64,000 bases of DNA from Bacillota bacterium (GTDB lineage: Bacteria; Bacillota; Sulfobacillia; Sulfobacillales; Sulfobacillaceae). The notes under the pieces were generated by a model. It searched no databases. It was not told the origin of the DNA and saw only the letters and a list, made by a program, of their open reading frames with translations. The DNA is taken from positions 62,001 to 126,000 of the forward strand of contig JAJYHT010000062.1 in the NCBI GenBank assembly GCA_021784595.1, written 5' to 3'. Positions 1 to 64,000 of the stretch are shown piece by piece (positions within the stretch are counted from its first letter, which is position 1; each line of letters starts with the position of its first letter). The position numbers and the translations under genes are program-made.

Positions 1-930
1 TCGCGAGGCCGCATCATGGTTTGCAACCAGTACTCGAAATTGGTGAGTGCGCCCAAGGCTGAAGCGCGAATCAAAGCGTTTTACTACCGCACTGGGAGAC
101 TCAGTCGATGAGAGTAACGTGGACAACATGACGGTTTCTTCATTGTGACGGCTACGCTCTAGAGCGTCTGAGCGGATGATGTCTTGCGCCAGTGCAGCCG
201 CAGTACGATCGCAGGCCAGATATAGCCGCTCGTCCATTGCCGTTTGAGCCCATTGGATCACTAGATCTCCCATCGGTTGGCCAAAAACCATGACGGTTTG
301 ACGTACGTAGTGCAAACCATGTTGTGATTCCAATGACGGATTGAGACAAATGCCTGTGGGCGCCGCATTAAGAGCCGACCACGACCCCACAACGATGGGT
401 TCACTGGGATCTGACCGGCGGTAAAATGCAACAGGGCTCTGGATAACGTCGTGCAAAGCGCGGAGTAGAGAAGAAAGTCCTTCGGTGTTAAGTAGCGCTT
501 GACGACTTTTAAGGGCTAACGCTTCCAGGTCTTCCAATACACGATGGTGTTGGCTGATAATGAGGGTGTTGACATCGTACGAGATATCCAAGAAACGGAC
601 GCGGTCAGGGAACACAATAACTGGGAATTGGTGTTGGTTGGCCACTTTTACAATGTCGGCCGGCGCAGCAGGGAAATATTGTCCAAGCTCCAATCCCAGC
701 GCTGTAGCTTTGGCGTCGATTAATCCTTGAATAAATTGCCTCTGTGCCACTGGGCTAGCTAAGGCGGCGCCGGTGGCGAGAATTAATTCTCCCCCCTTGA
801 GGAATTCTGCCAAGTTTGGAATTTCCCCAATGTGGACCCACTTGACTAAACGGTCAAGGCTCTGATGTCCTGCGGCAACTTGGGCGCTTGTAAACAGAGG
901 ACGATTTAGAATGTCGCGAAGTGGTACCAT
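1..930 (-). CDS. PucR-family transcriptional regulator, N-terminal 310 residues (runs off window)
   Basis: The minus strand is open from an ATG at 930 to the window edge, giving 310 residues without a stop. The N-terminus (MVPLRDILNRPLF, then KWVHIGEIPNLAEFLKGGEL and LILATG around residues 30-60) is the purine catabolism regulator (PucR) domain. A GAF-like middle section follows (about 160-290). The C-terminal PucR helix-turn-helix would lie beyond position 1 and is not seen. The Shine-Dalgarno is weak (GGGAT). The gene diverges from the putrescine-degradation operon across about 300 bp. PucR-type proteins often control neighbouring nitrogen-source catabolic genes, so it is probably the local activator; that role is inferred from position. 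Confidence 0.8.
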   Translation of the reverse strand, partial: MVPLRDILNRPLFTSAQVAAGHQSLDRLVKWVHIGEIPNLAEFLKGGELILATGAALASPVAQRQFIQGLIDAKATALGLELGQYFPAAPADIVKVANQHQFPVIVFPDRVRFLDISYDVNTLIISQHHRVLEDLEALALKSRQALLNTEGLSSLLRALHDVIQSPVAFYRRSDPSEPIVVGSWSALNAAPTGICLNPSLESQHGLHYVRQTVMVFGQPMGDLVIQWAQTAMDERLYLACDRTAAALAQDIIRSDALERSRHNEETVMLSTLLSSTESPSAVVKRFDSRFSLGRTHQFRVLVANHDAASR

Positions 931-1231
931 GAAATATCCCGTCCATTCTGTATAGCATGAATCCGACAATATCATACAGTGTGCCGCCTGTATAGTCAGC
1001 GCCTTGATGATACGCTCAATATATCTAGTCGGGACAACTACTTGCTGCTATCGAATTTTTGTTCTCACTAGGACATGGTTGAGGTGCTGGCCATGGCGTT
1101 GGTTACTCAAAGTCCTTATTAAGGCGACAGGTGCAGTAGGTGTAGAACATCGCAGAAGGTCTTGATCAAGATGATCGCATCCTGAACGGATAAGTAGTAG
1201 CAATCTGATTGTACGAGGAGATGAAAGTTGG
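931..1231. promoter_or_regulatory. Divergent control region between pucR-like gene and polyamine operon
   Basis: This 301-bp gap separates two divergent genes and holds no ORF. The octamer CTGTATAG occurs twice in the same orientation at 948-955 and 988-995, exactly 40 bp apart (about four helical turns). A related inverted copy, TCATACAG, lies between them at 972-979. This looks like a regulator binding array next to the pucR-like start. The Shine-Dalgarno of the downstream operon (GAGGAG, about 1215) closes the region. No promoter hexamers could be assigned with confidence. Confidence 0.35.
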
Positions 1232-2680
1232 ATGCCAGGAGAACAACTAATGTATATAGGCGGACGTTGGATACCGAGTCAAGACGGGCTATGGCTGGAT
1301 GTATACAATCCGGCTACAGGTGCCGTGTTGGCTCGTGTGCCAAGCGCCTGTGCGCGAGATGTAGATGCAGCGTGCCAGGCTGCCCGCACAGCTTTTGATG
1401 CAGGTGTTTGGCCTGCCATGGCAGAACGCGCACGCGCGCGGATTTTGTTTGACGCTGCGAACTTGGTGAGAGAGAGACGACAACAACTAGCCATGCTGGA
1501 AGTGACCAATTCTGGAAAGCCAATGCAAGATGCGCTGGCGGACGTTGACGAAGCCGCCTATCTTTTGGAATATTACGCAGGCTGGATCACCAAGCTGTCT
1601 GGTGAAGTGCTGCCGGTTGGGCCTGACGCTATGAGTTTGGTGTTGCGCGAACCAATGGGAGTGGTGGCGGCCATTGTGCCTTGGAACTATCCATTGCTGA
1701 TGGCGATGCAAAAAGTGGCTCCGGCTTTAGCGGCAGGATGCACAGTGATTTTGAAGCCTGCTGAGCAGACGCCAATGACGGCGTTGGAACTTCCAGAAAT
1801 TTTTGAGTTGGCAGGTCTTCCCAGCGGGGTTTTCAACGTGGTCACGGGTGATGGACCTGGCGCCGGTGAACCACTGGTCCGTCATCCCATGGTCGATAAG
1901 ATTAGTTTTACCGGGTCGCTGGAGGTGGGCAAGCGGATTCAGCGAATTGCGGCAGACTCAGTAAAACGCGTCACACTAGAATTAGGTGGAAAATCTCCCA
2001 ACATCATTTTTTCGGACGCGGATCTGGAGCGAGCCATTCCAGGAACCTGCTTGGGAGTTTTTTGGAACCAGGGGGAAGTATGCTCCGCCACCGCCCGGGT
2101 CTATGTGGAAGACGGCATCTTTGATCGCGTGGTTGAATTGATCGCCCAAGAAGCTAAAAAAGTTCGGCTGGGGAGTGGATTGGATCCAGCCACCACCATG
2201 GGTCCACTTATTAGCCAGAGTCAGAAACGCCGGGTGGAGGCGTACATCCAATCCGCTCAGGATGACGGTGCGAGCCTAGTAGTCCAAGGAGCTCTGCCGG
2301 TCAATCCGGAATTGTCGGGAGGCTTTTATGTTGCACCTACAGTTTTCGTCGGCGCGGCTAAGCATTCCAAAATTATGATGGAGGAGGTATTCGGGCCCGT
2401 GATGACATTAACACGATTCACAACTGAGTCTGAGGTGATAGATAAAGCCAACGATACGCCATATGGTTTAGCGGCTGCAGTGTGGACGCGGCAGATAGAC
2501 CGTGGATTGAGGGTCGGGAAGGCGATCCGGGCAGGGACGGTCTGGATCAATGACTCCCAGCCAGCTCCCTCTGAAGCTCCCTGGGGTGGCTACAAGCAAT
2601 CGGGATTTGGTCGAGAGTTAGGGCGGCAAGGATTAGAGGAATTTTTGGAGACAAAACATCTCTTTATACGGCTTCATTAG
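1232..2680 (+). CDS. NAD(P)-dependent aldehyde dehydrogenase, probable 4-aminobutyraldehyde dehydrogenase
   Basis: A 482-residue protein of the ALDH superfamily. The catalytic Glu is in VTLELGGKSPN (E250), the nucleophilic Cys in NQGEVCSA (C284), and the dinucleotide motif FTGSLEVG is near residue 230. Full length for the betaine/aminobutyraldehyde dehydrogenase branch. ATG 1232 follows GAGGAG at good spacing; an in-frame ATG at 1250 is an alternative. Because it precedes agmatinase and putrescine aminotransferase genes, the likely substrate is 4-aminobutanal (1-pyrroline), oxidised to GABA in the cytoplasm. The substrate is inferred from context; the fold and activity class are secure. Confidence 0.9.
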   Translation: MPGEQLMYIGGRWIPSQDGLWLDVYNPATGAVLARVPSACARDVDAACQAARTAFDAGVWPAMAERARARILFDAANLVRERRQQLAMLEVTNSGKPMQDALADVDEAAYLLEYYAGWITKLSGEVLPVGPDAMSLVLREPMGVVAAIVPWNYPLLMAMQKVAPALAAGCTVILKPAEQTPMTALELPEIFELAGLPSGVFNVVTGDGPGAGEPLVRHPMVDKISFTGSLEVGKRIQRIAADSVKRVTLELGGKSPNIIFSDADLERAIPGTCLGVFWNQGEVCSATARVYVEDGIFDRVVELIAQEAKKVRLGSGLDPATTMGPLISQSQKRRVEAYIQSAQDDGASLVVQGALPVNPELSGGFYVAPTVFVGAAKHSKIMMEEVFGPVMTLTRFTTESEVIDKANDTPYGLAAAVWTRQIDRGLRVGKAIRAGTVWINDSQPAPSEAPWGGYKQSGFGRELGRQGLEEFLETKHLFIRLH

Positions 2681-2815
2681 CTCAAAAATTCACAGAGTAG
2701 TGCGTAATGCACATAATTATGATGCAGGATAGTTCTGTGTGCCCACAGGAATTTCTCCTTTGCCGAAGAATTACCGGAGCAATATTCGCAATCTAATGAT
2801 AAAGGAGGTGAAGGC

Positions 2816-3745
2816 ATGAGCCCGCGTCAAAAGGGTCCGGTACCAGAGCATGAAATGCCGCGTTTTGCTGGGGAAGACACCTTTATGAAATTACCCCGCT
2901 ATCAATCGCACCAAACTGTCTCTGTGCTTATTATAGGAGCACCTTTTGACGGCGGCACAACCTTTCGCCCAGGAGCTCGGATGGGTCCACGGGCGATTCG
3001 AAATGCCTCAGCGGGTCTGTACCCGTATCACAGGCAACGCGGCCTGTATTTAACGGAAAAGCATGCTGTAGCCGATGCGGGCGATTTGTTCGTGGTGCCG
3101 TGGAGTGTAGAAAAGTCTTTGCAGTCCATGGAAGAAGCACTCGGGGCATTGCCGTATTCGACGCGAATTTTGCTGTTGGGCGGGGATCATTCGGTCTCGT
3201 TGGCGCCGCTTCGGGCCTTAGGCAAGAAGCTAGGCCCAATAGCGTTGATTCATTTAGATTCGCATACCGACCTTTGGGATGAATTTTGGGGGAGCCGGTA
3301 TAACCATGCGACGGTGTTTCGACGCGCACTGGAAGAAGGGTGGGTTGATCCAACGCACAGCATTCAAATAGGATTGCGTGGCAGTTTGGATGAAGCGTCT
3401 GAAGACCAATTCGGTGTGGAATTGGGGATTGATCAGATTACCACGGATCAATGGATGGAGATGGGCGGACCATGGGTGGTCGAGCGAATGTTAGCGCGCG
3501 TGTCAGACAAACCAGTGTACGTTTCATGTGACATTGATGTGGTGGATCCAGCCTATGCACCTGGAACCGGCACCCCTGAAGCAGGCGGCCCTACCAGTTA
3601 CATGGTGTTGTCGTTGTTGCGAGCGTTGAGATGTAGAGTCGTGGGAGCCGATGTTGTAGAGCTGGCTCCGGATTTGGATGTTACGGGAAATTCTTCGTTA
3701 TTTGCTGCAACTGTGGCCCACGATCTGCTGTTTAGTATGATTTAG
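2816..3745 (+). CDS. speB: Agmatinase / ureohydrolase family protein
   Basis: A 309-residue arginase-superfamily enzyme. The dimanganese ligands are all present: H125 in GGDHS, D148/H150/D152 in HLDSHTD, and D239/D241 in SCDIDVVDPAYAPGTGTPE. The GTGTPEAGG loop and length fit agmatinase better than arginase. It should hydrolyse agmatine to putrescine and urea, feeding the next gene. ATG 2816 has an excellent AAAGGAGGTGA site. The 135-bp gap after the dehydrogenase contains no clear terminator, so co-transcription is likely. Guanidinobutyrase or another ureohydrolase specificity cannot be excluded. Confidence 0.85.
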   Translation: MSPRQKGPVPEHEMPRFAGEDTFMKLPRYQSHQTVSVLIIGAPFDGGTTFRPGARMGPRAIRNASAGLYPYHRQRGLYLTEKHAVADAGDLFVVPWSVEKSLQSMEEALGALPYSTRILLLGGDHSVSLAPLRALGKKLGPIALIHLDSHTDLWDEFWGSRYNHATVFRRALEEGWVDPTHSIQIGLRGSLDEASEDQFGVELGIDQITTDQWMEMGGPWVVERMLARVSDKPVYVSCDIDVVDPAYAPGTGTPEAGGPTSYMVLSLLRALRCRVVGADVVELAPDLDVTGNSSLFAATVAHDLLFSMI

Positions 3746-3777
3746 GGTGCAGTGTTTACTAAAAAGGAGACGATATT

Positions 3778-5121
3778 ATGCGGGCGACAGTCGAAGAGGT
3801 CTTGGCGGAATCGGAGCGGATTTTGGGGCTTATCGAATCCGAGCAGTTGACAGCGGCTGAGCGTGACCGAATTGTCACAGATTCGTTGGAAAACTTTCCG
3901 TTATACGTTACCGAGGCCATCTTGAAGAGCCGGAAATCTTATTCGGACCAATTCTCGGTGGCCGAGTGGTCCGATGAAGGTGCAGTGTTTCGGGATACCC
4001 ACGGCAATGAGTATATTGATTGTTTGGGCGGTTTTGGAGTGTATTTGTTGGGACACCGCCACCCGCGGATAATCCGTGCGGTCGAAAAGCAGTTGCACCG
4101 CCAAGCCTTGCACAGCCAGGAATTGATCGACCCACTGCGGGGATATCTATCCAAACTGGTGGCGATGATAACTCCGGGCGATCTGCAACACTCCTATATG
4201 GTTAATGCTGGCACCGAGGCGAATGAAATGGCTCTCAAGCTGGCGCGATTGGCTACCGGTAAAAAGTGGTTCATTTCCACGGAAAAGGGATTTCACGGAA
4301 AGACCATGGGATCTTTGTCGGCTACTGGCAAGGGTCTTTATCGAAAACCTTATCTGAGATCGGATCCCGGGTTTCAGCATGTTCCCTTCGGAAATGCGGC
4401 AGCTGTGGAGGAAGCCATTCGTCAACTGGAACTAACCGGGGAAACCGTAGCGGGAGTGATTGTGGAACCTATCCAGGGCGAAGGCGGTGTCAATATCCCT
4501 CCGGACTCCTATTTGCCCCAACTTCGCGAAATCTGTGATCGTCACCAATGTTTGTTAATTGTAGACGAGATTCAAACCGGCATGGGCCGCACGGGAACAC
4601 TGTTTGCGTCGGACTACGTGGGTGTGACTCCAGACATTATGACGTTAGGGAAGGCGTTTGGCGGGGGCGTGGCACCGATTGCATGTATGGTGACCAAGCA
4701 CAAGTGGTGGGGTCAAATGGAAGACAATCCGTTTATTTTAGGCTCTTCCACGTTTGGTGGCAATCCTCTTTGTGCGTCAGCTGCTATAGCTACGATTCAT
4801 ACTATTCTAGAAGAAGATGTGCCGGGCATCGCAGCCGAAAAGGGTGGTTATTTTCTTCAAGGTTTGAAGGCTATTCAAGAGAGTTATCCTGACGTGATGG
4901 TAGAGGCTCGAGGACGGGGGCTGTTGATGGGAATGGAATTTGCCAACCACGAAACCGGATATCTCGTGGCCAAATCCATGTTTAATCAGCGCATTTTGGT
5001 GGGCGGCACGCTGAATAATGCTCAAGTGATTCGTATCGAGCCACCCTATTGCATTAGTTATGAACAAATTGATCAAGTGTTGGCGGGTTTAAACACAGCA
5101 TTGCACGACGCAGTCGGTTAA
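3778..5121 (+). CDS. patA: Putrescine aminotransferase (class III, PLP)
   Basis: 447 residues, colinear with E. coli YgjG/PatA as I remember it: shared stretches include EFIDCLGGFG-like, LHSQELIDPLR, EPIQGEGGV, DEIQTGMGRTG, TTFGGNPL-like and GTLNNA..IRIEPP. The PLP lysine is K292 in LGKAFGGG. It transfers the amino group of putrescine (or cadaverine) to 2-oxoglutarate and yields 4-aminobutanal. A good AAGGAGA site precedes ATG 3778, 32 bp after the agmatinase stop. Together with the dehydrogenase it completes agmatine to putrescine to GABA. Confidence 0.92.
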   Translation: MRATVEEVLAESERILGLIESEQLTAAERDRIVTDSLENFPLYVTEAILKSRKSYSDQFSVAEWSDEGAVFRDTHGNEYIDCLGGFGVYLLGHRHPRIIRAVEKQLHRQALHSQELIDPLRGYLSKLVAMITPGDLQHSYMVNAGTEANEMALKLARLATGKKWFISTEKGFHGKTMGSLSATGKGLYRKPYLRSDPGFQHVPFGNAAAVEEAIRQLELTGETVAGVIVEPIQGEGGVNIPPDSYLPQLREICDRHQCLLIVDEIQTGMGRTGTLFASDYVGVTPDIMTLGKAFGGGVAPIACMVTKHKWWGQMEDNPFILGSSTFGGNPLCASAAIATIHTILEEDVPGIAAEKGGYFLQGLKAIQESYPDVMVEARGRGLLMGMEFANHETGYLVAKSMFNQRILVGGTLNNAQVIRIEPPYCISYEQIDQVLAGLNTALHDAVG

Positions 5122-5154
5122 AAAATTACAGGCAAGTCAAGGAAGGGGAGAGTA

Positions 5155-6597
5155 ATGAACCAGACAGACGTTAAGGGGCTTGATGCCAATGTGCTGGGGC
5201 GCTTTGATTCGATCATCATGGCCATTGCCGGGAGTGCGCCGGCCTACTCGATAGCGGCTTCGACCGCCGCCTTAGTGGCAGCCGTGGGTTTAGCAGGACC
5301 TGCAGCATTGTTGTATTGTGGTATTCCCATGTTCGGCATTGCTTGGGCATTCATGTATTTGGGTCGTACCCAAGCTAACGCGGGGGCTTCCTATGCATGG
5401 GTGGGACGCAGCTTACACCCCATCTTTGGTTATATTGCCGGGTGGGCGCTGGTTGTATCGGCAACCTTGTTCATGGTGGCGGGTTCGCTTCCGGCAGGGT
5501 CGGTGACCTTGGCGTTGTTTAACGCCAATTGGGCCAACAATGTCGGGTTGGTTACGATAGTGGGCAGTGTTTGGTTTATCACAATGGCCGTCATGGTGAT
5601 GATCGGTATCCGCATTACAGCACGTGTACAGTGGATAATGTCGTCGATAGAAATCGCTATATTACTCGTCTTCGCGGTGCTGGCCATTATCCACTCGATA
5701 GGGCATGCGGTCACTCCCTTTTCGTGGTCTTGGTGGGGATTTTCGGGATTTCATGGTTTGGCAGGGTTCGCAGCTGGAGGTTTGGTAGCGGCCTTTTACT
5801 ACTGGGGTTGGGATGTGAGCGCCAATCTCAATGAGGAAACTAAGGACGCTAAGCGGACTCCCGGCATTGGGGGATTGTGGGGAGTGCTGGTGATCTTCAT
5901 TTTGTTCCAAATTTTTACGGTGGTGACTAATGTGAGTTTACCCGCCAAGGTTATCAACGCCAACAGTGCTGATGTTTTAGCGGTGTTGGGGCAGGTCATT
6001 TGGCCCGGCATTGGGGGTAAACTGCTGGCAATAGCGGTCATGATGTCCACAATTGCGACGTTGGAAACGTCGCTGATTCAAGTGACACGGTCCTTGTTTG
6101 CCATGGGGCGCGACCATACCTTGCCTGCTGCTTTCGGGCGCATTCACCAAGTGTGGCGCACCCCGTGGATTGCCAGTGTAGTCGTGGGATTAGTATCTCT
6201 GCTGTTGTTTATAATGTCCAATTTCCTAGGATCGGTCAGTACTGTAATGACCGATGCGATTAGCGCAATTGGCTTGCAAATCGCCATTTATTATGGATTG
6301 GCTGGATTGTCGGTAGTGGTTGCCTACCGGTCGATTCTTCTCCACTCGTGGGAAAATGCGGTCTTCATCGGAATTTGGCCTCTTTTAGGCTCTGTGTTCA
6401 TGTTTTGGATCTTGGTGCAGTCGCTGGGTGCGTTAAGCGGTGTATCGATTGCCATTGGATTTGGCACCATGATTGTGGGTCTTATTCCCATGGCCATATA
6501 TTGGGCCAAGGGCAGCAGTTATTTCCGTCAACCGTTTTTGGTGGATGTGACCAAATCCGTAGATGCTGACTTGGATTTAAAAACTGGAACCTTTTAG
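5155..6597 (+). CDS. APC-superfamily amino acid/polyamine permease
   Basis: A 480-residue integral membrane protein with about 12 hydrophobic segments. The APC signature is near the start (SIIMAIAGSAPAYSIAAS, residues 19-36), as in GABA/polyamine permeases. AAGGGGAGA precedes ATG 5155, 34 bp after patA, so it is the last gene of the operon and is followed by a terminator. Uptake of putrescine, agmatine or the product GABA is the likely job; the exact substrate cannot be read from sequence. Confidence 0.85.
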   Translation: MNQTDVKGLDANVLGRFDSIIMAIAGSAPAYSIAASTAALVAAVGLAGPAALLYCGIPMFGIAWAFMYLGRTQANAGASYAWVGRSLHPIFGYIAGWALVVSATLFMVAGSLPAGSVTLALFNANWANNVGLVTIVGSVWFITMAVMVMIGIRITARVQWIMSSIEIAILLVFAVLAIIHSIGHAVTPFSWSWWGFSGFHGLAGFAAGGLVAAFYYWGWDVSANLNEETKDAKRTPGIGGLWGVLVIFILFQIFTVVTNVSLPAKVINANSADVLAVLGQVIWPGIGGKLLAIAVMMSTIATLETSLIQVTRSLFAMGRDHTLPAAFGRIHQVWRTPWIASVVVGLVSLLLFIMSNFLGSVSTVMTDAISAIGLQIAIYYGLAGLSVVVAYRSILLHSWENAVFIGIWPLLGSVFMFWILVQSLGALSGVSIAIGFGTMIVGLIPMAIYWAKGSSYFRQPFLVDVTKSVDADLDLKTGTF

Positions 6598-6612
6598 CAA
6601 TGTGCGCCAAAC

Positions 6613-6660
6613 TGGAGAGGTCGTAGCAATCTTGACGGCCTCTTCCTTTTTGAACTTTTT
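6613..6660 (+). terminator. Rho-independent terminator of the polyamine operon
   Basis: Arms GAGGTCGT (from 6617) and ACGGCCTC (6635-6642) form an 8-bp stem with one G-T wobble and a loop of about 10 nt. Two T-rich tracts follow (TCCTTTTT and CTTTTTT). It sits 15 bp after the permease stop. Confidence 0.7.
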
Positions 6661-6671
6661 TGGAGGTGACT

Positions 6672-7877
6672 GTGACTTCTTTTTCTCCTTCGGTGCACGT
6701 GTCGAAAGCGCAGGTGCGGCAATTTTTAGTGGATTGTCAGTGTCTGGACGGTACAGCATCGCCGAATCCCAAAACCGTTATGCATAAGTTAGAGTGTATT
6801 CAAATCGACCCAGTAGCCTTGGTCGGGCGCAATCAGGACTTGGTCCTCAATGCACGAACTGGGATATGTGAGTCTGAACTTCTCGACCAATGGCTGGCCG
6901 AGGGGGAGATTGTAGAATATCACGCAAATGCTGCCTCTCTTATGCCAGTCGAAGACTTTCCACTGCTAAAGGGAATCCAGCGGCGCCTTTTTGCCCGATT
7001 AGAACCGGAGTTAAAAGCACTGGGTTCCGTTGCCGAACAGGTTGCGGAACGTATTGAGCGAGAAGGTCCTCTGCCAGCGCGGGCATTTGACGCGACTTTT
7101 CGGGTAGCGGGATATTGGGATAACCGAGGACCTCAGACCAAAGTCACCTCACATGCTTTAAATCTGTTGCACGATATGGGCATTCTGCGAGTAGTGGGCC
7201 GCGTTGGCAACCAACGTTTATTCGATCTAACACTTCGTGGATTGTCGGACGCCGTGCGAGGGAGTTGGGAAAACATCACGGAGGAAGCGGCCGACGCAGG
7301 GCTTTTAGAAAAGTATCTTCGTGCCTATCGCGTGGTCGATTGGAAGGATCCGCGTTTTGGATGGCAACCGGGGCCGTTCCAAAAACGGCGGCAAATGGTG
7401 ATGACGTTGGTGTCCCAAGGAAAATTAACCCCGATTACGGTGGATGGTGTCGCTATGCCCTATTTTATTTTGACATCTGATCTCGATGCATTAGACGCTT
7501 ATCAGGGCAGGGCCGAGGAAGATATTGATGAGGTGCCTATCCGGTTTTTGCCTCCGTTGGACAATCTTCTGTGGCGTCGGCAACGAGCGGTTGATTTGTT
7601 CGATTTTGAGTATGCCTGGGAAATCTACACACCGGAGATGAAGCGACGTTATGGAGCCTACGTGATGCCGATGCTGGCGGGCTCTCGCCTCATCGGGCGG
7701 GTTGATCTGAGGAGTCATCGTAAAGAGAATACACTGCAGGTCCTCGGGATATGGTGGGAACCAGGGATTGATGTGAACCCCAATCTAAGACTCCGGTTGG
7801 GGCAAGGATTGGAGAGCTTTGCACAGAATTTGAAATTAACGGGAATTCGTGTGGCAGACAACTGGCCGAACCGCTAA
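6672..7877 (+). CDS. YcaQ/AlkX-like interstrand-crosslink DNA glycosylase family protein
   Basis: A 401-residue winged-helix protein of the HTH_42/YcaQ family. The N-terminal Q-I-D triad (Q44-I45-D46 in CIQIDPVALVGR) matches the QxD catalytic motif of the YcaQ/AlkX branch; the AlkZ branch has QxQ. Known members unhook DNA interstrand crosslinks or excise bulky alkylated bases. GTG 6672 is chosen because GGAGG at 6662-6666 is 5 nt upstream; an upstream in-frame TTG would overlap that site. It is probably a single-gene transcript after the operon terminator. Confidence 0.8.
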   Translation: MTSFSPSVHVSKAQVRQFLVDCQCLDGTASPNPKTVMHKLECIQIDPVALVGRNQDLVLNARTGICESELLDQWLAEGEIVEYHANAASLMPVEDFPLLKGIQRRLFARLEPELKALGSVAEQVAERIEREGPLPARAFDATFRVAGYWDNRGPQTKVTSHALNLLHDMGILRVVGRVGNQRLFDLTLRGLSDAVRGSWENITEEAADAGLLEKYLRAYRVVDWKDPRFGWQPGPFQKRRQMVMTLVSQGKLTPITVDGVAMPYFILTSDLDALDAYQGRAEEDIDEVPIRFLPPLDNLLWRRQRAVDLFDFEYAWEIYTPEMKRRYGAYVMPMLAGSRLIGRVDLRSHRKENTLQVLGIWWEPGIDVNPNLRLRLGQGLESFAQNLKLTGIRVADNWPNR

Positions 7878-8075
7878 ACGGCAGCTTGTGGCGCGCAAAT
7901 GGCAGGGCGATGGGCCGCTGTCTGAAGCCTGGTAGCGTATGCTAAAGGAAGACCGCATGGAACTGATTTTGCCATCGCTATCTATATTATCGGCCTCACG
8001 ATGGTGATGGATGGTAGCGACAGCATTGTTAGAACACAACGATTTCCGAAGGTTATGTGGGAGGTTTTTCACAAG

Positions 8076-9422
8076 ATGATTAATCGCCATTTATTGCAAG
8101 AACGAATGATTGAAGAACAAACCCAGTTTTCTATAAACCATCCTCGGTCCAAAGCGCTCTTTGAACGCGCTCAGGATAGCCTATTGGACGGGGTGCCTAT
8201 GAACTGGATGGTAAAGTGGCCAGGGGGCTTTCCAGTCTTTGTGGACTCCGGGAAGGAGGCATACTTTAGCGATGTGGATGGACACCAGTATATTGACTTT
8301 TGTTTAGGCGACACCGGAAGTATGGTTGGCCATGGCCCGGACCCAGTAGTGGAGATGGTCGTGGACCGGGTAAGGCGCGGCACAACCTTTATGTTGCCTA
8401 CCGAAGATGCGATTTGGGTAGGTGAGGAACTGCAACGGCGGTTTGGTCTTCGTTATTGGCAAACGGCCTTGACAGCGACCGATGCCAACCGTTTTGCGCT
8501 GCGACTGGCGCGACAGATTACCGGTCGGCATCGCGTATTGGTTTTCAACTGGTGTTATCATGGCACGGTGGACGAAACCTTCATTACGCTGCGCAACGGT
8601 GTTCCTAGCAGCCGTCGCGGGAACATTGGACCAGCGGTTGATCCGACAATCACCACCAAAGTCGTTGAATTCAACGACCTGCAAGCACTTGAGCAAGCGT
8701 TAGCTGATCGTGATGTGGCCTGTGTTTTAACTGAACCCGTGATGACTAATATCGGCATTGTCCATCCGATTCCAGGCTTTCATAAAACACTGCGCGAGTT
8801 GACTCGGCGCACTGGCACCCTACTGATCATTGATGAAACCCACACGATGTGTGCGGGACCGGGAGGATACACCCAGGCAGCAGGGTTGGAACCCGACTTG
8901 GTTACAGTAGGCAAGGCGATCGCCGGGGGTATACCAGCCGCGGTGTACGGGTTTAGTGAAGAAATCGCCCGGAGAATTCGCCAGACTACTACTGTGGAGG
9001 ATGCTGACACGGGAGGCATTGGTGGCACTTTGGCTGGAAACGCATTATCGCTGGCCGCCATGCGGGCAACATTGGAGTCCGTATTGACTGACTCAGCTTA
9101 TAGACGGGCGATTCCGTTGGCCCAGAGGTTCGTGGAGGGAGTCCAATCGGTGATTGCGAAGCATGATTTGCCATGGAACGTGACCCGATTGGGCAATCGA
9201 ACGGAATATTGGTTCCGCCGATCACCGGCCCAAAATGGCTCGGAAGCCGCTGCGTCTATGGATCCTCTGCTCGATCGATATATGCACCTAGCTTCCCTGA
9301 ACCGAGGGATTTTGATGACCCCGTTTCACAATATGGCGCTGATATCGCCTGTCACAACCACGGAGTCGATTGACTACCATACTGCAGTGTTTGAATCCAT
9401 TATTACACCGTTGCTTGAATAG
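8076..9422 (+). CDS. Class III aminotransferase, glutamate-1-semialdehyde aminomutase-like
   Basis: A 448-residue PLP-dependent fold I enzyme. The cofactor lysine is K280 in VGKAIAGG; LLIIDETHTMCAGPGG holds the PLP-binding Asp, and EELQRRFG..YWQTALTATDANRFALRLAR corresponds to the GSA-like substrate region. It resembles unassigned GSAM-like transaminases rather than authentic hemL, which normally sits with other haem genes. ATG 8076 follows GGGAGG at 11 nt; longer in-frame starts from 8001 are unlikely. The substrate is unknown. Transcription ends at a strong hairpin shared with the opposing radical SAM gene. Confidence 0.8.
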   Translation: MINRHLLQERMIEEQTQFSINHPRSKALFERAQDSLLDGVPMNWMVKWPGGFPVFVDSGKEAYFSDVDGHQYIDFCLGDTGSMVGHGPDPVVEMVVDRVRRGTTFMLPTEDAIWVGEELQRRFGLRYWQTALTATDANRFALRLARQITGRHRVLVFNWCYHGTVDETFITLRNGVPSSRRGNIGPAVDPTITTKVVEFNDLQALEQALADRDVACVLTEPVMTNIGIVHPIPGFHKTLRELTRRTGTLLIIDETHTMCAGPGGYTQAAGLEPDLVTVGKAIAGGIPAAVYGFSEEIARRIRQTTTVEDADTGGIGGTLAGNALSLAAMRATLESVLTDSAYRRAIPLAQRFVEGVQSVIAKHDLPWNVTRLGNRTEYWFRRSPAQNGSEAAASMDPLLDRYMHLASLNRGILMTPFHNMALISPVTTTESIDYHTAVFESIITPLLE

Positions 9423-9429
9423 TAGAAGT

Positions 9430-9465
9430 GAGAAAGAAGCCGGACATTTGTCCGGCCTCTTTCTC
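9430..9465. terminator. Bidirectional terminator between convergent genes
   Basis: A 16-bp inverted repeat with one mismatch: the left arm runs 9430-9445 and the right arm 9450-9465 around the loop ATTT. The outer part is GAGAAAGA/TCTTTCTC, giving T-rich 3' sides in both directions. It lies between an aminotransferase (+) and a radical SAM gene (-). Confidence 0.85.
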
Positions 9466-9494
9466 ATGGATGCGTTGCCTTGAGTTCGAGTCTT

Positions 9495-10511
9495 TTAAGT
9501 GGCGGCGTAACAAGAAGGGTCTTCAGCAAACAAATCGCCGGTAATAGCAAAGGCGCGGGCTCGTGAACCGCCACACGAAACGGTATAGTCGCATTGGCTA
9601 CAGCGACCTTCTAAAAGGTTAGGATCCCTCAAGTCACGAAACAATTGGGAGTGGCGGTAAATCTCCGTAAACGGCTGTTCTCGCACATTGCCTGCGACCA
9701 ACGGGAGGTACCCACTGGGATATACTTGCCCCGTGTGATCAATAAAGGCGAAGCCACGTGCTTCCTTAACGGCCAGTCGTCCGGCGTGCAAGATGGGGTG
9801 GCGGTTCGCTAAAATCCGATTATATTGGGGAGCGCCTACTGCCGTAACTCGAAATGGACTATGTTCCGCGATGTCGGATAACCACTCCAGGACTTCTTCG
9901 GTTCCTCGGGCATCTAAGCATTGATCGACGCGTGCGCGTCCCGTTGGTATGATAAAAAACAATTCCCAACTAGTCACACCCAAGGATGTGACTAGATCAG
10001 CCATCGCTGGCAACCAAGCCGCGGTATCGCGTCCTACCGAAGTGTTAATTTGAAGCCTCATATCATGGGCGGTGATTGCGCGGGCGATGGTTAGCGATCT
10101 TTCCAAAACCCCTTTAGTACCCCGAAACTTGTCATGAACCTCGGCAACCGGGCCGTCAATACTAAGTGACACTGATGAGACTCCGAGCGATTTCCAGTGG
10201 GCGATCACCTCGGCGGTAAGCTTGGGTGTAACGCTTGGAGCCACCGCGGTTGACAATCCCATGTTGATGGATTGCAACAAGATATCGTCTAGGTCCTCAC
10301 GTTCCAAAGGATCGCCGCCGGTGAACACCATTACCGGCTGATGCACAAAATTGTCATGAATATCTTGCAGGATGGGCCCGAATTCGAGCGTGGACAGTTC
10401 GTCGGGATTGCGGTGTCGGATGGCGCGAGCCCGGCAATGTTTGCAGTGCAATTGGCAGGCTCGCGTGACTTCCCAGGTGACCACATGTGGTTCGCGACTA
10501 AGATCGAGCAT
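9495..10511 (-). CDS. Radical SAM/SPASM domain protein (AhbC/AhbD/NirJ-like)
   Basis: 338 residues. The radical SAM [4Fe-4S] motif CxxxCxxC is C19-Q-L-H-C23-K-H-C26, and VFTGGDPL is the SAM-binding GGE-type motif. The C-terminal SPASM region has C304, C307, C313 and C334, enough for an auxiliary cluster. The closest families by eye are the haem/haem d1 biosynthesis radical SAM proteins and unassigned relatives often called BA_1875-like. No peptide precursor gene was found next to it, which argues against RiPP maturation. It lies just downstream of a copper-site lipoprotein gene on the same strand (45-bp gap). Substrate unknown. Confidence 0.82.
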   Translation of the reverse strand: MLDLSREPHVVTWEVTRACQLHCKHCRARAIRHRNPDELSTLEFGPILQDIHDNFVHQPVMVFTGGDPLEREDLDDILLQSINMGLSTAVAPSVTPKLTAEVIAHWKSLGVSSVSLSIDGPVAEVHDKFRGTKGVLERSLTIARAITAHDMRLQINTSVGRDTAAWLPAMADLVTSLGVTSWELFFIIPTGRARVDQCLDARGTEEVLEWLSDIAEHSPFRVTAVGAPQYNRILANRHPILHAGRLAVKEARGFAFIDHTGQVYPSGYLPLVAGNVREQPFTEIYRHSQLFRDLRDPNLLEGRCSQCDYTVSCGGSRARAFAITGDLFAEDPSCYAAT

Positions 10512-10555
10512 CGGGCATGATCCTTTCTGGTTCCCTGATTTTCCAGCAGTATCGG

Positions 10556-11146
10556 TTATTGAGCCGTGACGTTAACCGAACCCTCCATGTAGCCGGGGGT
10601 AATCATAGGACCGCCCCAACCCGTTGAGCCCGTGCCGCAGGGAGCCTCGCACTGCCAGTTGAAGGTGCCGCTCTTAGGCAATTTAAAGGTCGCCTTGACC
10701 GTAATAGTACCACCGGTGGGAGCGACGGGAATGGGAAGATTGATACCCAGCCCAGGGACCGTAAACGTGTGAGCAACGTTTTGCGCGTTGACCGTAGTCA
10801 CAGCCTGCCCATCTACCAATTCAGACCCGGTAGTCGTGCCTGATACTTTGACATAAGGTGAGCTGCTGGTTAATGGAGCCGTTCCGTCATCGTGACTGAC
10901 AATCGTCAAGGTGACCGTTGACCCTTGTGGTGCTGTCCACACGGATGGAGTGAATTCCGGCCAGCCCGGCTTGCCGTCCATCTTGCCGGTGAGAATGGTC
11001 ATGGAACGCGCTGTAGCGACAGCGGCCGCTGGTTGACTTACGGCGGGAGTTGACGAGGAACCATTAGCAGCTGCCGTGCCGCAACCTGCGGCGAGAATGA
11101 CGGTCGAGGAAAGCAAAGCCGTTTTAATTAGCAATGAACGATTCAT
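10556..11146 (-). CDS. CuA-like cupredoxin lipoprotein
   Basis: 196 residues. The N-terminal signal ends in a lipobox-like VILAAGC (C22), followed by a Ser/Ala/Pro linker. The C-terminal part resembles the CuA domain of cytochrome oxidase subunit II: NVAHTFTVPGLG supplies H126, then GTFNWQCEAPCG supplies C166 and C170, and a distal M181. The second histidine of CuA (CGxxHxxM) is absent; the loop reads TGSTGWGGPM instead. It may bind a mononuclear or altered copper site and act in extracytoplasmic electron transfer or copper delivery. AAGGAGGC precedes the ATG. Metal binding is inferred from pattern only. Confidence 0.65.
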   Translation of the reverse strand: MNRSLLIKTALLSSTVILAAGCGTAAANGSSSTPAVSQPAAAVATARSMTILTGKMDGKPGWPEFTPSVWTAPQGSTVTLTIVSHDDGTAPLTSSSPYVKVSGTTTGSELVDGQAVTTVNAQNVAHTFTVPGLGINLPIPVAPTGGTITVKATFKLPKSGTFNWQCEAPCGTGSTGWGGPMITPGYMEGSVNVTAQ

Positions 11147-11323
11147 GATTAAGTGCCTCCTTGGGGTAGGTCTGGTATTCAGCCGCCCTTATCGAATGTC
11201 TACGGATATAGCGTACCGTTTGCCTCGTATTTGCGCAGGGGCCCATGGTCTCGACTTCTAGGGGTCATAAGCCGTGCTTCAAGCGGGTCATTAGACCATT
11301 ACCAATTGACACCAAAGTACTAG

Positions 11324-11998
11324 ATGGAGGAAAATGGCTTCAACTGGGCTTGGGGGGAAGACATCACGTTGTCCGTATTTTCACATGGGTTTTTATTGGC
11401 TTTCGTATTAATTTTGCCACTGGGTCCGCAAAATATGTTCGTATTTACTCAAGGGGCTACGCAACGTCGGTTCATGTTGGTTGCCCCTGTTATTCTCACT
11501 GCCGCTTTGTCCGATACTATGCTGATTGTTGGAGCGGTGGCCGGTATCTCGGTGGTGGTCTTGACAATGCCAGCCCTGAAAATGCTTTTAGGCATTGCGG
11601 GCATACTGTTTTTGCTGTGGATGGGCTATAAAACCTGGACAGCCAGGGTTGAGTCTTCTGTTTTAGGATTGGATAATGCTGGTTGGAGCACGAAGAAAAA
11701 AATTCACTATAGTTTGTCTGTCTCATTGCTCAATCCCCACGCGATTTTGGATACTGTCGTGATTATTGGCGGCGGCGCCGCGTTTTATAGCACACCGGAA
11801 GAACGCGCCGTGTATGCTTTTGGAGCGGTACTGGTGTCGTGGGTCTGGTTTTTGGCACTAGCGACGGCGGGATACCTGTTCCAACGGGGACGTCGGCGGA
11901 CCTCCACGTTGCGGTGGATTAATCGCGGATCGGCTTTGGTTATGTGGGCGGTGGCGATTCGGTATTTGCTAAATTTGCTTCAGGGTTCCGCATCATAA
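11324..11998 (+). CDS. LysE/RhtB-family amino acid exporter
   Basis: Up to 224 residues with about six hydrophobic helices and the LysE hallmark PLGPQNMFV near residue 32, followed by AALSDTMLI and a late LLNPHAILDT motif. Members export lysine, arginine or other small amino acids by proton exchange. The start is uncertain: ATG 11324 has no separate Shine-Dalgarno, whereas TTG 11369 follows GGGGGAAG and gives a more typical LysE N-terminus (209 residues). It stands alone between a minus-strand lipoprotein and the acyl-CoA ligase. Confidence 0.8.
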   Translation: MEENGFNWAWGEDITLSVFSHGFLLAFVLILPLGPQNMFVFTQGATQRRFMLVAPVILTAALSDTMLIVGAVAGISVVVLTMPALKMLLGIAGILFLLWMGYKTWTARVESSVLGLDNAGWSTKKKIHYSLSVSLLNPHAILDTVVIIGGGAAFYSTPEERAVYAFGAVLVSWVWFLALATAGYLFQRGRRRTSTLRWINRGSALVMWAVAIRYLLNLLQGSAS

Positions 11999-12358
11999 AC
12001 GAGATCTATCTTCCTATATCCCGGGTTGTCCACCGCTAACGCGTCATAAGGCATCAAAGCCATCCAGCGATTTCGCTTTATGCTTCCTTTCTATGATAAC
12101 CGCGCTTTTGGACGATTGGCCGCTAAACGCAATAGATAAAGATAGGGGATTTTGTTCGACCTGTGGGCTTCGTTTTTAGCCGAACGATTTTCTTATCTGG
12201 CAGTCTGACGGAAAATTTTTCGACAGTGCAAGACTAAATCCGATGCGAGAGTTTGGTTGGCGAATTTGGTAGCTCTATCGCTATGGGCAGGAGAACTGGA
12301 ATGGTTTGGAGAATATTCTCTTTTGAGTTGCAAATCAAAAGAGACGGAGGGACCCCAC
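11999..12358. other. Intergenic gap upstream of acyl-CoA ligase
   Basis: 360 bp without a credible gene. Reading is open in frame with the ligase from 12257, but the strong GGAGG at 12346-12350 places the start at 12359. Several AT-rich stretches could hold a promoter; no hexamer pair or repeat stands out. Confidence 0.4.
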
Positions 12359-13942
12359 ATGTTGGTGCCGATGAACGTGAATCGGTTTTTGAACCGTACT
12401 GCAAAGCTCTACAGCAACAAGATTGCCGTGATTGACCAGGATATGTCGTATACCTATCAGGAAATGCATGACCGTGTCCAACGGTTAACCCGAGCTTTGA
12501 AAGGAATTGGGATTAAGCCTGGCGACAGGGTGGCTTGGCTTGGCTATAACAACCACCCGTTATTGGAGGCCTATTTTGGAGTCGTCCAATATGGAGCGAT
12601 TTTAGTGCCATTGAATATCCGCCTCGCGGTGTCCGACTTAACCCGGATTGTGGAAGATTGTGTCCCCAAGGCACTGGTATTCGATTCCGATTTTGAGTCC
12701 ACGGCACGGCGTCTGGCCGAAGTGAATCCCGATATGCAACTGATCGAAATTCAAATAGAGGGTTCTCATCCAGGGTATCGGGGTTACGAAGCGCTATTGC
12801 GTGAGGCGCCGGAACCGTCCGTGGTTGCGGATTATCCGGAGGTCGATGAAAATGCGGTGGCCGAGATATTTTATACTTCGGGCACTACGGGAGTGCCCAA
12901 GGGCGTCGGCTTAACCTATCGCAATTTATTTATGAATGCCATGCAAATTTTAGTGGCGAGCGACGTGCGCGATGACTCGGTAATATTGCATACGATCCCT
13001 CTCTTTCACGTCAATGGCTGGGGAACGCCGCATTATATTACTGCGGTTGGGGGAACCCATGTCATGTTGCGCCGTTTCCTGCCGGATTTAGTTTTGAGCC
13101 TAATTGAAAAACATCGAGTAACCCATGCGAGTCTAGTGCCGACCATGGCCAACTTTTTAAATAGTGCGGCAGAACAGCACGCTTATGACTTGAGCAGCTT
13201 GCGCAAACTGACTTTTGGCGGCGCGCCGAGTCCTTCGAGTTTTGTGCAGACCACCATGGACCACTTGGGTGGTGAATACGTGGGGGGCTATGGACTGTCG
13301 GAAACCAGCCCGATCGTGTCTATTGCCACCATTAAGTCAACATTGGCAGGTCAAGATGAGCGCACGTTAAACCGCTACCGAGGAACGGCGGGCATGCCCA
13401 CCATCGGGATGGAGGTGGCTATCGTCGATGAAAACGATCATGAAATGGCATGGGATGGGGTAGCGGTAGGCGAGTTGCGTGTGCGTGGTGATGTGGTGAT
13501 GGCGGGATATTGGAACAAACCCGACGAAACGGCCAAGGCGATTCGTGGGGGTTGGTTTTATACGGGCGATATGGCTACGATTGATCCTGAAGGATATATT
13601 CGGATCGTCGATCGCAAAAAAGACATTATCATTTCGGGCGGGGAAAATATCAGCAGCGTTGAACTGGAAGATGTCCTGTATCGGCACCCGGCAGTTTTCG
13701 AGTGTTGCGTGATCGGTGTTCCCGATCCTAAGTGGGGGGAGATACCCAAAGCGGTAGTGGTGCTAAAACCCGGTGCAACTGCAGATGCAGAGGAGTTGAT
13801 GACTTTTGTGAACCAAAATGTTTCGGCATTTAAAGCGATCAAGGCGATTGCGTTTGCTGATGAATTGCCGAAGACCGGAACTGGTAAAATTCAAAAAATG
13901 GCGGTCCGTAAGGATTATGGGGCCGGATGGTATCAAGACTAA
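12359..13942 (+). CDS. Fatty-acid/acyl-CoA ligase (AMP-forming)
   Basis: 527 residues of the ANL adenylation superfamily. The P-loop-like motif is FYTSGTTGVPKG (about residues 171-182), followed by GYGLSETSP, the YTGD core motif (near residue 400), DRKKDIIISGGENIS and the C-terminal catalytic lysine in KTGTGKIQK. It should activate a carboxylic acid to its CoA thioester via an acyl-AMP; chain length is not deducible. The start has GGAGG 8 nt upstream. The stop is 18 bp from the next start, an SDR, so the pair is probably one operon acting on acyl-CoA or hydroxyacyl intermediates. Confidence 0.88.
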   Translation: MLVPMNVNRFLNRTAKLYSNKIAVIDQDMSYTYQEMHDRVQRLTRALKGIGIKPGDRVAWLGYNNHPLLEAYFGVVQYGAILVPLNIRLAVSDLTRIVEDCVPKALVFDSDFESTARRLAEVNPDMQLIEIQIEGSHPGYRGYEALLREAPEPSVVADYPEVDENAVAEIFYTSGTTGVPKGVGLTYRNLFMNAMQILVASDVRDDSVILHTIPLFHVNGWGTPHYITAVGGTHVMLRRFLPDLVLSLIEKHRVTHASLVPTMANFLNSAAEQHAYDLSSLRKLTFGGAPSPSSFVQTTMDHLGGEYVGGYGLSETSPIVSIATIKSTLAGQDERTLNRYRGTAGMPTIGMEVAIVDENDHEMAWDGVAVGELRVRGDVVMAGYWNKPDETAKAIRGGWFYTGDMATIDPEGYIRIVDRKKDIIISGGENISSVELEDVLYRHPAVFECCVIGVPDPKWGEIPKAVVVLKPGATADAEELMTFVNQNVSAFKAIKAIAFADELPKTGTGKIQKMAVRKDYGAGWYQD

Positions 13943-13960
13943 GTGAACGGAGGAATTGGT

Positions 13961-14716
13961 GTGGCGCGTCTTCATGGGAAAGTGGCTGTGGTAACGGGAG
14001 CAGGGCAAGGGATTGGACGTGCTGAAGCGCTGCTTTTAGCGTCTCATGGCGCACAAATCGCGGTGTGGGATATGAACGCCGAACGGGCGTATTCGGTGGC
14101 CCAGGAAATCAATGATCGGGGAGGGAAAGCACAGGGGTATGCAACAGATGTGACTCAAAGCATGGTGGTGCAGGACACCATGGAGTCGGTGCGCCGGGAC
14201 TTGGGACCGGTTAATGTGTTGGTCAATAACGCAGGAATTACCAGAGACAATTTGCTGTTTAAAATGACCGATGAGGATTGGGATGCCGTGATCGACACCC
14301 ATCTTAAAGGATCTTTTTTGTGTACGCGGGCAGCGCAGGCAGACATGGTTGCCCAACGTTGGGGGCGCATTGTCTTTACTTCCTCAACCTCGGCCTTAGG
14401 CAATCGCGGGCAGGCCAATTATTCAGCTGCCAAAGCAGGCTTGCAGGGCTTAACACGGACTTTGGCCATCGAATTAGGGCCGTTCAATATCACGGTCAAC
14501 GCTATAGCACCGGGCTTTATAGATACCGAAATGACTCGTGACACGGCCCGTCGGTTGAAAATGGACCCAGAACAATTGGGTGATATGGTGGCTAAAACAG
14601 TGCCTTTAGGGCGTGTTGGAGTGCCGGACGATGTAGCTCATGTGGCAGCGTTTTTCTGCTCAGAAGAGGCGTCCTATGTAAGCGGCCAAGTCATCTATGT
14701 TCGGGGCGGGCCTTGA
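13961..14716 (+). CDS. SDR-family 3-oxoacyl-[ACP] reductase-like protein
   Basis: 251 residues, classical short-chain dehydrogenase/reductase. TGAGQGIG is the cofactor loop (about residues 12-19), NNAGIT the structural motif, and the catalytic set is Ser in SSTSALG plus YSAAK. It ends in GQVIYVRGG, typical of FabG-like proteins. GTG 13961 follows GGAGGAA; the reading frame begins directly at the ligase stop. Probably reduces a 3-oxoacyl thioester or oxidises a 3-hydroxyacyl thioester together with the upstream ligase. A role in primary fatty acid synthesis is unlikely, as no acpP or fabF is nearby. Confidence 0.85.
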   Translation: MARLHGKVAVVTGAGQGIGRAEALLLASHGAQIAVWDMNAERAYSVAQEINDRGGKAQGYATDVTQSMVVQDTMESVRRDLGPVNVLVNNAGITRDNLLFKMTDEDWDAVIDTHLKGSFLCTRAAQADMVAQRWGRIVFTSSTSALGNRGQANYSAAKAGLQGLTRTLAIELGPFNITVNAIAPGFIDTEMTRDTARRLKMDPEQLGDMVAKTVPLGRVGVPDDVAHVAAFFCSEEASYVSGQVIYVRGGP

Positions 14717-14874
14717 CCCTAAAAAAAACGGGGCAACACTTACCCAAAATCGGGCGTAAAGCCCAGGGGGATATCAGGCCGTTGGCTCGACAGGGTCAAA
14801 ATCATGAAGAGTGCTGACTTTTGCTTTAGACTATTTTTGCAAGCGGATTCCTTCGGGAATCGGAAGTGGAGTCG

Positions 14875-15020
14875 CTTCTGCAGACGGGCTTACGAGCACA
14901 AAGAACCCACGAGAGTGTTGCGTCGCAATCACACTCGAGACGGTCGGAGTGGTTCGTCTGCGATCGGGATAGCACACACTCGATGCCGAAGAATGTTGTG
15001 TGAGGCCCAAGATGGTGTAG
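14875..15020 (+). pseudogene. Decayed tnpB C-terminus (IS605 superfamily)
   Basis: Short reading segments in adjacent frames resemble the zinc-ribbon/RuvC-III tail of TnpB. One frame reads STKNPRECCVAITLETVGVV; a one-base shift then gives VCDRDSTHSMPKNVV and a stop (TGA at about 15001). Intact TnpB proteins end in a CG..HDRDxNAAxN block, so the DRD and trailing KN are the recognisable part. An element end-like hairpin lies about 55 bp downstream in the correct orientation. Translation matches are weak on their own; the combination with the end motif gives moderate confidence. Confidence 0.45.
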
Positions 15021-15057
15021 GCCGATCCGAAACCATGGGAGAGCCAACAGGAGACTG

Positions 15058-15086
15058 GAAGCCCCCGGATTTATCCGTGGGGAGAC
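15058..15086 (+). repeat. IS605-like right-end motif, second copy
   Basis: The 29-nt motif begins GAAGCCCCC and ends CCGTGGGGAGAC. It matches, with a 2-nt length difference in the middle, the motif beyond tnpB of the IS200/IS605 element at 39432-39462 (opposite strand). In intact elements this position holds the right-end hairpin and the 3' end of the TnpB guide RNA scaffold. Confidence 0.65.
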
Positions 15087-15525
15087 TCAGGGCTCAGACG
15101 GGTTGTTGCTCCTCGGGTCCCATCGGTAGACCAGACAACCTCTGACCGGGTGTTTGACGGAGTCGCCCTACTTCTTGAGTGGGAATGCTTAACACCGCTA
15201 CTGAGGAAGATTCGGGCGCCGTCATACATTTAGGGGGATCGGTAACTATAGGGGGCCAGGGACTCCGCAGAGAGGCACAACGCTTGGCGGATCTAATGAC
15301 GCATATTTGGGGGCGTTAGCACCGCAGTGCTTGCCCTCGGTCAACCCGATTGTGACCGATGGTTCCTATAGCGAAGAACGGCCTTGCTCAACACGAAACG
15401 TTCCCCCAGGTGTTAATGACAGCATTCTACAGGTCTACTCATATAGCCCGCATACCCAAAGGTTAGTGTGTGAACGAAATCCTTTTGAAGGAAGACTCTA
15501 GCGAAGAAGATAGCGATTGCGGGCT

Positions 15526-16203
15526 TTATTCTAATAGGCTCCTGGCGTGTGTGAATACTGAGAGAAGCATAGATTCGGTCAAGCGTCCGGTTTGGGTATT
15601 CTGGCGGCTAGGGTGATAGGATGCTACGACGGATAGGGGAAAGGGCACGGCAAGATGGTAACTGACATCATGGCCGAATTGCCAGCCGCCGGGATAGGTA
15701 TCGTAAGACTTTAGATATTTGATTACGGCGTTGAATGCAAAATGACCTAATGCGACAATAACCCTGGGCCTTATAATGTTTAGCTCCTGTGTTAAAAACG
15801 GTCGGCACTGATCGGCTTCGGTCAGTGTGGGTTTATTGTTTGGCGGGGCGCAGTGAACGGCAGCTGTTACATAGGCGTTTTTCAATTTCAAGTTGTCGTT
15901 CGGTCTCTCGCTGTGGTTTTGATTAGAGAATCCTGCCCCATGCATGGCGCGAATCAACCAGTGTCCTGAGTCATCTCCGGTAAACATGCGCCCTGTTCGA
16001 TTGCCGCCGTGGGCGGCAGGAGCCAAACCAACCACTACTAACTGAGCCATAAAATCGCCGAATCCGGGCACCGGCCGACCCCAGTATTCCTCGGCTTGGT
16101 ATCGGCGGACTTTCTTAAGCGCTACCTCTTCCCGCCACAACACCAACCTTGGGCACCGCCGGCAATCAACGACTGCGTTTTGAATCTCACTTAAATTGTC
16201 CAT
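15526..16203 (-). CDS. Family 5 uracil-DNA glycosylase (UDGb)
   Basis: 225 residues. Motif A GLAPAAHGGNRTGRMFTG is the family 5 form (no Asp/Asn nucleophile as in family 1), and motif B is ASYHPSRQN. Four cysteines (CRRC near the N-terminus, plus those in VHCAPP and DQCRPF) are placed to bind the usual [4Fe-4S] cluster. It removes uracil and related deaminated bases, a useful function in hot, acidic habitats. ATG 16203 follows AAAGGAC at 7 nt; the frame stays open further upstream but without a better start. Confidence 0.88.
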   Translation of the reverse strand: MDNLSEIQNAVVDCRRCPRLVLWREEVALKKVRRYQAEEYWGRPVPGFGDFMAQLVVVGLAPAAHGGNRTGRMFTGDDSGHWLIRAMHGAGFSNQNHSERPNDNLKLKNAYVTAAVHCAPPNNKPTLTEADQCRPFLTQELNIIRPRVIVALGHFAFNAVIKYLKSYDTYPGGWQFGHDVSYHLAVPFPLSVVASYHPSRQNTQTGRLTESMLLSVFTHARSLLE

Positions 16204-16750
16204 AGGGCAAAGTCCTTTAGAGGCTATTGGTTTGACGATGTTCCCCACCATGATGATGCTATAGCTGAAATGACTAATGCACCATACGTATTTGTGCTCA
16301 TGATACCCTAGTCTTGCGCTAAAACCTATAGAGGTATTATTCAGAAGAATTATAGATCGTGATAATCCACACTTATTGAATAAGTGTGACAAATAAAATA
16401 TCGTGAGGATGACCCTAATGAACTAGGCACACTGCATTCGATGGATGGGATAGTTTGGGGTTTCCGGTATTGTGTGACTATATTTCCCGATAGGCACAAT
16501 GTCTTTGATTGAGAGTTTTTTCTGAAATAGACAACCGATTGCGGACGGTTTGTCGAAGGGGCTGTGCGGACCTATACAGAACAATTATGATGTTCGATAA
16601 TCGCGAATAATTGTAATCGTCGAACCTGTCTCCTAGAATCGAGATGATTCAAAAGAACTAGTCCGTGTGCACACAGATCCTCTAAGTAGAAAAAGTAGAA
16701 CAAAGTGGAACAAATTTTTGTGGGCAAGTCAAACGAAAGGGGTGTCAGTT
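16204..16750. other. Divergent intergenic region with a palindrome
   Basis: About 550 bp between udg (-) and an MFS gene (+). It contains the palindrome at 16368-16388. AT-rich stretches around 16460-16660 probably carry the MFS promoter, but no clear hexamer pair was assigned. Confidence 0.4.
16368..16388. promoter_or_regulatory. 21-bp perfect palindrome, operator candidate
   Basis: Arms CACACTTATT and AATAAGTGTG flank a single G, 165 bp upstream of the uracil-DNA glycosylase start. There is no T-tract and no loop, so it suits a dimeric DNA-binding protein rather than a terminator. Confidence 0.5.
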
Positions 16751-18148
16751 GTGATTAACACGGCGAGCAGTCCTGGCTATCAAGAAGTGAAGGACCATAA
16801 TGGGCGAGTTTATCGAGTTGGCGAGTCGCCAGCCGACATAATGGGTTACGGGCGCATGGTGATGCTCTTTTTACCTTGGATCGGCATGATGCTGGCATCA
16901 ACCTTGGAATATGGGTGGGGCGCAGCGTCGGGAACGGTGGCCGCCGAGTATCATTGGAGTTTAACCACGGCATTCTGGAACTATTCGGTATACGTCCTCT
17001 TTGAGGCAGGGATTTCTTATTTCAATGGGTATCTTCGTGAGCACGGCATTTTAAAACCTAAACAAGCTATGTTGATAGGCGGTATATTGGTGGCGATAGC
17101 CTATTACTTTCTCGCACATTCCGCGGCTCCGTGGATATCTTATGCGGGATATGCGATGTTAGGTGGATTGGGATCTGGCCTAGTGTACTCGACCTGTGTA
17201 AACACCGTTAGCAAATGGTATCCCGAGAAAAAGGGATGGCGCCTTGGGTTTGTAGACGGTGGCTGGGCGTACGGAGCGGTTCCCTTCATCATTTTATACG
17301 GGGCCGACTTTAACACCCATGACTTTATTACCATCTTGTATCTAACCGGCCTGATTTTGGGAGGCGGGCTGATTATTGTCAGCTTTTGGTTCAAGGACCC
17401 ACCGAAGAACTGGTGGCCGAAGGAAGTGGATCCTCAAACTTTCTCCCAGAATAAATTGAACCGTTCGCTATTGCACAACCCCCCAGCAATCCGTCAACTG
17501 TCTACGGCAGAGATGTGGAAAACTCCCCAACCATTCTGGATGCTCATTGAGTTTATGCTCATTGCTGCCACTTCACTGTTTGGCGTTGGATTCTACTATC
17601 CATTTGGCACCGCGATGCATTTGGGGGCTGTAGTGATAATTGCTGGCGCAACGGGCTTCGCATTTACTGATGGTATCGGACGACCATTGGTGGGACTGTT
17701 TTCGGATTATGTTGGGCGCCATAAAGCCATGGTCTGGGTATATACCATCTTAGGGGTCACCTCGTTGCTGGTGTTGTGGGCTGGAGAGGCTCACAGTGAC
17801 GTGCTCTACGTCATCTTTGCACTGTTGGCGGGGGGAACCTCCGGGTCGTTGTTTGTCCTAAATCCGCTAATGACTGCAGACTATTATGGCGAAAACCACG
17901 TTACCCAAAACTACGGTTCAATCTATGCGGCCAAGGTGGTAGGTGGATTTTATGGAGGATTTGGGTCAGCGTGGCTGATCGGCGTAGGTGGGTATACCTG
18001 GGCGTTTGTAGTGGCTGGCGTCTTCGCCTTATTGGCCGCATTGATTGCGTACATTTTCCTGGCAAGACCAAACAAAGAGCAGATGGAGCATGCGGTACAA
18101 CTGGTGGCCGCCCGAAGAGCCAAGTCGGGGCTTAGCACCTCGGGGTAA
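16751..18148 (+). CDS. MFS transporter, OFA (oxalate/formate antiporter-like) family
   Basis: 465 residues with about 12 transmembrane segments. The conserved block GLGSGLVYSTCVNTVSKWYPEKKG in helix 4/5 (quoted in part: VNTVSKWYPEKKGWRLG) and DGIGRPLVGLFSDYVGR between helices 8 and 9 are typical of the OFA family. GTG 16751 follows AAAGGGG at 8 nt; the frame is open from 16667 but lacks a better site. It probably exchanges or imports small carboxylates; the substrate cannot be assigned. Confidence 0.82.
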   Translation: MINTASSPGYQEVKDHNGRVYRVGESPADIMGYGRMVMLFLPWIGMMLASTLEYGWGAASGTVAAEYHWSLTTAFWNYSVYVLFEAGISYFNGYLREHGILKPKQAMLIGGILVAIAYYFLAHSAAPWISYAGYAMLGGLGSGLVYSTCVNTVSKWYPEKKGWRLGFVDGGWAYGAVPFIILYGADFNTHDFITILYLTGLILGGGLIIVSFWFKDPPKNWWPKEVDPQTFSQNKLNRSLLHNPPAIRQLSTAEMWKTPQPFWMLIEFMLIAATSLFGVGFYYPFGTAMHLGAVVIIAGATGFAFTDGIGRPLVGLFSDYVGRHKAMVWVYTILGVTSLLVLWAGEAHSDVLYVIFALLAGGTSGSLFVLNPLMTADYYGENHVTQNYGSIYAAKVVGGFYGGFGSAWLIGVGGYTWAFVVAGVFALLAALIAYIFLARPNKEQMEHAVQLVAARRAKSGLSTSG

Positions 18149-18180
18149 CCAGCTCCAGAGTGAAATCTGAATTTAGTCTG

Positions 18181-18226
18181 GTCCTAGGGTCCCATCCGCC
18201 ATTGACTAAGGAGTGGGCCCTAGGAC
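18181..18226. terminator. Hairpin after OFA transporter
   Basis: Arms 18181-18194 (GTCCTAGGGTCCCA) and 18214-18226 (TGGGCCCTAGGAC) pair over 13 bp with one bulged T and a 19-nt loop. There is no clear T-tract, so it may be a weak terminator or an mRNA 3' stabiliser. Confidence 0.5.
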
Positions 18227-18253
18227 TATAGTTGACGAAAGGACTGGCCAATC

Positions 18254-18430
18254 ATGCCAACTGTGTTGTGGAGCACCGGACTTACAGCTATCGCCGGACT
18301 GACCTTTGATTTCGGGCATAGCCCGCATTGGTGGCTTCTGGGCCTTTTGCTGGTCGCTCTTTTAGTGCCGCGTAGTATCACCCTGCTGTGGACCCTATGG
18401 CAGGAGAGGCATCCTCACAAAACTGATTAG
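18254..18430 (+). CDS. Small membrane protein, 58 residues
   Basis: ATG 18254 follows AAAGGA at 10 nt and opens a 59-codon frame. The product has one or two hydrophobic segments (HWWLLGLLLVALLVP near residues 24-38) and a charged tail, QERHPHKTD. I do not recognise a family. Its stop overlaps the stop of the convergent small membrane protein gene. It could be an accessory subunit of the OFA carrier just upstream; that is inference from position and size. Confidence 0.5.
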   Translation: MPTVLWSTGLTAIAGLTFDFGHSPHWWLLGLLLVALLVPRSITLLWTLWQERHPHKTD

Positions 18431-18669
18431 CGCCCCAACCCACGGTGTCTAGTACCGGATGCTGTTGAACGGCTAGGCAAGGGGACAACGTTTCCCCGCG
18501 ATAATTTCGCACTAGCCCCTGGATTGGTCATCGTCATCATGAGAGCCATACCGATGATGATAAAAAAGACACTGGCGGCTGCACCTAGTAGCAGAAGGCT
18601 CCAAGTGCTGTGAAGAGGGAATGCCGCTAATATTTGATGGGTCGAAGCCTGAGTAAATGGGGGAATCAT
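18427..18669 (-). CDS. Small membrane protein, 80 residues
   Basis: ATG 18669 has a strong AGGAGG at 9 nt. One clear transmembrane helix (SLLLLGAAASVFFIIIGMALM, residues 24-44, quoted in part) precedes a basic, Ser/Arg-rich tail. No family recognised. It follows the KimA-like gene on the same strand by about 160 bp, beyond a perfect hairpin, so it is more likely an independent gene than part of that transcript. Confidence 0.6.
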   Translation of the reverse strand: MIPPFTQASTHQILAAFPLHSTWSLLLLGAAASVFFIIIGMALMMTMTNPGASAKLSRGNVVPLPSRSTASGTRHRGLGR

Positions 18670-18780
18670 AAGGCATAACCTCCTATCGTGTGTTTAACTC
18701 GCTATTAATCTACGGTTTCGTATGGCAAAGAACAATGTTATGCACTCTATTTCATCATATAGAAATATTAAATATCTAAC

Positions 18781-18820
18781 GCTATACTATGGCAATATTT
18801 ATACCTATCCATAGTATAGC
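18781..18820 (-). terminator. 12-bp perfect hairpin after kimA
   Basis: GCTATACTATGG (18781-18792) and CCATAGTATAGC (18809-18820) form perfect arms with a 16-nt loop. The hairpin starts 8 bp after the permease stop. An AT-rich segment follows on the minus strand, but not a pure T-run. Confidence 0.6.
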
Positions 18821-18827
18821 ATTTTAG

Positions 18828-20672
18828 TTATTTCTTGACAGGAGTGTCAGGTTCTAAGCGGTAAGGGACCATGGCCACGACCACGTTTTTGCGAAATATG
18901 AGTCGCGCTTGCAATCCAATGCCCAGGTGGTTATGGAGAATATTTTGCCATGATTTTGGCACCACAAGTTCGGGGATTAACACGACTAGATGCGGCTTAC
19001 TGACCGTAAGCTCACTAAAATGGTCTACAAAATGCAGCAAAGGGCGCAAAACCGAGCGGTATTGCGATAGCAACACCACTAGTCTTATGTGTGGACTCGG
19101 ATTCCATTGCTTCCAGCGGGCATGGATTTTAGCTTCTTGTTCTGCATTGAATGCGACACTGACCGCAATCACCTGGTCGGACATGGACAACGCGTATGAC
19201 ATGGTGGCTATGGTCATGCGGTTGATGCTGGCCACTGGCACAATGACTGTTAATGTCGATGGTATTGGTTTAACGTCCAACTCGGTCAACCGGAGTTGAT
19301 TGGCGACCGAGATATAGTGCGCGCGCACTCGGTGAAATGCGAACATCAGTGCCGGAATGGCCAAGACAACAATCCAAGCCCCTTCGGTAAATTTAGTCAC
19401 GATGGCCACCACCACGACGGTAGCGGTCAGAAAAGCCCCCACAACCCCAATGATAACGGTCGAAACGCGACCCTTGGTCAGATCCTTTTCATTCAAGCGT
19501 TTTTTCACTAAACTCACCATGGCGATGGTAAAGCTCATGTACACACCAATCGCATAAAGCGGAATCAAACTTTCAGTATTGCCACGAAAAATCACAATAA
19601 GCAAAGCTGAAATAGATCCCAAAACAATGATGCCATTTTGATAAACCAACCGGTCGCCACGTGCAACGAACATCCGGGGCATCCACTGGTCCCGCGCCAT
19701 GAGGCTGGCTAGTTGAGGGAAGCCCGCAAAGCTGGTGTTGGCAGCGATGGATAAGATGCTCATGGTGACGAATGACAGCAAATAGAAGTATATGCCTTTG
19801 CCAAACACATGATACGCTAATTGCTGCAAGACCGTGACGTGGCCATTCGGGATGATATGAAAACGATAAGCAATAACCGAGGTTCCCACGAACATCGTTC
19901 CTAAAAAGATGCCCAGCAACAGCAACGCCATGCGAGCACGGCGCGGAGCTGGTTCTTTGAAAAGAGGAACTCCATTGGAAATGGCTTCTACCCCGGTAAG
20001 CGCTGAAGATCCCGAACTAAACGCTCGGAGAACCAATAACAGCGTCACCGCGCTTGGAAGAGTCGGAGAGACATAATCTCTTAGAGCCGGAGCGTGATGT
20101 GCGGGCACAAATAGCCCAACGGCCACCATTATTAAGATCATGAGGATAAAGAGGTATACCGGCCCCGCGAATAATTGAGCTGATTCTCGTACGCCTCTGA
20201 GGTTGATCACGGTCAAAACTAACACGATAAGCACGCATATTGCCACATTTAATGGGGCAAGGCTGGGAAAGGCGGAGATAAGGGCGGCCACGCCGGCAGT
20301 CACACTGACCGATACGGTAAGGGTATAATCCACAAGAAGTGCCGCGCCTGCCAATAGACTGGGGAAATTGCCCAACGTATCACGGCCGATAACATAAGCG
20401 CCACCACCATTGGGATAAGCGGCGACAATTTGGCGATAGCTCAACACCAAGAACACGAGCAGTAAGGCAATTACTCCGGAAATGGGCAGGGAGTACCATA
20501 ATGCCCCAATACCTGCAGTCGCTAGGACTACTAAAATGGCTTCTGTTCCATAGGCGACCGATGACAAGGCATCTGGCGCAAGGATGGAAAGCCCTTGCCA
20601 AAGCCCGAGTTTAGCCGATTCACTGTCTCGTGTTTTCATGGGTCGGCCAAAAATCAGGGACTTCCAATCCAT
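18828..20672 (-). CDS. kimA: KimA-type high-affinity potassium/proton symporter (APC superfamily)
   Basis: 614 residues, close in layout and length to B. subtilis KimA (YdaO, 607 aa). Shared stretches: FGRPMK at the N-terminus, ILAPDALSSVAYG (residues 31-43), LSYRQIVAAYPNGGGAYV (78-95), RAFSSGSSALTGVEAISN and MARDQWMPRMFVARGDRL. About 12 helices are followed by a cytosolic domain of about 150 residues, the region that binds c-di-AMP in KimA. It imports potassium. The upstream gap is too short for a ydaO riboswitch; a TTGGGT/TATACT promoter is visible instead. Confidence 0.88.
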   Translation of the reverse strand: MDWKSLIFGRPMKTRDSESAKLGLWQGLSILAPDALSSVAYGTEAILVVLATAGIGALWYSLPISGVIALLLVFLVLSYRQIVAAYPNGGGAYVIGRDTLGNFPSLLAGAALLVDYTLTVSVSVTAGVAALISAFPSLAPLNVAICVLIVLVLTVINLRGVRESAQLFAGPVYLFILMILIMVAVGLFVPAHHAPALRDYVSPTLPSAVTLLLVLRAFSSGSSALTGVEAISNGVPLFKEPAPRRARMALLLLGIFLGTMFVGTSVIAYRFHIIPNGHVTVLQQLAYHVFGKGIYFYLLSFVTMSILSIAANTSFAGFPQLASLMARDQWMPRMFVARGDRLVYQNGIIVLGSISALLIVIFRGNTESLIPLYAIGVYMSFTIAMVSLVKKRLNEKDLTKGRVSTVIIGVVGAFLTATVVVVAIVTKFTEGAWIVVLAIPALMFAFHRVRAHYISVANQLRLTELDVKPIPSTLTVIVPVASINRMTIATMSYALSMSDQVIAVSVAFNAEQEAKIHARWKQWNPSPHIRLVVLLSQYRSVLRPLLHFVDHFSELTVSKPHLVVLIPELVVPKSWQNILHNHLGIGLQARLIFRKNVVVAMVPYRLEPDTPVKK

Positions 20673-20695
20673 AAAGCACCTCCATGCACTGTGCT

Positions 20696-20724
20696 AGTAT
20701 AGCAAACGAAGACCTTGAACCCAA
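20696..20724 (-). promoter_or_regulatory. Promoter of kimA
   Basis: On the minus strand TTGGGT (20724-20719) and TATACT (20701-20696) are 17 bp apart, with GGAGGT upstream of the ATG. The -35 lies in the loop of the flavin reductase terminator hairpin. Confidence 0.5.
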
Positions 20725-20734
20725 GCTCAAGGTC
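20711..20734 (-). terminator. Terminator of flavin reductase gene
   Basis: GACCTTGA and TCAAGGTC form an 8-bp perfect stem with an 8-nt loop, about 20 bp after the flavin reductase stop. The T-tract is weak (TTCGTTTG). Confidence 0.5.
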
Positions 20735-20751
20735 CTCCTTTGGGTGTTTTA

Positions 20752-21234
20752 TTAACCGCCGTAAAACCATCCGGTTTCGCGCATCACCAGGGGGATGGCG
20801 GCTTTGTCTCGAACTCCAGCGTCCACAACTTCAGCAATGTAGACGGTATGGTCGCCGATGCTGATGGCTTGCCTTACTTCAACCTCAAACCATCCTGGAG
20901 TTTCCTTCAATATTGGCGCTCCGGTAGTGGGACCTGGGTCGGTGGCGTGGCCGCTAAGCAATAGGCCGTCATAGGTGCTGGGTCTAAAAAAGTCTTGTGC
21001 TAAGGCTTTTTGAGACTGATCTAAAATACTTACGGCAAATTGCCCTCTATGTTGAATAACAGTGTGAAGGTGACTGTCGGCTTTAATTCCCACCATTACC
21101 AACGGCGGCGTGAAAGAAGCTTGGGACAGCCAGTTAATAGTTCCAGCGGCAACCTCGTTGTTTTCTTTAGCGGTTACTATGTACAGCCCATAATTAATCA
21201 TCCGCAAACTGTGCTTTTTGCCTTCAGCGTCCAC
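20752..21234 (-). CDS. Flavin reductase-like FMN-binding protein
   Basis: 160 residues with the flavin reductase domain core: YGLYIVTAKENNEVAAGTINW, FTPPLVMVGIK and the C-terminal GDHTVYIAEVVDA. The family supplies reduced FMN to monooxygenases or serves as a small flavin oxidoreductase. GTG 21234 follows AGGAGG at 8 nt; an upstream ATG at 21252 would put that site inside the gene. It ends at a hairpin before kimA and has no partner monooxygenase beside it. Confidence 0.82.
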   Translation of the reverse strand: MDAEGKKHSLRMINYGLYIVTAKENNEVAAGTINWLSQASFTPPLVMVGIKADSHLHTVIQHRGQFAVSILDQSQKALAQDFFRPSTYDGLLLSGHATDPGPTTGAPILKETPGWFEVEVRQAISIGDHTVYIAEVVDAGVRDKAAIPLVMRETGWFYGG

Positions 21235-22093
21235 AAATAGACCTCCTATCATTGGTGTTTCCTGTTAATTGTGTCCTTTCTCACCTGTCATATCACAATT
21301 GACCATGCAATGCTATGTCTAGAGCGTGGAATTTGCGGGAATGCATGATGGCTCCAATGGTCCGCTTTCGGCTGGGGCCAATTTCTGCATGAAAAAGCGT
21401 GCAAACATTCTACGTCGCGGTCCAATAGTGGATGAAAGCAAATTTCGATGCATCTGGGGGCGTTAAATTTCGTTATCCTGAGACGCATTGTCCGCAAACT
21501 TCCTTAAATGGCCAGTATAGCGCACGTGAGGGGATTGCTCGTAAGAATCCCCTGGTCTTTTAGGCGTAAGGAGGGGCAACGGTATAATGATTTGGGTGCC
21601 TCATCAAAACAAAATGGCACAATGGGAAGACGACGATCCACGGACTCAATGGAAATATGAACGGCTTGCACCGTCACAATCCCCTTGGCGTTAAGAATTT
21701 GGCGATATTCCTCTGGATAATGGGGATGACTTTCGTCCCCCAATAGGCTCGGTACTCGTTCGGGTACCGTTCTGGTCTGCGATTGTGCACTGCATAAATT
21801 TTTTCAGGGCCTGCAACGGCCACGTGGTGATCACATTCTCCATCGGCTGGAAACGGCGCACTTTGATAGTTGGCGTTGGCATCGGTGCTACGCCATGTCA
21901 CCGGTTTTTGTACAGCCAACATAGGCATTAACACCCGAGTCGCGGCTATTAATGAAGGGTGACATATTTTTCTGTGAGCGGTTTTTCCAATACCCGGCCC
22001 CCTGATCCGTAGGCGCCAAAAAATCCCTACTGCAAGTGGGGATTTTTTGGCGCCTACCGGTCAACTATAATTCGCGATGTCTGCCAGTTACGC
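21235..22093. other. Long intergenic stretch, possibly with decayed coding sequence
   Basis: About 860 bp. On the minus strand short frames (21674-21934 and 21504-21743) abut in different phases: one with TWRSTDANANYQSAPFPADG, one with GIVTVQAVHISIESVDRRLP. They could be parts of one decayed gene, but neither has a Shine-Dalgarno and no family is recognisable. The right end carries the strong palindromic terminator at 22009-22057. Confidence 0.35.
22009..22057. terminator. 19-bp perfect bidirectional terminator
   Basis: Left arm 22009-22027 and right arm 22039-22057 are perfect reverse complements with an 11-nt loop. The arms contain A6 and T6 tracts, so both transcripts would end in GC-stem plus U-run. 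It follows the DUF2892 gene on the minus strand. Confidence 0.9.
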
Positions 22094-22297
22094 TCATTTT
22101 TTAATGGGGCAAGTGCGTATGCCGACGAGGCGATAAAGTGCACAAAATCCGGTAACTGCGGTAATCAACGCAACAGCGGCAACAATGCCGAAGATCCATT
22201 CGCCAGCAGTTCCTCCGACGCGATTAAAGGCCAAAATGGCGAGCACAACAGCAATTAGTCCTCGGATGATGCGGTCCCAGTTTCCTTCGTTAACCAT
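22094..22297 (-). CDS. DUF2892 (YgaP-like transmembrane) protein
   Basis: 67 residues with the DUF2892 pattern: N-terminal NEGNWDRIIRGLIAVVL, two helices, and the terminal GFCALYRLVGIRTCP where both cysteines are conserved in the family. In YgaP this module is fused to a rhodanese; here it stands alone. GGAGGG precedes the ATG. The gene diverges from a TrmB regulator, which may control it. Confidence 0.88.
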   Translation of the reverse strand: MVNEGNWDRIIRGLIAVVLAILAFNRVGGTAGEWIFGIVAAVALITAVTGFCALYRLVGIRTCPIKK

Positions 22298-22318
22298 GAC
22301 ATATTCCCTCCTGTTAAT

Positions 22319-22342
22319 TAGTAGTTGTCGTAGAGACTACTA
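22319..22342. promoter_or_regulatory. Inverted repeat between DUF2892 and trmB-like genes
   Basis: TAGTAGT (22319-22325) and ACTACTA (22336-22342) flank 10 bp in the divergent promoter region. Arm length and spacing suit a dimeric regulator; the adjacent TrmB-type protein is the obvious candidate, by position only. Confidence 0.35.
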
Positions 22343-22426
22343 TTACAAAATCAACATACTGCTTCATGTGCGCGATGTCAATAGAAGGATACAATAAGAG
22401 TAGAAAAAATTTGGAGGGAACTTCTA

Positions 22427-23164
22427 GTGAAAGTGATTGAAGAACTGCAACGCTTTGGATTTACACTCGTTGAAGCTAAAGTGTATGCCGCATTGGCTAG
22501 TACCGGGAAAACGATGACAGGTTATCAAATTGCCAAAGAGGCAGCCATTCCCAGAGCTAACGTCTATCCTGCGCTACAACGCTTGGTGACTCGGGGCGCT
22601 GTATTCGAACAGCAGCAATTGGATGCCACCCAGTATTTAGCTGCACCGTTTGCGACGCTGGCACAATCGTATATTCAAACGCTCAACCAAAGCGCCAATC
22701 ACATAGTTGACCTCTTGGACAAAACGGCTGATCCTTCCAAACTCCGGCGCGCGACAGGTATTGATGCGGTGATGACGCACGGTCTAGACTTGATAGAACG
22801 AGCGGAGCATACGTTGGATGTTGGGTCGTCGGTCGGTTTGGTGACACGGTTTGCAGATGCGTTGGAACGCGCCAAAACTCGGGGAGTCGAACAACGTTAT
22901 CTTTGTTTTGATAACTGCCCGGGACCTGGGTGTGGTCTTTGTGCATCGCCCCTGCGGCTCAATCTGGAGGATTTTCGGTCGACGGGCTGGCTGGTTATGA
23001 TCCGCGACCACACAGAGAGTTTTATCGTGACGGGATACCCAGATCGAACGGAAGTCGTTATCACCACCATGGCCCCTATTACCTATAGTTTAGGAATTCT
23101 CATTAATCTTCGCCAGTTGATAACAGAACCCCAAGGTTTTCCTTTCGAAACGCCGAATCGGTAG
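22427..23164 (+). CDS. TrmB-family transcriptional regulator
   Basis: 245 residues. The N-terminal winged helix (FGFTLVEAKVYAALASTGK...AIPRANVYPALQRLVTRG, residues 10-60) is the TrmB signature, followed by a coiled linker and a C-terminal sensor region. The latter contains a cysteine group, CFDNCPGPGCGLC (about residues 161-173), that could bind a metal or sense redox state. GTG 22427 follows GGAGGG. It diverges from the DUF2892 gene and precedes a CBS-ACT gene by 55 bp. Confidence 0.85.
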   Translation: MKVIEELQRFGFTLVEAKVYAALASTGKTMTGYQIAKEAAIPRANVYPALQRLVTRGAVFEQQQLDATQYLAAPFATLAQSYIQTLNQSANHIVDLLDKTADPSKLRRATGIDAVMTHGLDLIERAEHTLDVGSSVGLVTRFADALERAKTRGVEQRYLCFDNCPGPGCGLCASPLRLNLEDFRSTGWLVMIRDHTESFIVTGYPDRTEVVITTMAPITYSLGILINLRQLITEPQGFPFETPNR

Positions 23165-23219
23165 CAGGAATTTCTCTGTGCAACGCGAACTTCTGATGGG
23201 AGACCAAAGGGGGAATACG

Positions 23220-23855
23220 ATGTTTGTTGAGGCGATAATGAACCCATTTTCGGGAATTGAGGATAGTCGGCCCGTATCAGAGGCATTAGAACGGTTCAAA
23301 GAACATCCCGCACTTATGGTCACCACACCCTCTCATCAACTAGTTGGCATTGTCGCTCGGGTTCATTTGTTGGAAGCATTTGCCGATTACTGGATCGGAC
23401 ATGGACCGGAGTCTGAAGACATCTTAAAAACACCTATTGGGAATTTTGCTCACCAGGCCAGGCAAATAAAAGCAGGAACGCCGGTTGAGGATGCGGTCAA
23501 CTTGCTATACCAGGGCGAGAAGGCTGTCGTGGTGACAGACCGCCAGGGGAAACCCGCGGGCATTATCTCATGGCAGGAAGTGAATAACTATCTAAGAGAG
23601 ATCACAGGCTTCAACGATAAGTCCTCGGTCCGATTTTCTCTGGCGTTGACCGATGCACCGGGTCAGTTGGCGCGTGTGGCGGATGTTGTAGGACGCGCAG
23701 GCGCCAATATTACCGCCATTACCTTGTCGGATCCGAAAACTTTGAATTGGGTCCACTTGGTTTTGCGAGTAGATCGCGAGCACGCCGTTATTGCCCGGCA
23801 TGCCTTAGAACGACACGGAATTCAAATTTTGTCGGAGCACTATTCTGCCGAGTAA
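23220..23855 (+). CDS. CBS-pair plus ACT domain protein (AcuB-like)
   Basis: 211 residues: two CBS repeats (about 3-55 and 70-122, starting FVEAIMNP) and a C-terminal ACT domain (about 137-203, with FSLALTDAPGQLARVADVVGRAGANI). CBS pairs bind adenine nucleotides and ACT domains bind amino acids, so it is probably a ligand-responsive regulator, like AcuB. ATG 23220 follows AAAGGGGG; an upstream in-frame GTG at 23178 has no ribosome site. The target is unknown. Confidence 0.8.
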   Translation: MFVEAIMNPFSGIEDSRPVSEALERFKEHPALMVTTPSHQLVGIVARVHLLEAFADYWIGHGPESEDILKTPIGNFAHQARQIKAGTPVEDAVNLLYQGEKAVVVTDRQGKPAGIISWQEVNNYLREITGFNDKSSVRFSLALTDAPGQLARVADVVGRAGANITAITLSDPKTLNWVHLVLRVDREHAVIARHALERHGIQILSEHYSAE

Positions 23856-23883
23856 AATGCTTTAGGCATGGCTAGCTTTACGT

Positions 23884-23906
23884 GCCAGGGGCTTATTTGC
23901 CCTGGC
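23884..23906 (+). terminator. Hairpin after CBS-ACT gene
   Basis: GCCAGGG and CCCTGGC form a 7-bp perfect stem with a 9-nt loop 29 bp after the stop. No strong T-run follows, so it is a weak candidate. The rest of the 388-bp gap to the Pit gene shows nothing until the Pho box. Confidence 0.4.
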
Positions 23907-24182
23907 TTCGTGGTGCAGTCCCAATAGGTGACTTCAAGGGTACCGGAAGGTTCGAGAGGCAGGGAAATCGGCCGGGTTGAATATGAGCTTTAAGGGGTGG
24001 TGGATTTGAATTTGGAGTTCCCAGGCACTTTAATGGAAACGTTGATGTTTGTGGACGGGAGTCTCGTTCAGTAAATTTTGCGAAGTATGCCGATGATAGT
24101 TCAGGGTGGCCTACCTTAATAGAGTTATTCTCCAATTGCTCTCTGCGGATATTGGATCACAGGGAGATCCTCATGCCAAAAG

Positions 24183-24221
24183 TGTTAAGAATGTGTTAAG
24201 ATCATGTTAAGATTATGTTAT
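24183..24221 (+). promoter_or_regulatory. Pho box: four TGTTAA units at 11-bp spacing
   Basis: TGTTAA begins at 24183, 24194 and 24205, with TGTTAT at 24216: an exact 11-bp period. On the opposite strand this reads TTAACA-N5 repeated, the form of the PhoP box known from Bacillus (TT[ATC]ACA direct repeats with about 5-bp spacers). It lies 22 bp before the start of the Pit-type phosphate transporter gene, the expected target. Confidence 0.85.
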
Positions 24222-24242
24222 CAAGAGGCTTGGTGATGACTG

Positions 24243-25223
24243 TTGGGTATTGACATAGCAATATTTGCGGGCATAGCAGGATTTGCAGTCATCTCGGGCT
24301 TTAATGACGGCGGTAATCTCATTGCAACGTTTTTGGCGTCGGGGACACTGACAGGACGCGTTGTTGTGCCATTGCTCTTAGGCGGGATCGGATTAGGTCC
24401 TGTTATTTTTGGAACGGCTGTGTCGCATACCATCGCCTTGGAGGTAGTGAACTTTCAGGCGGCTGGACGCCAGGTGATGCTGGTGGCATTGTTAGCAGCA
24501 TTGGGTACATTACTGCTAACCTGGCGCTTGCGAATTCCTACTAGCACGACCATAGCGCTGGGTGGCGGGATGGTGGGCGCGGCAATTTTAAGCGGGAAAA
24601 GCCAACTGATTCATTGGAGTGGGGTGGCTAAGCTAGGGATTGGCTTAGTGGGCTCGGTAGTGATTGGTTTTTTTGCGGCTTGGATTTTAACTACTTTACT
24701 TTGGGCCTTGTTGGCAAAGATGCCGGTGCATGACATCAAGCGTCTTAGCTTAGGGCAATATCTCACGGTGTTTTGGCAAGGACTGGCTTATGGAGCTAAT
24801 GACCAAGAGAAGGCCATCGGACTGATGACAATATTAGTTATGCTGCTGGACCATTCGACGGTTTATCACGTGACATGGGTCGCCATTGTATTGCCGCTCG
24901 GTTTTTGGGCCATTGGATTAGTGGTGGGCGGGTGGAGAATTGCTCGCACGGTGGGGTCCCATATTTTTCGATTGCGCCCGATGAACGCATTGAGTACACA
25001 AGCAGCTGCGGCGATTACAGTTAGTTTCGCGGCATGGTTTGGGTTTCCGGTTAGCACCACCCAAACTACTGACGGTTGTCTATTTGGCATGGGGGCCTCA
25101 TTGGACCCGTTGCATGTGCGTTGGCCCATGGTGCGAAAAATTGTGGTGGTGTGGTTGCTGACAATGCCGATTGCGATGATTATTGGCGGCACGGGGATGG
25201 CTGTCGTATCGGCACTGCGTTGA
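24243..25223 (+). CDS. pit: PiT-family inorganic phosphate transporter
   Basis: 326 residues with about nine helices and both halves of the PiT repeat: GFNDGGNLIATFLASGTL near the N-terminus (canonical GANDVANA-type) and the second half with AYGANDQEKAIGLMTILV. TSTTIALGGGMVG and GFPVSTTQTT are also conserved. It is a low-affinity proton/phosphate or metal-phosphate symporter. The start is TTG 24243, the first possible codon after an in-frame TGA, with GGTGA close upstream. A Pho box precedes it and a DUF47 partner follows. Confidence 0.88.
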   Translation: MGIDIAIFAGIAGFAVISGFNDGGNLIATFLASGTLTGRVVVPLLLGGIGLGPVIFGTAVSHTIALEVVNFQAAGRQVMLVALLAALGTLLLTWRLRIPTSTTIALGGGMVGAAILSGKSQLIHWSGVAKLGIGLVGSVVIGFFAAWILTTLLWALLAKMPVHDIKRLSLGQYLTVFWQGLAYGANDQEKAIGLMTILVMLLDHSTVYHVTWVAIVLPLGFWAIGLVVGGWRIARTVGSHIFRLRPMNALSTQAAAAITVSFAAWFGFPVSTTQTTDGCLFGMGASLDPLHVRWPMVRKIVVVWLLTMPIAMIIGGTGMAVVSALR

Positions 25224-25280
25224 GGGTTTAGTTTAATCCGATCGCGGGGCAAAATTTTTCGCTAGGAGAGGACGATTTAG

Positions 25281-25910
25281 ATGAGTTGGAAAGACATATT
25301 TGTACCTACCCAGCAGGCTTTTTATGAGTTGTTATCCGCGCATATTGCTATTGCGCGCGAAATTACTGATGTCTTAAAAAATTACGTTATGACACAAGAT
25401 GAGGCTGAGCGCGAGGCGTTAGCTGCCAAAGCCTCTGACTTGGAGCACGACGGCGACCGGCGCCGCAAGGCGCTCATGGAAAGACTAGAAAAAACATTTG
25501 TGACGCCCATGGATCGAGAAGATTTGAATGACCTGTCGCGAGCCATAGACGACATTATTGATTACAATGAAAATACGATTAAAGAAATAGCCATATACCG
25601 AATTGCGATTGATGATGCTATCCGGGATATGGTCGCCACCATGCAGACGGCCGTTGGCCACTTAACCCAGGCCATTGGCTATTTAAGCAACGACCCAGGG
25701 CGAGCTAACCAAGAGGCCTTGAGCACAAAAGCGATGGAAAACAAGATGGAAGGTATTTATCGACGTGCAATTGCCAATTTGACCGACGAACCAGACATCC
25801 ATTATATAATCAAGGTGCGTGAAGTATACCGCCATCTGAGCAATGCAGCGGACCGTGCCGATGAGGCAGCGAATGTGATTAACAGCATTATCGTCAAACA
25901 AAGCCACTAG
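25281..25910 (+). CDS. DUF47 family, PhoU-like Pit accessory protein (YkaA-like)
   Basis: 209 residues, all-helical, with the DUF47 pattern: DLEHDGDRRRKALMERLEKTFVTPMDREDLNDLSRAIDDIID (residues 53-94; key parts EHDGD and DREDL). PhoU-like helical bundles with acidic metal-binding E/D repeats regulate Pit transporters and are usually encoded next to them, as here (57 bp downstream). AGGAGAGG precedes ATG 25281. Probably controls phosphate uptake through the upstream transporter. Confidence 0.9.
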   Translation: MSWKDIFVPTQQAFYELLSAHIAIAREITDVLKNYVMTQDEAEREALAAKASDLEHDGDRRRKALMERLEKTFVTPMDREDLNDLSRAIDDIIDYNENTIKEIAIYRIAIDDAIRDMVATMQTAVGHLTQAIGYLSNDPGRANQEALSTKAMENKMEGIYRRAIANLTDEPDIHYIIKVREVYRHLSNAADRADEAANVINSIIVKQSH

Positions 25911-26517
25911 ATGCTCACTCGCTTTTTGTTGATCATCCGAGGCTAGGTTTCATGAGGCCAATCCCAATCGGGTTATGAACAGCAGAAGTCGAACAAGTAG
26001 TTTATTTTCAACGGAGCCTTCTTGTCGTTGCAAGAATAGCACATCTGCGCCACGCGTCCTGCCGTGCCCGTGGAACCGGAAATCACATTTAAAGTAAGCC
26101 CGAGCGATTTAAAAGCCCAGGTCCAGCGCTGGCTGGCACAAGACTTTTGCCGTTCGATGTCGTATGGCGGCTCTCCACCCGATATCCGCGCCTAGTCGAC
26201 GTTTTGTTGGCTGATTCAAGTCGGCGAACCTGCCCGGGGCCCCGACGGAGCGAAATCGTAACGCCGAAATCCACCCAGCACTGCTTCCCGTCCGAAAGCA
26301 TGCCTTACGGTCGCAACTCCGCACCGTCGACGCCGTGATCCCCACAGTAAAACCCTAGATTCACCCACAATCAGCGGCCAAGTCCATGGGAAAAGCCATT
26401 TATTCTCTTCAAAGCATATTGCTGTATACTGAGAAAAGCAGTATAGTGATATTGAAGTAATCGGGACACACTATTGGGGCGGCAGGCAGTTTGACTAAAT
26501 ATTAGGAGGGAAAAGTT
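25911..26517. other. Intergenic stretch with a possible decayed ORF
   Basis: About 600 bp. A 43-residue plus-strand frame from GTG 26064 to TAG 26193-26195 reads PVEPEITFKVSPSDLKAQVQ and resembles a broken protein, possibly a transposase N-terminus, but no family is certain. The next 150 bp are GC-rich and coding-like in no single frame. The right end holds the repeats listed at 26407-26457. Confidence 0.35.
26407..26457 (+). promoter_or_regulatory. Nested repeats upstream of class II aldolase operon
   Basis: Direct repeats GCTGTATACTG (26421-26431) and GCAGTATAGTG (26438-26448) have 17-bp spacing and are bracketed by the inverted pair CTTCAA (26407) and TTGAAG (26452). The block is about 60 bp upstream of the ATG at 26518, a usual operator/promoter position. 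Confidence 0.4.
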
Positions 26518-27195
26518 ATGGCGATTCGATTGTCTGAAGCAGGACGGCATATTGACCAACTTATTTCGGCGAGTCAAACCTTAAAGAATTCGGGAATGCT
26601 GTTTCGCGGAGCTCATGCTAATCTATCGATGAAAATTAGTGATGATGCCATTTTGATGACAAGTGGAGGCAGCGTAGCAAATTTAACGCCGAAGGATTGC
26701 GCTATCGTTGATGTTGACGGCACAGTCATTGAAGGCACCATGGCGCCTACTATGAAGGAAATTATTGACATGCACGTTGGGATTTATCGCGTGCGAGAAG
26801 ATGTGGGCGCCGTCATTCATACCCACGCGCCGCATATCACGGTCTTTGCTTTGGCGCACCAACCAATACCGTTGGTGTACGAACCGCTGCTGCGTTTTGG
26901 ACTAACAGAAGAGGTACCAGTTGTACCGTGGGCGCCCCGAGGCTCTAGAGAATCCGTGCAAGGGATTATTGACCGCGTGGACAATCACCTTGGTGTGTTT
27001 GCGGTGATGTTGGCCAACCATGGCGCTCTTGCGTTTGCAACCGACCTGCCGACCACCGTGCAACTCTTGACTACATTGGATGAAGGAGCCGAGTTGGTGC
27101 TGGCGGCCAAAGCCTTAGGGGGCGCCAAGCCTTTGCCAGAACTGGCTATTGAACAAGTAAGAGAGCGTATGGCGGTTTTTGGCAGTCGCCGATAA
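26518..27195 (+). CDS. Class II aldolase/adducin family protein
   Basis: 225 residues of the fuculose/ribulose-phosphate aldolase-epimerase fold. Zn ligands are in IHTHAPH (about 100-106) and the later ANHGALAF; the catalytic Glu is likely in TMKEIIDMHVGIY. RHGN-like phosphate binding is replaced by LFRGAHANLS. Full length. AGGAGGG precedes ATG 26518. It leads a plus-strand run with a CMD-family protein 25 bp later. Sugar-phosphate aldolase, decarboxylase or epimerase are all possible. Confidence 0.83.
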   Translation: MAIRLSEAGRHIDQLISASQTLKNSGMLFRGAHANLSMKISDDAILMTSGGSVANLTPKDCAIVDVDGTVIEGTMAPTMKEIIDMHVGIYRVREDVGAVIHTHAPHITVFALAHQPIPLVYEPLLRFGLTEEVPVVPWAPRGSRESVQGIIDRVDNHLGVFAVMLANHGALAFATDLPTTVQLLTTLDEGAELVLAAKALGGAKPLPELAIEQVRERMAVFGSRR

Positions 27196-27220
27196 ATTAA
27201 CGGATGGAGTGATCAAGACC

Positions 27221-27595
27221 GTGAATGACCAATTGAAACAGGAAATCTTAATCCAGCTAGGCGAGGAAGAAAAACGCACTGGGCGCAAGATGAAATTACG
27301 GCGCTACTTGGCGGAAGTGAACCCGCACCTGGTGAAGGCTCAAGGAGCAGTAGCCCAAATTACGAGGGAAGACAATCCCTTAGATCAGAAGACGCTCGCC
27401 GCAGTCAATTTGGCCGCTGCTTTGGCAAGCCGGGTGCCGATGTGCATTCGCAACAATATGGTGGCTGCGCAAAATAACGGGTTAAGTCTAGATGAAATTG
27501 GGGCAATTATGGCTGCCGCTCAATTCATTACTGGGACTGCAGTATTATCGGCGTCTTTAGAAGGATTGCAGACTATTATCGGAGACCTAGGATAG
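27221..27595 (+). CDS. Carboxymuconolactone decarboxylase-like (AhpD-fold) protein
   Basis: 124 residues, all-helical CMD domain with RRYLAEVNPHLVKA, LAAALASRVPMCIRNNMVAAQNNGLSLDEIGAIMAAAQF (in parts). The redox CxxC of AhpD is absent; one Cys remains (MCIRNN), so a peroxidase relay role is unlikely. GTG 27221 is chosen over the overlapping GTG 27179, as GGATGGAG lies 11 nt upstream. Its stop overlaps the next start by one base. Function unknown; possibly a lactone decarboxylase-type enzyme working with the aldolase-like protein. Confidence 0.75.
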   Translation: MNDQLKQEILIQLGEEEKRTGRKMKLRRYLAEVNPHLVKAQGAVAQITREDNPLDQKTLAAVNLAAALASRVPMCIRNNMVAAQNNGLSLDEIGAIMAAAQFITGTAVLSASLEGLQTIIGDLG

Positions 27596-29046
27596 TGGAT
27601 TCATCTAAAATGGCATTGCCCGTACGTGGTTCCCGCCAGGGGACCACGTTGTCGGGTCGTGCGTTATGGCTCAGTTTTGCCGCCGCCACCACAGGCACCT
27701 TCATGGTCAATGTGGACTCTAGTGTGGTCAATGTCGCACTGCCGGTGATGCAGCATCAATTTGTGCTCCCTATTGCCACGTTGGAGTGGGTCGTCAGCGC
27801 CTATCTGCTAGTCATCACAGGCATTTTGCCGATGGCGGGGCAGGTCGCTGATCGTCTGGGCCGACGAGAAGTGTTTTCAGTGGGAATTGGCATATTTACG
27901 CTAGGATCCCTGTTATGTGCGCTGTCCCCTAATGTCACTTGGTTGATCCTTGCACGCACATTTCAAGCAGTGGGCGGGGCAACAATAATGGCTAATGTTA
28001 TGGCCATTATCGCATTGGTGTTTCCGCCCGATAGACGTGGGCAAGCGCTGGGTTTGATTGGGTCGGTAGTGGCTGCGGGAACTTTGGCTGGGCCGCCGCT
28101 TGGCGGTATTTTGACTGCGGTGTGGGGATGGCGCAGTATTTTTTGGATCAATATTCCTGTTGGGGTGTGGGGGATTTGGGGTTCCTTACGATACTTGCCA
28201 AAGTTTCAGCCGGACCCAGGTCTGCGGCGCCAACCGTTTGACTGGTTGGGTGCAGGGCTCTTTTTAGCTACTACATCGCTTTTGCAATTTGGATTAACCA
28301 ATATTCACCGTTGGTTGGGGTGGCTGCTGTTGGGTCTGATGGGGCTCACGCTTTGGGTGTTTGTGCGAGTTGAATCCCATGACGGTGCATTGGTTCCCGT
28401 GCGGTTATTCAAGGAGTGGGCCTTTTCAGCGAACATGATCGCAGGACTAGCCTATTGGATGCTTATGATGTTTCCCGCATTTTTGTTGCCATTTTATCTT
28501 CACACTGAGTTGAATTTGCCGGTTGGGTTAATCGGACTGAGTCTTATTCCACAAGCACTGGCCATGATTGTCGTATCTCCATGGGGAGGACGTTGGATGG
28601 ACCGAGTAGGTATCTTGCTTCCCGCTCGAACCGGGATGGTTCTTTTAGGGTCTGTAGACGTCGCTATGGGTCTGTGGCCCGGGATAATGCCGTTATGGAT
28701 CATTTGGTTGTTTTTAGCCTTGCAGGGAGTGGCTGCAGGACTGTTTTCCTCACCAAACAGTGCCGCTATTCTGGGTGCGGTGAAAAAACGCGATACAGGG
28801 TTAGCGTCCAGTCTGATGGCCACGCAACGAAATTTAGGAAGAGCGATGGGCGTTGGATTGGCCTCAGTGTTGTTGTCGGTGATTTGGGTGTTCCACGGAC
28901 TAGGACCCACCCCCAGTCACCAAAATCCGCTCTATGCCCTGTGGTTTAGGTGGGGATTTCGTGGAGTCTTTTGGGCGGGCGCGGGATTTGCTATAGTCGG
29001 CTTATTAACCACGGTACGTCCGAAAGCTTCCGAAGGGGGCTCATAA
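27595..29046 (+). CDS. MFS drug/solute exporter, DHA2 (EmrB/QacA) family
   Basis: 483 residues, about 14 helices. DHA2 signatures: MVNVDSSVVNVALPVMQ in helix 1 (residues 38-54), VADRLGRREVF in the first loop, and motif C-like LIGSVVAAGTLAGPPLGGIL in helix 5 (in parts). GTG 27595 overlaps the CMD stop TAG by one base, so translation is coupled. The stop abuts the start of a PadR gene, the usual type of local repressor for such efflux pumps. Confidence 0.85.
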   Translation: MDSSKMALPVRGSRQGTTLSGRALWLSFAAATTGTFMVNVDSSVVNVALPVMQHQFVLPIATLEWVVSAYLLVITGILPMAGQVADRLGRREVFSVGIGIFTLGSLLCALSPNVTWLILARTFQAVGGATIMANVMAIIALVFPPDRRGQALGLIGSVVAAGTLAGPPLGGILTAVWGWRSIFWINIPVGVWGIWGSLRYLPKFQPDPGLRRQPFDWLGAGLFLATTSLLQFGLTNIHRWLGWLLLGLMGLTLWVFVRVESHDGALVPVRLFKEWAFSANMIAGLAYWMLMMFPAFLLPFYLHTELNLPVGLIGLSLIPQALAMIVVSPWGGRWMDRVGILLPARTGMVLLGSVDVAMGLWPGIMPLWIIWLFLALQGVAAGLFSSPNSAAILGAVKKRDTGLASSLMATQRNLGRAMGVGLASVLLSVIWVFHGLGPTPSHQNPLYALWFRWGFRGVFWAGAGFAIVGLLTTVRPKASEGGS

Positions 29047-29394
29047 ATGGCTAAATATCAGACGGGGAAGCATCTTGAAGCATTTATACTATTGTTTTTA
29101 TGTAAATCTCCAGCTCATGGCGGATCTATTTTGCAATGGCTGCACGAAGCTTTGCCGGAAGCTTGGACTATTGACAGCGGGCGCGTTTATCGTGTGTTGC
29201 GGGAACTAGAGGAATCGGGTGCGTTGAATTCACAGTGGGTGACCGAAGACAGTGGGGCACCGTTGCGTGAATATACAGTGACTGAAGCTGGAAGGCAGCA
29301 ATTAGGCATGTGGCGAGATGAAATCTCCGTTCGCCGGGACTCGCTGTCACGATTTTTGACCTGGTATGAGGCATGGTTAGGTCCGTCGCAATGA
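29047..29394 (+). CDS. PadR-family transcriptional regulator
   Basis: 115 residues with the PadR winged helix: ILLFLCKSPAHGGSILQWL, WTIDSGRVYRVLRELEESGAL and REYTVTEAGRQQL. The ATG follows directly after the MFS stop (TAAATG) with AAGGGGG upstream. It probably represses the efflux gene it is coupled to, responding to a pump substrate; this is a family generalisation. The stop overlaps the next gene's start (ATGA). Confidence 0.87.
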   Translation: MAKYQTGKHLEAFILLFLCKSPAHGGSILQWLHEALPEAWTIDSGRVYRVLRELEESGALNSQWVTEDSGAPLREYTVTEAGRQQLGMWRDEISVRRDSLSRFLTWYEAWLGPSQ

Positions 29395-30290
29395 CCCTGC
29401 GTCAACTGGAGTTATTAGTGATAGTAGCAGATCGGGGATCAATTTCTGCAGCGGCGGCATTTTCCGACTTGACCCAGCCGACTGTCAGCTATCAATTGCA
29501 ACAGCTGGAGCAAGAATTGGGAGTGCGACTGTTGGAACGGAAAAGTCGTGGCATGACCTTGACTGAAGAAGGCCAATTGGTGGTGTCAGACGCCCGAAAC
29601 TTATTAAAAATTGCACATGAGATTCCGGTTCGTCTAGCGCACGCCACGGGCGTGGTGCAGGGGCAGGTGAGTCTCGGTTTGAGTCCTGTGTCACCCGTTT
29701 CGACACATCATTTCCCCGCCTTTTATCGCAAATTTCATCAAAATTTTCCTGGTGTCATGGTATCCGTAGTCGAGGAAGGGTCTCTTCCACTCATCGAGCA
29801 AATTCATGAGGGGTCGGTGGACCTCGCTATTATGTCTCTGCCTCTGTTGGGCGGACAGGTCGATATCTCGCCGTTGTGGCAGGAAGAGTTGTTGGTTATC
29901 AGTAGCATCGAAGAACCTGCGGGACGTCCCTTGGACTTTAAGCAGCTGCACGACCGTTCTTGGGTATTGTTTAAGCCGGGTTTTGGATTAGCGCGCGCAG
30001 TCCGAGCACTTTGTCAAAATGCGGGGTTCGATCCTAAACAGGCAGCAGAGGTCTCTACGTTGGGCGCTATCGTAGGATTCGTTGCGGCTGGGCTTGGCAT
30101 TTCCATGATTCCACGAGAAGCCGCAGTAGATGAGGAGAGAGCGAAACGCGTCAAAGTGATAAAACTGACGTCACCGATCTATCGCCCGATGGCACTGGTG
30201 ACTTCTCGCCATCGGGCGTTAACCCCAGCCGCGCATGCTTTAGCGGATGTCATAAAACAATATGCCAAAACATTGGCCGCCACACGATAG
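29391..30290 (+). CDS. LysR-family transcriptional regulator (paralogue A)
   Basis: 299 residues: winged helix at 1-60 (MTLRQLELLVIVADRGSISAA) and a two-lobed effector domain. ATG 29391 overlaps the PadR stop and matches the start of the second LysR at 35746. The two share the block SPVS.HHFP..Y..FH...P.V.V.VVE.GS...EQ..., so they are paralogues sensing related ligands. No divergent target gene: it sits inside a co-directional cluster, unusual for LysR. Confidence 0.88.
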   Translation: MTLRQLELLVIVADRGSISAAAAFSDLTQPTVSYQLQQLEQELGVRLLERKSRGMTLTEEGQLVVSDARNLLKIAHEIPVRLAHATGVVQGQVSLGLSPVSPVSTHHFPAFYRKFHQNFPGVMVSVVEEGSLPLIEQIHEGSVDLAIMSLPLLGGQVDISPLWQEELLVISSIEEPAGRPLDFKQLHDRSWVLFKPGFGLARAVRALCQNAGFDPKQAAEVSTLGAIVGFVAAGLGISMIPREAAVDEERAKRVKVIKLTSPIYRPMALVTSRHRALTPAAHALADVIKQYAKTLAATR

Positions 30291-30364
30291 GCACCTCAAA
30301 AATGCGGGTGGTTAAAGCAGGACAAAGTTCTGCGATTAGCGAATGACACACCGGGGGGACCAGT

Positions 30365-31171
30365 GTGGGTGTCTGGGCAGTATGTCTAGTAATGGGTTCG
30401 GTCATTTTGCATGTCGCCTGGAATGTCTCTGCGCGTCGGGCTTGGGGTCAGTTGCGTTTCATGTGGGGCTTGACATTCAGTGCGGGTATCTCTGGGTTAA
30501 TCTTGGCTAATCGTTCGATGATGACCATTGATTGGGCTAAAGCCTGGCCGTATTTGGCTATAACCTCAGCAATCCACTCCCTCTACTTTATTTTTCTAGG
30601 CCAATCCTATAAACAAAGCGGATTAGCCTGGACCTATTCTACAGCCCGCGGTTTGGGATTGCTGCTCACTGCGAGCGGAGCTTACATCGTGTTGCACCAG
30701 GATTTGAATCGACTGGCTTGGATCGGTATTCTTATAGTTGCTGTGGGAGTTGTCCTTATGGGATGGGTGGCGAAGCTCGGTGCGTTGTCGCCCGTCGTTA
30801 TGGTTGCGGCGATGATTTCCGGTTACTCCTTGATCGACAGCCACGCCATGACGTTGGTTGCACCCATACCCTATGCGACGGTACTATTTTTGGGAGCATC
30901 GGTTCTAATGCTCCCCTGGGTGGTTTGTACACCAAAAGGCGACGTTTCATGGAATGCCACTCTAGCGGGCGTAGGCAGCTTTGGATCATATGCGCTGATG
31001 TTGTTTGCCTATCGGTTAGGGCCGGTAGGTCCACTGTTGGCGCTTAGGCAATGCGCACCTGCGCTGGCTGCGGTGTGGGGATGGTGGCGCCTGAAAGAAC
31101 GCGGCTCATGGCATATTTGGGGCGGGGTCGTACTGACCCTGGCAGGGGGAATTATGGCGGTTTGGCGATAG
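30365..31171 (+). CDS. DMT-superfamily (EamA-like) transporter
   Basis: 268 residues with about 10 helices arranged as two EamA repeats; WTYSTARGLGLLLTASGAY and RLGPVGPLLALRQCAPALAAVWGWWRLKERG (in parts) mark the ends of the halves. Such proteins export small metabolites or amino acids. GTG 30365 follows a GGGGGGA site. It lies between a LysR gene and a nitroreductase; the substrate is not predictable. Confidence 0.78.
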   Translation: MGVWAVCLVMGSVILHVAWNVSARRAWGQLRFMWGLTFSAGISGLILANRSMMTIDWAKAWPYLAITSAIHSLYFIFLGQSYKQSGLAWTYSTARGLGLLLTASGAYIVLHQDLNRLAWIGILIVAVGVVLMGWVAKLGALSPVVMVAAMISGYSLIDSHAMTLVAPIPYATVLFLGASVLMLPWVVCTPKGDVSWNATLAGVGSFGSYALMLFAYRLGPVGPLLALRQCAPALAAVWGWWRLKERGSWHIWGGVVLTLAGGIMAVWR

Positions 31172-31216
31172 CAGTGGAAGAACATGGCTTGTCAGATCAA
31201 AAAAGGTGGGTATTCA

Positions 31217-31786
31217 ATGAATGTTTGGGAAGCGATTGCGACACGCAGAAGTCTAGGACAGTTAGACGGTGTTGTTGATGACGCAACAATTCAGCGGCTA
31301 ATTGAGGAGGGTGCCATTTGGGCCCCCAATCACCATCATACCGAGCCATGGCATTTTACTGTCTTAAAAGGCGAAAGCCGAGGGCGAATAGGGCTTGAGT
31401 GGGCAGCTCTAGCCGCCGACGAGTTAGGTCTAGGGGGAGACATTCGGGAAAAGTTTGAAGCTAAGGAACAGGCGAAACTTTTGAGAGCCCCAGTAATCAT
31501 CGTGGTGAGTCAGAAAGTCGCGGGCAGCCCAGTGCAAGTGGAGGAAGACCATGCTGCGGTCGGCGCCGCGGTGCAAAATTTGTTACTGGCCGCGCATGCC
31601 ATTGGGTTGGGAACTCGCTGGCGCACTGGCAAAATGGCTTATCACCCGTGGTTTAAGCATGCGTTAGGTTTAGGAGCGGATGACCGGGTTGTTGGCCTAA
31701 TTTATGTAGGGTGGCCGGTCAATCGTGAGCCGGAACTGGCGGCTCAGCGGTCCAAGGAGGGACTTATCGATTGGATTACGGAGTAG
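31217..31786 (+). CDS. Nitroreductase-family FMN oxidoreductase
   Basis: 189 residues of the nitroreductase fold: WEAIATRRSLGQLDG with the FMN-contacting RRS, EEGAIWAPNHHHTEPWHF, and HAIGLGTRWRTGKMAYHP near the C-terminus. It reduces nitro compounds, quinones or enones with NAD(P)H. ATG 31217 follows AAGGTGGG; an earlier in-frame ATG at 31184 lacks a site. It overlaps the next gene by 16 bp. Confidence 0.85.
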   Translation: MNVWEAIATRRSLGQLDGVVDDATIQRLIEEGAIWAPNHHHTEPWHFTVLKGESRGRIGLEWAALAADELGLGGDIREKFEAKEQAKLLRAPVIIVVSQKVAGSPVQVEEDHAAVGAAVQNLLLAAHAIGLGTRWRTGKMAYHPWFKHALGLGADDRVVGLIYVGWPVNREPELAAQRSKEGLIDWITE

Positions 31787-32337
31787 CTGCCATTCGGCGC
31801 GCCTTGATCCTAGGAGGCACAGGCATGCTGGGATCAGTATCGACGTGGTTTGTGGAACAGGGCATGACCGTGGGTGTGATAGCGCGGTCTTCCGAAAGTT
31901 TGGCGCGTTTGGAGGACGTCTCGGGGCCGGGACGGTTGGTCCCATTAGCACTGGACTACCACGACGTGATCCGCTTAAAACATTGGGTGAGGCACTTTCA
32001 ACTGATGGAAGGGCCCTTGGATTTGGTGGTGGCATGGGTGCACAAACCGTCAACATCGGTATTGGAAGCGGTGGTGGAAGAGGTGCATGCCTATAGGCAG
32101 ATGCCGTGGCGTTTGATCCACCTGGTCGGCAGCAACGAGGGGCAACGGCCCGCCACATGGACCCCAGCCACACCTTGCTACTACCAGCGGGTTGTTTTGG
32201 GATTCATCAATGGGGCAAATGGTAGCCGTTGGTTGACTCACCAAGAAGTTTTCATGGGAGTCGTCAAAGCGGTAACGACGGGGGTGGATCATCTGACGAT
32301 CGGGACCCTCTCCCCCTGGGAGCAGCGACCTCAATAG
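31771..32337 (+). CDS. Short SDR-like NAD(P)-binding protein
   Basis: 188 residues beginning with a Rossmann motif, ALILGGTGMLG (residues 11-21), and an NADP-type RSSES after strand 2. It lacks a clear YxxxK pair; PCYYQRVVLGF may supply a tyrosine. The protein is shorter than typical SDRs (about 250). TTG 31771 follows AAGGAGGG inside the nitroreductase gene, so the two are translationally coupled. Function unknown. Confidence 0.7.
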   Translation: MDYGVAAIRRALILGGTGMLGSVSTWFVEQGMTVGVIARSSESLARLEDVSGPGRLVPLALDYHDVIRLKHWVRHFQLMEGPLDLVVAWVHKPSTSVLEAVVEEVHAYRQMPWRLIHLVGSNEGQRPATWTPATPCYYQRVVLGFINGANGSRWLTHQEVFMGVVKAVTTGVDHLTIGTLSPWEQRPQ

Positions 32338-32492
32338 GCAATGGAGCATTGTTGCTACTGGAATATTAGGAACGGTATCGTAGAGGGTCCCCGAGATGGC
32401 ACTAGATATTAACTGCGCAGAGATGCAATTATCGCGGCCCATTATGCACCATGGCAATATGAGCGCCATATCGTGGCATAGATGGGGGTGCA

Positions 32493-32924
32493 ATGATCGT
32501 GGGGATACAAAGGTTGGGCATGGATGATTACCCGGCTCTTACGGTGCTCTGGGCGGGTAGTGGCTTGTCATGGGATTTTGGCGATGATCGCGCCAGTTTT
32601 CAAGCTGCGATCATCACTAATGGCCAACATTATTGGGGATATGAGTGGCATGGCAAGTTGATAGGGTGTGTGCTGGCCGCCTTTGACGGTCGGCGCGGAT
32701 GGATCTACCATTTGGCTGTTGATCCGGAATTTCGCCGACGCGGCATCGGACGTCTTTTGATGTCAGCCGCTGAACATTCCCTGTACAATGCCGGATGTCC
32801 AAAGGTGAACTTGTTGGTGGAGCGCCATAATATCGCGGTCATGGCATTCTACGAAGCGTTAGGATACCACAGAGCGGACAACTGCTTTATGGAAAAACCT
32901 TTAGTGCCACTTATTCCTGGTTAG
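32493..32924 (+). CDS. GNAT-family N-acetyltransferase (YpeA/RimI-like)
   Basis: 143 residues with the GNAT acetyl-CoA motif HLAVDPEFRRRGIGRLLM (residues 71-88) and the later NLLVERHNIAVMAFYEALGY. The length and layout resemble YpeA. A GGGGGT site is close to ATG 32493. It ends the plus-strand cluster; the mobile element begins right after. Confidence 0.83.
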   Translation: MIVGIQRLGMDDYPALTVLWAGSGLSWDFGDDRASFQAAIITNGQHYWGYEWHGKLIGCVLAAFDGRRGWIYHLAVDPEFRRRGIGRLLMSAAEHSLYNAGCPKVNLLVERHNIAVMAFYEALGYHRADNCFMEKPLVPLIPG

Positions 32925-33255
32925 AAAAACTTATGATAATCTCTTTCGGCTTTTCTCGGTCCCTCACGACAGGATTCGTCTGCTGGGGGGTGTCGTTTAC
33001 CCCATCGAGAGAGGGCGCGTTTCCCTCTCTTACTGAAGAGAAGCCCTGACGGAGTAAGCGACGGCGAGCCGTCCCGGTGGCTGTCAGGTGGGACCCTCTT
33101 CCCGGTTGTTGCCCGACCCTCATCAAGATGCCCCGTCGCTCCTTATTTCGCCACGTGGTGGCGATGGGGATGATATCCCAGTTATTCGGGAAATAGGACC
33201 TTGCGATACGCTAACCAGTTCTCTAAATACTGATGATGCGATGCCAACGTCTTCG

Positions 33256-33759
33256 TCATGACCCGTTTAATCCGCACCCACATACTCCAATCATTGTTCC
33301 GACAAGTGGGGTCCTAAGAGCCAGCCACCGTGTTTTTGTACCAAACACCACCGGCGGAAGCGGGTGCCCATCCACGTGCTGTTGATAGAAAGCTTGCTGG
33401 GCTTGTTGCCGTGCGAGCCTGCGTTCTTGTTCCGCAATGCGGCGGGCATGCCCGGAGTGCGGTCAACCGTTCGCAGGTTTTTCCACGCGTTGCGTCCATA
33501 AAGTCGCCCCGTCTTTCATGGCTTGATGGCGGGCACGAATGAGGTCTTCGGCTTCTGGCACGGCATCCTTGGCGTAGCGCAACGGCAACTCCGTCTCGCT
33601 CGCACAACGACGTTTCAAACCGCCTATGTTTTGTAGTCTTCCCACTAAGCGTTGAAAAGCAACCCGTAGCATGAACCCATATTGGCGCATCAAACGGCGT
33701 ACCACCGTGTCTTGATCGGGCGTGACATCGAGCAAGACACCAAAAATGGTCGTCTTCAT
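33256..33759 (-). pseudogene. tnpB: IS607-type tnpB fragment with in-frame stop
   Basis: Starts at ATG 33759, overlapping the tnpA stop (ATGA). The first 98 codons look like the TnpB N-terminus (FGVLLDVTPDQDTVVRRLM, LPLRYAKDAV). A TGA at 33463-33465 interrupts, yet the same frame continues with ARRIAEQERRLARQQAQQAF and LPPVVFGTKTRW, a typical TnpB stretch. It ends at a stop at 33256-33258 after 168 codons; the RuvC and zinc-ribbon parts are missing. A fragment in another frame (YLENWLAYRKVLFPE, ending 33182) follows. The gene cannot make an active nuclease. Confidence 0.75.
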
Positions 33760-34406
33760 TCGGGGATTCCTTCCTGAGCTAAGGTCGCCATCGCTTGACG
33801 CACGGTCGAACTTATCTTTTCCCCTCCGCGTTTGCCATAAATGCGGGCCGAGAACGACGTGGTAATAGCAATCAAGTCCTCCACGAGTTCCTGCTGATCG
33901 TCTTTCCCCGTGTGCTCCAGGACGACCACACGCACGCCAAAGGCGTGCAGGTACCTTTCCAGATAAGTAAACCCGAAGCGCGCCAAGCGATCCTGGTACT
34001 CCACCGCCACGATGCCCGCTTGGTGTTGCTGAGCAAGATCCAGCAATCGAAGGAGACCCTGCCGTTTTTCATTCAAGCCGCTCGCGACATCGGTAAGCGC
34101 AGCCACCACAGTCCATCGCTGCTCCGCAGCGAATGCCGTTAACCGCCCGAGTTGGCGGTCCAAATTCCCGGCCTCTTGCTGTTTTGTCGTAGCGACGCGG
34201 GCATAGAGGATGCACCGGGTGTCGTGTGCGGGATATTGTTCCGTCTCGTGCATCAAGGCCTTCAAGTCCGCCACCCGATAGCGGCGATGATTCGTCACGG
34301 TGCGCACGGGAATCAAGCGCCCTTCGCGTTCCCACTTCCGTAACCCGTCGATGCTCATTCCCAGCATCTTCGCGGCCTTGCCGATACTTACGAACTGTTC
34401 GTCCAT
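33756..34406 (-). CDS. tnpA: IS607-family serine recombinase TnpA with substituted nucleophile
   Basis: 216 residues: a MerR-like winged helix (SIGKAAKMLGMSIDGLRKWE, 7-26) and a small serine-resolvase catalytic domain (about 65-200) with DRLARFGF and the family ending SFSARIYGKRGGEK. The nucleophile motif, normally YARVS, reads YARVATTKQ: residue 72 is Ala (GCT). Without the serine it should not cleave DNA, although it may still bind its sites. The open frame is otherwise intact. A TGGTACAAT extended -10 precedes it. Confidence 0.85.
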   Translation of the reverse strand: MDEQFVSIGKAAKMLGMSIDGLRKWEREGRLIPVRTVTNHRRYRVADLKALMHETEQYPAHDTRCILYARVATTKQQEAGNLDRQLGRLTAFAAEQRWTVVAALTDVASGLNEKRQGLLRLLDLAQQHQAGIVAVEYQDRLARFGFTYLERYLHAFGVRVVVLEHTGKDDQQELVEDLIAITTSFSARIYGKRGGEKISSTVRQAMATLAQEGIPE

Positions 34407-34471
34407 GAATTAATCACCAATATTAATTGTACCACATTATCAGTGCTAATCAGATGTTTTGTGAAAGCTGT

Positions 34472-35371
34472 TTAAAGATCCACCAGCTGATGCGAGGCCA
34501 AGAACGACTTGAGTTGGTTTGCCGCCTGAGTATGGTCATCAATCGCTTCGAATGGAGGGAACAGCAGACCGGTTCCGCCATCCAACACGCGCACCCCATA
34601 TTTCCAGGCAGACACTCCCCCTAGAGCCCGAACCAGGTAGGCCAGTTGCGATAGCCTGCTGTGCTCGTCCAATGTTTCGCGCGCATTGTGGCTCAATGCG
34701 GATTGACAAGTTGAACGGACCCAGTGAGGAACCAAATTGGCGATGGCACATACCGTGCCGTCGCCGCCTGCTCGCACTGAGCTGGCAATCAAAGTGTCGG
34801 TGCCGGTCAATACTAGAAAATCATCCCGGTCACCTAGTACATGACGCAGTTGCAGAAAATATTCGAAATCGCGACTTGAGTCCTTAATCCCCATGATGTT
34901 AGGATGGCTTGCCAATTGTAGAACTACTTCCGCCGGCAGCGACACTTTGGTCAACGGGGGAATGTTATAGAGCATCAAGGGCACGGGCGAGCGATCTGCT
35001 AGATCTTCAAAATACGAACGGATTTCTAGTCCCGAGATGGGATAATAGAAGGGGGGAGGTATTAGTGCTCCAGACAATCCTAGCCCCTGTAGAGCGCGCA
35101 ACTCTTCTGTGGTGTCGCTTGGAATGGCGTTTATGATGCCTGTGTATACTTTGCATCGCCCATTTACGCGGTTCATAACAGCTTCGCGAAATGTCGAGCG
35201 AAACGACAAGGGTGCTGATGCGCCTTCCCCAGTCGAACCTAATATGGACAGGTCAATGCCGTCATGGGATACCAGACGCTCTATCAATCGATCTAATGTG
35301 GAGTAGTCAATCGATAGATCGGGCATGAGAGGTGTCACCATGGCCGCTTGGATCACTAAGGGATTGGACAT
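34472..35371 (-). CDS. DapA-family class I aldolase/lyase (DHDPS/NAL superfamily)
   Basis: 299 residues, TIM-barrel of the DapA family. LGSTGEGAS replaces the GTTGE phosphate/carboxylate loop, the proton-relay Tyr is in LMLYNIPP (about residue 140), and the Schiff-base Lys in MGIKDSS (about 168). True dapA lies with lysine genes; this copy pairs with a divergent LysR regulator, suggesting a catabolic keto-acid aldolase or dehydratase. AAAGGAG precedes the ATG. Confidence 0.85.
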   Translation of the reverse strand: MSNPLVIQAAMVTPLMPDLSIDYSTLDRLIERLVSHDGIDLSILGSTGEGASAPLSFRSTFREAVMNRVNGRCKVYTGIINAIPSDTTEELRALQGLGLSGALIPPPFYYPISGLEIRSYFEDLADRSPVPLMLYNIPPLTKVSLPAEVVLQLASHPNIMGIKDSSRDFEYFLQLRHVLGDRDDFLVLTGTDTLIASSVRAGGDGTVCAIANLVPHWVRSTCQSALSHNARETLDEHSRLSQLAYLVRALGGVSAWKYGVRVLDGGTGLLFPPFEAIDDHTQAANQLKSFLASHQLVDL

Positions 35372-35745
35372 GTCTAGACTCCTTTAAGTGAGGATGGTTG
35401 AAAGGATAGCATAGTCGATTCTCAATGAAAAGCGCAGAACTCTCTCAATTCCGATGGGCTGAATGAGGTGCGCTGATCCGAAGCTCGGCTTGGCAGTCCG
35501 AGTATTAGCTCAACTGACCGACTGCAGAAATGCCGTTTTTGGGAGATCCGCCCGCGAAAAATAGTGTGGGCATGTCGCATGGGGATGGTGATCTGACAGA
35601 TGTCCTGGCGGGATGTTCTGTCAAGTGAAGTGAATCCATAAATTACCGAATATTAATATCAGGCGCCAGCGTTGTGAAATTGAACAATGCAATGTATGCT
35701 ATCTATTAACATAAGAATAGACTATAGTGGCGGTGGACATAGGTT
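35372..35745. promoter_or_regulatory. Divergent promoter region dapA-like / lysR
   Basis: 374 bp between divergent genes, without ORFs. LysR proteins normally bind such regions and control the opposite gene. AT-rich stretches occur on both sides (about 35395-35420 and 35640-35735), but no dyad stands out by eye. Confidence 0.4.
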
Positions 35746-36678
35746 ATGACTCTGAGGCAGTTGGAAATTTTGGTGGCGGTAGCAGATATGGGAAGTATTT
35801 CTGCTGCGGCTGAGTTTTTGGGTGTTTCACAACCTTCAATCACCAACCAAATGCGGGCGTTTGAAGAAGAATTAGGTTGCGCTCTGTTAAATCGGGGGTC
35901 TCGAGGAGTCACGCTGACATCGGCGGGCTTCTTGGCGGTGGCCAGAGCGCGCACGGTGCTAGAAGAAGCGGCTAAGCTCCCACGCGAAATAGACTTGCGC
36001 CGCGAAGAACTTCGCGGGACGGTCACATTGGGGGTGACTCCATTGTCACCGGTGTCTGTGCATCATTTTCCCCCGATGTATCAGTCCTTTCATCGCAGTC
36101 ACCCAGAGGTATATGTGGAAGTGATCGAAGTGGGATCGGCGTTGCTTGGAGAACAAGTGCGCAAGGGTATGGTGGACCTTGCTTTAATGCCTTTGCCAGT
36201 GTTTACTACGCGACTTCAGTTTGATGTTTTGTGGAGAGAAGAATTGGTCATTATCGCAGGAATGGAAGACCCTTTGCTAGACGAGCCAGTAACCTTGACT
36301 TCGCTTCGGGAGCGAAAATTTGTCTTCATGAAACCGGGGTTCGGCCTTACTCATACCGTATCGAGATTGGCGCAGTATGCAGGATTCGTGCCCAGGGTAA
36401 TTCAAGAAGTATCGAGTATGAGCGCTATGATGGGATTTGTTGCCGCGGGCATCGGATTAGCCATTGTGCCTTGGGAGTCTGTGATGCTTGAGGTGCGGGC
36501 GGGTCATATCCGAGCAATCCCATTATCGCCCCCAGCCTATCGGCAATTGGCATTGGTGTATCGACAGGACGGCGACCTAACCCCGGCGGCGAATGCCTTG
36601 GCGCGGACGATTAGAGAATACGGCAAGCGTGTGACCGCGAATGCCAATGATCTATTGTTCTCTTCCAGCGAGCCATGA
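35746..36678 (+). CDS. LysR-family transcriptional regulator (paralogue B)
   Basis: 310 residues: N-terminal winged helix (MTLRQLEILVAVADMGSISA) and an effector domain strongly similar to the LysR at 29391, including PLSPVSVHHFPPMYQSFHRS and FMKPGFGLTHTV. Only weak Shine-Dalgarno (ATAGGTT). Divergent from the DapA-like gene, its probable target. Confidence 0.88.
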   Translation: MTLRQLEILVAVADMGSISAAAEFLGVSQPSITNQMRAFEEELGCALLNRGSRGVTLTSAGFLAVARARTVLEEAAKLPREIDLRREELRGTVTLGVTPLSPVSVHHFPPMYQSFHRSHPEVYVEVIEVGSALLGEQVRKGMVDLALMPLPVFTTRLQFDVLWREELVIIAGMEDPLLDEPVTLTSLRERKFVFMKPGFGLTHTVSRLAQYAGFVPRVIQEVSSMSAMMGFVAAGIGLAIVPWESVMLEVRAGHIRAIPLSPPAYRQLALVYRQDGDLTPAANALARTIREYGKRVTANANDLLFSSSEP

Positions 36679-36918
36679 TTTGCCGTGTATCGATCATATG
36701 CCTCTATAGGACTAGAGCACTCGACGTCAACGGTAATATATTTGGCGTGGGTTGGCCGACTATGAAGCACTAGCCTTTACCTGCTACGCAATCCAAACCC
36801 ATTTTAGTGACCTAGCGCGATCGAGACTAAGGCTGTGATGCCGGTACAAGAGACAAGGCGTCGGGGTCCCCCGAGAGTGCTGAGAAGTGGGCGAGCCATT
36901 GGATGTTGTCGTCGTGAT

Positions 36919-37221
36919 TTACGCTTCACTAGTGCGTTTGAGTACTATGATGCACCAATCGGGATCGGCGGGTTGAATACCAGCCAATCGATAAGTACCT
37001 TCTGGATCGGCGTCCAGTTGACACTGGGTCCCCGCGGGGTGGAAGATAACGGCCATTAGGTTGTGCGAGGTCATGTGTACATAGGATTCTACCTCGCGGA
37101 CCACAGACTCTTGGTCCGCGATAATTTCAAGCTGTTCCCCGTCTTCCAGCGCGTTCATGATATGCACAATTTCTACGACCTTGGGACGCCATGAAAAGCC
37201 ACGACAATCCAACTGTTTCAT
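36919..37221 (-). CDS. TusA-like protein lacking the catalytic cysteine
   Basis: 100 residues. The first about 75 match the TusA fold (LDCRGFSWRPKVVEIVHIMNAL, then GEQLEIIADQESVVREVESYV; quoted in parts). The invariant Cys of CPxP is replaced: the motif reads SWRP with W11, while C6 lies in the DxxG strand where Cys is not conserved. TusA proteins shuttle persulfide sulfur, so this one cannot do so by the known mechanism. AAGGTGAG precedes ATG 37221. It lies between LysR and MMPL genes. A second cysteine-less member is at 50329. Confidence 0.75.
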   Translation of the reverse strand: MKQLDCRGFSWRPKVVEIVHIMNALEDGEQLEIIADQESVVREVESYVHMTSHNLMAVIFHPAGTQCQLDADPEGTYRLAGIQPADPDWCIIVLKRTSEA

Positions 37222-37278
37222 GTACTCACCTTCTTCGCCGAGATGTTCCTTTTAGAATATCACGGCTCGCAAAAAAAT

Positions 37279-39387
37279 CTAAGAGTGGACGCGCTGTCCC
37301 CATGGCCAATAGGCAAATCGTCCTAGCAGTACGGTAATGCTGGGCACTAGGAGCGTCCTCACTACCCAGGTATCCATGAGCACAGCAAATGTTAGACCAA
37401 TCGCGATGGTTTTCATTACTTCCAAGGGGCTGACCAGTAGCGCGAGAAACACAACAACCATAATCATGCCGGCTCCCGTAATCATAGAACCTGTGGTGGA
37501 GACGCCGGACAATACCGCATTTTTAATAGGTTGTCCCGACTGAAGTGGTTCTTGTATGCGATGGAGCAAGATTACTTCATAGTCCATCGACAGTCCGAAC
37601 AACAACACAAAGATTAAAGGCGTAATGGAACTGTCCGGAGGCGCAGGAGCAAACCCTAGATGTCCGGTTTGTACAACTAAATAAAGAAATCCCGCGGTGG
37701 CTAAGGCTACTAAGCCATCTAGCAGCACTCCCAGTAACGCTTGTAAAATAGAGCCAGTCGCGACAGCTAATACCACTAGCGCCACTAAAGCCACAGCAAT
37801 CAAAATCAGCGGCAGCCGAGAGGAAGTTAGTTGATTAAAACTTTGCAAAAGAGGTACTAAACCTCCCGTGGCGGCACGCGTATGAGCAGGCAACCACTGG
37901 GCCAGATGTCGGTCGATAGTATGGGCCAAGATATTGCTCGAGGCATGGTCGGGACCTGACTTGGCCGTTACGTACACTACCACAAGGTGGGGATCGTGTT
38001 GAGGACTAATGAAATTCGCCAAGGCAGCCCGTAATGAGGCCGGGGCATGACGCGGATATGCAATGAGCTGGGCCAATGTCGTGGGCGACAAGCCTAATTG
38101 GGTTGCTGACGACACTTTTTGGACGTTGGCCAAGGGCGTTATCTTGTCAGTAACACGCGCCACCGCTTGCCAGGTTGCTGGATCGGAGACAGTGGTGGGA
38201 AAAACCATGACCACAGCGAGTGGGGCAATGCTACCTGAGCCTTGGATTTTTTGCTGCAATGACACGGCCTGGCGAAGTGGATCGGTTGTGGGCAACATGG
38301 ACGCCAAATTGGCCGGTGTACGCATCTGAATTCGCGGTCCAAACAGCGCTAGAGGGAGCAACAGGACTAAGCCTATGAGTAGGGCGGTACGTGGTTTATG
38401 AGACACCCGTTGTCCAATGCCGCGCCAAAACCCATAGTTCTTGCGATGAAACACACGGCCCCAATGCGTGTGCCGACCAAAAATGGCCATGAGTGAGGGG
38501 AGTAGGGAATGAGTCGCGAGCAAAACGCAGAGCACGGCAATAGCTCCACCTAACGCCAAACCTCGCCAATAGGCGTTTCCGCCTAAAGTCAGGGTCGACA
38601 CTGCCAAAGCGACGGCGATGCCCGAATAAAATACAGAGCGGCCGGCGTGAGCCATGCTATCAACCACGGCTGTCTCAACATCTTCACCGTTATCCAGGTT
38701 TTGTCGAAACCTGGTGCTGATAAACAGGGCGTAGTCAATACCGACGCCCAGGGCTAGAAAACTTACAATGTCTGTCAAAAACACGGACAAGGTGATATGG
38801 GTCTCAATTAGGGTTACTACTGCCAATGCGACTTCAGACCCGGCTAGCGCTACTAACAGAGGAAGACTGATGGCCGCAACGGAACCAAACACGATGAGAA
38901 GCAAAATGGCCAAAAACGGCAACGCCAAAATACCGCTAAGGCCTAAAGTTTTAGAACTGTCTGCAGCGACCTTTGCCCCGACTGATGCTTGATCAGTGCT
39001 GACCGTGGTGGCCTTTTGACGTGTTAGAGCGTTTGACAAGGCAGTGGATTTGGCCAACGTATCGGTAACCTGGGGCAAGAATAATGTGTGGTCAGGAGTC
39101 AATGCATGAAAATCCGACGGTGAAAACCCAAACCTGCTTCCTATGGCGATGGCTTTCTGGGTTGAAATGCCCGATACAAGCAATGCCGACGGGCTTGCGG
39201 GGGGATTTATATTGTTGAGTTGATTAGTAGCCCAAACAGCTTGGCTTCTGGGGTTGTCGAAACCTGAAGACGAAAGATGCTTGGTCACCTGAAGGGCGAG
39301 CGGTAATGTTCCAACCACAATTAGGCACCACGCGATCACCACCAGCCACTTGCGGCGTACAATGAACCGAATCCATCGTCTTCCCAT
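37279..39387 (-). CDS. MMPL/RND-family membrane transporter
   Basis: 702 residues with two MMPL halves: an N-terminal helix, an extracytoplasmic loop (about 40-150), a helix bundle with GVGIDYALFISTRFRQ, a second loop, and a second bundle with LFGLSMDYEVILLHRIQE. Family members export lipids or hydrophobic compounds using proton motive force. ATG 39387 follows GGGGGGCC; the frame upstream runs into an IS end. The IS200/IS605 right end lies 45 bp before the start, so the native promoter has probably been displaced. Confidence 0.85.
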   Translation of the reverse strand: MGRRWIRFIVRRKWLVVIAWCLIVVGTLPLALQVTKHLSSSGFDNPRSQAVWATNQLNNINPPASPSALLVSGISTQKAIAIGSRFGFSPSDFHALTPDHTLFLPQVTDTLAKSTALSNALTRQKATTVSTDQASVGAKVAADSSKTLGLSGILALPFLAILLLIVFGSVAAISLPLLVALAGSEVALAVVTLIETHITLSVFLTDIVSFLALGVGIDYALFISTRFRQNLDNGEDVETAVVDSMAHAGRSVFYSGIAVALAVSTLTLGGNAYWRGLALGGAIAVLCVLLATHSLLPSLMAIFGRHTHWGRVFHRKNYGFWRGIGQRVSHKPRTALLIGLVLLLPLALFGPRIQMRTPANLASMLPTTDPLRQAVSLQQKIQGSGSIAPLAVVMVFPTTVSDPATWQAVARVTDKITPLANVQKVSSATQLGLSPTTLAQLIAYPRHAPASLRAALANFISPQHDPHLVVVYVTAKSGPDHASSNILAHTIDRHLAQWLPAHTRAATGGLVPLLQSFNQLTSSRLPLILIAVALVALVVLAVATGSILQALLGVLLDGLVALATAGFLYLVVQTGHLGFAPAPPDSSITPLIFVLLFGLSMDYEVILLHRIQEPLQSGQPIKNAVLSGVSTTGSMITGAGMIMVVVFLALLVSPLEVMKTIAIGLTFAVLMDTWVVRTLLVPSITVLLGRFAYWPWGQRVHS

Positions 39388-39431
39388 GAAGGCCCCCCTA
39401 TGCGTATTTGATGTCAAGAAACTAGCGTGAC

Positions 39432-39462
39432 GTCTCCCCACGGCTTTAAAGCTGGGGGCTTC
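39432..39462 (-). repeat. IS605 right-end hairpin motif
   Basis: On the minus strand the motif starts GAAGCCCCC, contains the palindrome GCTTTAAAGC, and ends CCGTGGGGAGAC. It matches the relic motif at 15058-15086. This is where the TnpB guide RNA scaffold normally ends. Confidence 0.7.
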
Positions 39463-39532
39463 TCGGTTCATGGCGGTGGCGTGTTCTCCTGCCGCTCCCC
39501 GAAGGCTCCGTCCGAGCCCGAAAAGTCTTGTG

Positions 39533-40372
39533 TTAGCCTACCAACGCCCGTTGCGGGAGGTTCTGCGCCGCATTGCGATCGCGGTCATGCCAGACCCCAC
39601 AGTGCGGGCCTTGCCAGACTCGGTCCACCAGGGTTAAGTCTGTCCTGCGGTACGTGCAATGGGGCGTCGAACAATCTTGACTCGTGAAGCGGGGGTCTCT
39701 CAGCACGACACGGCGACCGGCTCTTTCAGCCTTGAACGTCGTGACCTGAACGAGTTGATGCCATCCCGCATCGGCAATGTCCTTCGCTAAATGGTGGTTT
39801 TTCAGGAGCCGTTGAGCAGTCAAGTCTTCAAACGCGATGAGACCATAGCTGTGGACTAAGTGTCGGGCAATCTGATGGGCTGCAACGCGCCGTTGATTCG
39901 CGACCCGTTCCTGGGCTTTCGCGAGACGACGGACGGCTTTTTTGCGCCGCCGACTGCCCTTCTTCTGCCGGGACACGGCGCGCTGCAACCGTTTCAGCTT
40001 GCGCTCAGCTTTGCCCAGCGACTGCGGATGGTCAAAGCGCTCGCCATCCGACGGGTGCTTAATCCCCAGATCGCCGCCCATCATGGCCTCCGACGGCGGT
40101 AGGGATACGATCGCGACTTCGCAAGAAAACACCGCGTAGTCATCCTGCAACACTTGCGAATGGACGGAGTGGATCCCCGGAATCGCCGCTTTCCGTGCAG
40201 GAAAGCGCTTCGCTTGCGCCACATAGGACATGCTTTGGCCGGACTTCTCATAGGCTTCCTTGCGCTCGGCCAATAGCCGATTGTACAACAACCGACAATG
40301 TTCCAGCGTGTTCTCGATCACCTGCTGCTGTGTCTTATTGGGATACAGGCGATATTTGAACGATGGGCGCAT
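39533..40372 (-). pseudogene. tnpB: IS605 tnpB, internally deleted with altered zinc ribbon
   Basis: 279 residues from ATG 40372 (AAAGGAAA upstream), versus about 370-400 for intact relatives. The N-terminus (FKYRLYPNKTQQQVIENTL) joins directly from HSQVLQDD to YAVFSCEV, skipping about 90 residues of the wedge/REC part. RuvC residues remain (D in MGGDLGIKH, E in IAFEDL, D in HDRDRNAA). The zinc ribbon is broken: the first pair reads CSTPHC and the second WQGPHC, losing one Cys. The frame stays open, so a short protein may be made, but RNA-guided cleavage is unlikely. Confidence 0.75.
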
Positions 40373-40374
40373 GG

Positions 40375-40773
40375 TTATTTTCCTTTCTGGCCCTCGATAT
40401 AGCGTTTGACCACATCGAGTGGCACCGCACCCACCGTCGCCACAAAATACGCATTGGTCCACAAAGACGGCAAGCGGCGCTTCAGGATCGGGAATTCCTG
40501 GCGAAGAACATGGGAGGTATAGCCTTTCAACTGCTTGACCACCCGATGAATTCCAAACTGCGGATCGCATTGAATGAGGAGATGGACATGATCCGGCATG
40601 ACTTCCATTTCCAGGATGTCGGTTCGGAGTTCACGGGCTTTGCTGTTCAACAATTCCTTTAGCCGCGCATCGACCCCGTTGACCAGCACCTTCCGGCGAT
40701 ATTTCGGGCAGAACACGACATCGTATTTGCAGTCAAACGTGATATTGTGATGGCTTTCCGTCAGGCGACCCAT
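40375..40773 (-). CDS. tnpA: IS200/IS605 TnpA, Y1 HUH transposase
   Basis: 132 residues, full length. HUH motif in MPDHVHLLIQ, catalytic Tyr in VVKRYIEGQ near the C-terminus, and the N-terminal ITFDCKYDVVFCPKYRRKVL typical of the family. It acts as a dimer on single-stranded ends. Its stop is 2 bp before the tnpB start. An extended -10 (TGGTATAAT) and a GGTGA site precede it. Probably functional. Confidence 0.9.
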   Translation of the reverse strand: MGRLTESHHNITFDCKYDVVFCPKYRRKVLVNGVDARLKELLNSKARELRTDILEMEVMPDHVHLLIQCDPQFGIHRVVKQLKGYTSHVLRQEFPILKRRLPSLWTNAYFVATVGAVPLDVVKRYIEGQKGK

Positions 40774-40790
40774 GTCACTTCACCCATTAA

Positions 40791-40799
40791 ATTATACCA
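40791..40799 (-). promoter_or_regulatory. Extended -10 of IS200 tnpA
   Basis: TGGTATAAT on the minus strand, 17 bp before the tnpA ATG. No convincing -35. The IS607 tnpA has a similar TGGTACAAT at 34426-34434. Confidence 0.5.
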
Positions 40800-40995
40800 C
40801 CAATGAATAGATTGTACCAAATAATCTACTGTACGATGGCATAATCCGTAGGGAAACCAAAGGTTTTTTGCCGCTGTTTTATAAGTTGTGTCGATTTCAA
40901 AGGCCTATTCGAGTAAACGGGGATTGTGTACAATATAGCCAAGTTCAACGTCGTAAAGCAATGGATAACCGGATAGTCGAAAGAGGAGATATGGC

Positions 40996-41259
40996 TTGAG
41001 TCTTGTGGAAAATCCATCTCAATTGGCAGCACGCTATCGTGATGCCATCTATACTCACCGTTTGGCAGTGGGCGACCGCATAAATTTGGTTGAGGAGGCC
41101 CGTCAGCTAGGCGTTGCACCGCGAATTCTGTCGCAAGCCATGCGGCTATTGGCGAATCAGGGCTTGGTTGAATGGCATCCTGATCAAATGGTTGAAGTGC
41201 GAGCTCTTACCACCCAGTCACTGCAAGATATGGGATATGCGTTAACACGGCGTCGCTGA
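40996..41259 (+). CDS. GntR-type winged-helix protein, HTH domain only
   Basis: 87 residues, with the GntR winged helix: YRDAIYTHRLAVGDRINLVEEARQLGVAPRILSQAMRLLANQGLVEWHP (in parts). The ligand-binding C-terminal domain of FadR/HutC types is absent, as in short YtrA-like forms without the tail. TTG 40996 follows GAGGAG at 7 nt. A clean terminator follows. It could be a stand-alone regulator; the target is unknown. Confidence 0.7.
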   Translation: MSLVENPSQLAARYRDAIYTHRLAVGDRINLVEEARQLGVAPRILSQAMRLLANQGLVEWHPDQMVEVRALTTQSLQDMGYALTRRR

Positions 41260-41281
41260 ATCGCGGTCCGGTGATTCGCTC

Positions 41282-41316
41282 AGAGGCCGCTCATTGGTTT
41301 TGAGCAGCCTCTTTTT
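41282..41316 (+). terminator. Terminator of GntR-type gene
   Basis: AGAGGCCGCTCA (41282-41293) and TGAGCAGCCTCT (41301-41312) pair over 12 bp with one mismatch, followed by TTTTT. Confidence 0.9.
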
Positions 41317-41729
41317 GATGCCGTAGTTATGGATTCCATGTTTTATGGTCGTGACCCGCCTGCCTATCTATCCGAGCCCAGGTTCCATGCTGGTCCTCTT
41401 CCAAGATGCAAGCTCGAACCTCTATCGTGGTATTAGGGAATGCCCGTGTCCTATGTGCGTTCAAAGGTAAAGAGCCTTCATTTTTTTCAGTCATATTATG
41501 CGATCTAAATAGTGCAGCATCTGACCCAAGTTGGGTGGCTAGATATGTTCGAGAGTGTCTTTGCCCATGGGTCGCATCGTGCATAGGAGGCTTTGGCTGT
41601 TGGTGAACAATTACGCTCTGTAAGAATCAGGACGATTCTGAGAGCGGGTCTGGCCATATTTCCAATGCGAAGCGGCCCGATTAGGACCAGGCCGCTTCGC
41701 ATTGTCTCACTATAGGATATGAAAAGTAT
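41317..41729. other. Intergenic stretch
   Basis: About 410 bp between two terminators. No gene with a ribosome site and no repeat was found apart from the hairpin at 41664-41703. Confidence 0.4.
41664..41703 (-). terminator. 14-bp perfect hairpin after FAD reductase gene
   Basis: AATGCGAAGCGGCC (41664-41677) and its exact complement (41690-41703) flank a 12-nt loop. It lies 27 bp after the reductase stop. No long T-run follows. Confidence 0.7.
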
Positions 41730-42926
41730 CTACGGGGATCCTATGCGGCCTTTCAGTTCTTTGGGATGGTCTACCGTCAGCCCTTCGGTGATCAATTGCC
41801 GTGCGGCGGGGATGCTGTCCCAGACATTCCAGTTGACGACACCGACCACCTGGCGATTGTTGAGATAATATAGCACGCCTTCTTCACCGAAGCTTGTCCA
41901 ATCGGCATAGACCTCCAACTGGCTGTCGATGGTGCCCACGGCTTCGTAGCCCATGGTGTAAAGGTCAGAGTAAAAGAACGGCAGGTGCAGGTACGACTTG
42001 CCTGCTCCAGCCATGTTTTCTCCCGCCATACGCCCCTGCACCATTGCATTGTCTTCATGCTCCAGCCGCAATCGGTGCGATAAGTGGGGCAAACGAAAAG
42101 ATGCAACATCCCCTGCAGCAAAAATATCTCCGACAGAGGTTTGCAACTGCGCATTGACGAGAATTCCGTCGCCTATTTCAATACCAGCCTTGTCGGCCAG
42201 TTCGGTATTCGGTTTCAGCCCAATGCCAGCAACCACCAAGTCGCCCGTGAGCGAAGTGCCGTCACCAAAGGTGAGAACAGATTGTCCACCGCGGCGCTCG
42301 ACATCCGTAACTTTGTGTCCAGCAAGCAATTGTACCCCATGTTGCTGATACACTTGCTCAAGATATTTGGTCAAATCACGCGGGAAGCGACTAGCTAAAA
42401 GATGCGTCTCGGGGAACACCATGGTGACCCTTACGCCCCGCATGGAGAGAACCGCTGCTAGTTCAGAGCCAATAAAGCCTGCGCCGACGATGACCACATG
42501 AGCATCGTTTTTTGTTGCCTGGTATACTTTAAGATAGTCATCTAAGTTGCGAAAATATACTACACCGGGGTCTTGACCCGATAGTCTGCGTGGACTGCCG
42601 CCGGTGGCCAGCAATAGCTTGCCATAAGTCCATGTGCCGCCCTTGTCATCTTCCACGGAGTGAGTGTTTGGATCCAAGTGTGTAATGGAGGTCGTCAGAT
42701 GTTCAGTGACGCCTAGACTGGCAAAATCAGAGCGGCACCAAATGTCCTCAAGACGCTCGTCGATCCATAGTTTTTTGGACAATGGGGGACGATTGTATGG
42801 CGGATAGCGGTCTGACGAAAAGAGACCTATTGCACCAGTCTTGTCATTTCGCCGGATGCCCCCAATGGCTGCGGAGGCGGTCATGCCGCCTCCTATGATG
42901 AGATACGGGTAATGTATGCGAGCCAC
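41730..42926 (-). CDS. FAD-dependent NAD(P)H oxidoreductase (ferredoxin/rubredoxin reductase-like)
   Basis: 398 residues. FAD motif YLIIGGGMTASAA (8-20), NAD(P) motif VIVGAGFIGSELAA (about 144-157), and the second FAD motif VGDIFAAGDVASF near 265. The C-terminal AIF-like domain is present. It could reduce a ferredoxin, rubredoxin or Rieske protein, or act as an NADH oxidase; no partner is adjacent. The start is odd: GTG 42926 overlaps the GGAGG itself, while an in-frame ATA at 42917 has ideal spacing. Confidence 0.85.
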   Translation of the reverse strand: MARIHYPYLIIGGGMTASAAIGGIRRNDKTGAIGLFSSDRYPPYNRPPLSKKLWIDERLEDIWCRSDFASLGVTEHLTTSITHLDPNTHSVEDDKGGTWTYGKLLLATGGSPRRLSGQDPGVVYFRNLDDYLKVYQATKNDAHVVIVGAGFIGSELAAVLSMRGVRVTMVFPETHLLASRFPRDLTKYLEQVYQQHGVQLLAGHKVTDVERRGGQSVLTFGDGTSLTGDLVVAGIGLKPNTELADKAGIEIGDGILVNAQLQTSVGDIFAAGDVASFRLPHLSHRLRLEHEDNAMVQGRMAGENMAGAGKSYLHLPFFYSDLYTMGYEAVGTIDSQLEVYADWTSFGEEGVLYYLNNRQVVGVVNWNVWDSIPAARQLITEGLTVDHPKELKGRIGSP

Positions 42927-42983
42927 CTCCTAAATCATGTTGGTTTAGTTATCACTATACACTTTTTTGAATTGACCGTACCC

Positions 42984-43517
42984 TTAGGCCTGGCGTTTTC
43001 TCTGCCACCAGGGCTTGCGCCGCTCAGCCATGGTTCGGCGCACTGCGGCGATCAGTTGCTCATCGCGTTGGGTAAAATAGCGTTCTTGTGCTCGCTGAGC
43101 TTCACTTCTAGCCGTGCTTTCATTTTGTAGTTGCTGACGAGTGAACGCCAACTCGTCCCGCATAGCCCCAATTTCTTCTTGGAGCAGTTCCTGGCGGTGG
43201 GCAAATTGGTCAAAGGCTGTAGCCACCTGATGATTAAGACTCAGCAGTATTCGTTCTATCGGTTGTTCGACGCCCATCGCTAGCGCGGGGCTCGATGATT
43301 GGCTCAATAGATGCGTAATCTCCTCTTGCTTGGCGCCTTTGGCATAGAGGTCACGAATCTGAACCACTTGCTCAACACCCGAAGAATGTACTAGATACGA
43401 TCGGTTTTGTCTTTGTAATGGCAATAATTCACCAAATTGACGTAGATAACGTCGAATTGTTCTATCAGGTATTCCAGTTTTTTGTTCCAGATCTTCAATG
43501 GACAACCATTCCGTCAT
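42984..43517 (-). CDS. MerR-like DNA-binding protein with coiled-coil
   Basis: 177 residues: N-terminal MerR-type helix-turn-helix (LSIEDLEQKTGIPDRTIRRYLRQFG) with a dimerisation-like QIRDLYAKGAKQEEI, then a long coiled coil (about 95-160, ELLQEEIGAMRDELAFTRQQL) and a basic end (RRKPWWQRKRQA). This layout recalls RacA and plasmid/ICE DNA-binding proteins. The tail could contact DNA or membrane. GGGGTGAA precedes ATG 43517. A palindrome covers its -10, suggesting autoregulation. Confidence 0.75.
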   Translation of the reverse strand: MTEWLSIEDLEQKTGIPDRTIRRYLRQFGELLPLQRQNRSYLVHSSGVEQVVQIRDLYAKGAKQEEITHLLSQSSSPALAMGVEQPIERILLSLNHQVATAFDQFAHRQELLQEEIGAMRDELAFTRQQLQNESTARSEAQRAQERYFTQRDEQLIAAVRRTMAERRKPWWQRKRQA

Positions 43518-43541
43518 CGAATTTCACCCCAGGCTTTAATA

Positions 43542-43558
43542 ATGGTAAATTATACCAT
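43542..43558 (-). promoter_or_regulatory. Promoter with overlapping palindrome upstream of MerR-like gene
   Basis: ATGGTA-AATTA-TACCAT is a 17-bp palindrome. The minus strand reads TGGTATAAT inside it, an extended -10, about 25-30 bp before the ATG. A dimer bound here would block RNA polymerase. Confidence 0.6.
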
Positions 43559-43632
43559 CTATTCCGTGGATAGACTATCTTTTTAGAAACGGCCACGCTG
43601 CGGAGTGGGGGAGGAACTGAAAAAACCTTGCA

Positions 43633-44607
43633 TTACGCAGAAATGGAGGTATGGTCAAGGGCGCTGCGATCACTCGAACTCAACGTCCATTGCATAGCAT
43701 GGGCATTTTGCAGAGCCTGCGTCGTGCTGGTAGCGCCGGGGATTGCCATTACTCGCTGGCTGGGATGCCCAATCAGCCAGTTGAGGGCGACCTCAGCGGG
43801 ACCAACCTGGTATTTTTCACCAAGTGTATGAAGGAGTCGTATAATATGGGCCGATTGATCCAGTTGTGCTGTCCGAAACCGGGGGTCCCATTTCCTGAAA
43901 CCTCGCGGTTTGGCGAGACCTCCGTGAAATTTACCCGTCAAAATCCCTTGTGCCAGCGGTGAATACGCAATAATCGTAATGCCGAGATCTTCCGCCGCCA
44001 GCAATATATCGTTGTTTTCCACGCGTCGATCTAAAAGGTTGTACCGTACTTGATTTGAGACTAGGGAGTGTCCATGAGCTCTTAACGCCTTATAGGCCTC
44101 TGTCATTTGCGCTGCGGAAAAATTGCTGACTCCAGCACATTGGATGAAACCTTGATCCAGCAAGATGGCCATGCTTTTCATTTGAAGGGCAATGGTAGAC
44201 CGGGAATATGGCTGGTGGATTTGGTACAGTGTAATCGGCCAGCCGCGCAATTGTTTGAGACGGTGTGTGATGGTAGCCTCAAGGGATCGGGACGATCGCA
44301 ACACAGGCCACCATTTGGTGGCTATGAAGGCATCTGGCGGGCTGATGTTGAGTGCGTTCAAGGCATCTGATAGTGCGCGTTCTGACTGTCCGCCGCCGTA
44401 AGCTTGCGCGGTGTCAAACCAGTTAATGCCTGAATCAAGGGCGGTATGCACGATGTCGTGAATGCTCGTGCTGCTTAAGGTAGGCCAGAACTTTCCAATC
44501 ATGCCCTTACCCTGGCTGAATTGCCAAGTACCGAGGCCAATGGGGGAAAACTTCAATTCCGTGGTGCCTAATGGGTATCGAGTATACTGGTTGCTATTTG
44601 GGTTCAT
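43633..44607 (-). CDS. Aldo/keto reductase
   Basis: 324 residues, AKR superfamily TIM barrel. Catalytic tetrad: D in INWFDTAQAYGGGQSE with its Tyr, Lys in ATKWWP, and the His position in TLYQIHQP. The cofactor part near SQRVMAIPGATSTTQALQNA is typical of the IolS/YhdN (AKR11) group. It reduces carbonyl compounds with NADPH. The ATG lies 6 nt after a perfect TATAAT and no ribosome site is placed for it, so the mRNA may be leaderless. Confidence 0.87.
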   Translation of the reverse strand: MNPNSNQYTRYPLGTTELKFSPIGLGTWQFSQGKGMIGKFWPTLSSTSIHDIVHTALDSGINWFDTAQAYGGGQSERALSDALNALNISPPDAFIATKWWPVLRSSRSLEATITHRLKQLRGWPITLYQIHQPYSRSTIALQMKSMAILLDQGFIQCAGVSNFSAAQMTEAYKALRAHGHSLVSNQVRYNLLDRRVENNDILLAAEDLGITIIAYSPLAQGILTGKFHGGLAKPRGFRKWDPRFRTAQLDQSAHIIRLLHTLGEKYQVGPAEVALNWLIGHPSQRVMAIPGATSTTQALQNAHAMQWTLSSSDRSALDHTSISA

Positions 44608-44613
44608 GGTCGT

Positions 44614-44622
44614 ATTATATCA
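44614..44622 (-). promoter_or_regulatory. Extended -10 of aldo/keto reductase, leaderless position
   Basis: TGATATAAT on the minus strand ends 6 nt before the ATG at 44607, which puts the expected transcription start at the initiation codon. No -35 match at 16-18 bp. Confidence 0.55.
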
Positions 44623-44743
44623 GCATTTGCCTCCGATTTAGGACTGAGGTCAAAAACGGCTCTCACCTAAGTCATGAAAGAAGGATTCAGCGAAGTTCTC
44701 CGCGAATGGTATGAGATAACCTTTGACAACGTCGGGAGGAGCC

Positions 44744-45535
44744 ATGGGCCACATATTAGAACTGGAATCTGTATCATGGACGAAAGGCACCGCAAAAATT
44801 ATCGACAACATTAACTGGCGGATTGATTTAGGTCAGCATTGGGCTCTGCTAGGACCCAATGGGGCCGGAAAGACGTCGCTGTTAAACATCATTAATGGCT
44901 ACCAGTGGCCCACACATGGTTCTGTTAGCGTTTTAGGACACAGGTTTGGGACGGTTGATTTGCGTGAACTGCGGCGGACGATTGGCTGGGTCAGCCCATC
45001 GGTAATGGATTGGTTGGGTCGACATTACGGGGGCCGCCCAGTAAGAGAGGTGGTGTGGGCGGGGGCAGAAAGTCGCCTATCCGCAATAAGCTCGGTGTCC
45101 GAAAAAGTCCGGGACCGGGCTGATTCCGTGATGACTGCATTGGGATTGAATACCATGGCGTCACGTCCGCTGTTGCAATTGTCGCAAGGGGAGAGGCAAA
45201 AAGTCCTGTTGGCGAGGGCTTGGGTTGCCGATTTGCAACTGTTAATTTTAGATGAGCCGGCTCAAGGATTGGACCTTCGTGCACGGGAGGAGTTCTTGCG
45301 GCATCTCGGTGCCCTAGCTAAACTCTCGCAAGCTCCGACCATAATCTATGTGACACACCAAGTCGAAGAAATTCTTCCGTGGATGACGCATGCCTTGCTT
45401 TTGAAGGGTGGGCAAAGCATTGCTCAGGGACATCTAGGCGATGTCCTGACAGAAGAGACGCTCACCCGATGTTATGAGGTGTCGGTCAGCGTAAGTTGGC
45501 ATAATCATAGGCCCTGGCTTTATGTGACAGATTGA
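44744..45535 (+). CDS. ABC transporter ATP-binding protein (YlmA/ModF-like), orphan
   Basis: 263 residues, one nucleotide-binding domain: Walker A GPNGAGKTSLL (about 37-47), signature LSQGERQKVLLARA, Walker B LLILDEPAQGLDL, and the switch His in VTHQVEE. The sequence VSPSVMDWLGRHYGG after the Q-loop resembles the YlmA group. No permease or binding protein lies beside it, so a partner must be encoded elsewhere. ATG 44744 follows GGGAGGA. Confidence 0.83.
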   Translation: MGHILELESVSWTKGTAKIIDNINWRIDLGQHWALLGPNGAGKTSLLNIINGYQWPTHGSVSVLGHRFGTVDLRELRRTIGWVSPSVMDWLGRHYGGRPVREVVWAGAESRLSAISSVSEKVRDRADSVMTALGLNTMASRPLLQLSQGERQKVLLARAWVADLQLLILDEPAQGLDLRAREEFLRHLGALAKLSQAPTIIYVTHQVEEILPWMTHALLLKGGQSIAQGHLGDVLTEETLTRCYEVSVSVSWHNHRPWLYVTD

Positions 45536-45781
45536 CTACAGGTTGTCCAAGTATTCCAGGCGCAAAACCACCGTATCATCGGCGCTAAAAGCGGTAATCT
45601 GTTTTCGAATGTCCTCATAGACATTATTCTGCGCCAGGTGTTGATCGAGCCATAAGGCAAGCTCGGCGATGTTGCGGATGGGCCGTAAAGCATCATAGTC
45701 AAGCGGAGTGACCGGCATGACAAGATTTAATGCTTCGCCGCCACTCGCTTGTACGGTCACAAAGGCCGCAAGTGGATCCAT
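45536..45781 (-). CDS. Hypothetical protein, 81 residues
   Basis: Unrecognised. Soluble, acidic (LDYDALRPIRNIAELALWLDQHLAQNNVYEDIRKQITAF in the middle, in parts), with a predicted strand at each end. Strong AAGGAGGG precedes ATG 45781, so the gene is real. Its stop directly adjoins the ABC gene's stop on the other strand. Confidence 0.65.
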   Translation of the reverse strand: MDPLAAFVTVQASGGEALNLVMPVTPLDYDALRPIRNIAELALWLDQHLAQNNVYEDIRKQITAFSADDTVVLRLEYLDNL

Positions 45782-45896
45782 CAGAATGCCCTCCTTTGCA
45801 TGAAACGGATTACGCCGAGTGTATCATGGGATATACGGCCATAACAAGCGTAAATCCAATGGCGGGCTCTGTTCACATCGGTGGACCTGCCCATCT

Positions 45897-46670
45897 TCAG
45901 TTTAGTGGACTGTCGAATTGGCGGGCAATACGGTCCAGTTCGGGAGTGAAAAGATTGGACTGGCGCGCGGTGGTAATGGTGCGATGGAGTCGGTCAAGGG
46001 CAGAACGTCCCGGCACCACTAGTTCGGCATTTTTGGCAATAACCTCCCATATGTCGTGTGAAGTTCTGTCCACTGGGCACATGAGTCCCGTCAAGCAACT
46101 TTGCAATGGGCAAATTTCGTTAAGAAGTTGCTGGACTCTGGTTCTATGACGAGGTGAAATGAAGTTTTTTAACGGCCCGGGCGATACGAGCCCATAAATA
46201 TTGGTGGCTAAAATAAAAGTATTTTTGATCATGAGTTCGACGACCATGTGCTCGTAGGTATCCACCGATTGGAGGGGTTGATTGAGAACCTCGAACGCGG
46301 TGGAAAGGAGATGGATTTGGGGGCCGTATGCCACACTGGGTCTTAAGCTATGGAGATTGATGCCAGGTTTCTTCTCAAACCAGATGGCGGCTAAAGTGGG
46401 AGTCGTTAAATAGGGAGCCCAGATACTAGGAACCAACTCGTTTTGCAGGAGGATAGCGCGATCCTTTAGTCCCGGAGAAAGCGTGGCTAGGACCGATGGC
46501 AAATCTCGCTCACCTGTTGCAATCAGTACTGCCTGGGGCTTTTGGTCAAAGGCTTCGGGCAGTGTTTGACGACGGCGCACCGGCACAATCGGATAGCCTA
46601 ACTGGTGCCACGATTTGGAAAAAGTTTCGCCTAACTGCCCTAACCCGATGATAACGATGGGATTTTGCAA
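45897..46670 (-). CDS. Ketopantoate reductase-like NAD(P)-binding protein
   Basis: 257 residues. N-terminal Rossmann motif PIVIIGLGQLGETFSKSW; QAVLIATGERDLPSVLATL and QNELVPSIWAPYL follow the layout of ketopantoate reductase/6-phosphogluconate dehydrogenase proteins. The catalytic Lys may be in MIKNTFILATN. TTG 46670 follows AAGGAAGGTG; the upstream ATG at 46721 would bury that site. Substrate unknown; not panE by context. Confidence 0.65.
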   Translation of the reverse strand: MQNPIVIIGLGQLGETFSKSWHQLGYPIVPVRRRQTLPEAFDQKPQAVLIATGERDLPSVLATLSPGLKDRAILLQNELVPSIWAPYLTTPTLAAIWFEKKPGINLHSLRPSVAYGPQIHLLSTAFEVLNQPLQSVDTYEHMVVELMIKNTFILATNIYGLVSPGPLKNFISPRHRTRVQQLLNEICPLQSCLTGLMCPVDRTSHDIWEVIAKNAELVVPGRSALDRLHRTITTARQSNLFTPELDRIARQFDSPLN

Positions 46671-46794
46671 ACTGGCACCTTCCTTTGGGCTGAAGAGGGG
46701 ATTCTTGCTTTCAGTGACCACAATGCCCGCAGAGGCTTGTGTGAATTTGTCTAGTCTGGCCGGCCAGCGATGCAGGCCCCGCGTCCCGTTTTGA

Positions 46795-46932
46795 TTACAA
46801 AGAGTGGTTTTGACGCCGATAAATGGTTACGATGTAAAAGCTGGTGCCTAAAACTCGCCATAACGCGGTGTAGGCGGCTTGAGTTGACCATACTATGCCT
46901 TTGATGGGCCCCATATGGACCAATAGGTTCAT
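46795..46932 (-). CDS. Possible small membrane protein, 45 residues
   Basis: ATG 46932 opens 46 codons with a hydrophobic, aromatic-rich product (IVWSTQAAYTALWRVLGTSF) and a basic end. An AAGGATTCAGG stretch lies upstream. A competing overlapping frame (46751-47035) starts near a GGGGG and has a hydrophobic N-terminus but a less protein-like C-terminus. Only one, or neither, is real. Confidence 0.3.
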   Translation of the reverse strand: MNLLVHMGPIKGIVWSTQAAYTALWRVLGTSFYIVTIYRRQNHSL

Positions 46933-47211
46933 TAATGGCCCAAAGGCGCCTGAATCCTTGGGCTAGACACCGACTTGTGTGGTAGACGATGACTATCATC
47001 GAGCCGTATCCCAATAAAATGCCTGATTTTATCATAATACAAGGCCCCCTATAAGGATTTCAAGGATAGTGGATTTAAGTGGCTGAAATGTTTTACGTGG
47101 CTATTATACAGGGCTTTCGATTTCGCACCAAGGTGGTTTTCCGTGGCTTTGACTTTTACACGCTAAAGTTAAACTTTCACCAGCTAAAAGAGGCATTTCG
47201 CTTTAAGCCTA

Positions 47212-47242
47212 TTGACAAACAGCCCTGTTTCAGTAATAAAAT
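47212..47242 (+). promoter_or_regulatory. Candidate promoter of transhydrogenase operon
   Basis: A perfect TTGACA (47212-47217) and TAAAAT (47237-47242) with a longish 19-bp spacer (AATAAA at 17 bp is an alternative), about 55 bp before the first gene. Confidence 0.5.
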
Positions 47243-47296
47243 GAATATTCAAACGCGGACCCACTTGCGTCACTCCACAAGATTGCGAGGACTTCC

Positions 47297-48460
47297 ATGA
47301 AAATTGGCATCGTACGGGAAACTGCCCCAGGCGAACGCCGGGTAGCCCTTGTTCCCGATGGGGTTAATCGTCTCGTTAAAGCGGGGCATGAGGTATATGT
47401 GCAACAACTGGCAGGTCAAGAGGCGGGCATTTCGGACCAGGCTTATGAGGCTCAAGGCGGGCTCATCGTGTCCACCGAGACCGAGATCTTCGCAAAAGCC
47501 GAACTGCTGCTAGCGGTGCGGCCGCTGGATATTCGGGCCCTAAGCGGTATGCGTCCGTATTCGGCGTTAGTTGCCATTCTACAACCGTTAGCAACGAATC
47601 CGAATTTCTTTCAAATGCTGGCCGAGCAACAAATCACGTCATTTAGTTTAGATGCTATGCCACGTATCAGCCGCGCTCAAAACATGGATGTGCTGTCTTC
47701 GATGAGCACAGTGGCCGGATATCGCGCCACTATCGTGGCGTCTGAGTTGCTAGGGCGATTTTTCCCTATGCTGATGACGGCTGCCGGCACTATCACCCCC
47801 GCCAAGGTTTTGGTGCTGGGGGTTGGGGTGGCCGGTCTACAAGCCATTGCAACCGCCCACCGGTTGGGAGCTGTGGTCCAAGCATTTGACACGCGACCTG
47901 TGGTGCGGGACCAGGTGGAGAGCTTAGGCGCAACATTCTTGGCATTGGATTTGTCAGGAGAGCAAACACGCGAAGGATATGCCACGGAGTTGGCCGAAGA
48001 GCAGCACGTTCGCGAGTTGGCTCTTTTAGCCAAGCCAGTCGCCGAGGCGGATGTGATAATCACTACGGCACTGGTGCCCGGTCGCCGAGCGCCCATCTTA
48101 TTGACGCAAGAGATGGTGTCGACCATGAAGCCAGGCGCGGTCATTGTCGATATGGCAGGCGAGGCGGGAGGCAACTGCGAGGTGAGTGTGCCGGGGCAAA
48201 CTATAGTGCATCAAGGCATCACTATTACCGCCCCTTTGGACTTGGCTTCCCAAATGCCATTGAACTCCAGCCAGCTGTATTCCCGCAACATGGTGAATTT
48301 TGTGACCTATTTGCTAGGATTAGGATTCGGTGACGGGGAAGCCTTCAAGTTGGACGATGAGATTATCGCTCGGACGTGTATGACCCACGACGGGAAAATT
48401 GTATCTACTGTTTTACAACAACGTATCGAGTCCGTGACGAACAAAGGGGGCGGAGCTTAG
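47297..48460 (+). CDS. pntAA: Proton-translocating NAD(P) transhydrogenase subunit alpha-1
   Basis: 387 residues: domain I of transhydrogenase, related to alanine dehydrogenase. N-terminal IGIVRETAPGERRVALVPD, RISRAQNMDVLSSMSTVAGY (about 124-143) and the NAD Rossmann motif VLGVGVAGLQAIATA (about 170-184). It binds NAD(H) and passes hydride to the beta subunit. GAGGA precedes ATG 47297. The gene's stop overlaps the next start. The split alpha (AA/AB) arrangement is the usual bacterial three-gene form. Confidence 0.92.
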   Translation: MKIGIVRETAPGERRVALVPDGVNRLVKAGHEVYVQQLAGQEAGISDQAYEAQGGLIVSTETEIFAKAELLLAVRPLDIRALSGMRPYSALVAILQPLATNPNFFQMLAEQQITSFSLDAMPRISRAQNMDVLSSMSTVAGYRATIVASELLGRFFPMLMTAAGTITPAKVLVLGVGVAGLQAIATAHRLGAVVQAFDTRPVVRDQVESLGATFLALDLSGEQTREGYATELAEEQHVRELALLAKPVAEADVIITTALVPGRRAPILLTQEMVSTMKPGAVIVDMAGEAGGNCEVSVPGQTIVHQGITITAPLDLASQMPLNSSQLYSRNMVNFVTYLLGLGFGDGEAFKLDDEIIARTCMTHDGKIVSTVLQQRIESVTNKGGGA

Positions 48461-48756
48461 TGCATTTCAATTGGACCACTGAGTTTTATATTTTTGTGCT
48501 TGCGGTATTTGTAGGGTTTCAGTTGATCTCAAAAGTGCCCTCGGTGCTACACACCCCTCTAATGTCCGCTACGAACGCAATCCACGGGATAATTCTTGTG
48601 GGAGCTTTATCATTGCTGGCGTCAGGGCATACCGAGGCCGACTTTTGGATTGGCCTTCTGGCAGTGTTTTTAGCGACCTTGAATGTGGTTGGAGGATTTG
48701 TCGTAACGGATCGGATTTTAGGCATGTTTCAAAAGAAACCTAGCGGGAAGGAGTGA
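48460..48756 (+). CDS. pntAB: NAD(P) transhydrogenase subunit alpha-2
   Basis: 98 residues with three to four helices and the motif LHTPLMSATNAIHGII typical of the alpha membrane domain. GTG 48460 overlaps the pntAA TAG stop by one base, with GGGGGCGGAG upstream. It forms the proton channel with PntB. Confidence 0.92.
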   Translation: MHFNWTTEFYIFVLAVFVGFQLISKVPSVLHTPLMSATNAIHGIILVGALSLLASGHTEADFWIGLLAVFLATLNVVGGFVVTDRILGMFQKKPSGKE

Positions 48757-48760
48757 GGAT

Positions 48761-50134
48761 GTGCTTGAGTTTGAACAAGCGGGATATTTAGTCACGGCGA
48801 TTTTTTTCATTGCTGGGATGATGCGATTAAAGACCCCAGCTCGTGCCCGGTCGGGAAATTTGTTGTCCGCTGCGGGAATGGCGATTGCTGTGTTAGTGAC
48901 CGTAGTCGCGCATCCTCACTTGCCTTGGCTGGCCACACTGGTTGTTGTGGCAATTGGAGGCGCCGTGGGTTTTTTGGTTGCCAAACGTGTCAAAATGACG
49001 GCCATGCCCCAAATGGTTGCGCTCTTCAACGCTATGGGTGGCGGCGCCGCGAGTCTGGTTTCGTTAGGATCTCTGCTCCATGCCAATGTTACGGTTGTGG
49101 GCCAGTCGGTGGCCGCATTATTTACCATTATTGTGGGCGCGATAAGTTTCTCAGGAAGTTTAATTGCTTTTTTTAAGCTACAGGAATGGCTTAGTGGAAG
49201 ACCCATTACCTATCCTCTGCAAAAGTGGGTTAATGGTGGGGTGCTGGTCATTTTGGCAGCGGTCGTCGTCGGTCTGATGGCTTCACCCCACAATGCTGGT
49301 TTGGCAACTGTTCTTATTCTCTTGGCATTGCTGGAAGGCATTATGGTGGTCTTGCCAATAGGCGGCGCGGATATGCCGGTAGTCATTTCTCTACTTAACG
49401 CATTTACAGGACTGGCTGCAGCCGCCACCGGATTTTTATTGGACAATAACGTTCTTATCATTGCGGGTGCCTTAGTCGGCGCGTCCGGGACCATCTTGAC
49501 TCAATTGATGAGCCGCGCCATGAACCGATCGATTACCAACATCTTGTTTGGTGCGTTCGGCAAAACGGTCCATAGTGGCGTCGTGGGCACGGTTGATGAT
49601 GGGGTGGTAACCCATGCGACCGTCGAAGATGTCGCCATGTTGTTAGCCTATTCGCGAAAAGTGATCGTGGTCCCGGGTTATGGTTTGGCCGTCGCCCGAG
49701 CGCAGCAGGAAGTGCGCCAATTGCTTGAAAAACTATCGCAACGCAATGTCGATGTGCGGTTCGCCATTCACCCTGTAGCTGGCCGCATGCCGGGTCACAT
49801 GAACGTGTTGCTGGCAGAGGCGAATGTGCCCTACGATAAACTCTTTGAAATGGACAGCATTAATCCTGAATTCAAAGACACCGACGTTACCCTAGTTATT
49901 GGGGCCAATGATGTCACCAATCCGGCGGCAAAGAACCAACCCAACAGTCCCTTGTATGGAATGCCTGTGCTCAACGTCGATCAGAGCCGGAAGATCATTG
50001 TTCTTAAAAGGGGAATGAGTCCGGGGTTTGCCGGGATTGACAATCCTTTGTATACCAATTCCAAGACCAGCATGTTGTTCGGTGATGCTCGCGACTCCTT
50101 GAACGAATTGGTGCGTGCTGTCGAAGAAATGTGA
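48761..50134 (+). CDS. pntB: NAD(P) transhydrogenase subunit beta
   Basis: 457 residues: about 8-9 N-terminal helices, then the NADP-binding domain III from about residue 285 with VIVVPGYGLAVARAQ, FAIHPVAGRMPGHMNVLLAEA, GANDVTNPAA and MPVLNVDQSR. GTG 48761 follows AAGGAGTGAGG, 4 bp after pntAB. The complex uses proton motive force to make NADPH from NADH, which could supply the downstream P450 and other reductive steps. A terminator-like hairpin follows. Confidence 0.93.
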   Translation: MLEFEQAGYLVTAIFFIAGMMRLKTPARARSGNLLSAAGMAIAVLVTVVAHPHLPWLATLVVVAIGGAVGFLVAKRVKMTAMPQMVALFNAMGGGAASLVSLGSLLHANVTVVGQSVAALFTIIVGAISFSGSLIAFFKLQEWLSGRPITYPLQKWVNGGVLVILAAVVVGLMASPHNAGLATVLILLALLEGIMVVLPIGGADMPVVISLLNAFTGLAAAATGFLLDNNVLIIAGALVGASGTILTQLMSRAMNRSITNILFGAFGKTVHSGVVGTVDDGVVTHATVEDVAMLLAYSRKVIVVPGYGLAVARAQQEVRQLLEKLSQRNVDVRFAIHPVAGRMPGHMNVLLAEANVPYDKLFEMDSINPEFKDTDVTLVIGANDVTNPAAKNQPNSPLYGMPVLNVDQSRKIIVLKRGMSPGFAGIDNPLYTNSKTSMLFGDARDSLNELVRAVEEM

Positions 50135-50172
50135 CGAGACCGCCGCCTCACACGCTCGATATGACCCAGTGT

Positions 50173-50213
50173 GGGATCCGCCGCCGTATTGTGAGGATAG
50201 GGCGGCGGGATCC
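50173..50213 (+). terminator. Hairpin after pntB
   Basis: GGATCCGCCGCC and GGCGGCGGGATCC pair over 12 bp with one bulged base and a 15-nt loop, followed by a short GTTTG. It separates the pnt operon from the next genes, probably incompletely. Confidence 0.55.
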
Positions 50214-50328
50214 GTTTGCGTTATCTAATCTAAATAGCTTGGCTGGGCTGGAGGGATGAATGCAGGTCATATCTTTGACGGTGGACGCGAGATAGATATC
50301 TGCCATAATAGATTTGGGAGGGATTTTG

Positions 50329-50583
50329 GTGGACACTGATTCAAATAACGGGGATCAGGTGACTCTTGAAGTAGATGCTACCGGGAAACCGCGACCAATG
50401 CCTACCATGGGAGCGGTAAAGGGTATGGACTATATTGAGATAGGCGAAATCATGGAGATTATATTTGACGATCCATTGTGCGTACAAGATTTGAAAAATT
50501 GGGCGAGTTTAAAAAAACAGGAGTTTTTAGGGTCGCAGCAAAGCGGCACGACCTACAGTGTACGGATTCGACGCCTGTCGTAG
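50329..50583 (+). CDS. TusA-like protein lacking the catalytic cysteine (second copy)
   Basis: 84 residues. LEVDATGKPRPMPTMGAV aligns with the TusA N-terminus (DxxGLxCPxP): Arg22 stands where the catalytic Cys belongs. The rest (IGEIMEIIFDDPLCVQDLKNWASLKKQ, in parts) is the usual strand-helix-strand. The only Cys is at about residue 51 in DPLCVQD. GTG 50329 follows GGGAGGG at 6 nt. Sulfur transfer by the known mechanism is not possible; a regulatory or binding role is inferred. It heads a short gene series with two unknown proteins and a P450. Confidence 0.7.
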   Translation: MDTDSNNGDQVTLEVDATGKPRPMPTMGAVKGMDYIEIGEIMEIIFDDPLCVQDLKNWASLKKQEFLGSQQSGTTYSVRIRRLS

Positions 50584-50615
50584 CCGATCAGGGTTTGGAT
50601 GGGGAGGGCTGATAG

Positions 50616-50822
50616 ATGGCATTATATGCTTGCGGCTATGTCTTGCACTTTGATGACGGAGGGCAAACCGAGCAGGAAATTTTATTTGTAGGGGAGCTGG
50701 CCCAGTGTGAAATTCTGGAAGGGCAGTCGCCCGAACCCCGGTATCGTGGTCCACGCGTCATGACCATGGCCCGTTTTGTTATCCGGCCGGTCAGCGATCC
50801 CAACAATATTGCGTTAATATAA
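50616..50822 (+). CDS. Hypothetical protein, 68 residues
   Basis: Unrecognised. It starts ALYACGYVLHFDDGG, has two cysteines (C6 and C31) and is predicted to be beta-rich. ATG 50616 follows GGGAGGG at a good distance, so it is likely translated. It lies 32 bp after the TusA-like gene and 17 bp before the next, in an apparent operon. Confidence 0.65.
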   Translation: MALYACGYVLHFDDGGQTEQEILFVGELAQCEILEGQSPEPRYRGPRVMTMARFVIRPVSDPNNIALI

Positions 50823-50839
50823 GCGAAAGAGGACTCCAC

Positions 50840-51196
50840 ATGGACGAAAATGATGTGCGTACGGATTATTGGATTGATAATCGAAGCAATAGGGCATTCC
50901 CTTTATGGCTGATTTTCAAGCAAGTAGGCCACGAAATGGGTGTTATGGATAACCTTCCCTACCTTCGTCAGTCACGACGAGGAGTTTCTGACGTTCTTAA
51001 AACATTAGAGCAAAGACCTGAGTTTATCCGATTGGCGACTGTGTTGGGAATTGGTGAGGATGAGCTGCGCGCCTTGATCTGGTATGTATCGTGGTTAGTA
51101 GAGAATCAGCAGATGCCTGATGAATGGGCCCAATGGAATCGCAGGGTGGACTCGGCATGGGCCTCAGGCGTGCTAAAACCGACCACAACCTTATGA
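50840..51196 (+). CDS. Hypothetical helical protein, 118 residues
   Basis: Unrecognised, mostly helical and soluble, with Trp-rich stretches (DELRALIWYVSWLVENQQ, WAQWNRRVDSAW). AAAGAGGA precedes ATG 50840. Its stop overlaps the P450 start (ATGA), so the two are translationally coupled; it may be an accessory protein for the P450. Confidence 0.65.
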   Translation: MDENDVRTDYWIDNRSNRAFPLWLIFKQVGHEMGVMDNLPYLRQSRRGVSDVLKTLEQRPEFIRLATVLGIGEDELRALIWYVSWLVENQQMPDEWAQWNRRVDSAWASGVLKPTTTL

Positions 51197-52440
51197 CCTC
51201 GCACGTAGGTCGGGGAAATCCATGGATGACATTGCTTGAGTTTCACCGCGATCCTCTTTCTATGCTATTGCAATATGGCGATCTCGACCAGCCGGTTACC
51301 CCCATTCGGCTCGGCCGCTGGACTCTTTATTTGGTTACTGGCGAACAGGAAACGTCGTATGTGCTAAGCCATCATGTCCGTCATTTTAAGAAGGGACCAG
51401 GTATGGATCAACGCAATCCGTTGATTGGGAACGGATTGCTCTTAAGTGAAACACCACGATGGGAAGTTGCCCGACGTCTTGTCAAAGACGAATTCGTGCC
51501 CAGCACGGTGCAAACCAAAGCCCCCCTAATGAGATCAGCTATTTCACAGCAATTGGATACCTGGCCAGCGGGCATATGCAACGTCGCCGAAAGGTTGGTA
51601 GACCTGACTGCTGCGGTTGTCATGACGTCTTTATTTGAAGTACAACCAGACCCCGTGGAACTGCGCCAAATTATCATTAATTCGCAGCAACTTATGCTAT
51701 ATTTTTACCGCCGTAGCAGAAGCTTTTTTAGACCGCCTTATCATATGCCATGGCCGGCTAATCGTACATATTGGAAGGCCGCAGTTCCTTTAGGACAAAT
51801 GGCTGACAAGCTATATTCTCTGCGGTCAGGAGGACGTTCCGAGTTTTTAAATCGGTTGGAACAACTCCCTTCTGATGAACGGCGGGCTCAAATCGTGACT
51901 TTCCTTATTGCGGGCCATGAAACCACGGCCAATGCACTAAGCTGGACGCTAGGACTGTTGGCTCACCATCCTGTAGTGCAGCATAAGGCCCGATCAAATG
52001 CGCTATGGAGGGAAGCCGCGATCAAAGAATCGCTTCGGCTTTATCCACCGGTTTGGTTGCTGAGTCGTTCGACCGTGGCCTCCATCCAGCTCGGTGATTA
52101 TCTATTGCCCCCCGGAACCTCCATATTGGTCAGTCCCTGGGTGAGTCATCGGTTAACACGCAACTTTCAGCGCGCAAATGAATTCTTGCCTGAGCGATGG
52201 TTCACTGACGAAAAAGTATCACCTTCTGTATACTTTCCGTTTGGGGGTGGACAACGCAGTTGCATCGGAGAATCCTTCGCAATGCAAGAGATATTACTGG
52301 CGATTGAACAGATTTTGTTCCGGTTTGAGCTGGCGCCAGCGACGGATTTGATGGCACAGCCACTGCCTTTATTGAGTTTGAGGCCGATGAATGGAATGTG
52401 GATTGCCGTGGCGCCTAACGTGTCTGGCGATTTCCATTGA
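51193..52440 (+). CDS. Cytochrome P450
   Basis: 415 residues. Haem ligand C357 in FPFGGGQRSCIGESFA, the I-helix AGHETT (A240-T245), and ExxR at E279/R282 in KESLRLYPP. It resembles class I bacterial P450s of the fatty acid/terpenoid group (CYP102-like heme core without reductase). ATG 51193 overlaps the preceding stop and has no own ribosome site, so it depends on coupling. No ferredoxin is adjacent; the FAD reductase at 41.7 kb could be a distant partner. Substrate unknown. Confidence 0.9.
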   Translation: MTSHVGRGNPWMTLLEFHRDPLSMLLQYGDLDQPVTPIRLGRWTLYLVTGEQETSYVLSHHVRHFKKGPGMDQRNPLIGNGLLLSETPRWEVARRLVKDEFVPSTVQTKAPLMRSAISQQLDTWPAGICNVAERLVDLTAAVVMTSLFEVQPDPVELRQIIINSQQLMLYFYRRSRSFFRPPYHMPWPANRTYWKAAVPLGQMADKLYSLRSGGRSEFLNRLEQLPSDERRAQIVTFLIAGHETTANALSWTLGLLAHHPVVQHKARSNALWREAAIKESLRLYPPVWLLSRSTVASIQLGDYLLPPGTSILVSPWVSHRLTRNFQRANEFLPERWFTDEKVSPSVYFPFGGGQRSCIGESFAMQEILLAIEQILFRFELAPATDLMAQPLPLLSLRPMNGMWIAVAPNVSGDFH

Positions 52441-52462
52441 CCTTGACGAAAGGACGAATATA

Positions 52463-54430
52463 GTGTTCGAATTACGAGATGTAAGCCGCGCCTACAAATT
52501 GGGAGGTCAGGAAATAACCGCGTTATCACACGTGAGTCTGAAGTTTCCCGATCACAGCTTTACTATTGTACTAGGGCCCTCGGGCAGTGGAAAAAGTACA
52601 TTGTTGAATCTCTTGGGTGGCCTAGATCGACCAACATCGGGAGAGGTGCGTTTTAACGGGTTAAACGTGGCTCAGTTCAACAATGACCAATTAGCGTCCT
52701 TTAGGCGCCATCATGTGGGGACAGTGTTTCAATCTTACCATCTGCTGCCGCACTTGACGGCACTGGAAAATGTCGAGTTGGCCTTGTCTATGGATTCGGG
52801 ATCGGAGAGGCATCATCGCGCTCAGCAACTTTTGGAAGAGGTGGGGTTAGCCGATCGATTGCATAATCGACCAGCTGAACTGTCAGGCGGAGAGCAGCAG
52901 CGGGTGGCGGTGGCTAGAGCTTTAGCGCATAACCCGAGTATTTTACTGGCCGATGAACCCACAGGAAACTTGGATTCCGTTGCCCGCCGGGAGATCATGG
53001 GATTGCTTCATAAACTGCATGATGAGGGATATACCGTTATTATCATAACCCATAACGAAGAGTTGGTTACAGAACATGATCGTATCGTGCGCTTGCATGA
53101 TGGTGAGGTTGTAAAAGATTCTGCTCCTCCGCTTGCAAGGGACGCAGTAGTCGAGGAAAATTCACCAATCGTTACCGTGAAAACGCGACTAGGTTGGAGT
53201 TGGTGGATGGCACTGCGCAATATGGTAAGGTCTAAGCCCAGAACCCTATTAACGGCAGTCGGAACCGCCATCGGGATCGGGTCGATAGTCCTTACGGTCG
53301 CATTTGGCACCGGACTCAGGCACAATGCCAATCAGAGTCTGGCACAAAACGGAGGGCTCAATACGGTTGAAGTGTTAGGACGCATCCCTTCGGGCGCGAC
53401 GTCTTCAACTGTGAATGAACCCAACCCGTTGACTTCAAGTGACATTGCGCACTTTCAGAAATTGAGCGGAGTAGCCAGCGCGTATGCCGTGGTCTCGGTT
53501 CCAGTCATGATTCACGGGAAATCCATTGTCGCGGCCATGCTCACCAGTCTGCCCCTAGCAGGACTCCCCAACGGACAAAAACTCATTGCAGGACATCGGC
53601 CAACCTCAGGAAATTCCGTGCTCTTAGTGCAGTCGGGAATAAAAAGCTTGTTTGGCAACACAACGCCCGCGCGAGCCATAGGGAAAAGCTTTGTGGTGGA
53701 AAATACGACAGTCTTGCACCCGTTGGCTGTCACCATGACTGTGGCCGGGATTTTGAGTCCTGTGGAGCCGACCAATCAAAGCAGCGCGCCAGCGGGGTCC
53801 GTGGCTAAGTCCTCGGTGGCTCTGTACTTGCCGTATGCCGTAGCTGTCCACAGTTGGGCCGGTCACCCGCCGAAGTTTTCCCAGGCGATAATTAATGGAA
53901 AAAATGCAGCGGCCACCGTCAGTATTACCAAGACCCTTTCACAACAAGGATTCGTCGTGTTTTCGCTACGTCAAATCGCAAAGGGGATTGATACTTTTGT
54001 GATTATTATTCAAACGGTGCTGGGCGCATTTGGCGGCATTGCGTTGGTAGTGGCTGGAATTATGATTGCCTTGGTGATGATGTGGGCAGTACTGGAACGC
54101 ACTCGGGAAATTGGCATACTAAAGGCACTAGGGGCGCGTGCTAAAGATATTAGACGCATTTTCATTGATGAGGCAGCGTTGATTGGGTTATTGGCCGGGG
54201 TGATTGGGCTCGCTGGCGCTTATGGAGTCGCTGTGGTGCTTCAAGCAGTATTGAAGACGTTAATCGCCAAAGCCGGGGGAACGGCTCCGGCTGTGCTGTT
54301 TGTTATTCCTTGGTGGCTCATCGTAGCGGCGCTGGGCTTTGGCATGGTGGTAGGCATCGTAGGTTCTTGGATTCCAGCTTTTCGGGCTTCCCGCCTTAGC
54401 GTGGTTGAGGCGCTGCGTCACAATGGCTAA
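52463..54430 (+). CDS. MacB-type ABC transporter, ATPase fused to permease
   Basis: 655 residues. N-terminal ATPase (about 1-225): Walker A LGPSGSGKSTLLNLLGG, signature LSGGEQQRVAVARAL, Walker B LLADEPTGNLDS. C-terminal part: a helix at about 255, an extracytoplasmic MacB_PCD domain (285-510) and three FtsX helices (from about 520). MacB-like proteins drive mechanotransmission for export of peptides or lipids, usually with a MacA adaptor; none is seen here. GTG 52463 follows AAAGGAC, 22 bp after the P450. Confidence 0.88.
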   Translation: MFELRDVSRAYKLGGQEITALSHVSLKFPDHSFTIVLGPSGSGKSTLLNLLGGLDRPTSGEVRFNGLNVAQFNNDQLASFRRHHVGTVFQSYHLLPHLTALENVELALSMDSGSERHHRAQQLLEEVGLADRLHNRPAELSGGEQQRVAVARALAHNPSILLADEPTGNLDSVARREIMGLLHKLHDEGYTVIIITHNEELVTEHDRIVRLHDGEVVKDSAPPLARDAVVEENSPIVTVKTRLGWSWWMALRNMVRSKPRTLLTAVGTAIGIGSIVLTVAFGTGLRHNANQSLAQNGGLNTVEVLGRIPSGATSSTVNEPNPLTSSDIAHFQKLSGVASAYAVVSVPVMIHGKSIVAAMLTSLPLAGLPNGQKLIAGHRPTSGNSVLLVQSGIKSLFGNTTPARAIGKSFVVENTTVLHPLAVTMTVAGILSPVEPTNQSSAPAGSVAKSSVALYLPYAVAVHSWAGHPPKFSQAIINGKNAAATVSITKTLSQQGFVVFSLRQIAKGIDTFVIIIQTVLGAFGGIALVVAGIMIALVMMWAVLERTREIGILKALGARAKDIRRIFIDEAALIGLLAGVIGLAGAYGVAVVLQAVLKTLIAKAGGTAPAVLFVIPWWLIVAALGFGMVVGIVGSWIPAFRASRLSVVEALRHNG

Positions 54431-54438
54431 AATCCATT

Positions 54439-55368
54439 TTAATTCGGGGGCACTTCTCGGACGGGAGTGCCCGTAAGAGCGTGGACTAAGTTGTCAATCG
54501 CCATCGTCGTCATACGTTCACGGGTTTCAAAGGTTGAGGTGCCCCGGTGCGGCGATAAAATCACATCGTCCCGCTGCAACAAACCGGGGTGGATAATTGG
54601 CTCGTTTTCATAGACATCTAGAGCTGCACCAGCCAACTGACCACTTTCTAGGGCGAGTACCAAGGCATTTTCGTCAATCAGGGGACCACGGCCTACGTTG
54701 ACGATGAAACCGCCTGGCTTCATTTTTTCAAATTCATGCTGTCCGATAAGGTGATGGGTGTCGGTAGTCAAAGGCACTATGGCGATTATGATGTCAGATG
54801 TCGTTAACAGATGGTCGAACGACACAAATTGATCGGGATTGGATGGATGTGGTCCATGCTGTCTGGTGTATTGAATCGACACGCCAAATGGTGCCAAGAG
54901 CCGGGCAATGGTTTGACCAATGCGGCCATAGCCGAGGATTCCTACGGTTTTGCCAAACAGTTCGTGTGATAACCCCGTATTGGATCCGGTCAGCACCCGA
55001 CCAGCCGAGCGCGTTTCACGATCATAAGGGATAAGGCGTCGAATGAGGCCCAGGGTCAGTGCGAGCGCTAGTTCTGCCGTGGATTGAGTCACGGCGTCCG
55101 GTGTGTGAGTTACAATGACTCCGCGCGAGCGTGCCTCTTTGACGTTGATATGGTCGTAGCCTATCCCGTAACTGCTGATCACTCGCAGTGACGGCCACAG
55201 TGCCAGCCGTTGTCCGTCGTAATATCCGTCAGACCCGTTCAGAATGAGGCCAGTTACCAAAGGATAAAGATCAGGGGACAGGGGTCCAAAAATCCATTGC
55301 CATTGTTCGGGTAATTGTTGTGGTATGCCCCATAACGGTTGAGGCGACCAACAAATAAATTTTTCCAT
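54439..55368 (-). CDS. D-isomer-specific 2-hydroxyacid dehydrogenase
   Basis: 309 residues. NAD motif VGILGYGRIGQTIARLL (about 145-161), then VNVGRGPLIDE, catalytic Arg in the latter, Glu in YENEP, and His in LSPHRGTST (usual LSPHxG). A phosphoglycerate/glyoxylate reductase-like enzyme; the substrate is undetermined. ATG 55368 follows AAAGGCG; a longer frame to 55488 has no site. Confidence 0.85.
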   Translation of the reverse strand: MEKFICWSPQPLWGIPQQLPEQWQWIFGPLSPDLYPLVTGLILNGSDGYYDGQRLALWPSLRVISSYGIGYDHINVKEARSRGVIVTHTPDAVTQSTAELALALTLGLIRRLIPYDRETRSAGRVLTGSNTGLSHELFGKTVGILGYGRIGQTIARLLAPFGVSIQYTRQHGPHPSNPDQFVSFDHLLTTSDIIIAIVPLTTDTHHLIGQHEFEKMKPGGFIVNVGRGPLIDENALVLALESGQLAGAALDVYENEPIIHPGLLQRDDVILSPHRGTSTFETRERMTTMAIDNLVHALTGTPVREVPPN

Positions 55369-55432
55369 GGTGTGATAACGCCTTTCGTTTGTAAATTGGA
55401 ACCCAATTAGCATATCACAAGTGAACGGGTGA

Positions 55433-55467
55433 TTGGCGCGGGGAAAACAGTTCGATACAATGGCTTT
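55433..55467 (+). promoter_or_regulatory. Promoter of PAP2 gene, leaderless position
   Basis: TTGGCG (55433-55438) and TACAAT (55456-55461) with a 17-bp spacer; the ATG at 55468 begins 6 nt after the -10. No ribosome site is present between. Confidence 0.6.
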
Positions 55468-56115
55468 ATGAACAAAATGGCTACACATCGGGTTATCTGG
55501 CTAAGTGTCTTTATTGTGATGCTGCTGTTGGCTCCACTGGCTCCTGTACTTGAACTTGATAGAGTTGTCTCGGCAGCTCTGCGCCCTTATGGACATCAGT
55601 GGCCGCCGCTGCAACTGGTGTGGGTTTTGGGCGGGGTGCCCCTGACCTTTCTCGTGCTGATGATCGCGGCTTATGGGCGGGTTAGTCACAGTAAACCATG
55701 GAGGGGACTAATCGGGGGATTTTTGGTTGGTACTGTGGTCGAGGTGTTGTGCAAGCACTGGTTAGCCATTCCCAATCCGCTTAATGTGCCGCCTCCACCG
55801 GCCTATCAATCGCTCATTTTAGCCACCAATATTGAACCTCAACAGGTGGTGCATTGGCTGTCTTTCATCCTGGGCGCGAATCACCAATCCAGCCACCATC
55901 TCACCCTATTACGGGGTACGTTTCCCAGTGGACACCTGTTTCGATTGACCTTTGTTCTGTCTACTCTTATAACCGCTGGTAGATGGCAGTGGACGGTTGT
56001 CGCACTGGCCGCCGTGGCGACCGCAGCTGTGGTTGCCACAGGAGGACATTGGATCTGGGATGCGGCCGGCGGATACTGTTTGAGCCAATTGATGGCGGCA
56101 TGGTCCGTGAAATGA
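55468..56115 (+). CDS. PAP2-superfamily phosphatase (membrane)
   Basis: 215 residues with about five to six helices. The PAP2 motifs are partly seen: C1-like CKHWLAIPNP (Arg replaced by Asn), C2 FPSGHLFR, C3 GGHWIWDAAGG. It would dephosphorylate a lipid phosphate such as undecaprenyl pyrophosphate at the outer membrane face; the C1 change makes activity less certain. ATG 55468 is the likely start, as a promoter -10 ends 6 nt before it. Confidence 0.75.
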   Translation: MNKMATHRVIWLSVFIVMLLLAPLAPVLELDRVVSAALRPYGHQWPPLQLVWVLGGVPLTFLVLMIAAYGRVSHSKPWRGLIGGFLVGTVVEVLCKHWLAIPNPLNVPPPPAYQSLILATNIEPQQVVHWLSFILGANHQSSHHLTLLRGTFPSGHLFRLTFVLSTLITAGRWQWTVVALAAVATAAVVATGGHWIWDAAGGYCLSQLMAAWSVK

Positions 56116-56176
56116 CCGCATTGCAGAACATGATTGTGTTTGAGCGCGTGGATTTGAGGAAATAGGGAGGATTTCA

Positions 56177-56524
56177 ATGAATATCTTGCGACTATTCCAG
56201 CATCCAAAAGAACTGATAGATTTGAATCCCGCAGAAGTTTTTGACAAGGTGTCTGTACCGCAATGGGTCATCGTTGATGTACGAACTCGAGCGGAGTTTG
56301 CCTCGGGCCATATTAAGGGAGCTATACATGCGCCATTAGGCACCACAGGCCAACAAATGGCCGACCGCGACCACAATAGTCAAATCGTGCTCATTTGTAA
56401 AACTGGACATCGAAGTCAAGCAGCCGCACGAGAATTATTGGACATGGGATTCCACCAAGTGCATCACTTGCTAGGAGGAATGGATCGCTGGCGCAAAAAC
56501 AGGATGCCGGTCACCCGGGAGTGA
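56177..56524 (+). CDS. Single-domain rhodanese
   Basis: 115 residues. Rhodanese hallmarks: VIVDVRTRAEFASGHIKGAIHAPLG and the active loop CKTGHRSQAAARELL, with the persulfide-forming Cys at about 75. GGGAGGA precedes ATG 56177. It moves sulfane sulfur; a role in sulfur oxidation or detoxification fits the inferred host. Confidence 0.87.
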   Translation: MNILRLFQHPKELIDLNPAEVFDKVSVPQWVIVDVRTRAEFASGHIKGAIHAPLGTTGQQMADRDHNSQIVLICKTGHRSQAAARELLDMGFHQVHHLLGGMDRWRKNRMPVTRE

Positions 56525-56540
56525 TAGGGTTGAGTGTGGA

Positions 56541-57356
56541 CTATAACAGGGAGATGTGGCTGACGGTCCCTATATAGATGTACCCTGCAATACTTACCCC
56601 CATCAGAAAGGCCCACAATAGACCGTAAAACCACTTGTGGGACAAGGGTATGTCGTTGTAAGCTGGCGAAACGCCATGGCGGACGCGTCGCGTAAAATTC
56701 CAGATGATAAAGGCTAAAATTATGAGCGTGATCGGGTCCAGTCGAAAACTGTTGGTCACGGGATTGTAAAATAAAATCACAGCAAGCCCGACTAAGCCAG
56801 GGCCCCATGCCTTCCACCCTAGAAAAGCTACCGTACGGCCCCCGTCCAGAGGGACTACGGGAATCAGATTGAAAATGTGCATTAACATCCCAAACAGCGC
56901 AAGCATGGCAAACATGGGTTGCCCGGTAGCTAGGTAGAGACCGTAGCTGACTATCGAGGCGAAAATGCCGAAAACTGGTCCGGCAATGCCGATAAAGGCC
57001 TCATCGTCGGCATTGGCTGGATTTTGACGCAAACTAATTACGGCTCCGAAAAAGGGAATGAATGTCGGCCACGAAGCGTCAATTCCTCGCGCCCGATTGG
57101 CCAGCACGTGTCCAGACTCGTGAATTCCGATCAACACCACCAGCCCAACCCCAAATGCCCATCCGAAAGTTAGACCATAAACGAGCATGGATATAATTAG
57201 GCTGAAAAACAGCAAGAACACCTTAGCTTTATAGATCACGGCTAAAATAGAGAGACCCCATTGTTTCAAATTTCGCCTTTGAGGTCTTTGGGGAGAAATC
57301 GTGGACGGCTTCCCCAATAGGGCCGATGAGTCATTGGGCAAAAACGGTTCCATCAT
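56541..57356 (-). CDS. Site-2 protease family (M50) membrane metalloprotease
   Basis: 271 residues with about six helices. Zn site HESGH (HExxH) in VLIGIHESGHVLANRARG (about residues 78-95) and the third ligand in NLIPVVPLDGGR (canonical NPxPxLDG with changes). No PDZ domain, as in the short YwhC/FpvR-like branch. It may cleave membrane-bound regulators. AGGAGGT precedes ATG 57356. Confidence 0.85.
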   Translation of the reverse strand: MMEPFLPNDSSALLGKPSTISPQRPQRRNLKQWGLSILAVIYKAKVFLLFFSLIISMLVYGLTFGWAFGVGLVVLIGIHESGHVLANRARGIDASWPTFIPFFGAVISLRQNPANADDEAFIGIAGPVFGIFASIVSYGLYLATGQPMFAMLALFGMLMHIFNLIPVVPLDGGRTVAFLGWKAWGPGLVGLAVILFYNPVTNSFRLDPITLIILAFIIWNFTRRVRHGVSPAYNDIPLSHKWFYGLLWAFLMGVSIAGYIYIGTVSHISLL

Positions 57357-57398
57357 TAGACCTCCTGTTCTCTAATTGGGAGCGGGAACGCGAACCAT

Positions 57399-58244
57399 CT
57401 ACGGATTGGGCCCGATTGCGATGGGGTTATCACGATAGCTAATCCAATCGCTCCAACTGCCAGGATACAATGTGGCTTCAACGCCAATGAGATTCAACGC
57501 AAATAGATTAACACAAGCGGAGACTCCCGAGCCGCAGTAGACAATCGGTATGGCCTGGCTGGCAATCTCGCCGAAATGATGCGCCAGATGAGATGCGGGG
57601 CGATATTGCGCTGGTTCGTCAAACACTAATTGGTAATCATAATTTTTTGCGCCCGGAATATGTCCTGCAACGTGATCAATCGGTTCGACTTCGCCGCGAT
57701 ATCGGGGCGCGCTGCGTGAATCCATCAAATAGTGGCCATTTGTTGTTTTTAAAAGAGTCCCATCGACTATGGGCAAGTGGCCCGGGCGGGCCTCAAAATT
57801 GCCTTGGCGCGGTGGTGTGGGTTCAGCGGTCACTAGGCCGCCACTGCGCTGCCACGCCCTTAACCCGCCGTCAAGCACTAGTGCTTGGTCATGGCCAAAG
57901 TAGCGCAAAAGCCACCAAAGTCTGGCAGATCCCACCCCGTCGATATCATAGGCAACACAGTAAGTGTTGGCGGTGACACCCTTATGCGCCATGCATTGGG
58001 CAAATAATTCCGCAGTTGGCAAAGGATGGCGGCCGCCATGGTCGCCCAGCGGCCCAGCCAAGTCTACCTCCAAGTCCAGATAGTATGCGCCAGGGATATG
58101 GCCTGATTCGTAATCTGCGCGGGCACTACCCGGCGCGAGCAGATCGTACCGGCAGTCGAAGACAATGACTTGCGGATCGAAGAGATGTTTTTGCAACCAA
58201 TCTACCGAGACTAAGCCCGGACCTTTACCCTCGTCAATTGTCAT
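57399..58244 (-). CDS. 3-mercaptopyruvate/thiosulfate sulfurtransferase (two-domain rhodanese)
   Basis: 281 residues, two rhodanese domains. The C-terminal active loop is YCGSGVSAC, close to the CG[ST]GVT form of mercaptopyruvate sulfurtransferases. Conserved VDWLQKHLFDPQVIVFDCRYDL and LDSRSAPRYRGEVEPIDHVAGHIPGA are seen (in parts). It transfers sulfur from mercaptopyruvate or thiosulfate. GGGAGGCG precedes ATG 58244, inside the upstream small gene. Confidence 0.88.
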   Translation of the reverse strand: MTIDEGKGPGLVSVDWLQKHLFDPQVIVFDCRYDLLAPGSARADYESGHIPGAYYLDLEVDLAGPLGDHGGRHPLPTAELFAQCMAHKGVTANTYCVAYDIDGVGSARLWWLLRYFGHDQALVLDGGLRAWQRSGGLVTAEPTPPRQGNFEARPGHLPIVDGTLLKTTNGHYLMDSRSAPRYRGEVEPIDHVAGHIPGAKNYDYQLVFDEPAQYRPASHLAHHFGEIASQAIPIVYCGSGVSACVNLFALNLIGVEATLYPGSWSDWISYRDNPIAIGPNP

Positions 58245-58425
58245 ACCCGCGGCGCCTCCCGGAAGGCAGGCCGCAGGCCAGAGTACTAGGCCACCATGCT
58301 TTATGGGTTATGCGAGTGAGGATTTGAGCAACCAGGGCCCATATTGCCAACACGACCATCCAATGCACAACAAAACTAGCGAACACTCCTGTCAACAGGA
58401 GCGCGCGAGACCACGATGAACACAT
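58234..58425 (-). CDS. Small membrane protein overlapping sulfurtransferase gene
   Basis: 63 residues with one long hydrophobic segment (ALLLTGVFASFVVHWMVVLA, 8-27, continuing) and a basic end. AGGAGG at 8 nt before ATG 58425 is the strongest site in this area. It overlaps the sulfurtransferase start by 11 bp, indicating coupled expression. Unrecognised; it may anchor or serve the sulfurtransferase. Confidence 0.6.
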   Translation of the reverse strand: MCSSWSRALLLTGVFASFVVHWMVVLAIWALVAQILTRITHKAWWPSTLACGLPSGRRRGYDN

Positions 58426-58588
58426 TGACCCAACCTCCTACTCATATTATAGCTAACTGTTGGCCGCTCCGTTTGAATTAGAAAAATTTGTCACTGAAAT
58501 GCAGGGATTTTAGAATCTATTGCGAATATGTTGCTATGACTAAGACCAATATCAGGACTTGGATCAAAATGTCAAGGAGGTAGTTATT

Positions 58589-59371
58589 ATGAATCGATTG
58601 TCGGCCATTTTGTCGGCCGGTACGCTGTTCGCTGCGTTCGGCACGCCGTTTTTAGCCGGACCAGTTGCGCAGGGTATGCCTCTCAACGCACCTCGTATTC
58701 GTTTGGCTCATTCAAAAAGTCCAACCACTAAATCTTATGGATGGTCGTCCAGCAATTGGTCGGGTTATGCTGTGACCAGCGGAGCGCCTTACACCAGCAT
58801 TACGGGCAATTGGATTGTTCCTTCCGTAACAAGCGGCCATGGGTCAACCTATTCATCCGCATGGATTGGCATTGATGGATTTAACAACAGCGATCTCATC
58901 CAAACCGGAACTGAACAAGACTATTATAGCGGTTCCGCGCATTATTCAGCCTGGTGGGAGATATTACCGGCGGCAGAAACGGTTATTCCGAACTTCACCA
59001 TCCAACCCGGCGACCAAATGTCAGCTTCTATCAAAAATGACGGCAATGGCGATTGGACCATTTCATTAACGGACAACACCGAAGGTGAAACGTTCAGCAC
59101 GGTACAAGCCTATAGCGGGCCAGGAGCATCTGCCGAATGGATATTAGAGGCCCCTACCATTGGTGGGCACGTGGCTACCTTGGCCAACTATGGCCAGACA
59201 ACATTTAACCCGGGCACGGTTAACGGGGGCAATCCGGGCTTGTTGACATCAAACGGCGGAGTCATGATACAAAAACGCCAACAAGTCTCGACCCCTTCAA
59301 TTCCTGACAGTGATACTGACGGCTTTAATGTGGCCTATGGGGCGACTGCTCCCGCGCCGCCCGCTTCCTGA
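58589..59371 (+). CDS. Secreted G1-family (glutamic) peptidase
   Basis: 260 residues. A signal peptide (about 1-27, ending LAGPVAQG) and a short propeptide are followed by the G1 beta-sandwich: SSNWSGYAV, WIGIDGFNNSDLIQTGTEQ with the catalytic Gln (Q105), and ASAEWILEAPT with the catalytic Glu (E183). G1 peptidases work at very low pH, consistent with an acidophilic host that secretes them. AAGGAGG precedes ATG 58589. A convergent-gene terminator follows. It stands as a single gene. Confidence 0.9.
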   Translation: MNRLSAILSAGTLFAAFGTPFLAGPVAQGMPLNAPRIRLAHSKSPTTKSYGWSSSNWSGYAVTSGAPYTSITGNWIVPSVTSGHGSTYSSAWIGIDGFNNSDLIQTGTEQDYYSGSAHYSAWWEILPAAETVIPNFTIQPGDQMSASIKNDGNGDWTISLTDNTEGETFSTVQAYSGPGASAEWILEAPTIGGHVATLANYGQTTFNPGTVNGGNPGLLTSNGGVMIQKRQQVSTPSIPDSDTDGFNVAYGATAPAPPAS

Positions 59372-59383
59372 GCGTTGACTAAA

Positions 59384-59417
59384 GCAAGCACCCCGTGGCT
59401 TTTAGCGGGGTGCTTGC
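59384..59417. terminator. 12-bp perfect hairpin between convergent genes
   Basis: GCAAGCACCCCG (59384-59395) and its exact complement (59406-59417) with a 10-nt loop, between the G1 peptidase (+) and a membrane protein gene (-). T-tracts are weak on both sides. Confidence 0.75.
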
Positions 59418-59418
59418 C

Positions 59419-60246
59419 CTAAGGCGCCTTTCGTGTCTGGACCGAAGACAGGCCTAATTGGGCCGAGCGGTAGTAGTTGACTAAGAGAACTATCAACCAT
59501 GCATAAACCATATCGACGACCACCAGCCAGGCGATGGTCCAGGCAGGGGTTGCGGAGAGATTGGCTATCATCGCCGACAAAAATCCGATAGCTACAGCAG
59601 CCGTAAACCATCCTGTCAGCGAGGTAGTCTGCGATTGGCGCATAATCTGGCTGTGATGCCATTGAGTGCTCAATGGCTCGGGCACGGTGATCAAGGTGAA
59701 TTTGAAAAATGCCATGATGTACTTTAAAAATACGAGCAAGATGGGCACAAGGATTGCACCTACCATAATTCGCGTGATGCCAGTGGTCACGCTGCCCGCG
59801 ATCCAACTAATCGCCATAAACGTGAGATTAATCACGATATACACTAATAAACCGCGGATGCGGGTCAGCCATGGGGCCAAGGCAAGTTGGCCGACCCAGC
59901 GTATCAGACCTGTCGCAAAAATCCATTGAATAAAACTCCACCCGACTACAGCTATGGCTGCCTCAGCAATGGAAAGATGAGGTAAAAACGGACGCCATAC
60001 AACATGCAGATGGGGGGCGTGAGGCACGTAACGCGCTGTGTTGAGCGATGGCTCCACGACTATGGGGCGATTATCCAACAATGTCAGATTAAGAAATGAA
60101 GGCATAGCCACGGGGACGTAAAATCGCAACAACAGCCCCCCGGCCGCATGATATCCGCGACTAAGCCATGCGTCGACCCAAAGTGTATCCCATAAGATTG
60201 GAAGCAATGCTAAGAATGCCACCCGATACCAGCGACGACTAGACAT
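59419..60246 (-). CDS. Membrane protein of unknown function
   Basis: 275 residues. An N-terminal helix, an extracytoplasmic stretch (about 45-85), then five helices with long aliphatic runs (AIAVVGWSFIQWIFATGLI, IMVGAILVPILLVFLKYIM). The layout recalls YIP1-type membrane domains; no sure family. ATG 60246 follows ATGGAGGCGCAG at a good distance, so the in-frame ATG at 60258 is not used. Confidence 0.6.
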   Translation of the reverse strand: MSSRRWYRVAFLALLPILWDTLWVDAWLSRGYHAAGGLLLRFYVPVAMPSFLNLTLLDNRPIVVEPSLNTARYVPHAPHLHVVWRPFLPHLSIAEAAIAVVGWSFIQWIFATGLIRWVGQLALAPWLTRIRGLLVYIVINLTFMAISWIAGSVTTGITRIMVGAILVPILLVFLKYIMAFFKFTLITVPEPLSTQWHHSQIMRQSQTTSLTGWFTAAVAIGFLSAMIANLSATPAWTIAWLVVVDMVYAWLIVLLVNYYRSAQLGLSSVQTRKAP

Positions 60247-60553
60247 CTGCGCCTCCATGAGATTTTTACAATGGCATTAAAAGTAGGATGGCCACTTGGC
60301 AATGCTTGACTGGGTTCCGTTTGCCATGATGTTGATTGTAACATCTATCTCAGGAAACGTGTTGAAAACATCCCGTGTGGCGACATCATAGGCAGTGGGG
60401 TGCCAATTCGCATATAATGGTGTTAAAAAATGCCAGTTTATCATCGCGTGCCTATGAAAATCGGGTCCGCAAAGAACTTTAGAACCAAGTTCTAGGGTGG
60501 GCAGCAATGTGGGTTTCGAAAAAACATGGCATGGATATGAACAGAGGTCGTAA
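60247..60553. other. Divergent intergenic gap
   Basis: 307 bp between divergent membrane-protein and DUF4012 genes. No ORF with a ribosome site and no notable repeat. AT-rich parts near 60330 and 60420 could hold promoters. Confidence 0.35.
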
Positions 60554-62311
60554 ATGAAAACTAAATACGTGTTTCTTATTGGCTTGGTGGCGGTTTTTGC
60601 AAGCGTGTTCGGCGCAGTTCCGGCGGTTTTGGCCGACCACGGCATTAGTCGTTTGAAGGTGGAAATTGCGACATTGGACTCCGCGGTGCATCTGCATAAT
60701 GTACCCGTCTTAACCCGTTCGACAGGCCAATTGAGCGCTACTCTGAATACCGTGATGTGGGCAGGGCGGCTCTTGTTTTATGTGCGGGCAATTCCTCATT
60801 GGGGTGCAGAATATAAGGATACCATGAACCTTATTGCGGGTAGCTATGATGTTGCCCAGGCCGCGCATATTGGGTTGTCTGACCTGCCAAAGCAGTGGGT
60901 TCGGCACGGCATACGTTCGTGGGCGGCTGCGCTGCCAGCCATGAGCGCAGACTTCAAGGCGCTCGTCCCTTGGGTGCAACGCGGGTCTGAAGCCTGGAGT
61001 AAAGTAACACCGGCGGATTTGCCGCATTCCCTCTCAGGTCAATGGCACCGCATCCATGAGGTGCAAACGGTCATTCCGCTGTTGGCCAAGTACATACCTC
61101 TCTTGGCCAGTGCGGGCCCAACCATAAGCTATGTTTTGGGCGAAAATCATCTCCAAAGATACTTGATATTGTTTGAGAACAGCGGAGAACTTCGGGCCAC
61201 CGGGGGGTTTATCACCGCCTATGGGGATCTCGCGATGAATCATGGTAAAGTAGTGGGGGTTTTGGCCCAAAATATTTATCTGCTCGCGGATAAGATTCGA
61301 TATCGCCCTCTGGCACCTCCGCTGATTCATCGCTATTTGTACACCTGGCATTGGCATATCCGCGATGCTAACTGGTCTCCCAATGTGCCATCGTCGGTGG
61401 CCGACATTAAACGGTTTTATGACTCTATACCCCATGTGCCGAAAATCAATGGCATGTTTTTCGTGACCACCTGGTTTGTCGACCAGATACTGGCGGATGT
61501 GGGACCAATTACGGTGACCACCGGCCAGGGAAGTGTCGCAATCAATGCACAAAACGCGAATTACGAAATGGAATACATGGCGGAGAAATCGGGTTTGACA
61601 GAGTTGAAACGTAAAGCCTTCATTGCCAGCATGATGAAACGTATTTTGGGTAGAGCCTTTTCTGCTCGAGGGCCCGTTCTTTATAAAATTCTAAACACTG
61701 TGTGGACTGGCTTAAATCAAAAGCTGCTCATTTTAAACTTTGACAATGCCGAGGCTCAGTCATTAGTTCAACGATTGAACTGGGCTGGAACCATTGATCG
61801 CCAGGTGGCGGGAAATTACTTAGAGGTGGTGGACGAAAATCTGGGCGGCCATAAAGACAATTATTTTATTCACGAACATGTCATGCTATCTGTGGACAAA
61901 CGCGCACATTCCACTTTGGAAACCATTCGCATCACTTGGATAAATCCAGCGCCTCCCGACGGGGGTTGGCTAGTAGTTCCGTACACGGCATGGATTCGCG
62001 TGTATCTTCCTTTGGGCGCCAAACTGGTTGGCATAAGGGGGCAAAATGGGCCCGTTGAACAGTATGTTAATGGAACAGTCGATAAAACGGTGATAGGAAC
62101 CCATGTCACGATACCGGTAAAAGCTACTGTGAATTCTCCTCCCTCGTCAGGTACACTTACCATCACGGTGTCCTTGCCTCTTAATCTTCCTCTAGACCAA
62201 TTGACATTGCAAAAGCAGCCGGGAGTGCCCGTGGTTTGGTACCGAGTGCAAATGAAAGACATTGCTAGAACATTCGCCCTGCGGCAGGATGCGGTGCTGA
62301 CAAGGTTATAA
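60554..62311 (+). CDS. DUF4012 domain secreted/membrane protein
   Basis: 585 residues. A signal or anchor helix (KTKYVFLIGLVAVFASVFG) precedes a long helical part. The DUF4012 core is QRYLILFENSGELRATGGFITAYGDL (about 195-220, in parts) followed by MNHGKVVGV. C-terminal beta domain to the end. The family is common beside surface polysaccharide genes; here a glycosyltransferase follows by 24 bp. Its function is not known. AGAGGTC precedes ATG 60554. Confidence 0.83.
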   Translation: MKTKYVFLIGLVAVFASVFGAVPAVLADHGISRLKVEIATLDSAVHLHNVPVLTRSTGQLSATLNTVMWAGRLLFYVRAIPHWGAEYKDTMNLIAGSYDVAQAAHIGLSDLPKQWVRHGIRSWAAALPAMSADFKALVPWVQRGSEAWSKVTPADLPHSLSGQWHRIHEVQTVIPLLAKYIPLLASAGPTISYVLGENHLQRYLILFENSGELRATGGFITAYGDLAMNHGKVVGVLAQNIYLLADKIRYRPLAPPLIHRYLYTWHWHIRDANWSPNVPSSVADIKRFYDSIPHVPKINGMFFVTTWFVDQILADVGPITVTTGQGSVAINAQNANYEMEYMAEKSGLTELKRKAFIASMMKRILGRAFSARGPVLYKILNTVWTGLNQKLLILNFDNAEAQSLVQRLNWAGTIDRQVAGNYLEVVDENLGGHKDNYFIHEHVMLSVDKRAHSTLETIRITWINPAPPDGGWLVVPYTAWIRVYLPLGAKLVGIRGQNGPVEQYVNGTVDKTVIGTHVTIPVKATVNSPPSSGTLTITVSLPLNLPLDQLTLQKQPGVPVVWYRVQMKDIARTFALRQDAVLTRL

Positions 62312-62335
62312 TAGATTACATTGAGGGGGATGCCT

Positions 62336-63439
62336 GTGCGGATTGCGTTTCTGCTTCCTAATTTTACTCATGTGCCCATCGGTGGTTTTAAGATTATTTA
62401 CCAATATGCCAATCGGTTGCAGGAAAGGGGACATCAAGTGAGCGTTGTGCAGGCTCCTTTAGTGCGCCGTGATGCAGGCGCGAAGAACCAACTTAGAGCT
62501 TGGACCACCTACCTCAAGCGAGGAATTGGGGGCCCAGCGTCTTTTCGTCCAGACAGGTGGATGCATGTGCATCCTGCCGTACAAATGATTTGGCGGCCAT
62601 CGTTTGCGTCTTACTGGATTCCGGAGGGCGACGCGGTGGTGGCTACAGCTTGGCGAACCGCGGAGTGGGTTCGCCATTATCCGGCCTCCAAAGGAAAGAA
62701 ATTTTATTTTATTCAACACTTAGAAACTTGGAACCGCGCTCAATCGGACCGGGTCATACAGACCTGGAAGCTGCCCTTAACAAAAATTGTAATTGCGCGG
62801 TGGCTAAAAGACTATGCCGCGACTTTAGGCGAACAAGCGATATATGTGCCTAATGCAGTAGATGAGAGTGAATTCGGGGTAGACGATGCAATTCAGTTGC
62901 GAAACCCATGCCACGTGGGCATGTTGTTTCATCGGACACCCTGGAAGGGCAGCAAAGATGGGCTCAATGCTTTAATGTCGGTCAAAAAGTCCGTGCCCGA
63001 ACTCCAAGTCACTCTGTTCGGCACTGAGTCACGTCCCACCGAAGTGCCAAGCTGGGTACACTACATAGAGAATCCCTCGCGACCTGACCTGCGGCGGCTC
63101 TATAACCAAATTGCCATCTTTGTCGGGCCGAGTTGGACCGAGGGATGGGGGTTGCCGCCCATGGAAGCCGCCTTGTCCGGCGCGGCGCTGTGTTTGACGG
63201 ATATTGGCGGGCATCGGGAATTTGCTCAGCATGAAGACACGGCATTGCTGTCACCGGCGCAGGATGCGGATGCTCTCGCCCGCAATGTGCTGCGGCTGAT
63301 CCAAGATTCTGCGTTGAGGTGGCGTTTAGCACACCGTGCTCTCATGAACTGCCAACGATTCACTTGGGAATATTCGACCGCCAGGCTGGAGGCGGCGTTA
63401 ATGGAGCATGAGCAAGCGCCAGGCTGCAAGAATCCATAA
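62336..63439 (+). CDS. Family 4-like (GT-B) glycosyltransferase
   Basis: 367 residues, GT-B fold. N-terminal IAFLLPNFTHVPIGGFKIIYQYANRLQERGH, then FYFIQHLE and YVPNAVDESEF; the C-terminal sugar-nucleotide site is GPSWTEGWGLPPMEAALSG with the E-x7-E pair. It transfers an activated sugar, probably to a surface glycan, together with the DUF4012 protein. GTG 62336 follows GAGGGGG at 6 nt. Its 3' end overlaps the convergent DUF423 gene by 42 bp. Confidence 0.85.
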   Translation: MRIAFLLPNFTHVPIGGFKIIYQYANRLQERGHQVSVVQAPLVRRDAGAKNQLRAWTTYLKRGIGGPASFRPDRWMHVHPAVQMIWRPSFASYWIPEGDAVVATAWRTAEWVRHYPASKGKKFYFIQHLETWNRAQSDRVIQTWKLPLTKIVIARWLKDYAATLGEQAIYVPNAVDESEFGVDDAIQLRNPCHVGMLFHRTPWKGSKDGLNALMSVKKSVPELQVTLFGTESRPTEVPSWVHYIENPSRPDLRRLYNQIAIFVGPSWTEGWGLPPMEAALSGAALCLTDIGGHREFAQHEDTALLSPAQDADALARNVLRLIQDSALRWRLAHRALMNCQRFTWEYSTARLEAALMEHEQAPGCKNP

Positions 63440-63778
63440 TGTCCATCCGGCAAGGAATAAAAGACCTCCCAGAGGAGTCACCAGTCCCCAGCGACGTTGT
63501 CCAGTCAAGGACAAAATATAGAGGCTGCCAGAAAAGAATGCAATACCCGCTATAAAACACCAACCTGCCCATTGGAGCAGGATTGAACGGGTAATCGCCG
63601 AACTGGTGAGAGCCACCATGCCAAGCGCCAACGCATGATACATCTGATATTGAACCCCGGTCTGAAAGGTTGCCATGTGTTGCTCGTCTAATTTGGCGCG
63701 AAGACCGTGAGCACCAAATGCTCCCAAAGCTACACCTAAAAACCCCAATAGACCTGCGGCAAGGAATAACGACGTCAT
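63398..63778 (-). CDS. DUF423 membrane protein (YgdD-like)
   Basis: 126 residues, four helices. DUF423 pattern: GVALGAFGAHGLRAKL (15-30), FQTGVQYQMYHALALG (38-53) and FSGSLYILSLTGQRRWG (83-99). Function unknown in the family. The Shine-Dalgarno is weak. It overlaps the glycosyltransferase gene at the 3' ends. Confidence 0.9.
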   Translation of the reverse strand: MTSLFLAAGLLGFLGVALGAFGAHGLRAKLDEQHMATFQTGVQYQMYHALALGMVALTSSAITRSILLQWAGWCFIAGIAFFSGSLYILSLTGQRRWGLVTPLGGLLFLAGWTLWILAAWRLLMLH

Positions 63779-63831
63779 ATTGCTGTCTGTCCACCTCAGT
63801 TTCCGCCCACCACAAAGTGGCTCAGAGCTTG

Positions 63832-63859
63832 TTGATTAAGGAGAATATTTCGGTACAAT
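63832..63859 (+). promoter_or_regulatory. Promoter of the last gene
   Basis: TTGATT (63832-63837) and TACAAT (63854-63859), 16-bp spacer, about 30 bp before the ATG with AGGAG between. Confidence 0.6.
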
Positions 63860-63891
63860 ACTAACAGATTATCTAGGAGTTGCACTTTCTG

Positions 63892-64000
63892 ATGAGTAAC
63901 TTGACGGGGAATCGCTGGACCAAAATTGGACTATGGTGTTTGGTAAGTCTTGTTCTGGCATATATTGGCGCCAGGCTTTGGCTGGGAGACTGGGGCCGGG
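63892..64000 (+). CDS. N-terminus of a membrane protein (runs off window)
   Basis: ATG 63892 follows AGGAG at 11 nt. Thirty-six codons are visible, starting MSNLTGNRWTKIG and entering a hydrophobic helix (LWCLVSLVLAYIGARLWLG). The family cannot be assigned from this part. Confidence 0.55.
   Translation, partial: MSNLTGNRWTKIGLWCLVSLVLAYIGARLWLGDWGR

Follow-up and report, generated by a model that had tools for sequence, protein, structure and literature searches.

In the TusA family of sulfur carriers (PF01206), the catalytic cysteine lies in a CPxP motif, and in one study a TusA-C18S mutant is reported to show no reaction with tetrathionate and not to take up thiosulfate (PMC4175335). Homologues of tusA and dsrE are encoded together with CstR/YrkD-type repressors, which sense sulfane sulfur, in sulfur operons of Firmicutes (PMC9918477). 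Sulfur-oxidation clusters of the Hdr-like (sHdr) type with EtfBA correspond to Group III (PMC6067878) and to Hdr cluster II of Sulfobacillus (PMC4378227), while DUF433 proteins (COG2442) are listed, in a Synechocystis study, as antitoxins of PIN toxins (PMC4963859). A limited literature search found no paper joining DUF433 with TusA, nor DUF433 with heterodisulfide.

The window, a 64,000-nucleotide stretch of DNA from a Sulfobacillus-type, acid-loving bacterium, carries on its plus strand five tightly packed open reading frames (50329-54430), as read from its sequence. They encode, in order, an 84-residue TusA-like protein with a GTG start (50329..50583), a 68-residue protein (50616..50822), a 118-residue protein (50840..51196), a cytochrome P450 of 415 residues (51193..52440) and a MacB-type ABC protein, also with a GTG start (52463..54430). 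A sequence-only reading had placed a five-gene cluster here; the genes are indeed present where it placed them, as is the 4-nucleotide overlap (ATGA) that it described between the stop of the 118-residue gene and the P450 start, with no evident ribosome site ahead of the P450, while its view of the first protein as cysteine-less and of the small genes as matching nothing known has to be amended. The order TusA-like, 118-residue, P450 and MacB-type gene is kept in all three members of the genus that are at least 90% complete, to which this count was confined (this genome, G000, and its congeners G003 and G004). The overlapping junction is likewise conserved, reading TGATG in both congeners, and dN/dS values of 0.06-0.12 between these two point to purifying selection on the cluster genes. 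The G004 locus ends at a contig edge. We infer that the cluster is an operon characteristic of the genus, with four conserved genes and a species-specific one, presumably expressed as a single transcript; its parts are of known kinds, and their combination is unusual. That unrelated genes were simply joined in this lineage, with no functional tie, is decidedly unlikely: the two small genes and the MacB-type gene are absent from the same place in the sister genus g3, and the 68-residue gene is unique to this genome, as such an assembly would have it, but order, overlap and purifying selection have been kept across three species, and two sulfur-linked proteins are unlikely to have met by chance in a 3.8 Mb genome with four TusA matches in all.

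For the 68-residue protein, the earlier statement that it lacks any known match was borne out. Codon use of the reading frame is coding-like, with 0.2% of 540 off-frame pieces scoring higher and 31% of 108 true pieces scoring lower, and its product is predicted to fold as beta-beta-alpha-beta. The protein has no Pfam match; a search of 101 genomes returned only its own copy, none was found in plasmids or PHROGs, and the 16 other matches in 154 genomes of the class (E 0.007-0.1) are at chance level, none of them convincing. A fold search with its single-sequence AF2 model (pLDDT 77) gave no significant match (best E 0.19).

The TusA-like protein passes the Pfam TusA cut-off over the full length of the domain (E 2.7e-13; 50 versus 28.6 bits), but stays below that of NCBIfam TusA (25.5 versus 78 bits). 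Unlike the canonical family members, it has an arginine in place of the CPxP cysteine: the motif reads RPMP in 3/3 cluster copies, compared to CP in 27/27 other TusA rows. It is nevertheless not devoid of cysteine, as the earlier reading had it, since only the catalytic residue is lost and a single cysteine is kept in the motif DDPLC. With dN/dS of 0.05-0.087 the gene is under purifying selection, and an intact CPMP-containing TusA is encoded within the sHdr cluster elsewhere in the same genomes. We infer that the usual mode of sulfur carriage is closed to the protein, which would instead act as a binding or sensing partner. One could also imagine that sulfur is carried by the DDPLC cysteine and that the cluster delivers sulfur or clears reactive sulfur species; the P450 would then be an S-oxygenase or a target of sulfur stress. 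This cysteine is present in all three cluster copies, at a site that in canonical TusA rows is mostly DPGS or DPGA, but the residue that proved indispensable in a TusA is the cysteine of the CPxP motif (PMC4175335), and a limited literature search for TusA in connection with P450, sulfur and Hdr-like systems found nothing, so that we consider a carrier function of this kind improbable. In other genera, a second family of TusA-like proteins that also lack the CPxP cysteine is encoded next to the DUF433-like gene. Direct kinship of the TusA-like protein with the cl27 family found no support (probability 2.5), both matching canonical TusA instead.

The 118-residue protein, when searched alone, matches no Pfam family, and its assignment as a divergent DUF433 protein with an HTH-like core comes from a profile-profile match and an AF2 model. 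Compared with the DUF433 profile, to which 24 of 30 DUF433 loci contributed a piece (one of the 24, from L175, in the wrong frame and kept in), the family profile scored a probability of 95.8 over 58 columns (residues 26-83), covering the whole domain, whereas 40 column shuffles reached at most 2.9 and the reversed profile 0.6; the G008 copy, which has an in-frame TAG, was excluded from the family alignment (A1). Every family member scanned lies below the Pfam DUF433 gathering score, the best at 19.5 versus 23.6 bits. The AF2 model (pLDDT 91.9) appears to share the hairpin and three-helix core of DUF433, to which it would add N- and C-terminal helices. In a Foldseek search, the DUF433 entry 2ga1 came first by E-value, but as a weak match (E 0.71, TM 0.3), with no hit at E <0.001; VIA matches reached Z values of up to 5.9 and were short or loosely helical, the DUF433 entry not being among the matches listed, an absence that carries no weight against the assignment. 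The claim that the small genes match nothing known thus holds for neither this protein nor the first, with its clear TusA domain. With pI values of 4.7-5.7, every one of the 26 copies is acidic, which disfavours direct DNA binding. Two small proteins encoded next to P450 genes elsewhere, cl54 and cl59, were also considered as homologues of the 118-residue protein and found no support (hhalign probabilities <1).

Given the listing of DUF433 as an antitoxin of PIN toxins in the Synechocystis study (PMC4963859), the linkage could be the remnant of a toxin-antitoxin pair. An ORF that is PIN-like by its motif does precede related P450s in G014, G016 and G018. Yet unlike described DUF433 antitoxins, the 118-residue protein has no toxin partner: Pfam revealed no toxin domain in the five proteins of the window, nor was one found among the scanned neighbours of the 118-residue gene, and the gene instead accompanies sHdr genes across two families of genomes. 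We therefore regard such a remnant as highly improbable.

Its genomic company separates the 118-residue protein from the P450. Members of the family occur in 26 of the 101 genomes searched, 22 of which have the gene next to an sHdr cluster; it lies apart from the P450 in 23 and ahead of it in only three, all from this genus. The sequence-only reading had treated the small proteins as belonging with the P450, a view that by its own terms would fall if most homologues lay away from that gene; for the 118-residue protein, this is the case. Conversely, in this genus the gene lies outside the sHdr cluster, which in G000 is found on contig C18 without a copy of it. The copies linked to the P450 group together in a single clade; sister to them is the G005 copy, which has a CsoR gene but no sHdr genes beside it, a pattern that fits a single relocation. 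In 11 of 25 loci of 118-residue relatives, the very next gene downstream, on the same strand, encodes a CsoR-like repressor. This recalls the CstR/YrkD-regulated operons, where such a repressor gene accompanies TusA and DsrE genes (PMC9918477), except that Sulfobacillus-type genomes pair the CsoR-like gene with the DUF433-like one and that the cluster of this genus (g1) has no CsoR-like gene beside it. Both conserved small proteins thus point to sulfur trafficking, a connection that the earlier reading missed. It is possible, although we think it unlikely, that they are a pair for sulfur-state sensing or docking that ordinarily serves sHdr together with a CsoR/CstR-like repressor and has been re-wired here to control or feed the P450 and the pump.

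Upstream of the cluster lie pntAA-pntAB-pntB (47297..50134, plus strand), encoding an NAD(P) transhydrogenase (NCBIfam PRK09424, 7.1e-119 and 4.9e-27; PRK09444, 3.5e-133). The suggested link between these genes and the cluster finds some support as a historical tie, since the P450 directly follows pntAA-pntAB-pntB in both genomes of g3 (G015 and G006, loci L113 and L114), but not as a necessity, as the congener G003 has the cluster without any pnt gene upstream (L088). Between pntB and the cluster there is, as described earlier, a GC-rich hairpin (50174..50213, plus strand), possibly a terminator but with no clear T-run; the surrounding stretch (50135-50260) folds only slightly better than shuffled sequences (z -1.26), and a terminator scan listed no plus-strand terminator at this position. 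A promoter-like site with 9/12 matches, TGGACG-16-CATAAT with a TG before the -10 element, precedes the TusA-like gene (50282..50309, plus strand), and a similar stretch, TG-n-ACAAT-AGAT, precedes the G003 copy. The site is weak, because the region contains nine such sites compared to 5.3 +/- 1.9 in shuffles. The pnt genes are probably on a transcript separate from that of the cluster.

The P450 (Pfam p450, 4e-48) has a complete set of motifs, with FGGGQRSCIG at the heme, AGHETT in the I-helix and ExxR. Its best relative in the PDB is CYP175A1 of Thermus (1.3e-38), a carotene hydroxylase. Carotenoids or hopanoids, which this likeness could suggest as substrates, are nonetheless unlikely, because squalene/phytoene synthase is missing: a search for SQS_PSY, which gave a match in 7 of 14 known genomes used as a control, found none in G000 (97.5% complete) or in the related genomes G003, G004, G005, G006 and G015. 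In G016, a P450 with 44% identity is encoded near genes for squalene/phytoene synthase and squalene-hopene cyclase, and paralogues may differ. A limited literature search on Sulfobacillus with cytochrome P450 or carotenoid yielded nothing pertinent. The MacB-type protein combines the ATPase, the extracytoplasmic MacB core and the FtsX permease domain in one chain (Pfam ABC_tran 1e-34, MacB_PCD 1.3e-12, FtsX 3.2e-19) and is 73% identical in G003 and G004, but, unlike the macrolide exporter MacB itself, it remains below the NCBIfam MacB cut-off (330 versus 966 bits).

As proposed earlier, the compact pairing of P450 and MacB, conserved in all three near-complete genus members, is plausible as oxidation plus export. 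In the full form of that idea, Pnt would supply the NADPH with which the P450 modifies a small molecule, the product would be exported by MacB, and the small proteins would be helpers dedicated to the P450. The constant adjacency of P450 and MacB, the pnt genes directly ahead of the P450 in g3 and the gene overlap shared by all three genus members agree with it; the 118-residue gene lying beside a P450 in so few genomes, the absence of pnt upstream in G003 and the g3 P450, which lacks both small proteins and MacB as neighbours, do not. We hold this complete scheme to be conceivable but doubtful.

The account we put forward, tentatively and with somewhat less than even confidence, is that this lineage has an operon of its own in which two proteins taken over from sulfur oxidation, a TusA pseudo-carrier and an adaptor of DUF433 type, would regulate the P450 and the pump or dock them. 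As a regulatory or adaptor pair, the two would make the P450 and the pump respond, in expression or in activity, to the reduced-sulfur state of the cell. The P450 would receive its electrons from NADPH by way of a ferredoxin system whose genes lie elsewhere, and would oxidise a lipophilic molecule other than a carotenoid or hopanoid, which the MacB-type protein would then take out of the membrane. Several observations count against this account: the DDPLC cysteine could still carry sulfur, the g1 cluster does without a CsoR-like gene, the P450 occurs in other genera without these partners adjacent, the 118-residue copies are acidic, and their DUF433 match is under the Pfam cut-off and weak in the structure search.

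To our knowledge, reduced-sulfur sensing and the control of sHdr are poorly known in the sulfur-oxidising Firmicutes of acid-mine and bioleaching settings. A concrete candidate for such a function is the nameless but conserved DUF433-like protein, whose gene in many genera adjoins sHdr genes and that of a CsoR-like repressor. If a TusA without its carrier cysteine is a signalling partner, a pseudo-carrier role would be added to a well-studied sulfur-relay family, and the second CPxP-less family beside a DUF433-like gene would, if real, turn 'dead TusA plus DUF433' into a module of general occurrence. In the genus studied here, the arrangement would then link sulfur status to P450 chemistry.

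The genome from which the window derives is 3.79 Mb in size and 97.5% complete, the window lying on its contig C44. All five genes of the cluster are present as the sequence-only reading had described them, and its observation stands with corrections. Three of their products were recognized by Pfam, as a TusA-domain protein, a P450 and an ABC protein of the MacB type, and no family matched the 68-aa and 118-aa proteins when these were searched alone. Across 101 genomes, comprising our own and 100 relatives, the P450 found matches in 38, the 118-aa protein in 26, the 68-aa protein in one, and the TusA-like protein in 58, mostly to distant ordinary TusA; in the named-genome collection, relatives of the 118-aa protein belong to Sulfobacillus and Bacillota. 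The conserved unit is made up of four genes, TusA-like, 118-aa, P450 and MacB, whose order recurs in G003 and G004, the other members of the genus that are at least 90% complete; the remaining two (71% and 63% complete) gave no match to the small proteins or the P450. MacB is 73% identical to the window copy in both G003 and G004. Between these two genomes, dN/dS was 0.063 for the TusA-like gene, 0.107 for the 118-aa gene, 0.118 for P450 and 0.095 for MacB, while in comparisons with the window's genome synonymous sites were near saturation for most genes. The 118-aa and P450 genes overlap by 4 nt in the window and by 1 nt in G003 and G004, and the MacB start codon is not kept throughout, G004 having GTA at the same position. 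Elsewhere in the window lie ORFs that, judging from their translations, we take to be an IS607-like resolvase with an HTH start (33756-34406) and an IS200-type transposase with a TnpB-like ORF (39533-40773).

The TusA-like protein had been called cysteine-less, which needs amending, as it contains one cysteine. Among 30 aligned TusA rows, all three cluster copies carry RPMP where the other 27 rows have CP, and they share the cysteine of a DDPLC motif; the same three genomes retain an intact CPMP TusA in an Hdr-like sulfur-oxidation (sHdr) cluster elsewhere. A study on Metallosphaera TusA found that replacing the motif cysteine abolished both the reaction with tetrathionate and thiosulfate loading (PMC4175335).

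For the 118-aa family, an alignment of 25 members contains 19 invariant columns, none of them cysteine. Sub-threshold DUF433 matches were obtained for 5 of the 25, the best (8.5e-4) spanning positions 3-53 of 56, and the family profile matched that of same-class DUF433 proteins over residues 26-83 with a probability of 95.8 (40 column shuffles, at most 2.9; reversed, 0.6). In the predicted model (pLDDT 91.9, pTM 0.79) this part forms a short hairpin and three helices, with additional helices at both termini; a structure search ranked the DUF433 structure 2ga1 first, as a weak match (E 0.71). The copy in G008, a two-contig genome, has an in-frame TAG (L048, 1498-1845), reflecting either a pseudogene or a sequencing error.

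In 22 of the 26 genomes, sHdr genes share a stretch of at most 20 kb with the 118-aa gene, and in 21 of these 22 they lie within 3 kb. The neighbours, identified on representatives, are HdrC-, HdrB- and HdrA-like proteins, EtfB and EtfA, accompanied by lipoate-binding proteins, a lipoate ligase and DsrE, with TusA adjoining. This is the Group III arrangement of Actinobacteria and Firmicutes with EtfBA (PMC6067878), and it is consistent with Hdr cluster II as described for Sulfobacillus (PMC4378227). Of 25 loci scanned in relatives, 11 have a CsoR-like gene, assigned to PF02583 from a representative, downstream of the 118-aa gene and in the same orientation. A second TusA-like family lacking the motif cysteine, cl27, adjoins this pair at seven of 25 loci (L091, 3436-3843; L092, 4245-5192; L093, 14714-15088; L096, 13734-14102; L099, 13941-14282; L102, 1053-1415; L104, 6513-6833), four of which seeded its profile; L105 is an eighth, weak match. 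The cl27 profile matched canonical TusA with a probability of 87.6, where 40 shuffles reached at most 8.1; it did not match the window's TusA-like protein (2.5). The P450-linked 118-aa copies form one supported clade, whose sister, the G005 copy, is adjacent to a CsoR-like gene and not to an sHdr gene. A GAF-like protein (sub-threshold match) repeatedly follows tusA-dsrE in the sHdr region (L097, 8594-9046; L128, 10064-10540).

The P450 carries a full set of catalytic motifs, and its closest solved relative is CYP175A1; no squalene/phytoene synthase was found in G000, G003, G004, G005, G006 or G015. The proposed link to the upstream transhydrogenase genes held only in part. In the sister genus (L113, L114), pntAA-pntAB-pntB is followed directly by the P450, and MacB and the small genes are absent from the locus, so that this adjacency is probably older than the arrival of the other cluster genes, unless these were lost there. 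In G003, however, the cluster has no pnt upstream and is thus independent of read-through from it. Related P450s (36-44% identical) in three other genera are directly preceded or overlapped by ORFs that we take to be PIN-like from their motif (L116, 4251-5011; L117, 8289-9019; L115, 9319-9774), and to which Pfam gave no match. The ORF at L116 comes after a protein that matched the PhdYefM antitoxin below threshold; possibly, a toxin-antitoxin pair is coupled to a P450. Squalene/phytoene synthase and squalene-hopene cyclase genes (L115, 1252-4170) lie about 5-8 kb from the 44%-identical P450, hinting at a triterpenoid role of this paralogue.

Of the earlier idea of an oxidative modification and export module, half is supported; as a lead, the link to sulfur is of greater interest. 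As the TusA-like protein lacks the carrier cysteine and members of the 118-aa family are maintained next to a repressor and genes of sulfur oxidation, we favour a role in which the two proteins would act as regulatory or docking partners. The CsoR-like repressor may be of the sulfane-sulfur-sensing kind, to which CstR and YrkD belong (PMC9918477); its two conserved cysteines suggest a CstR-like function. The 118-aa family is acidic (pI 4.7-5.7 in 26 of 26), making direct DNA binding doubtful and an adaptor more likely than a repressor. The parts of this cluster are of known kinds; what is new is how they are combined.
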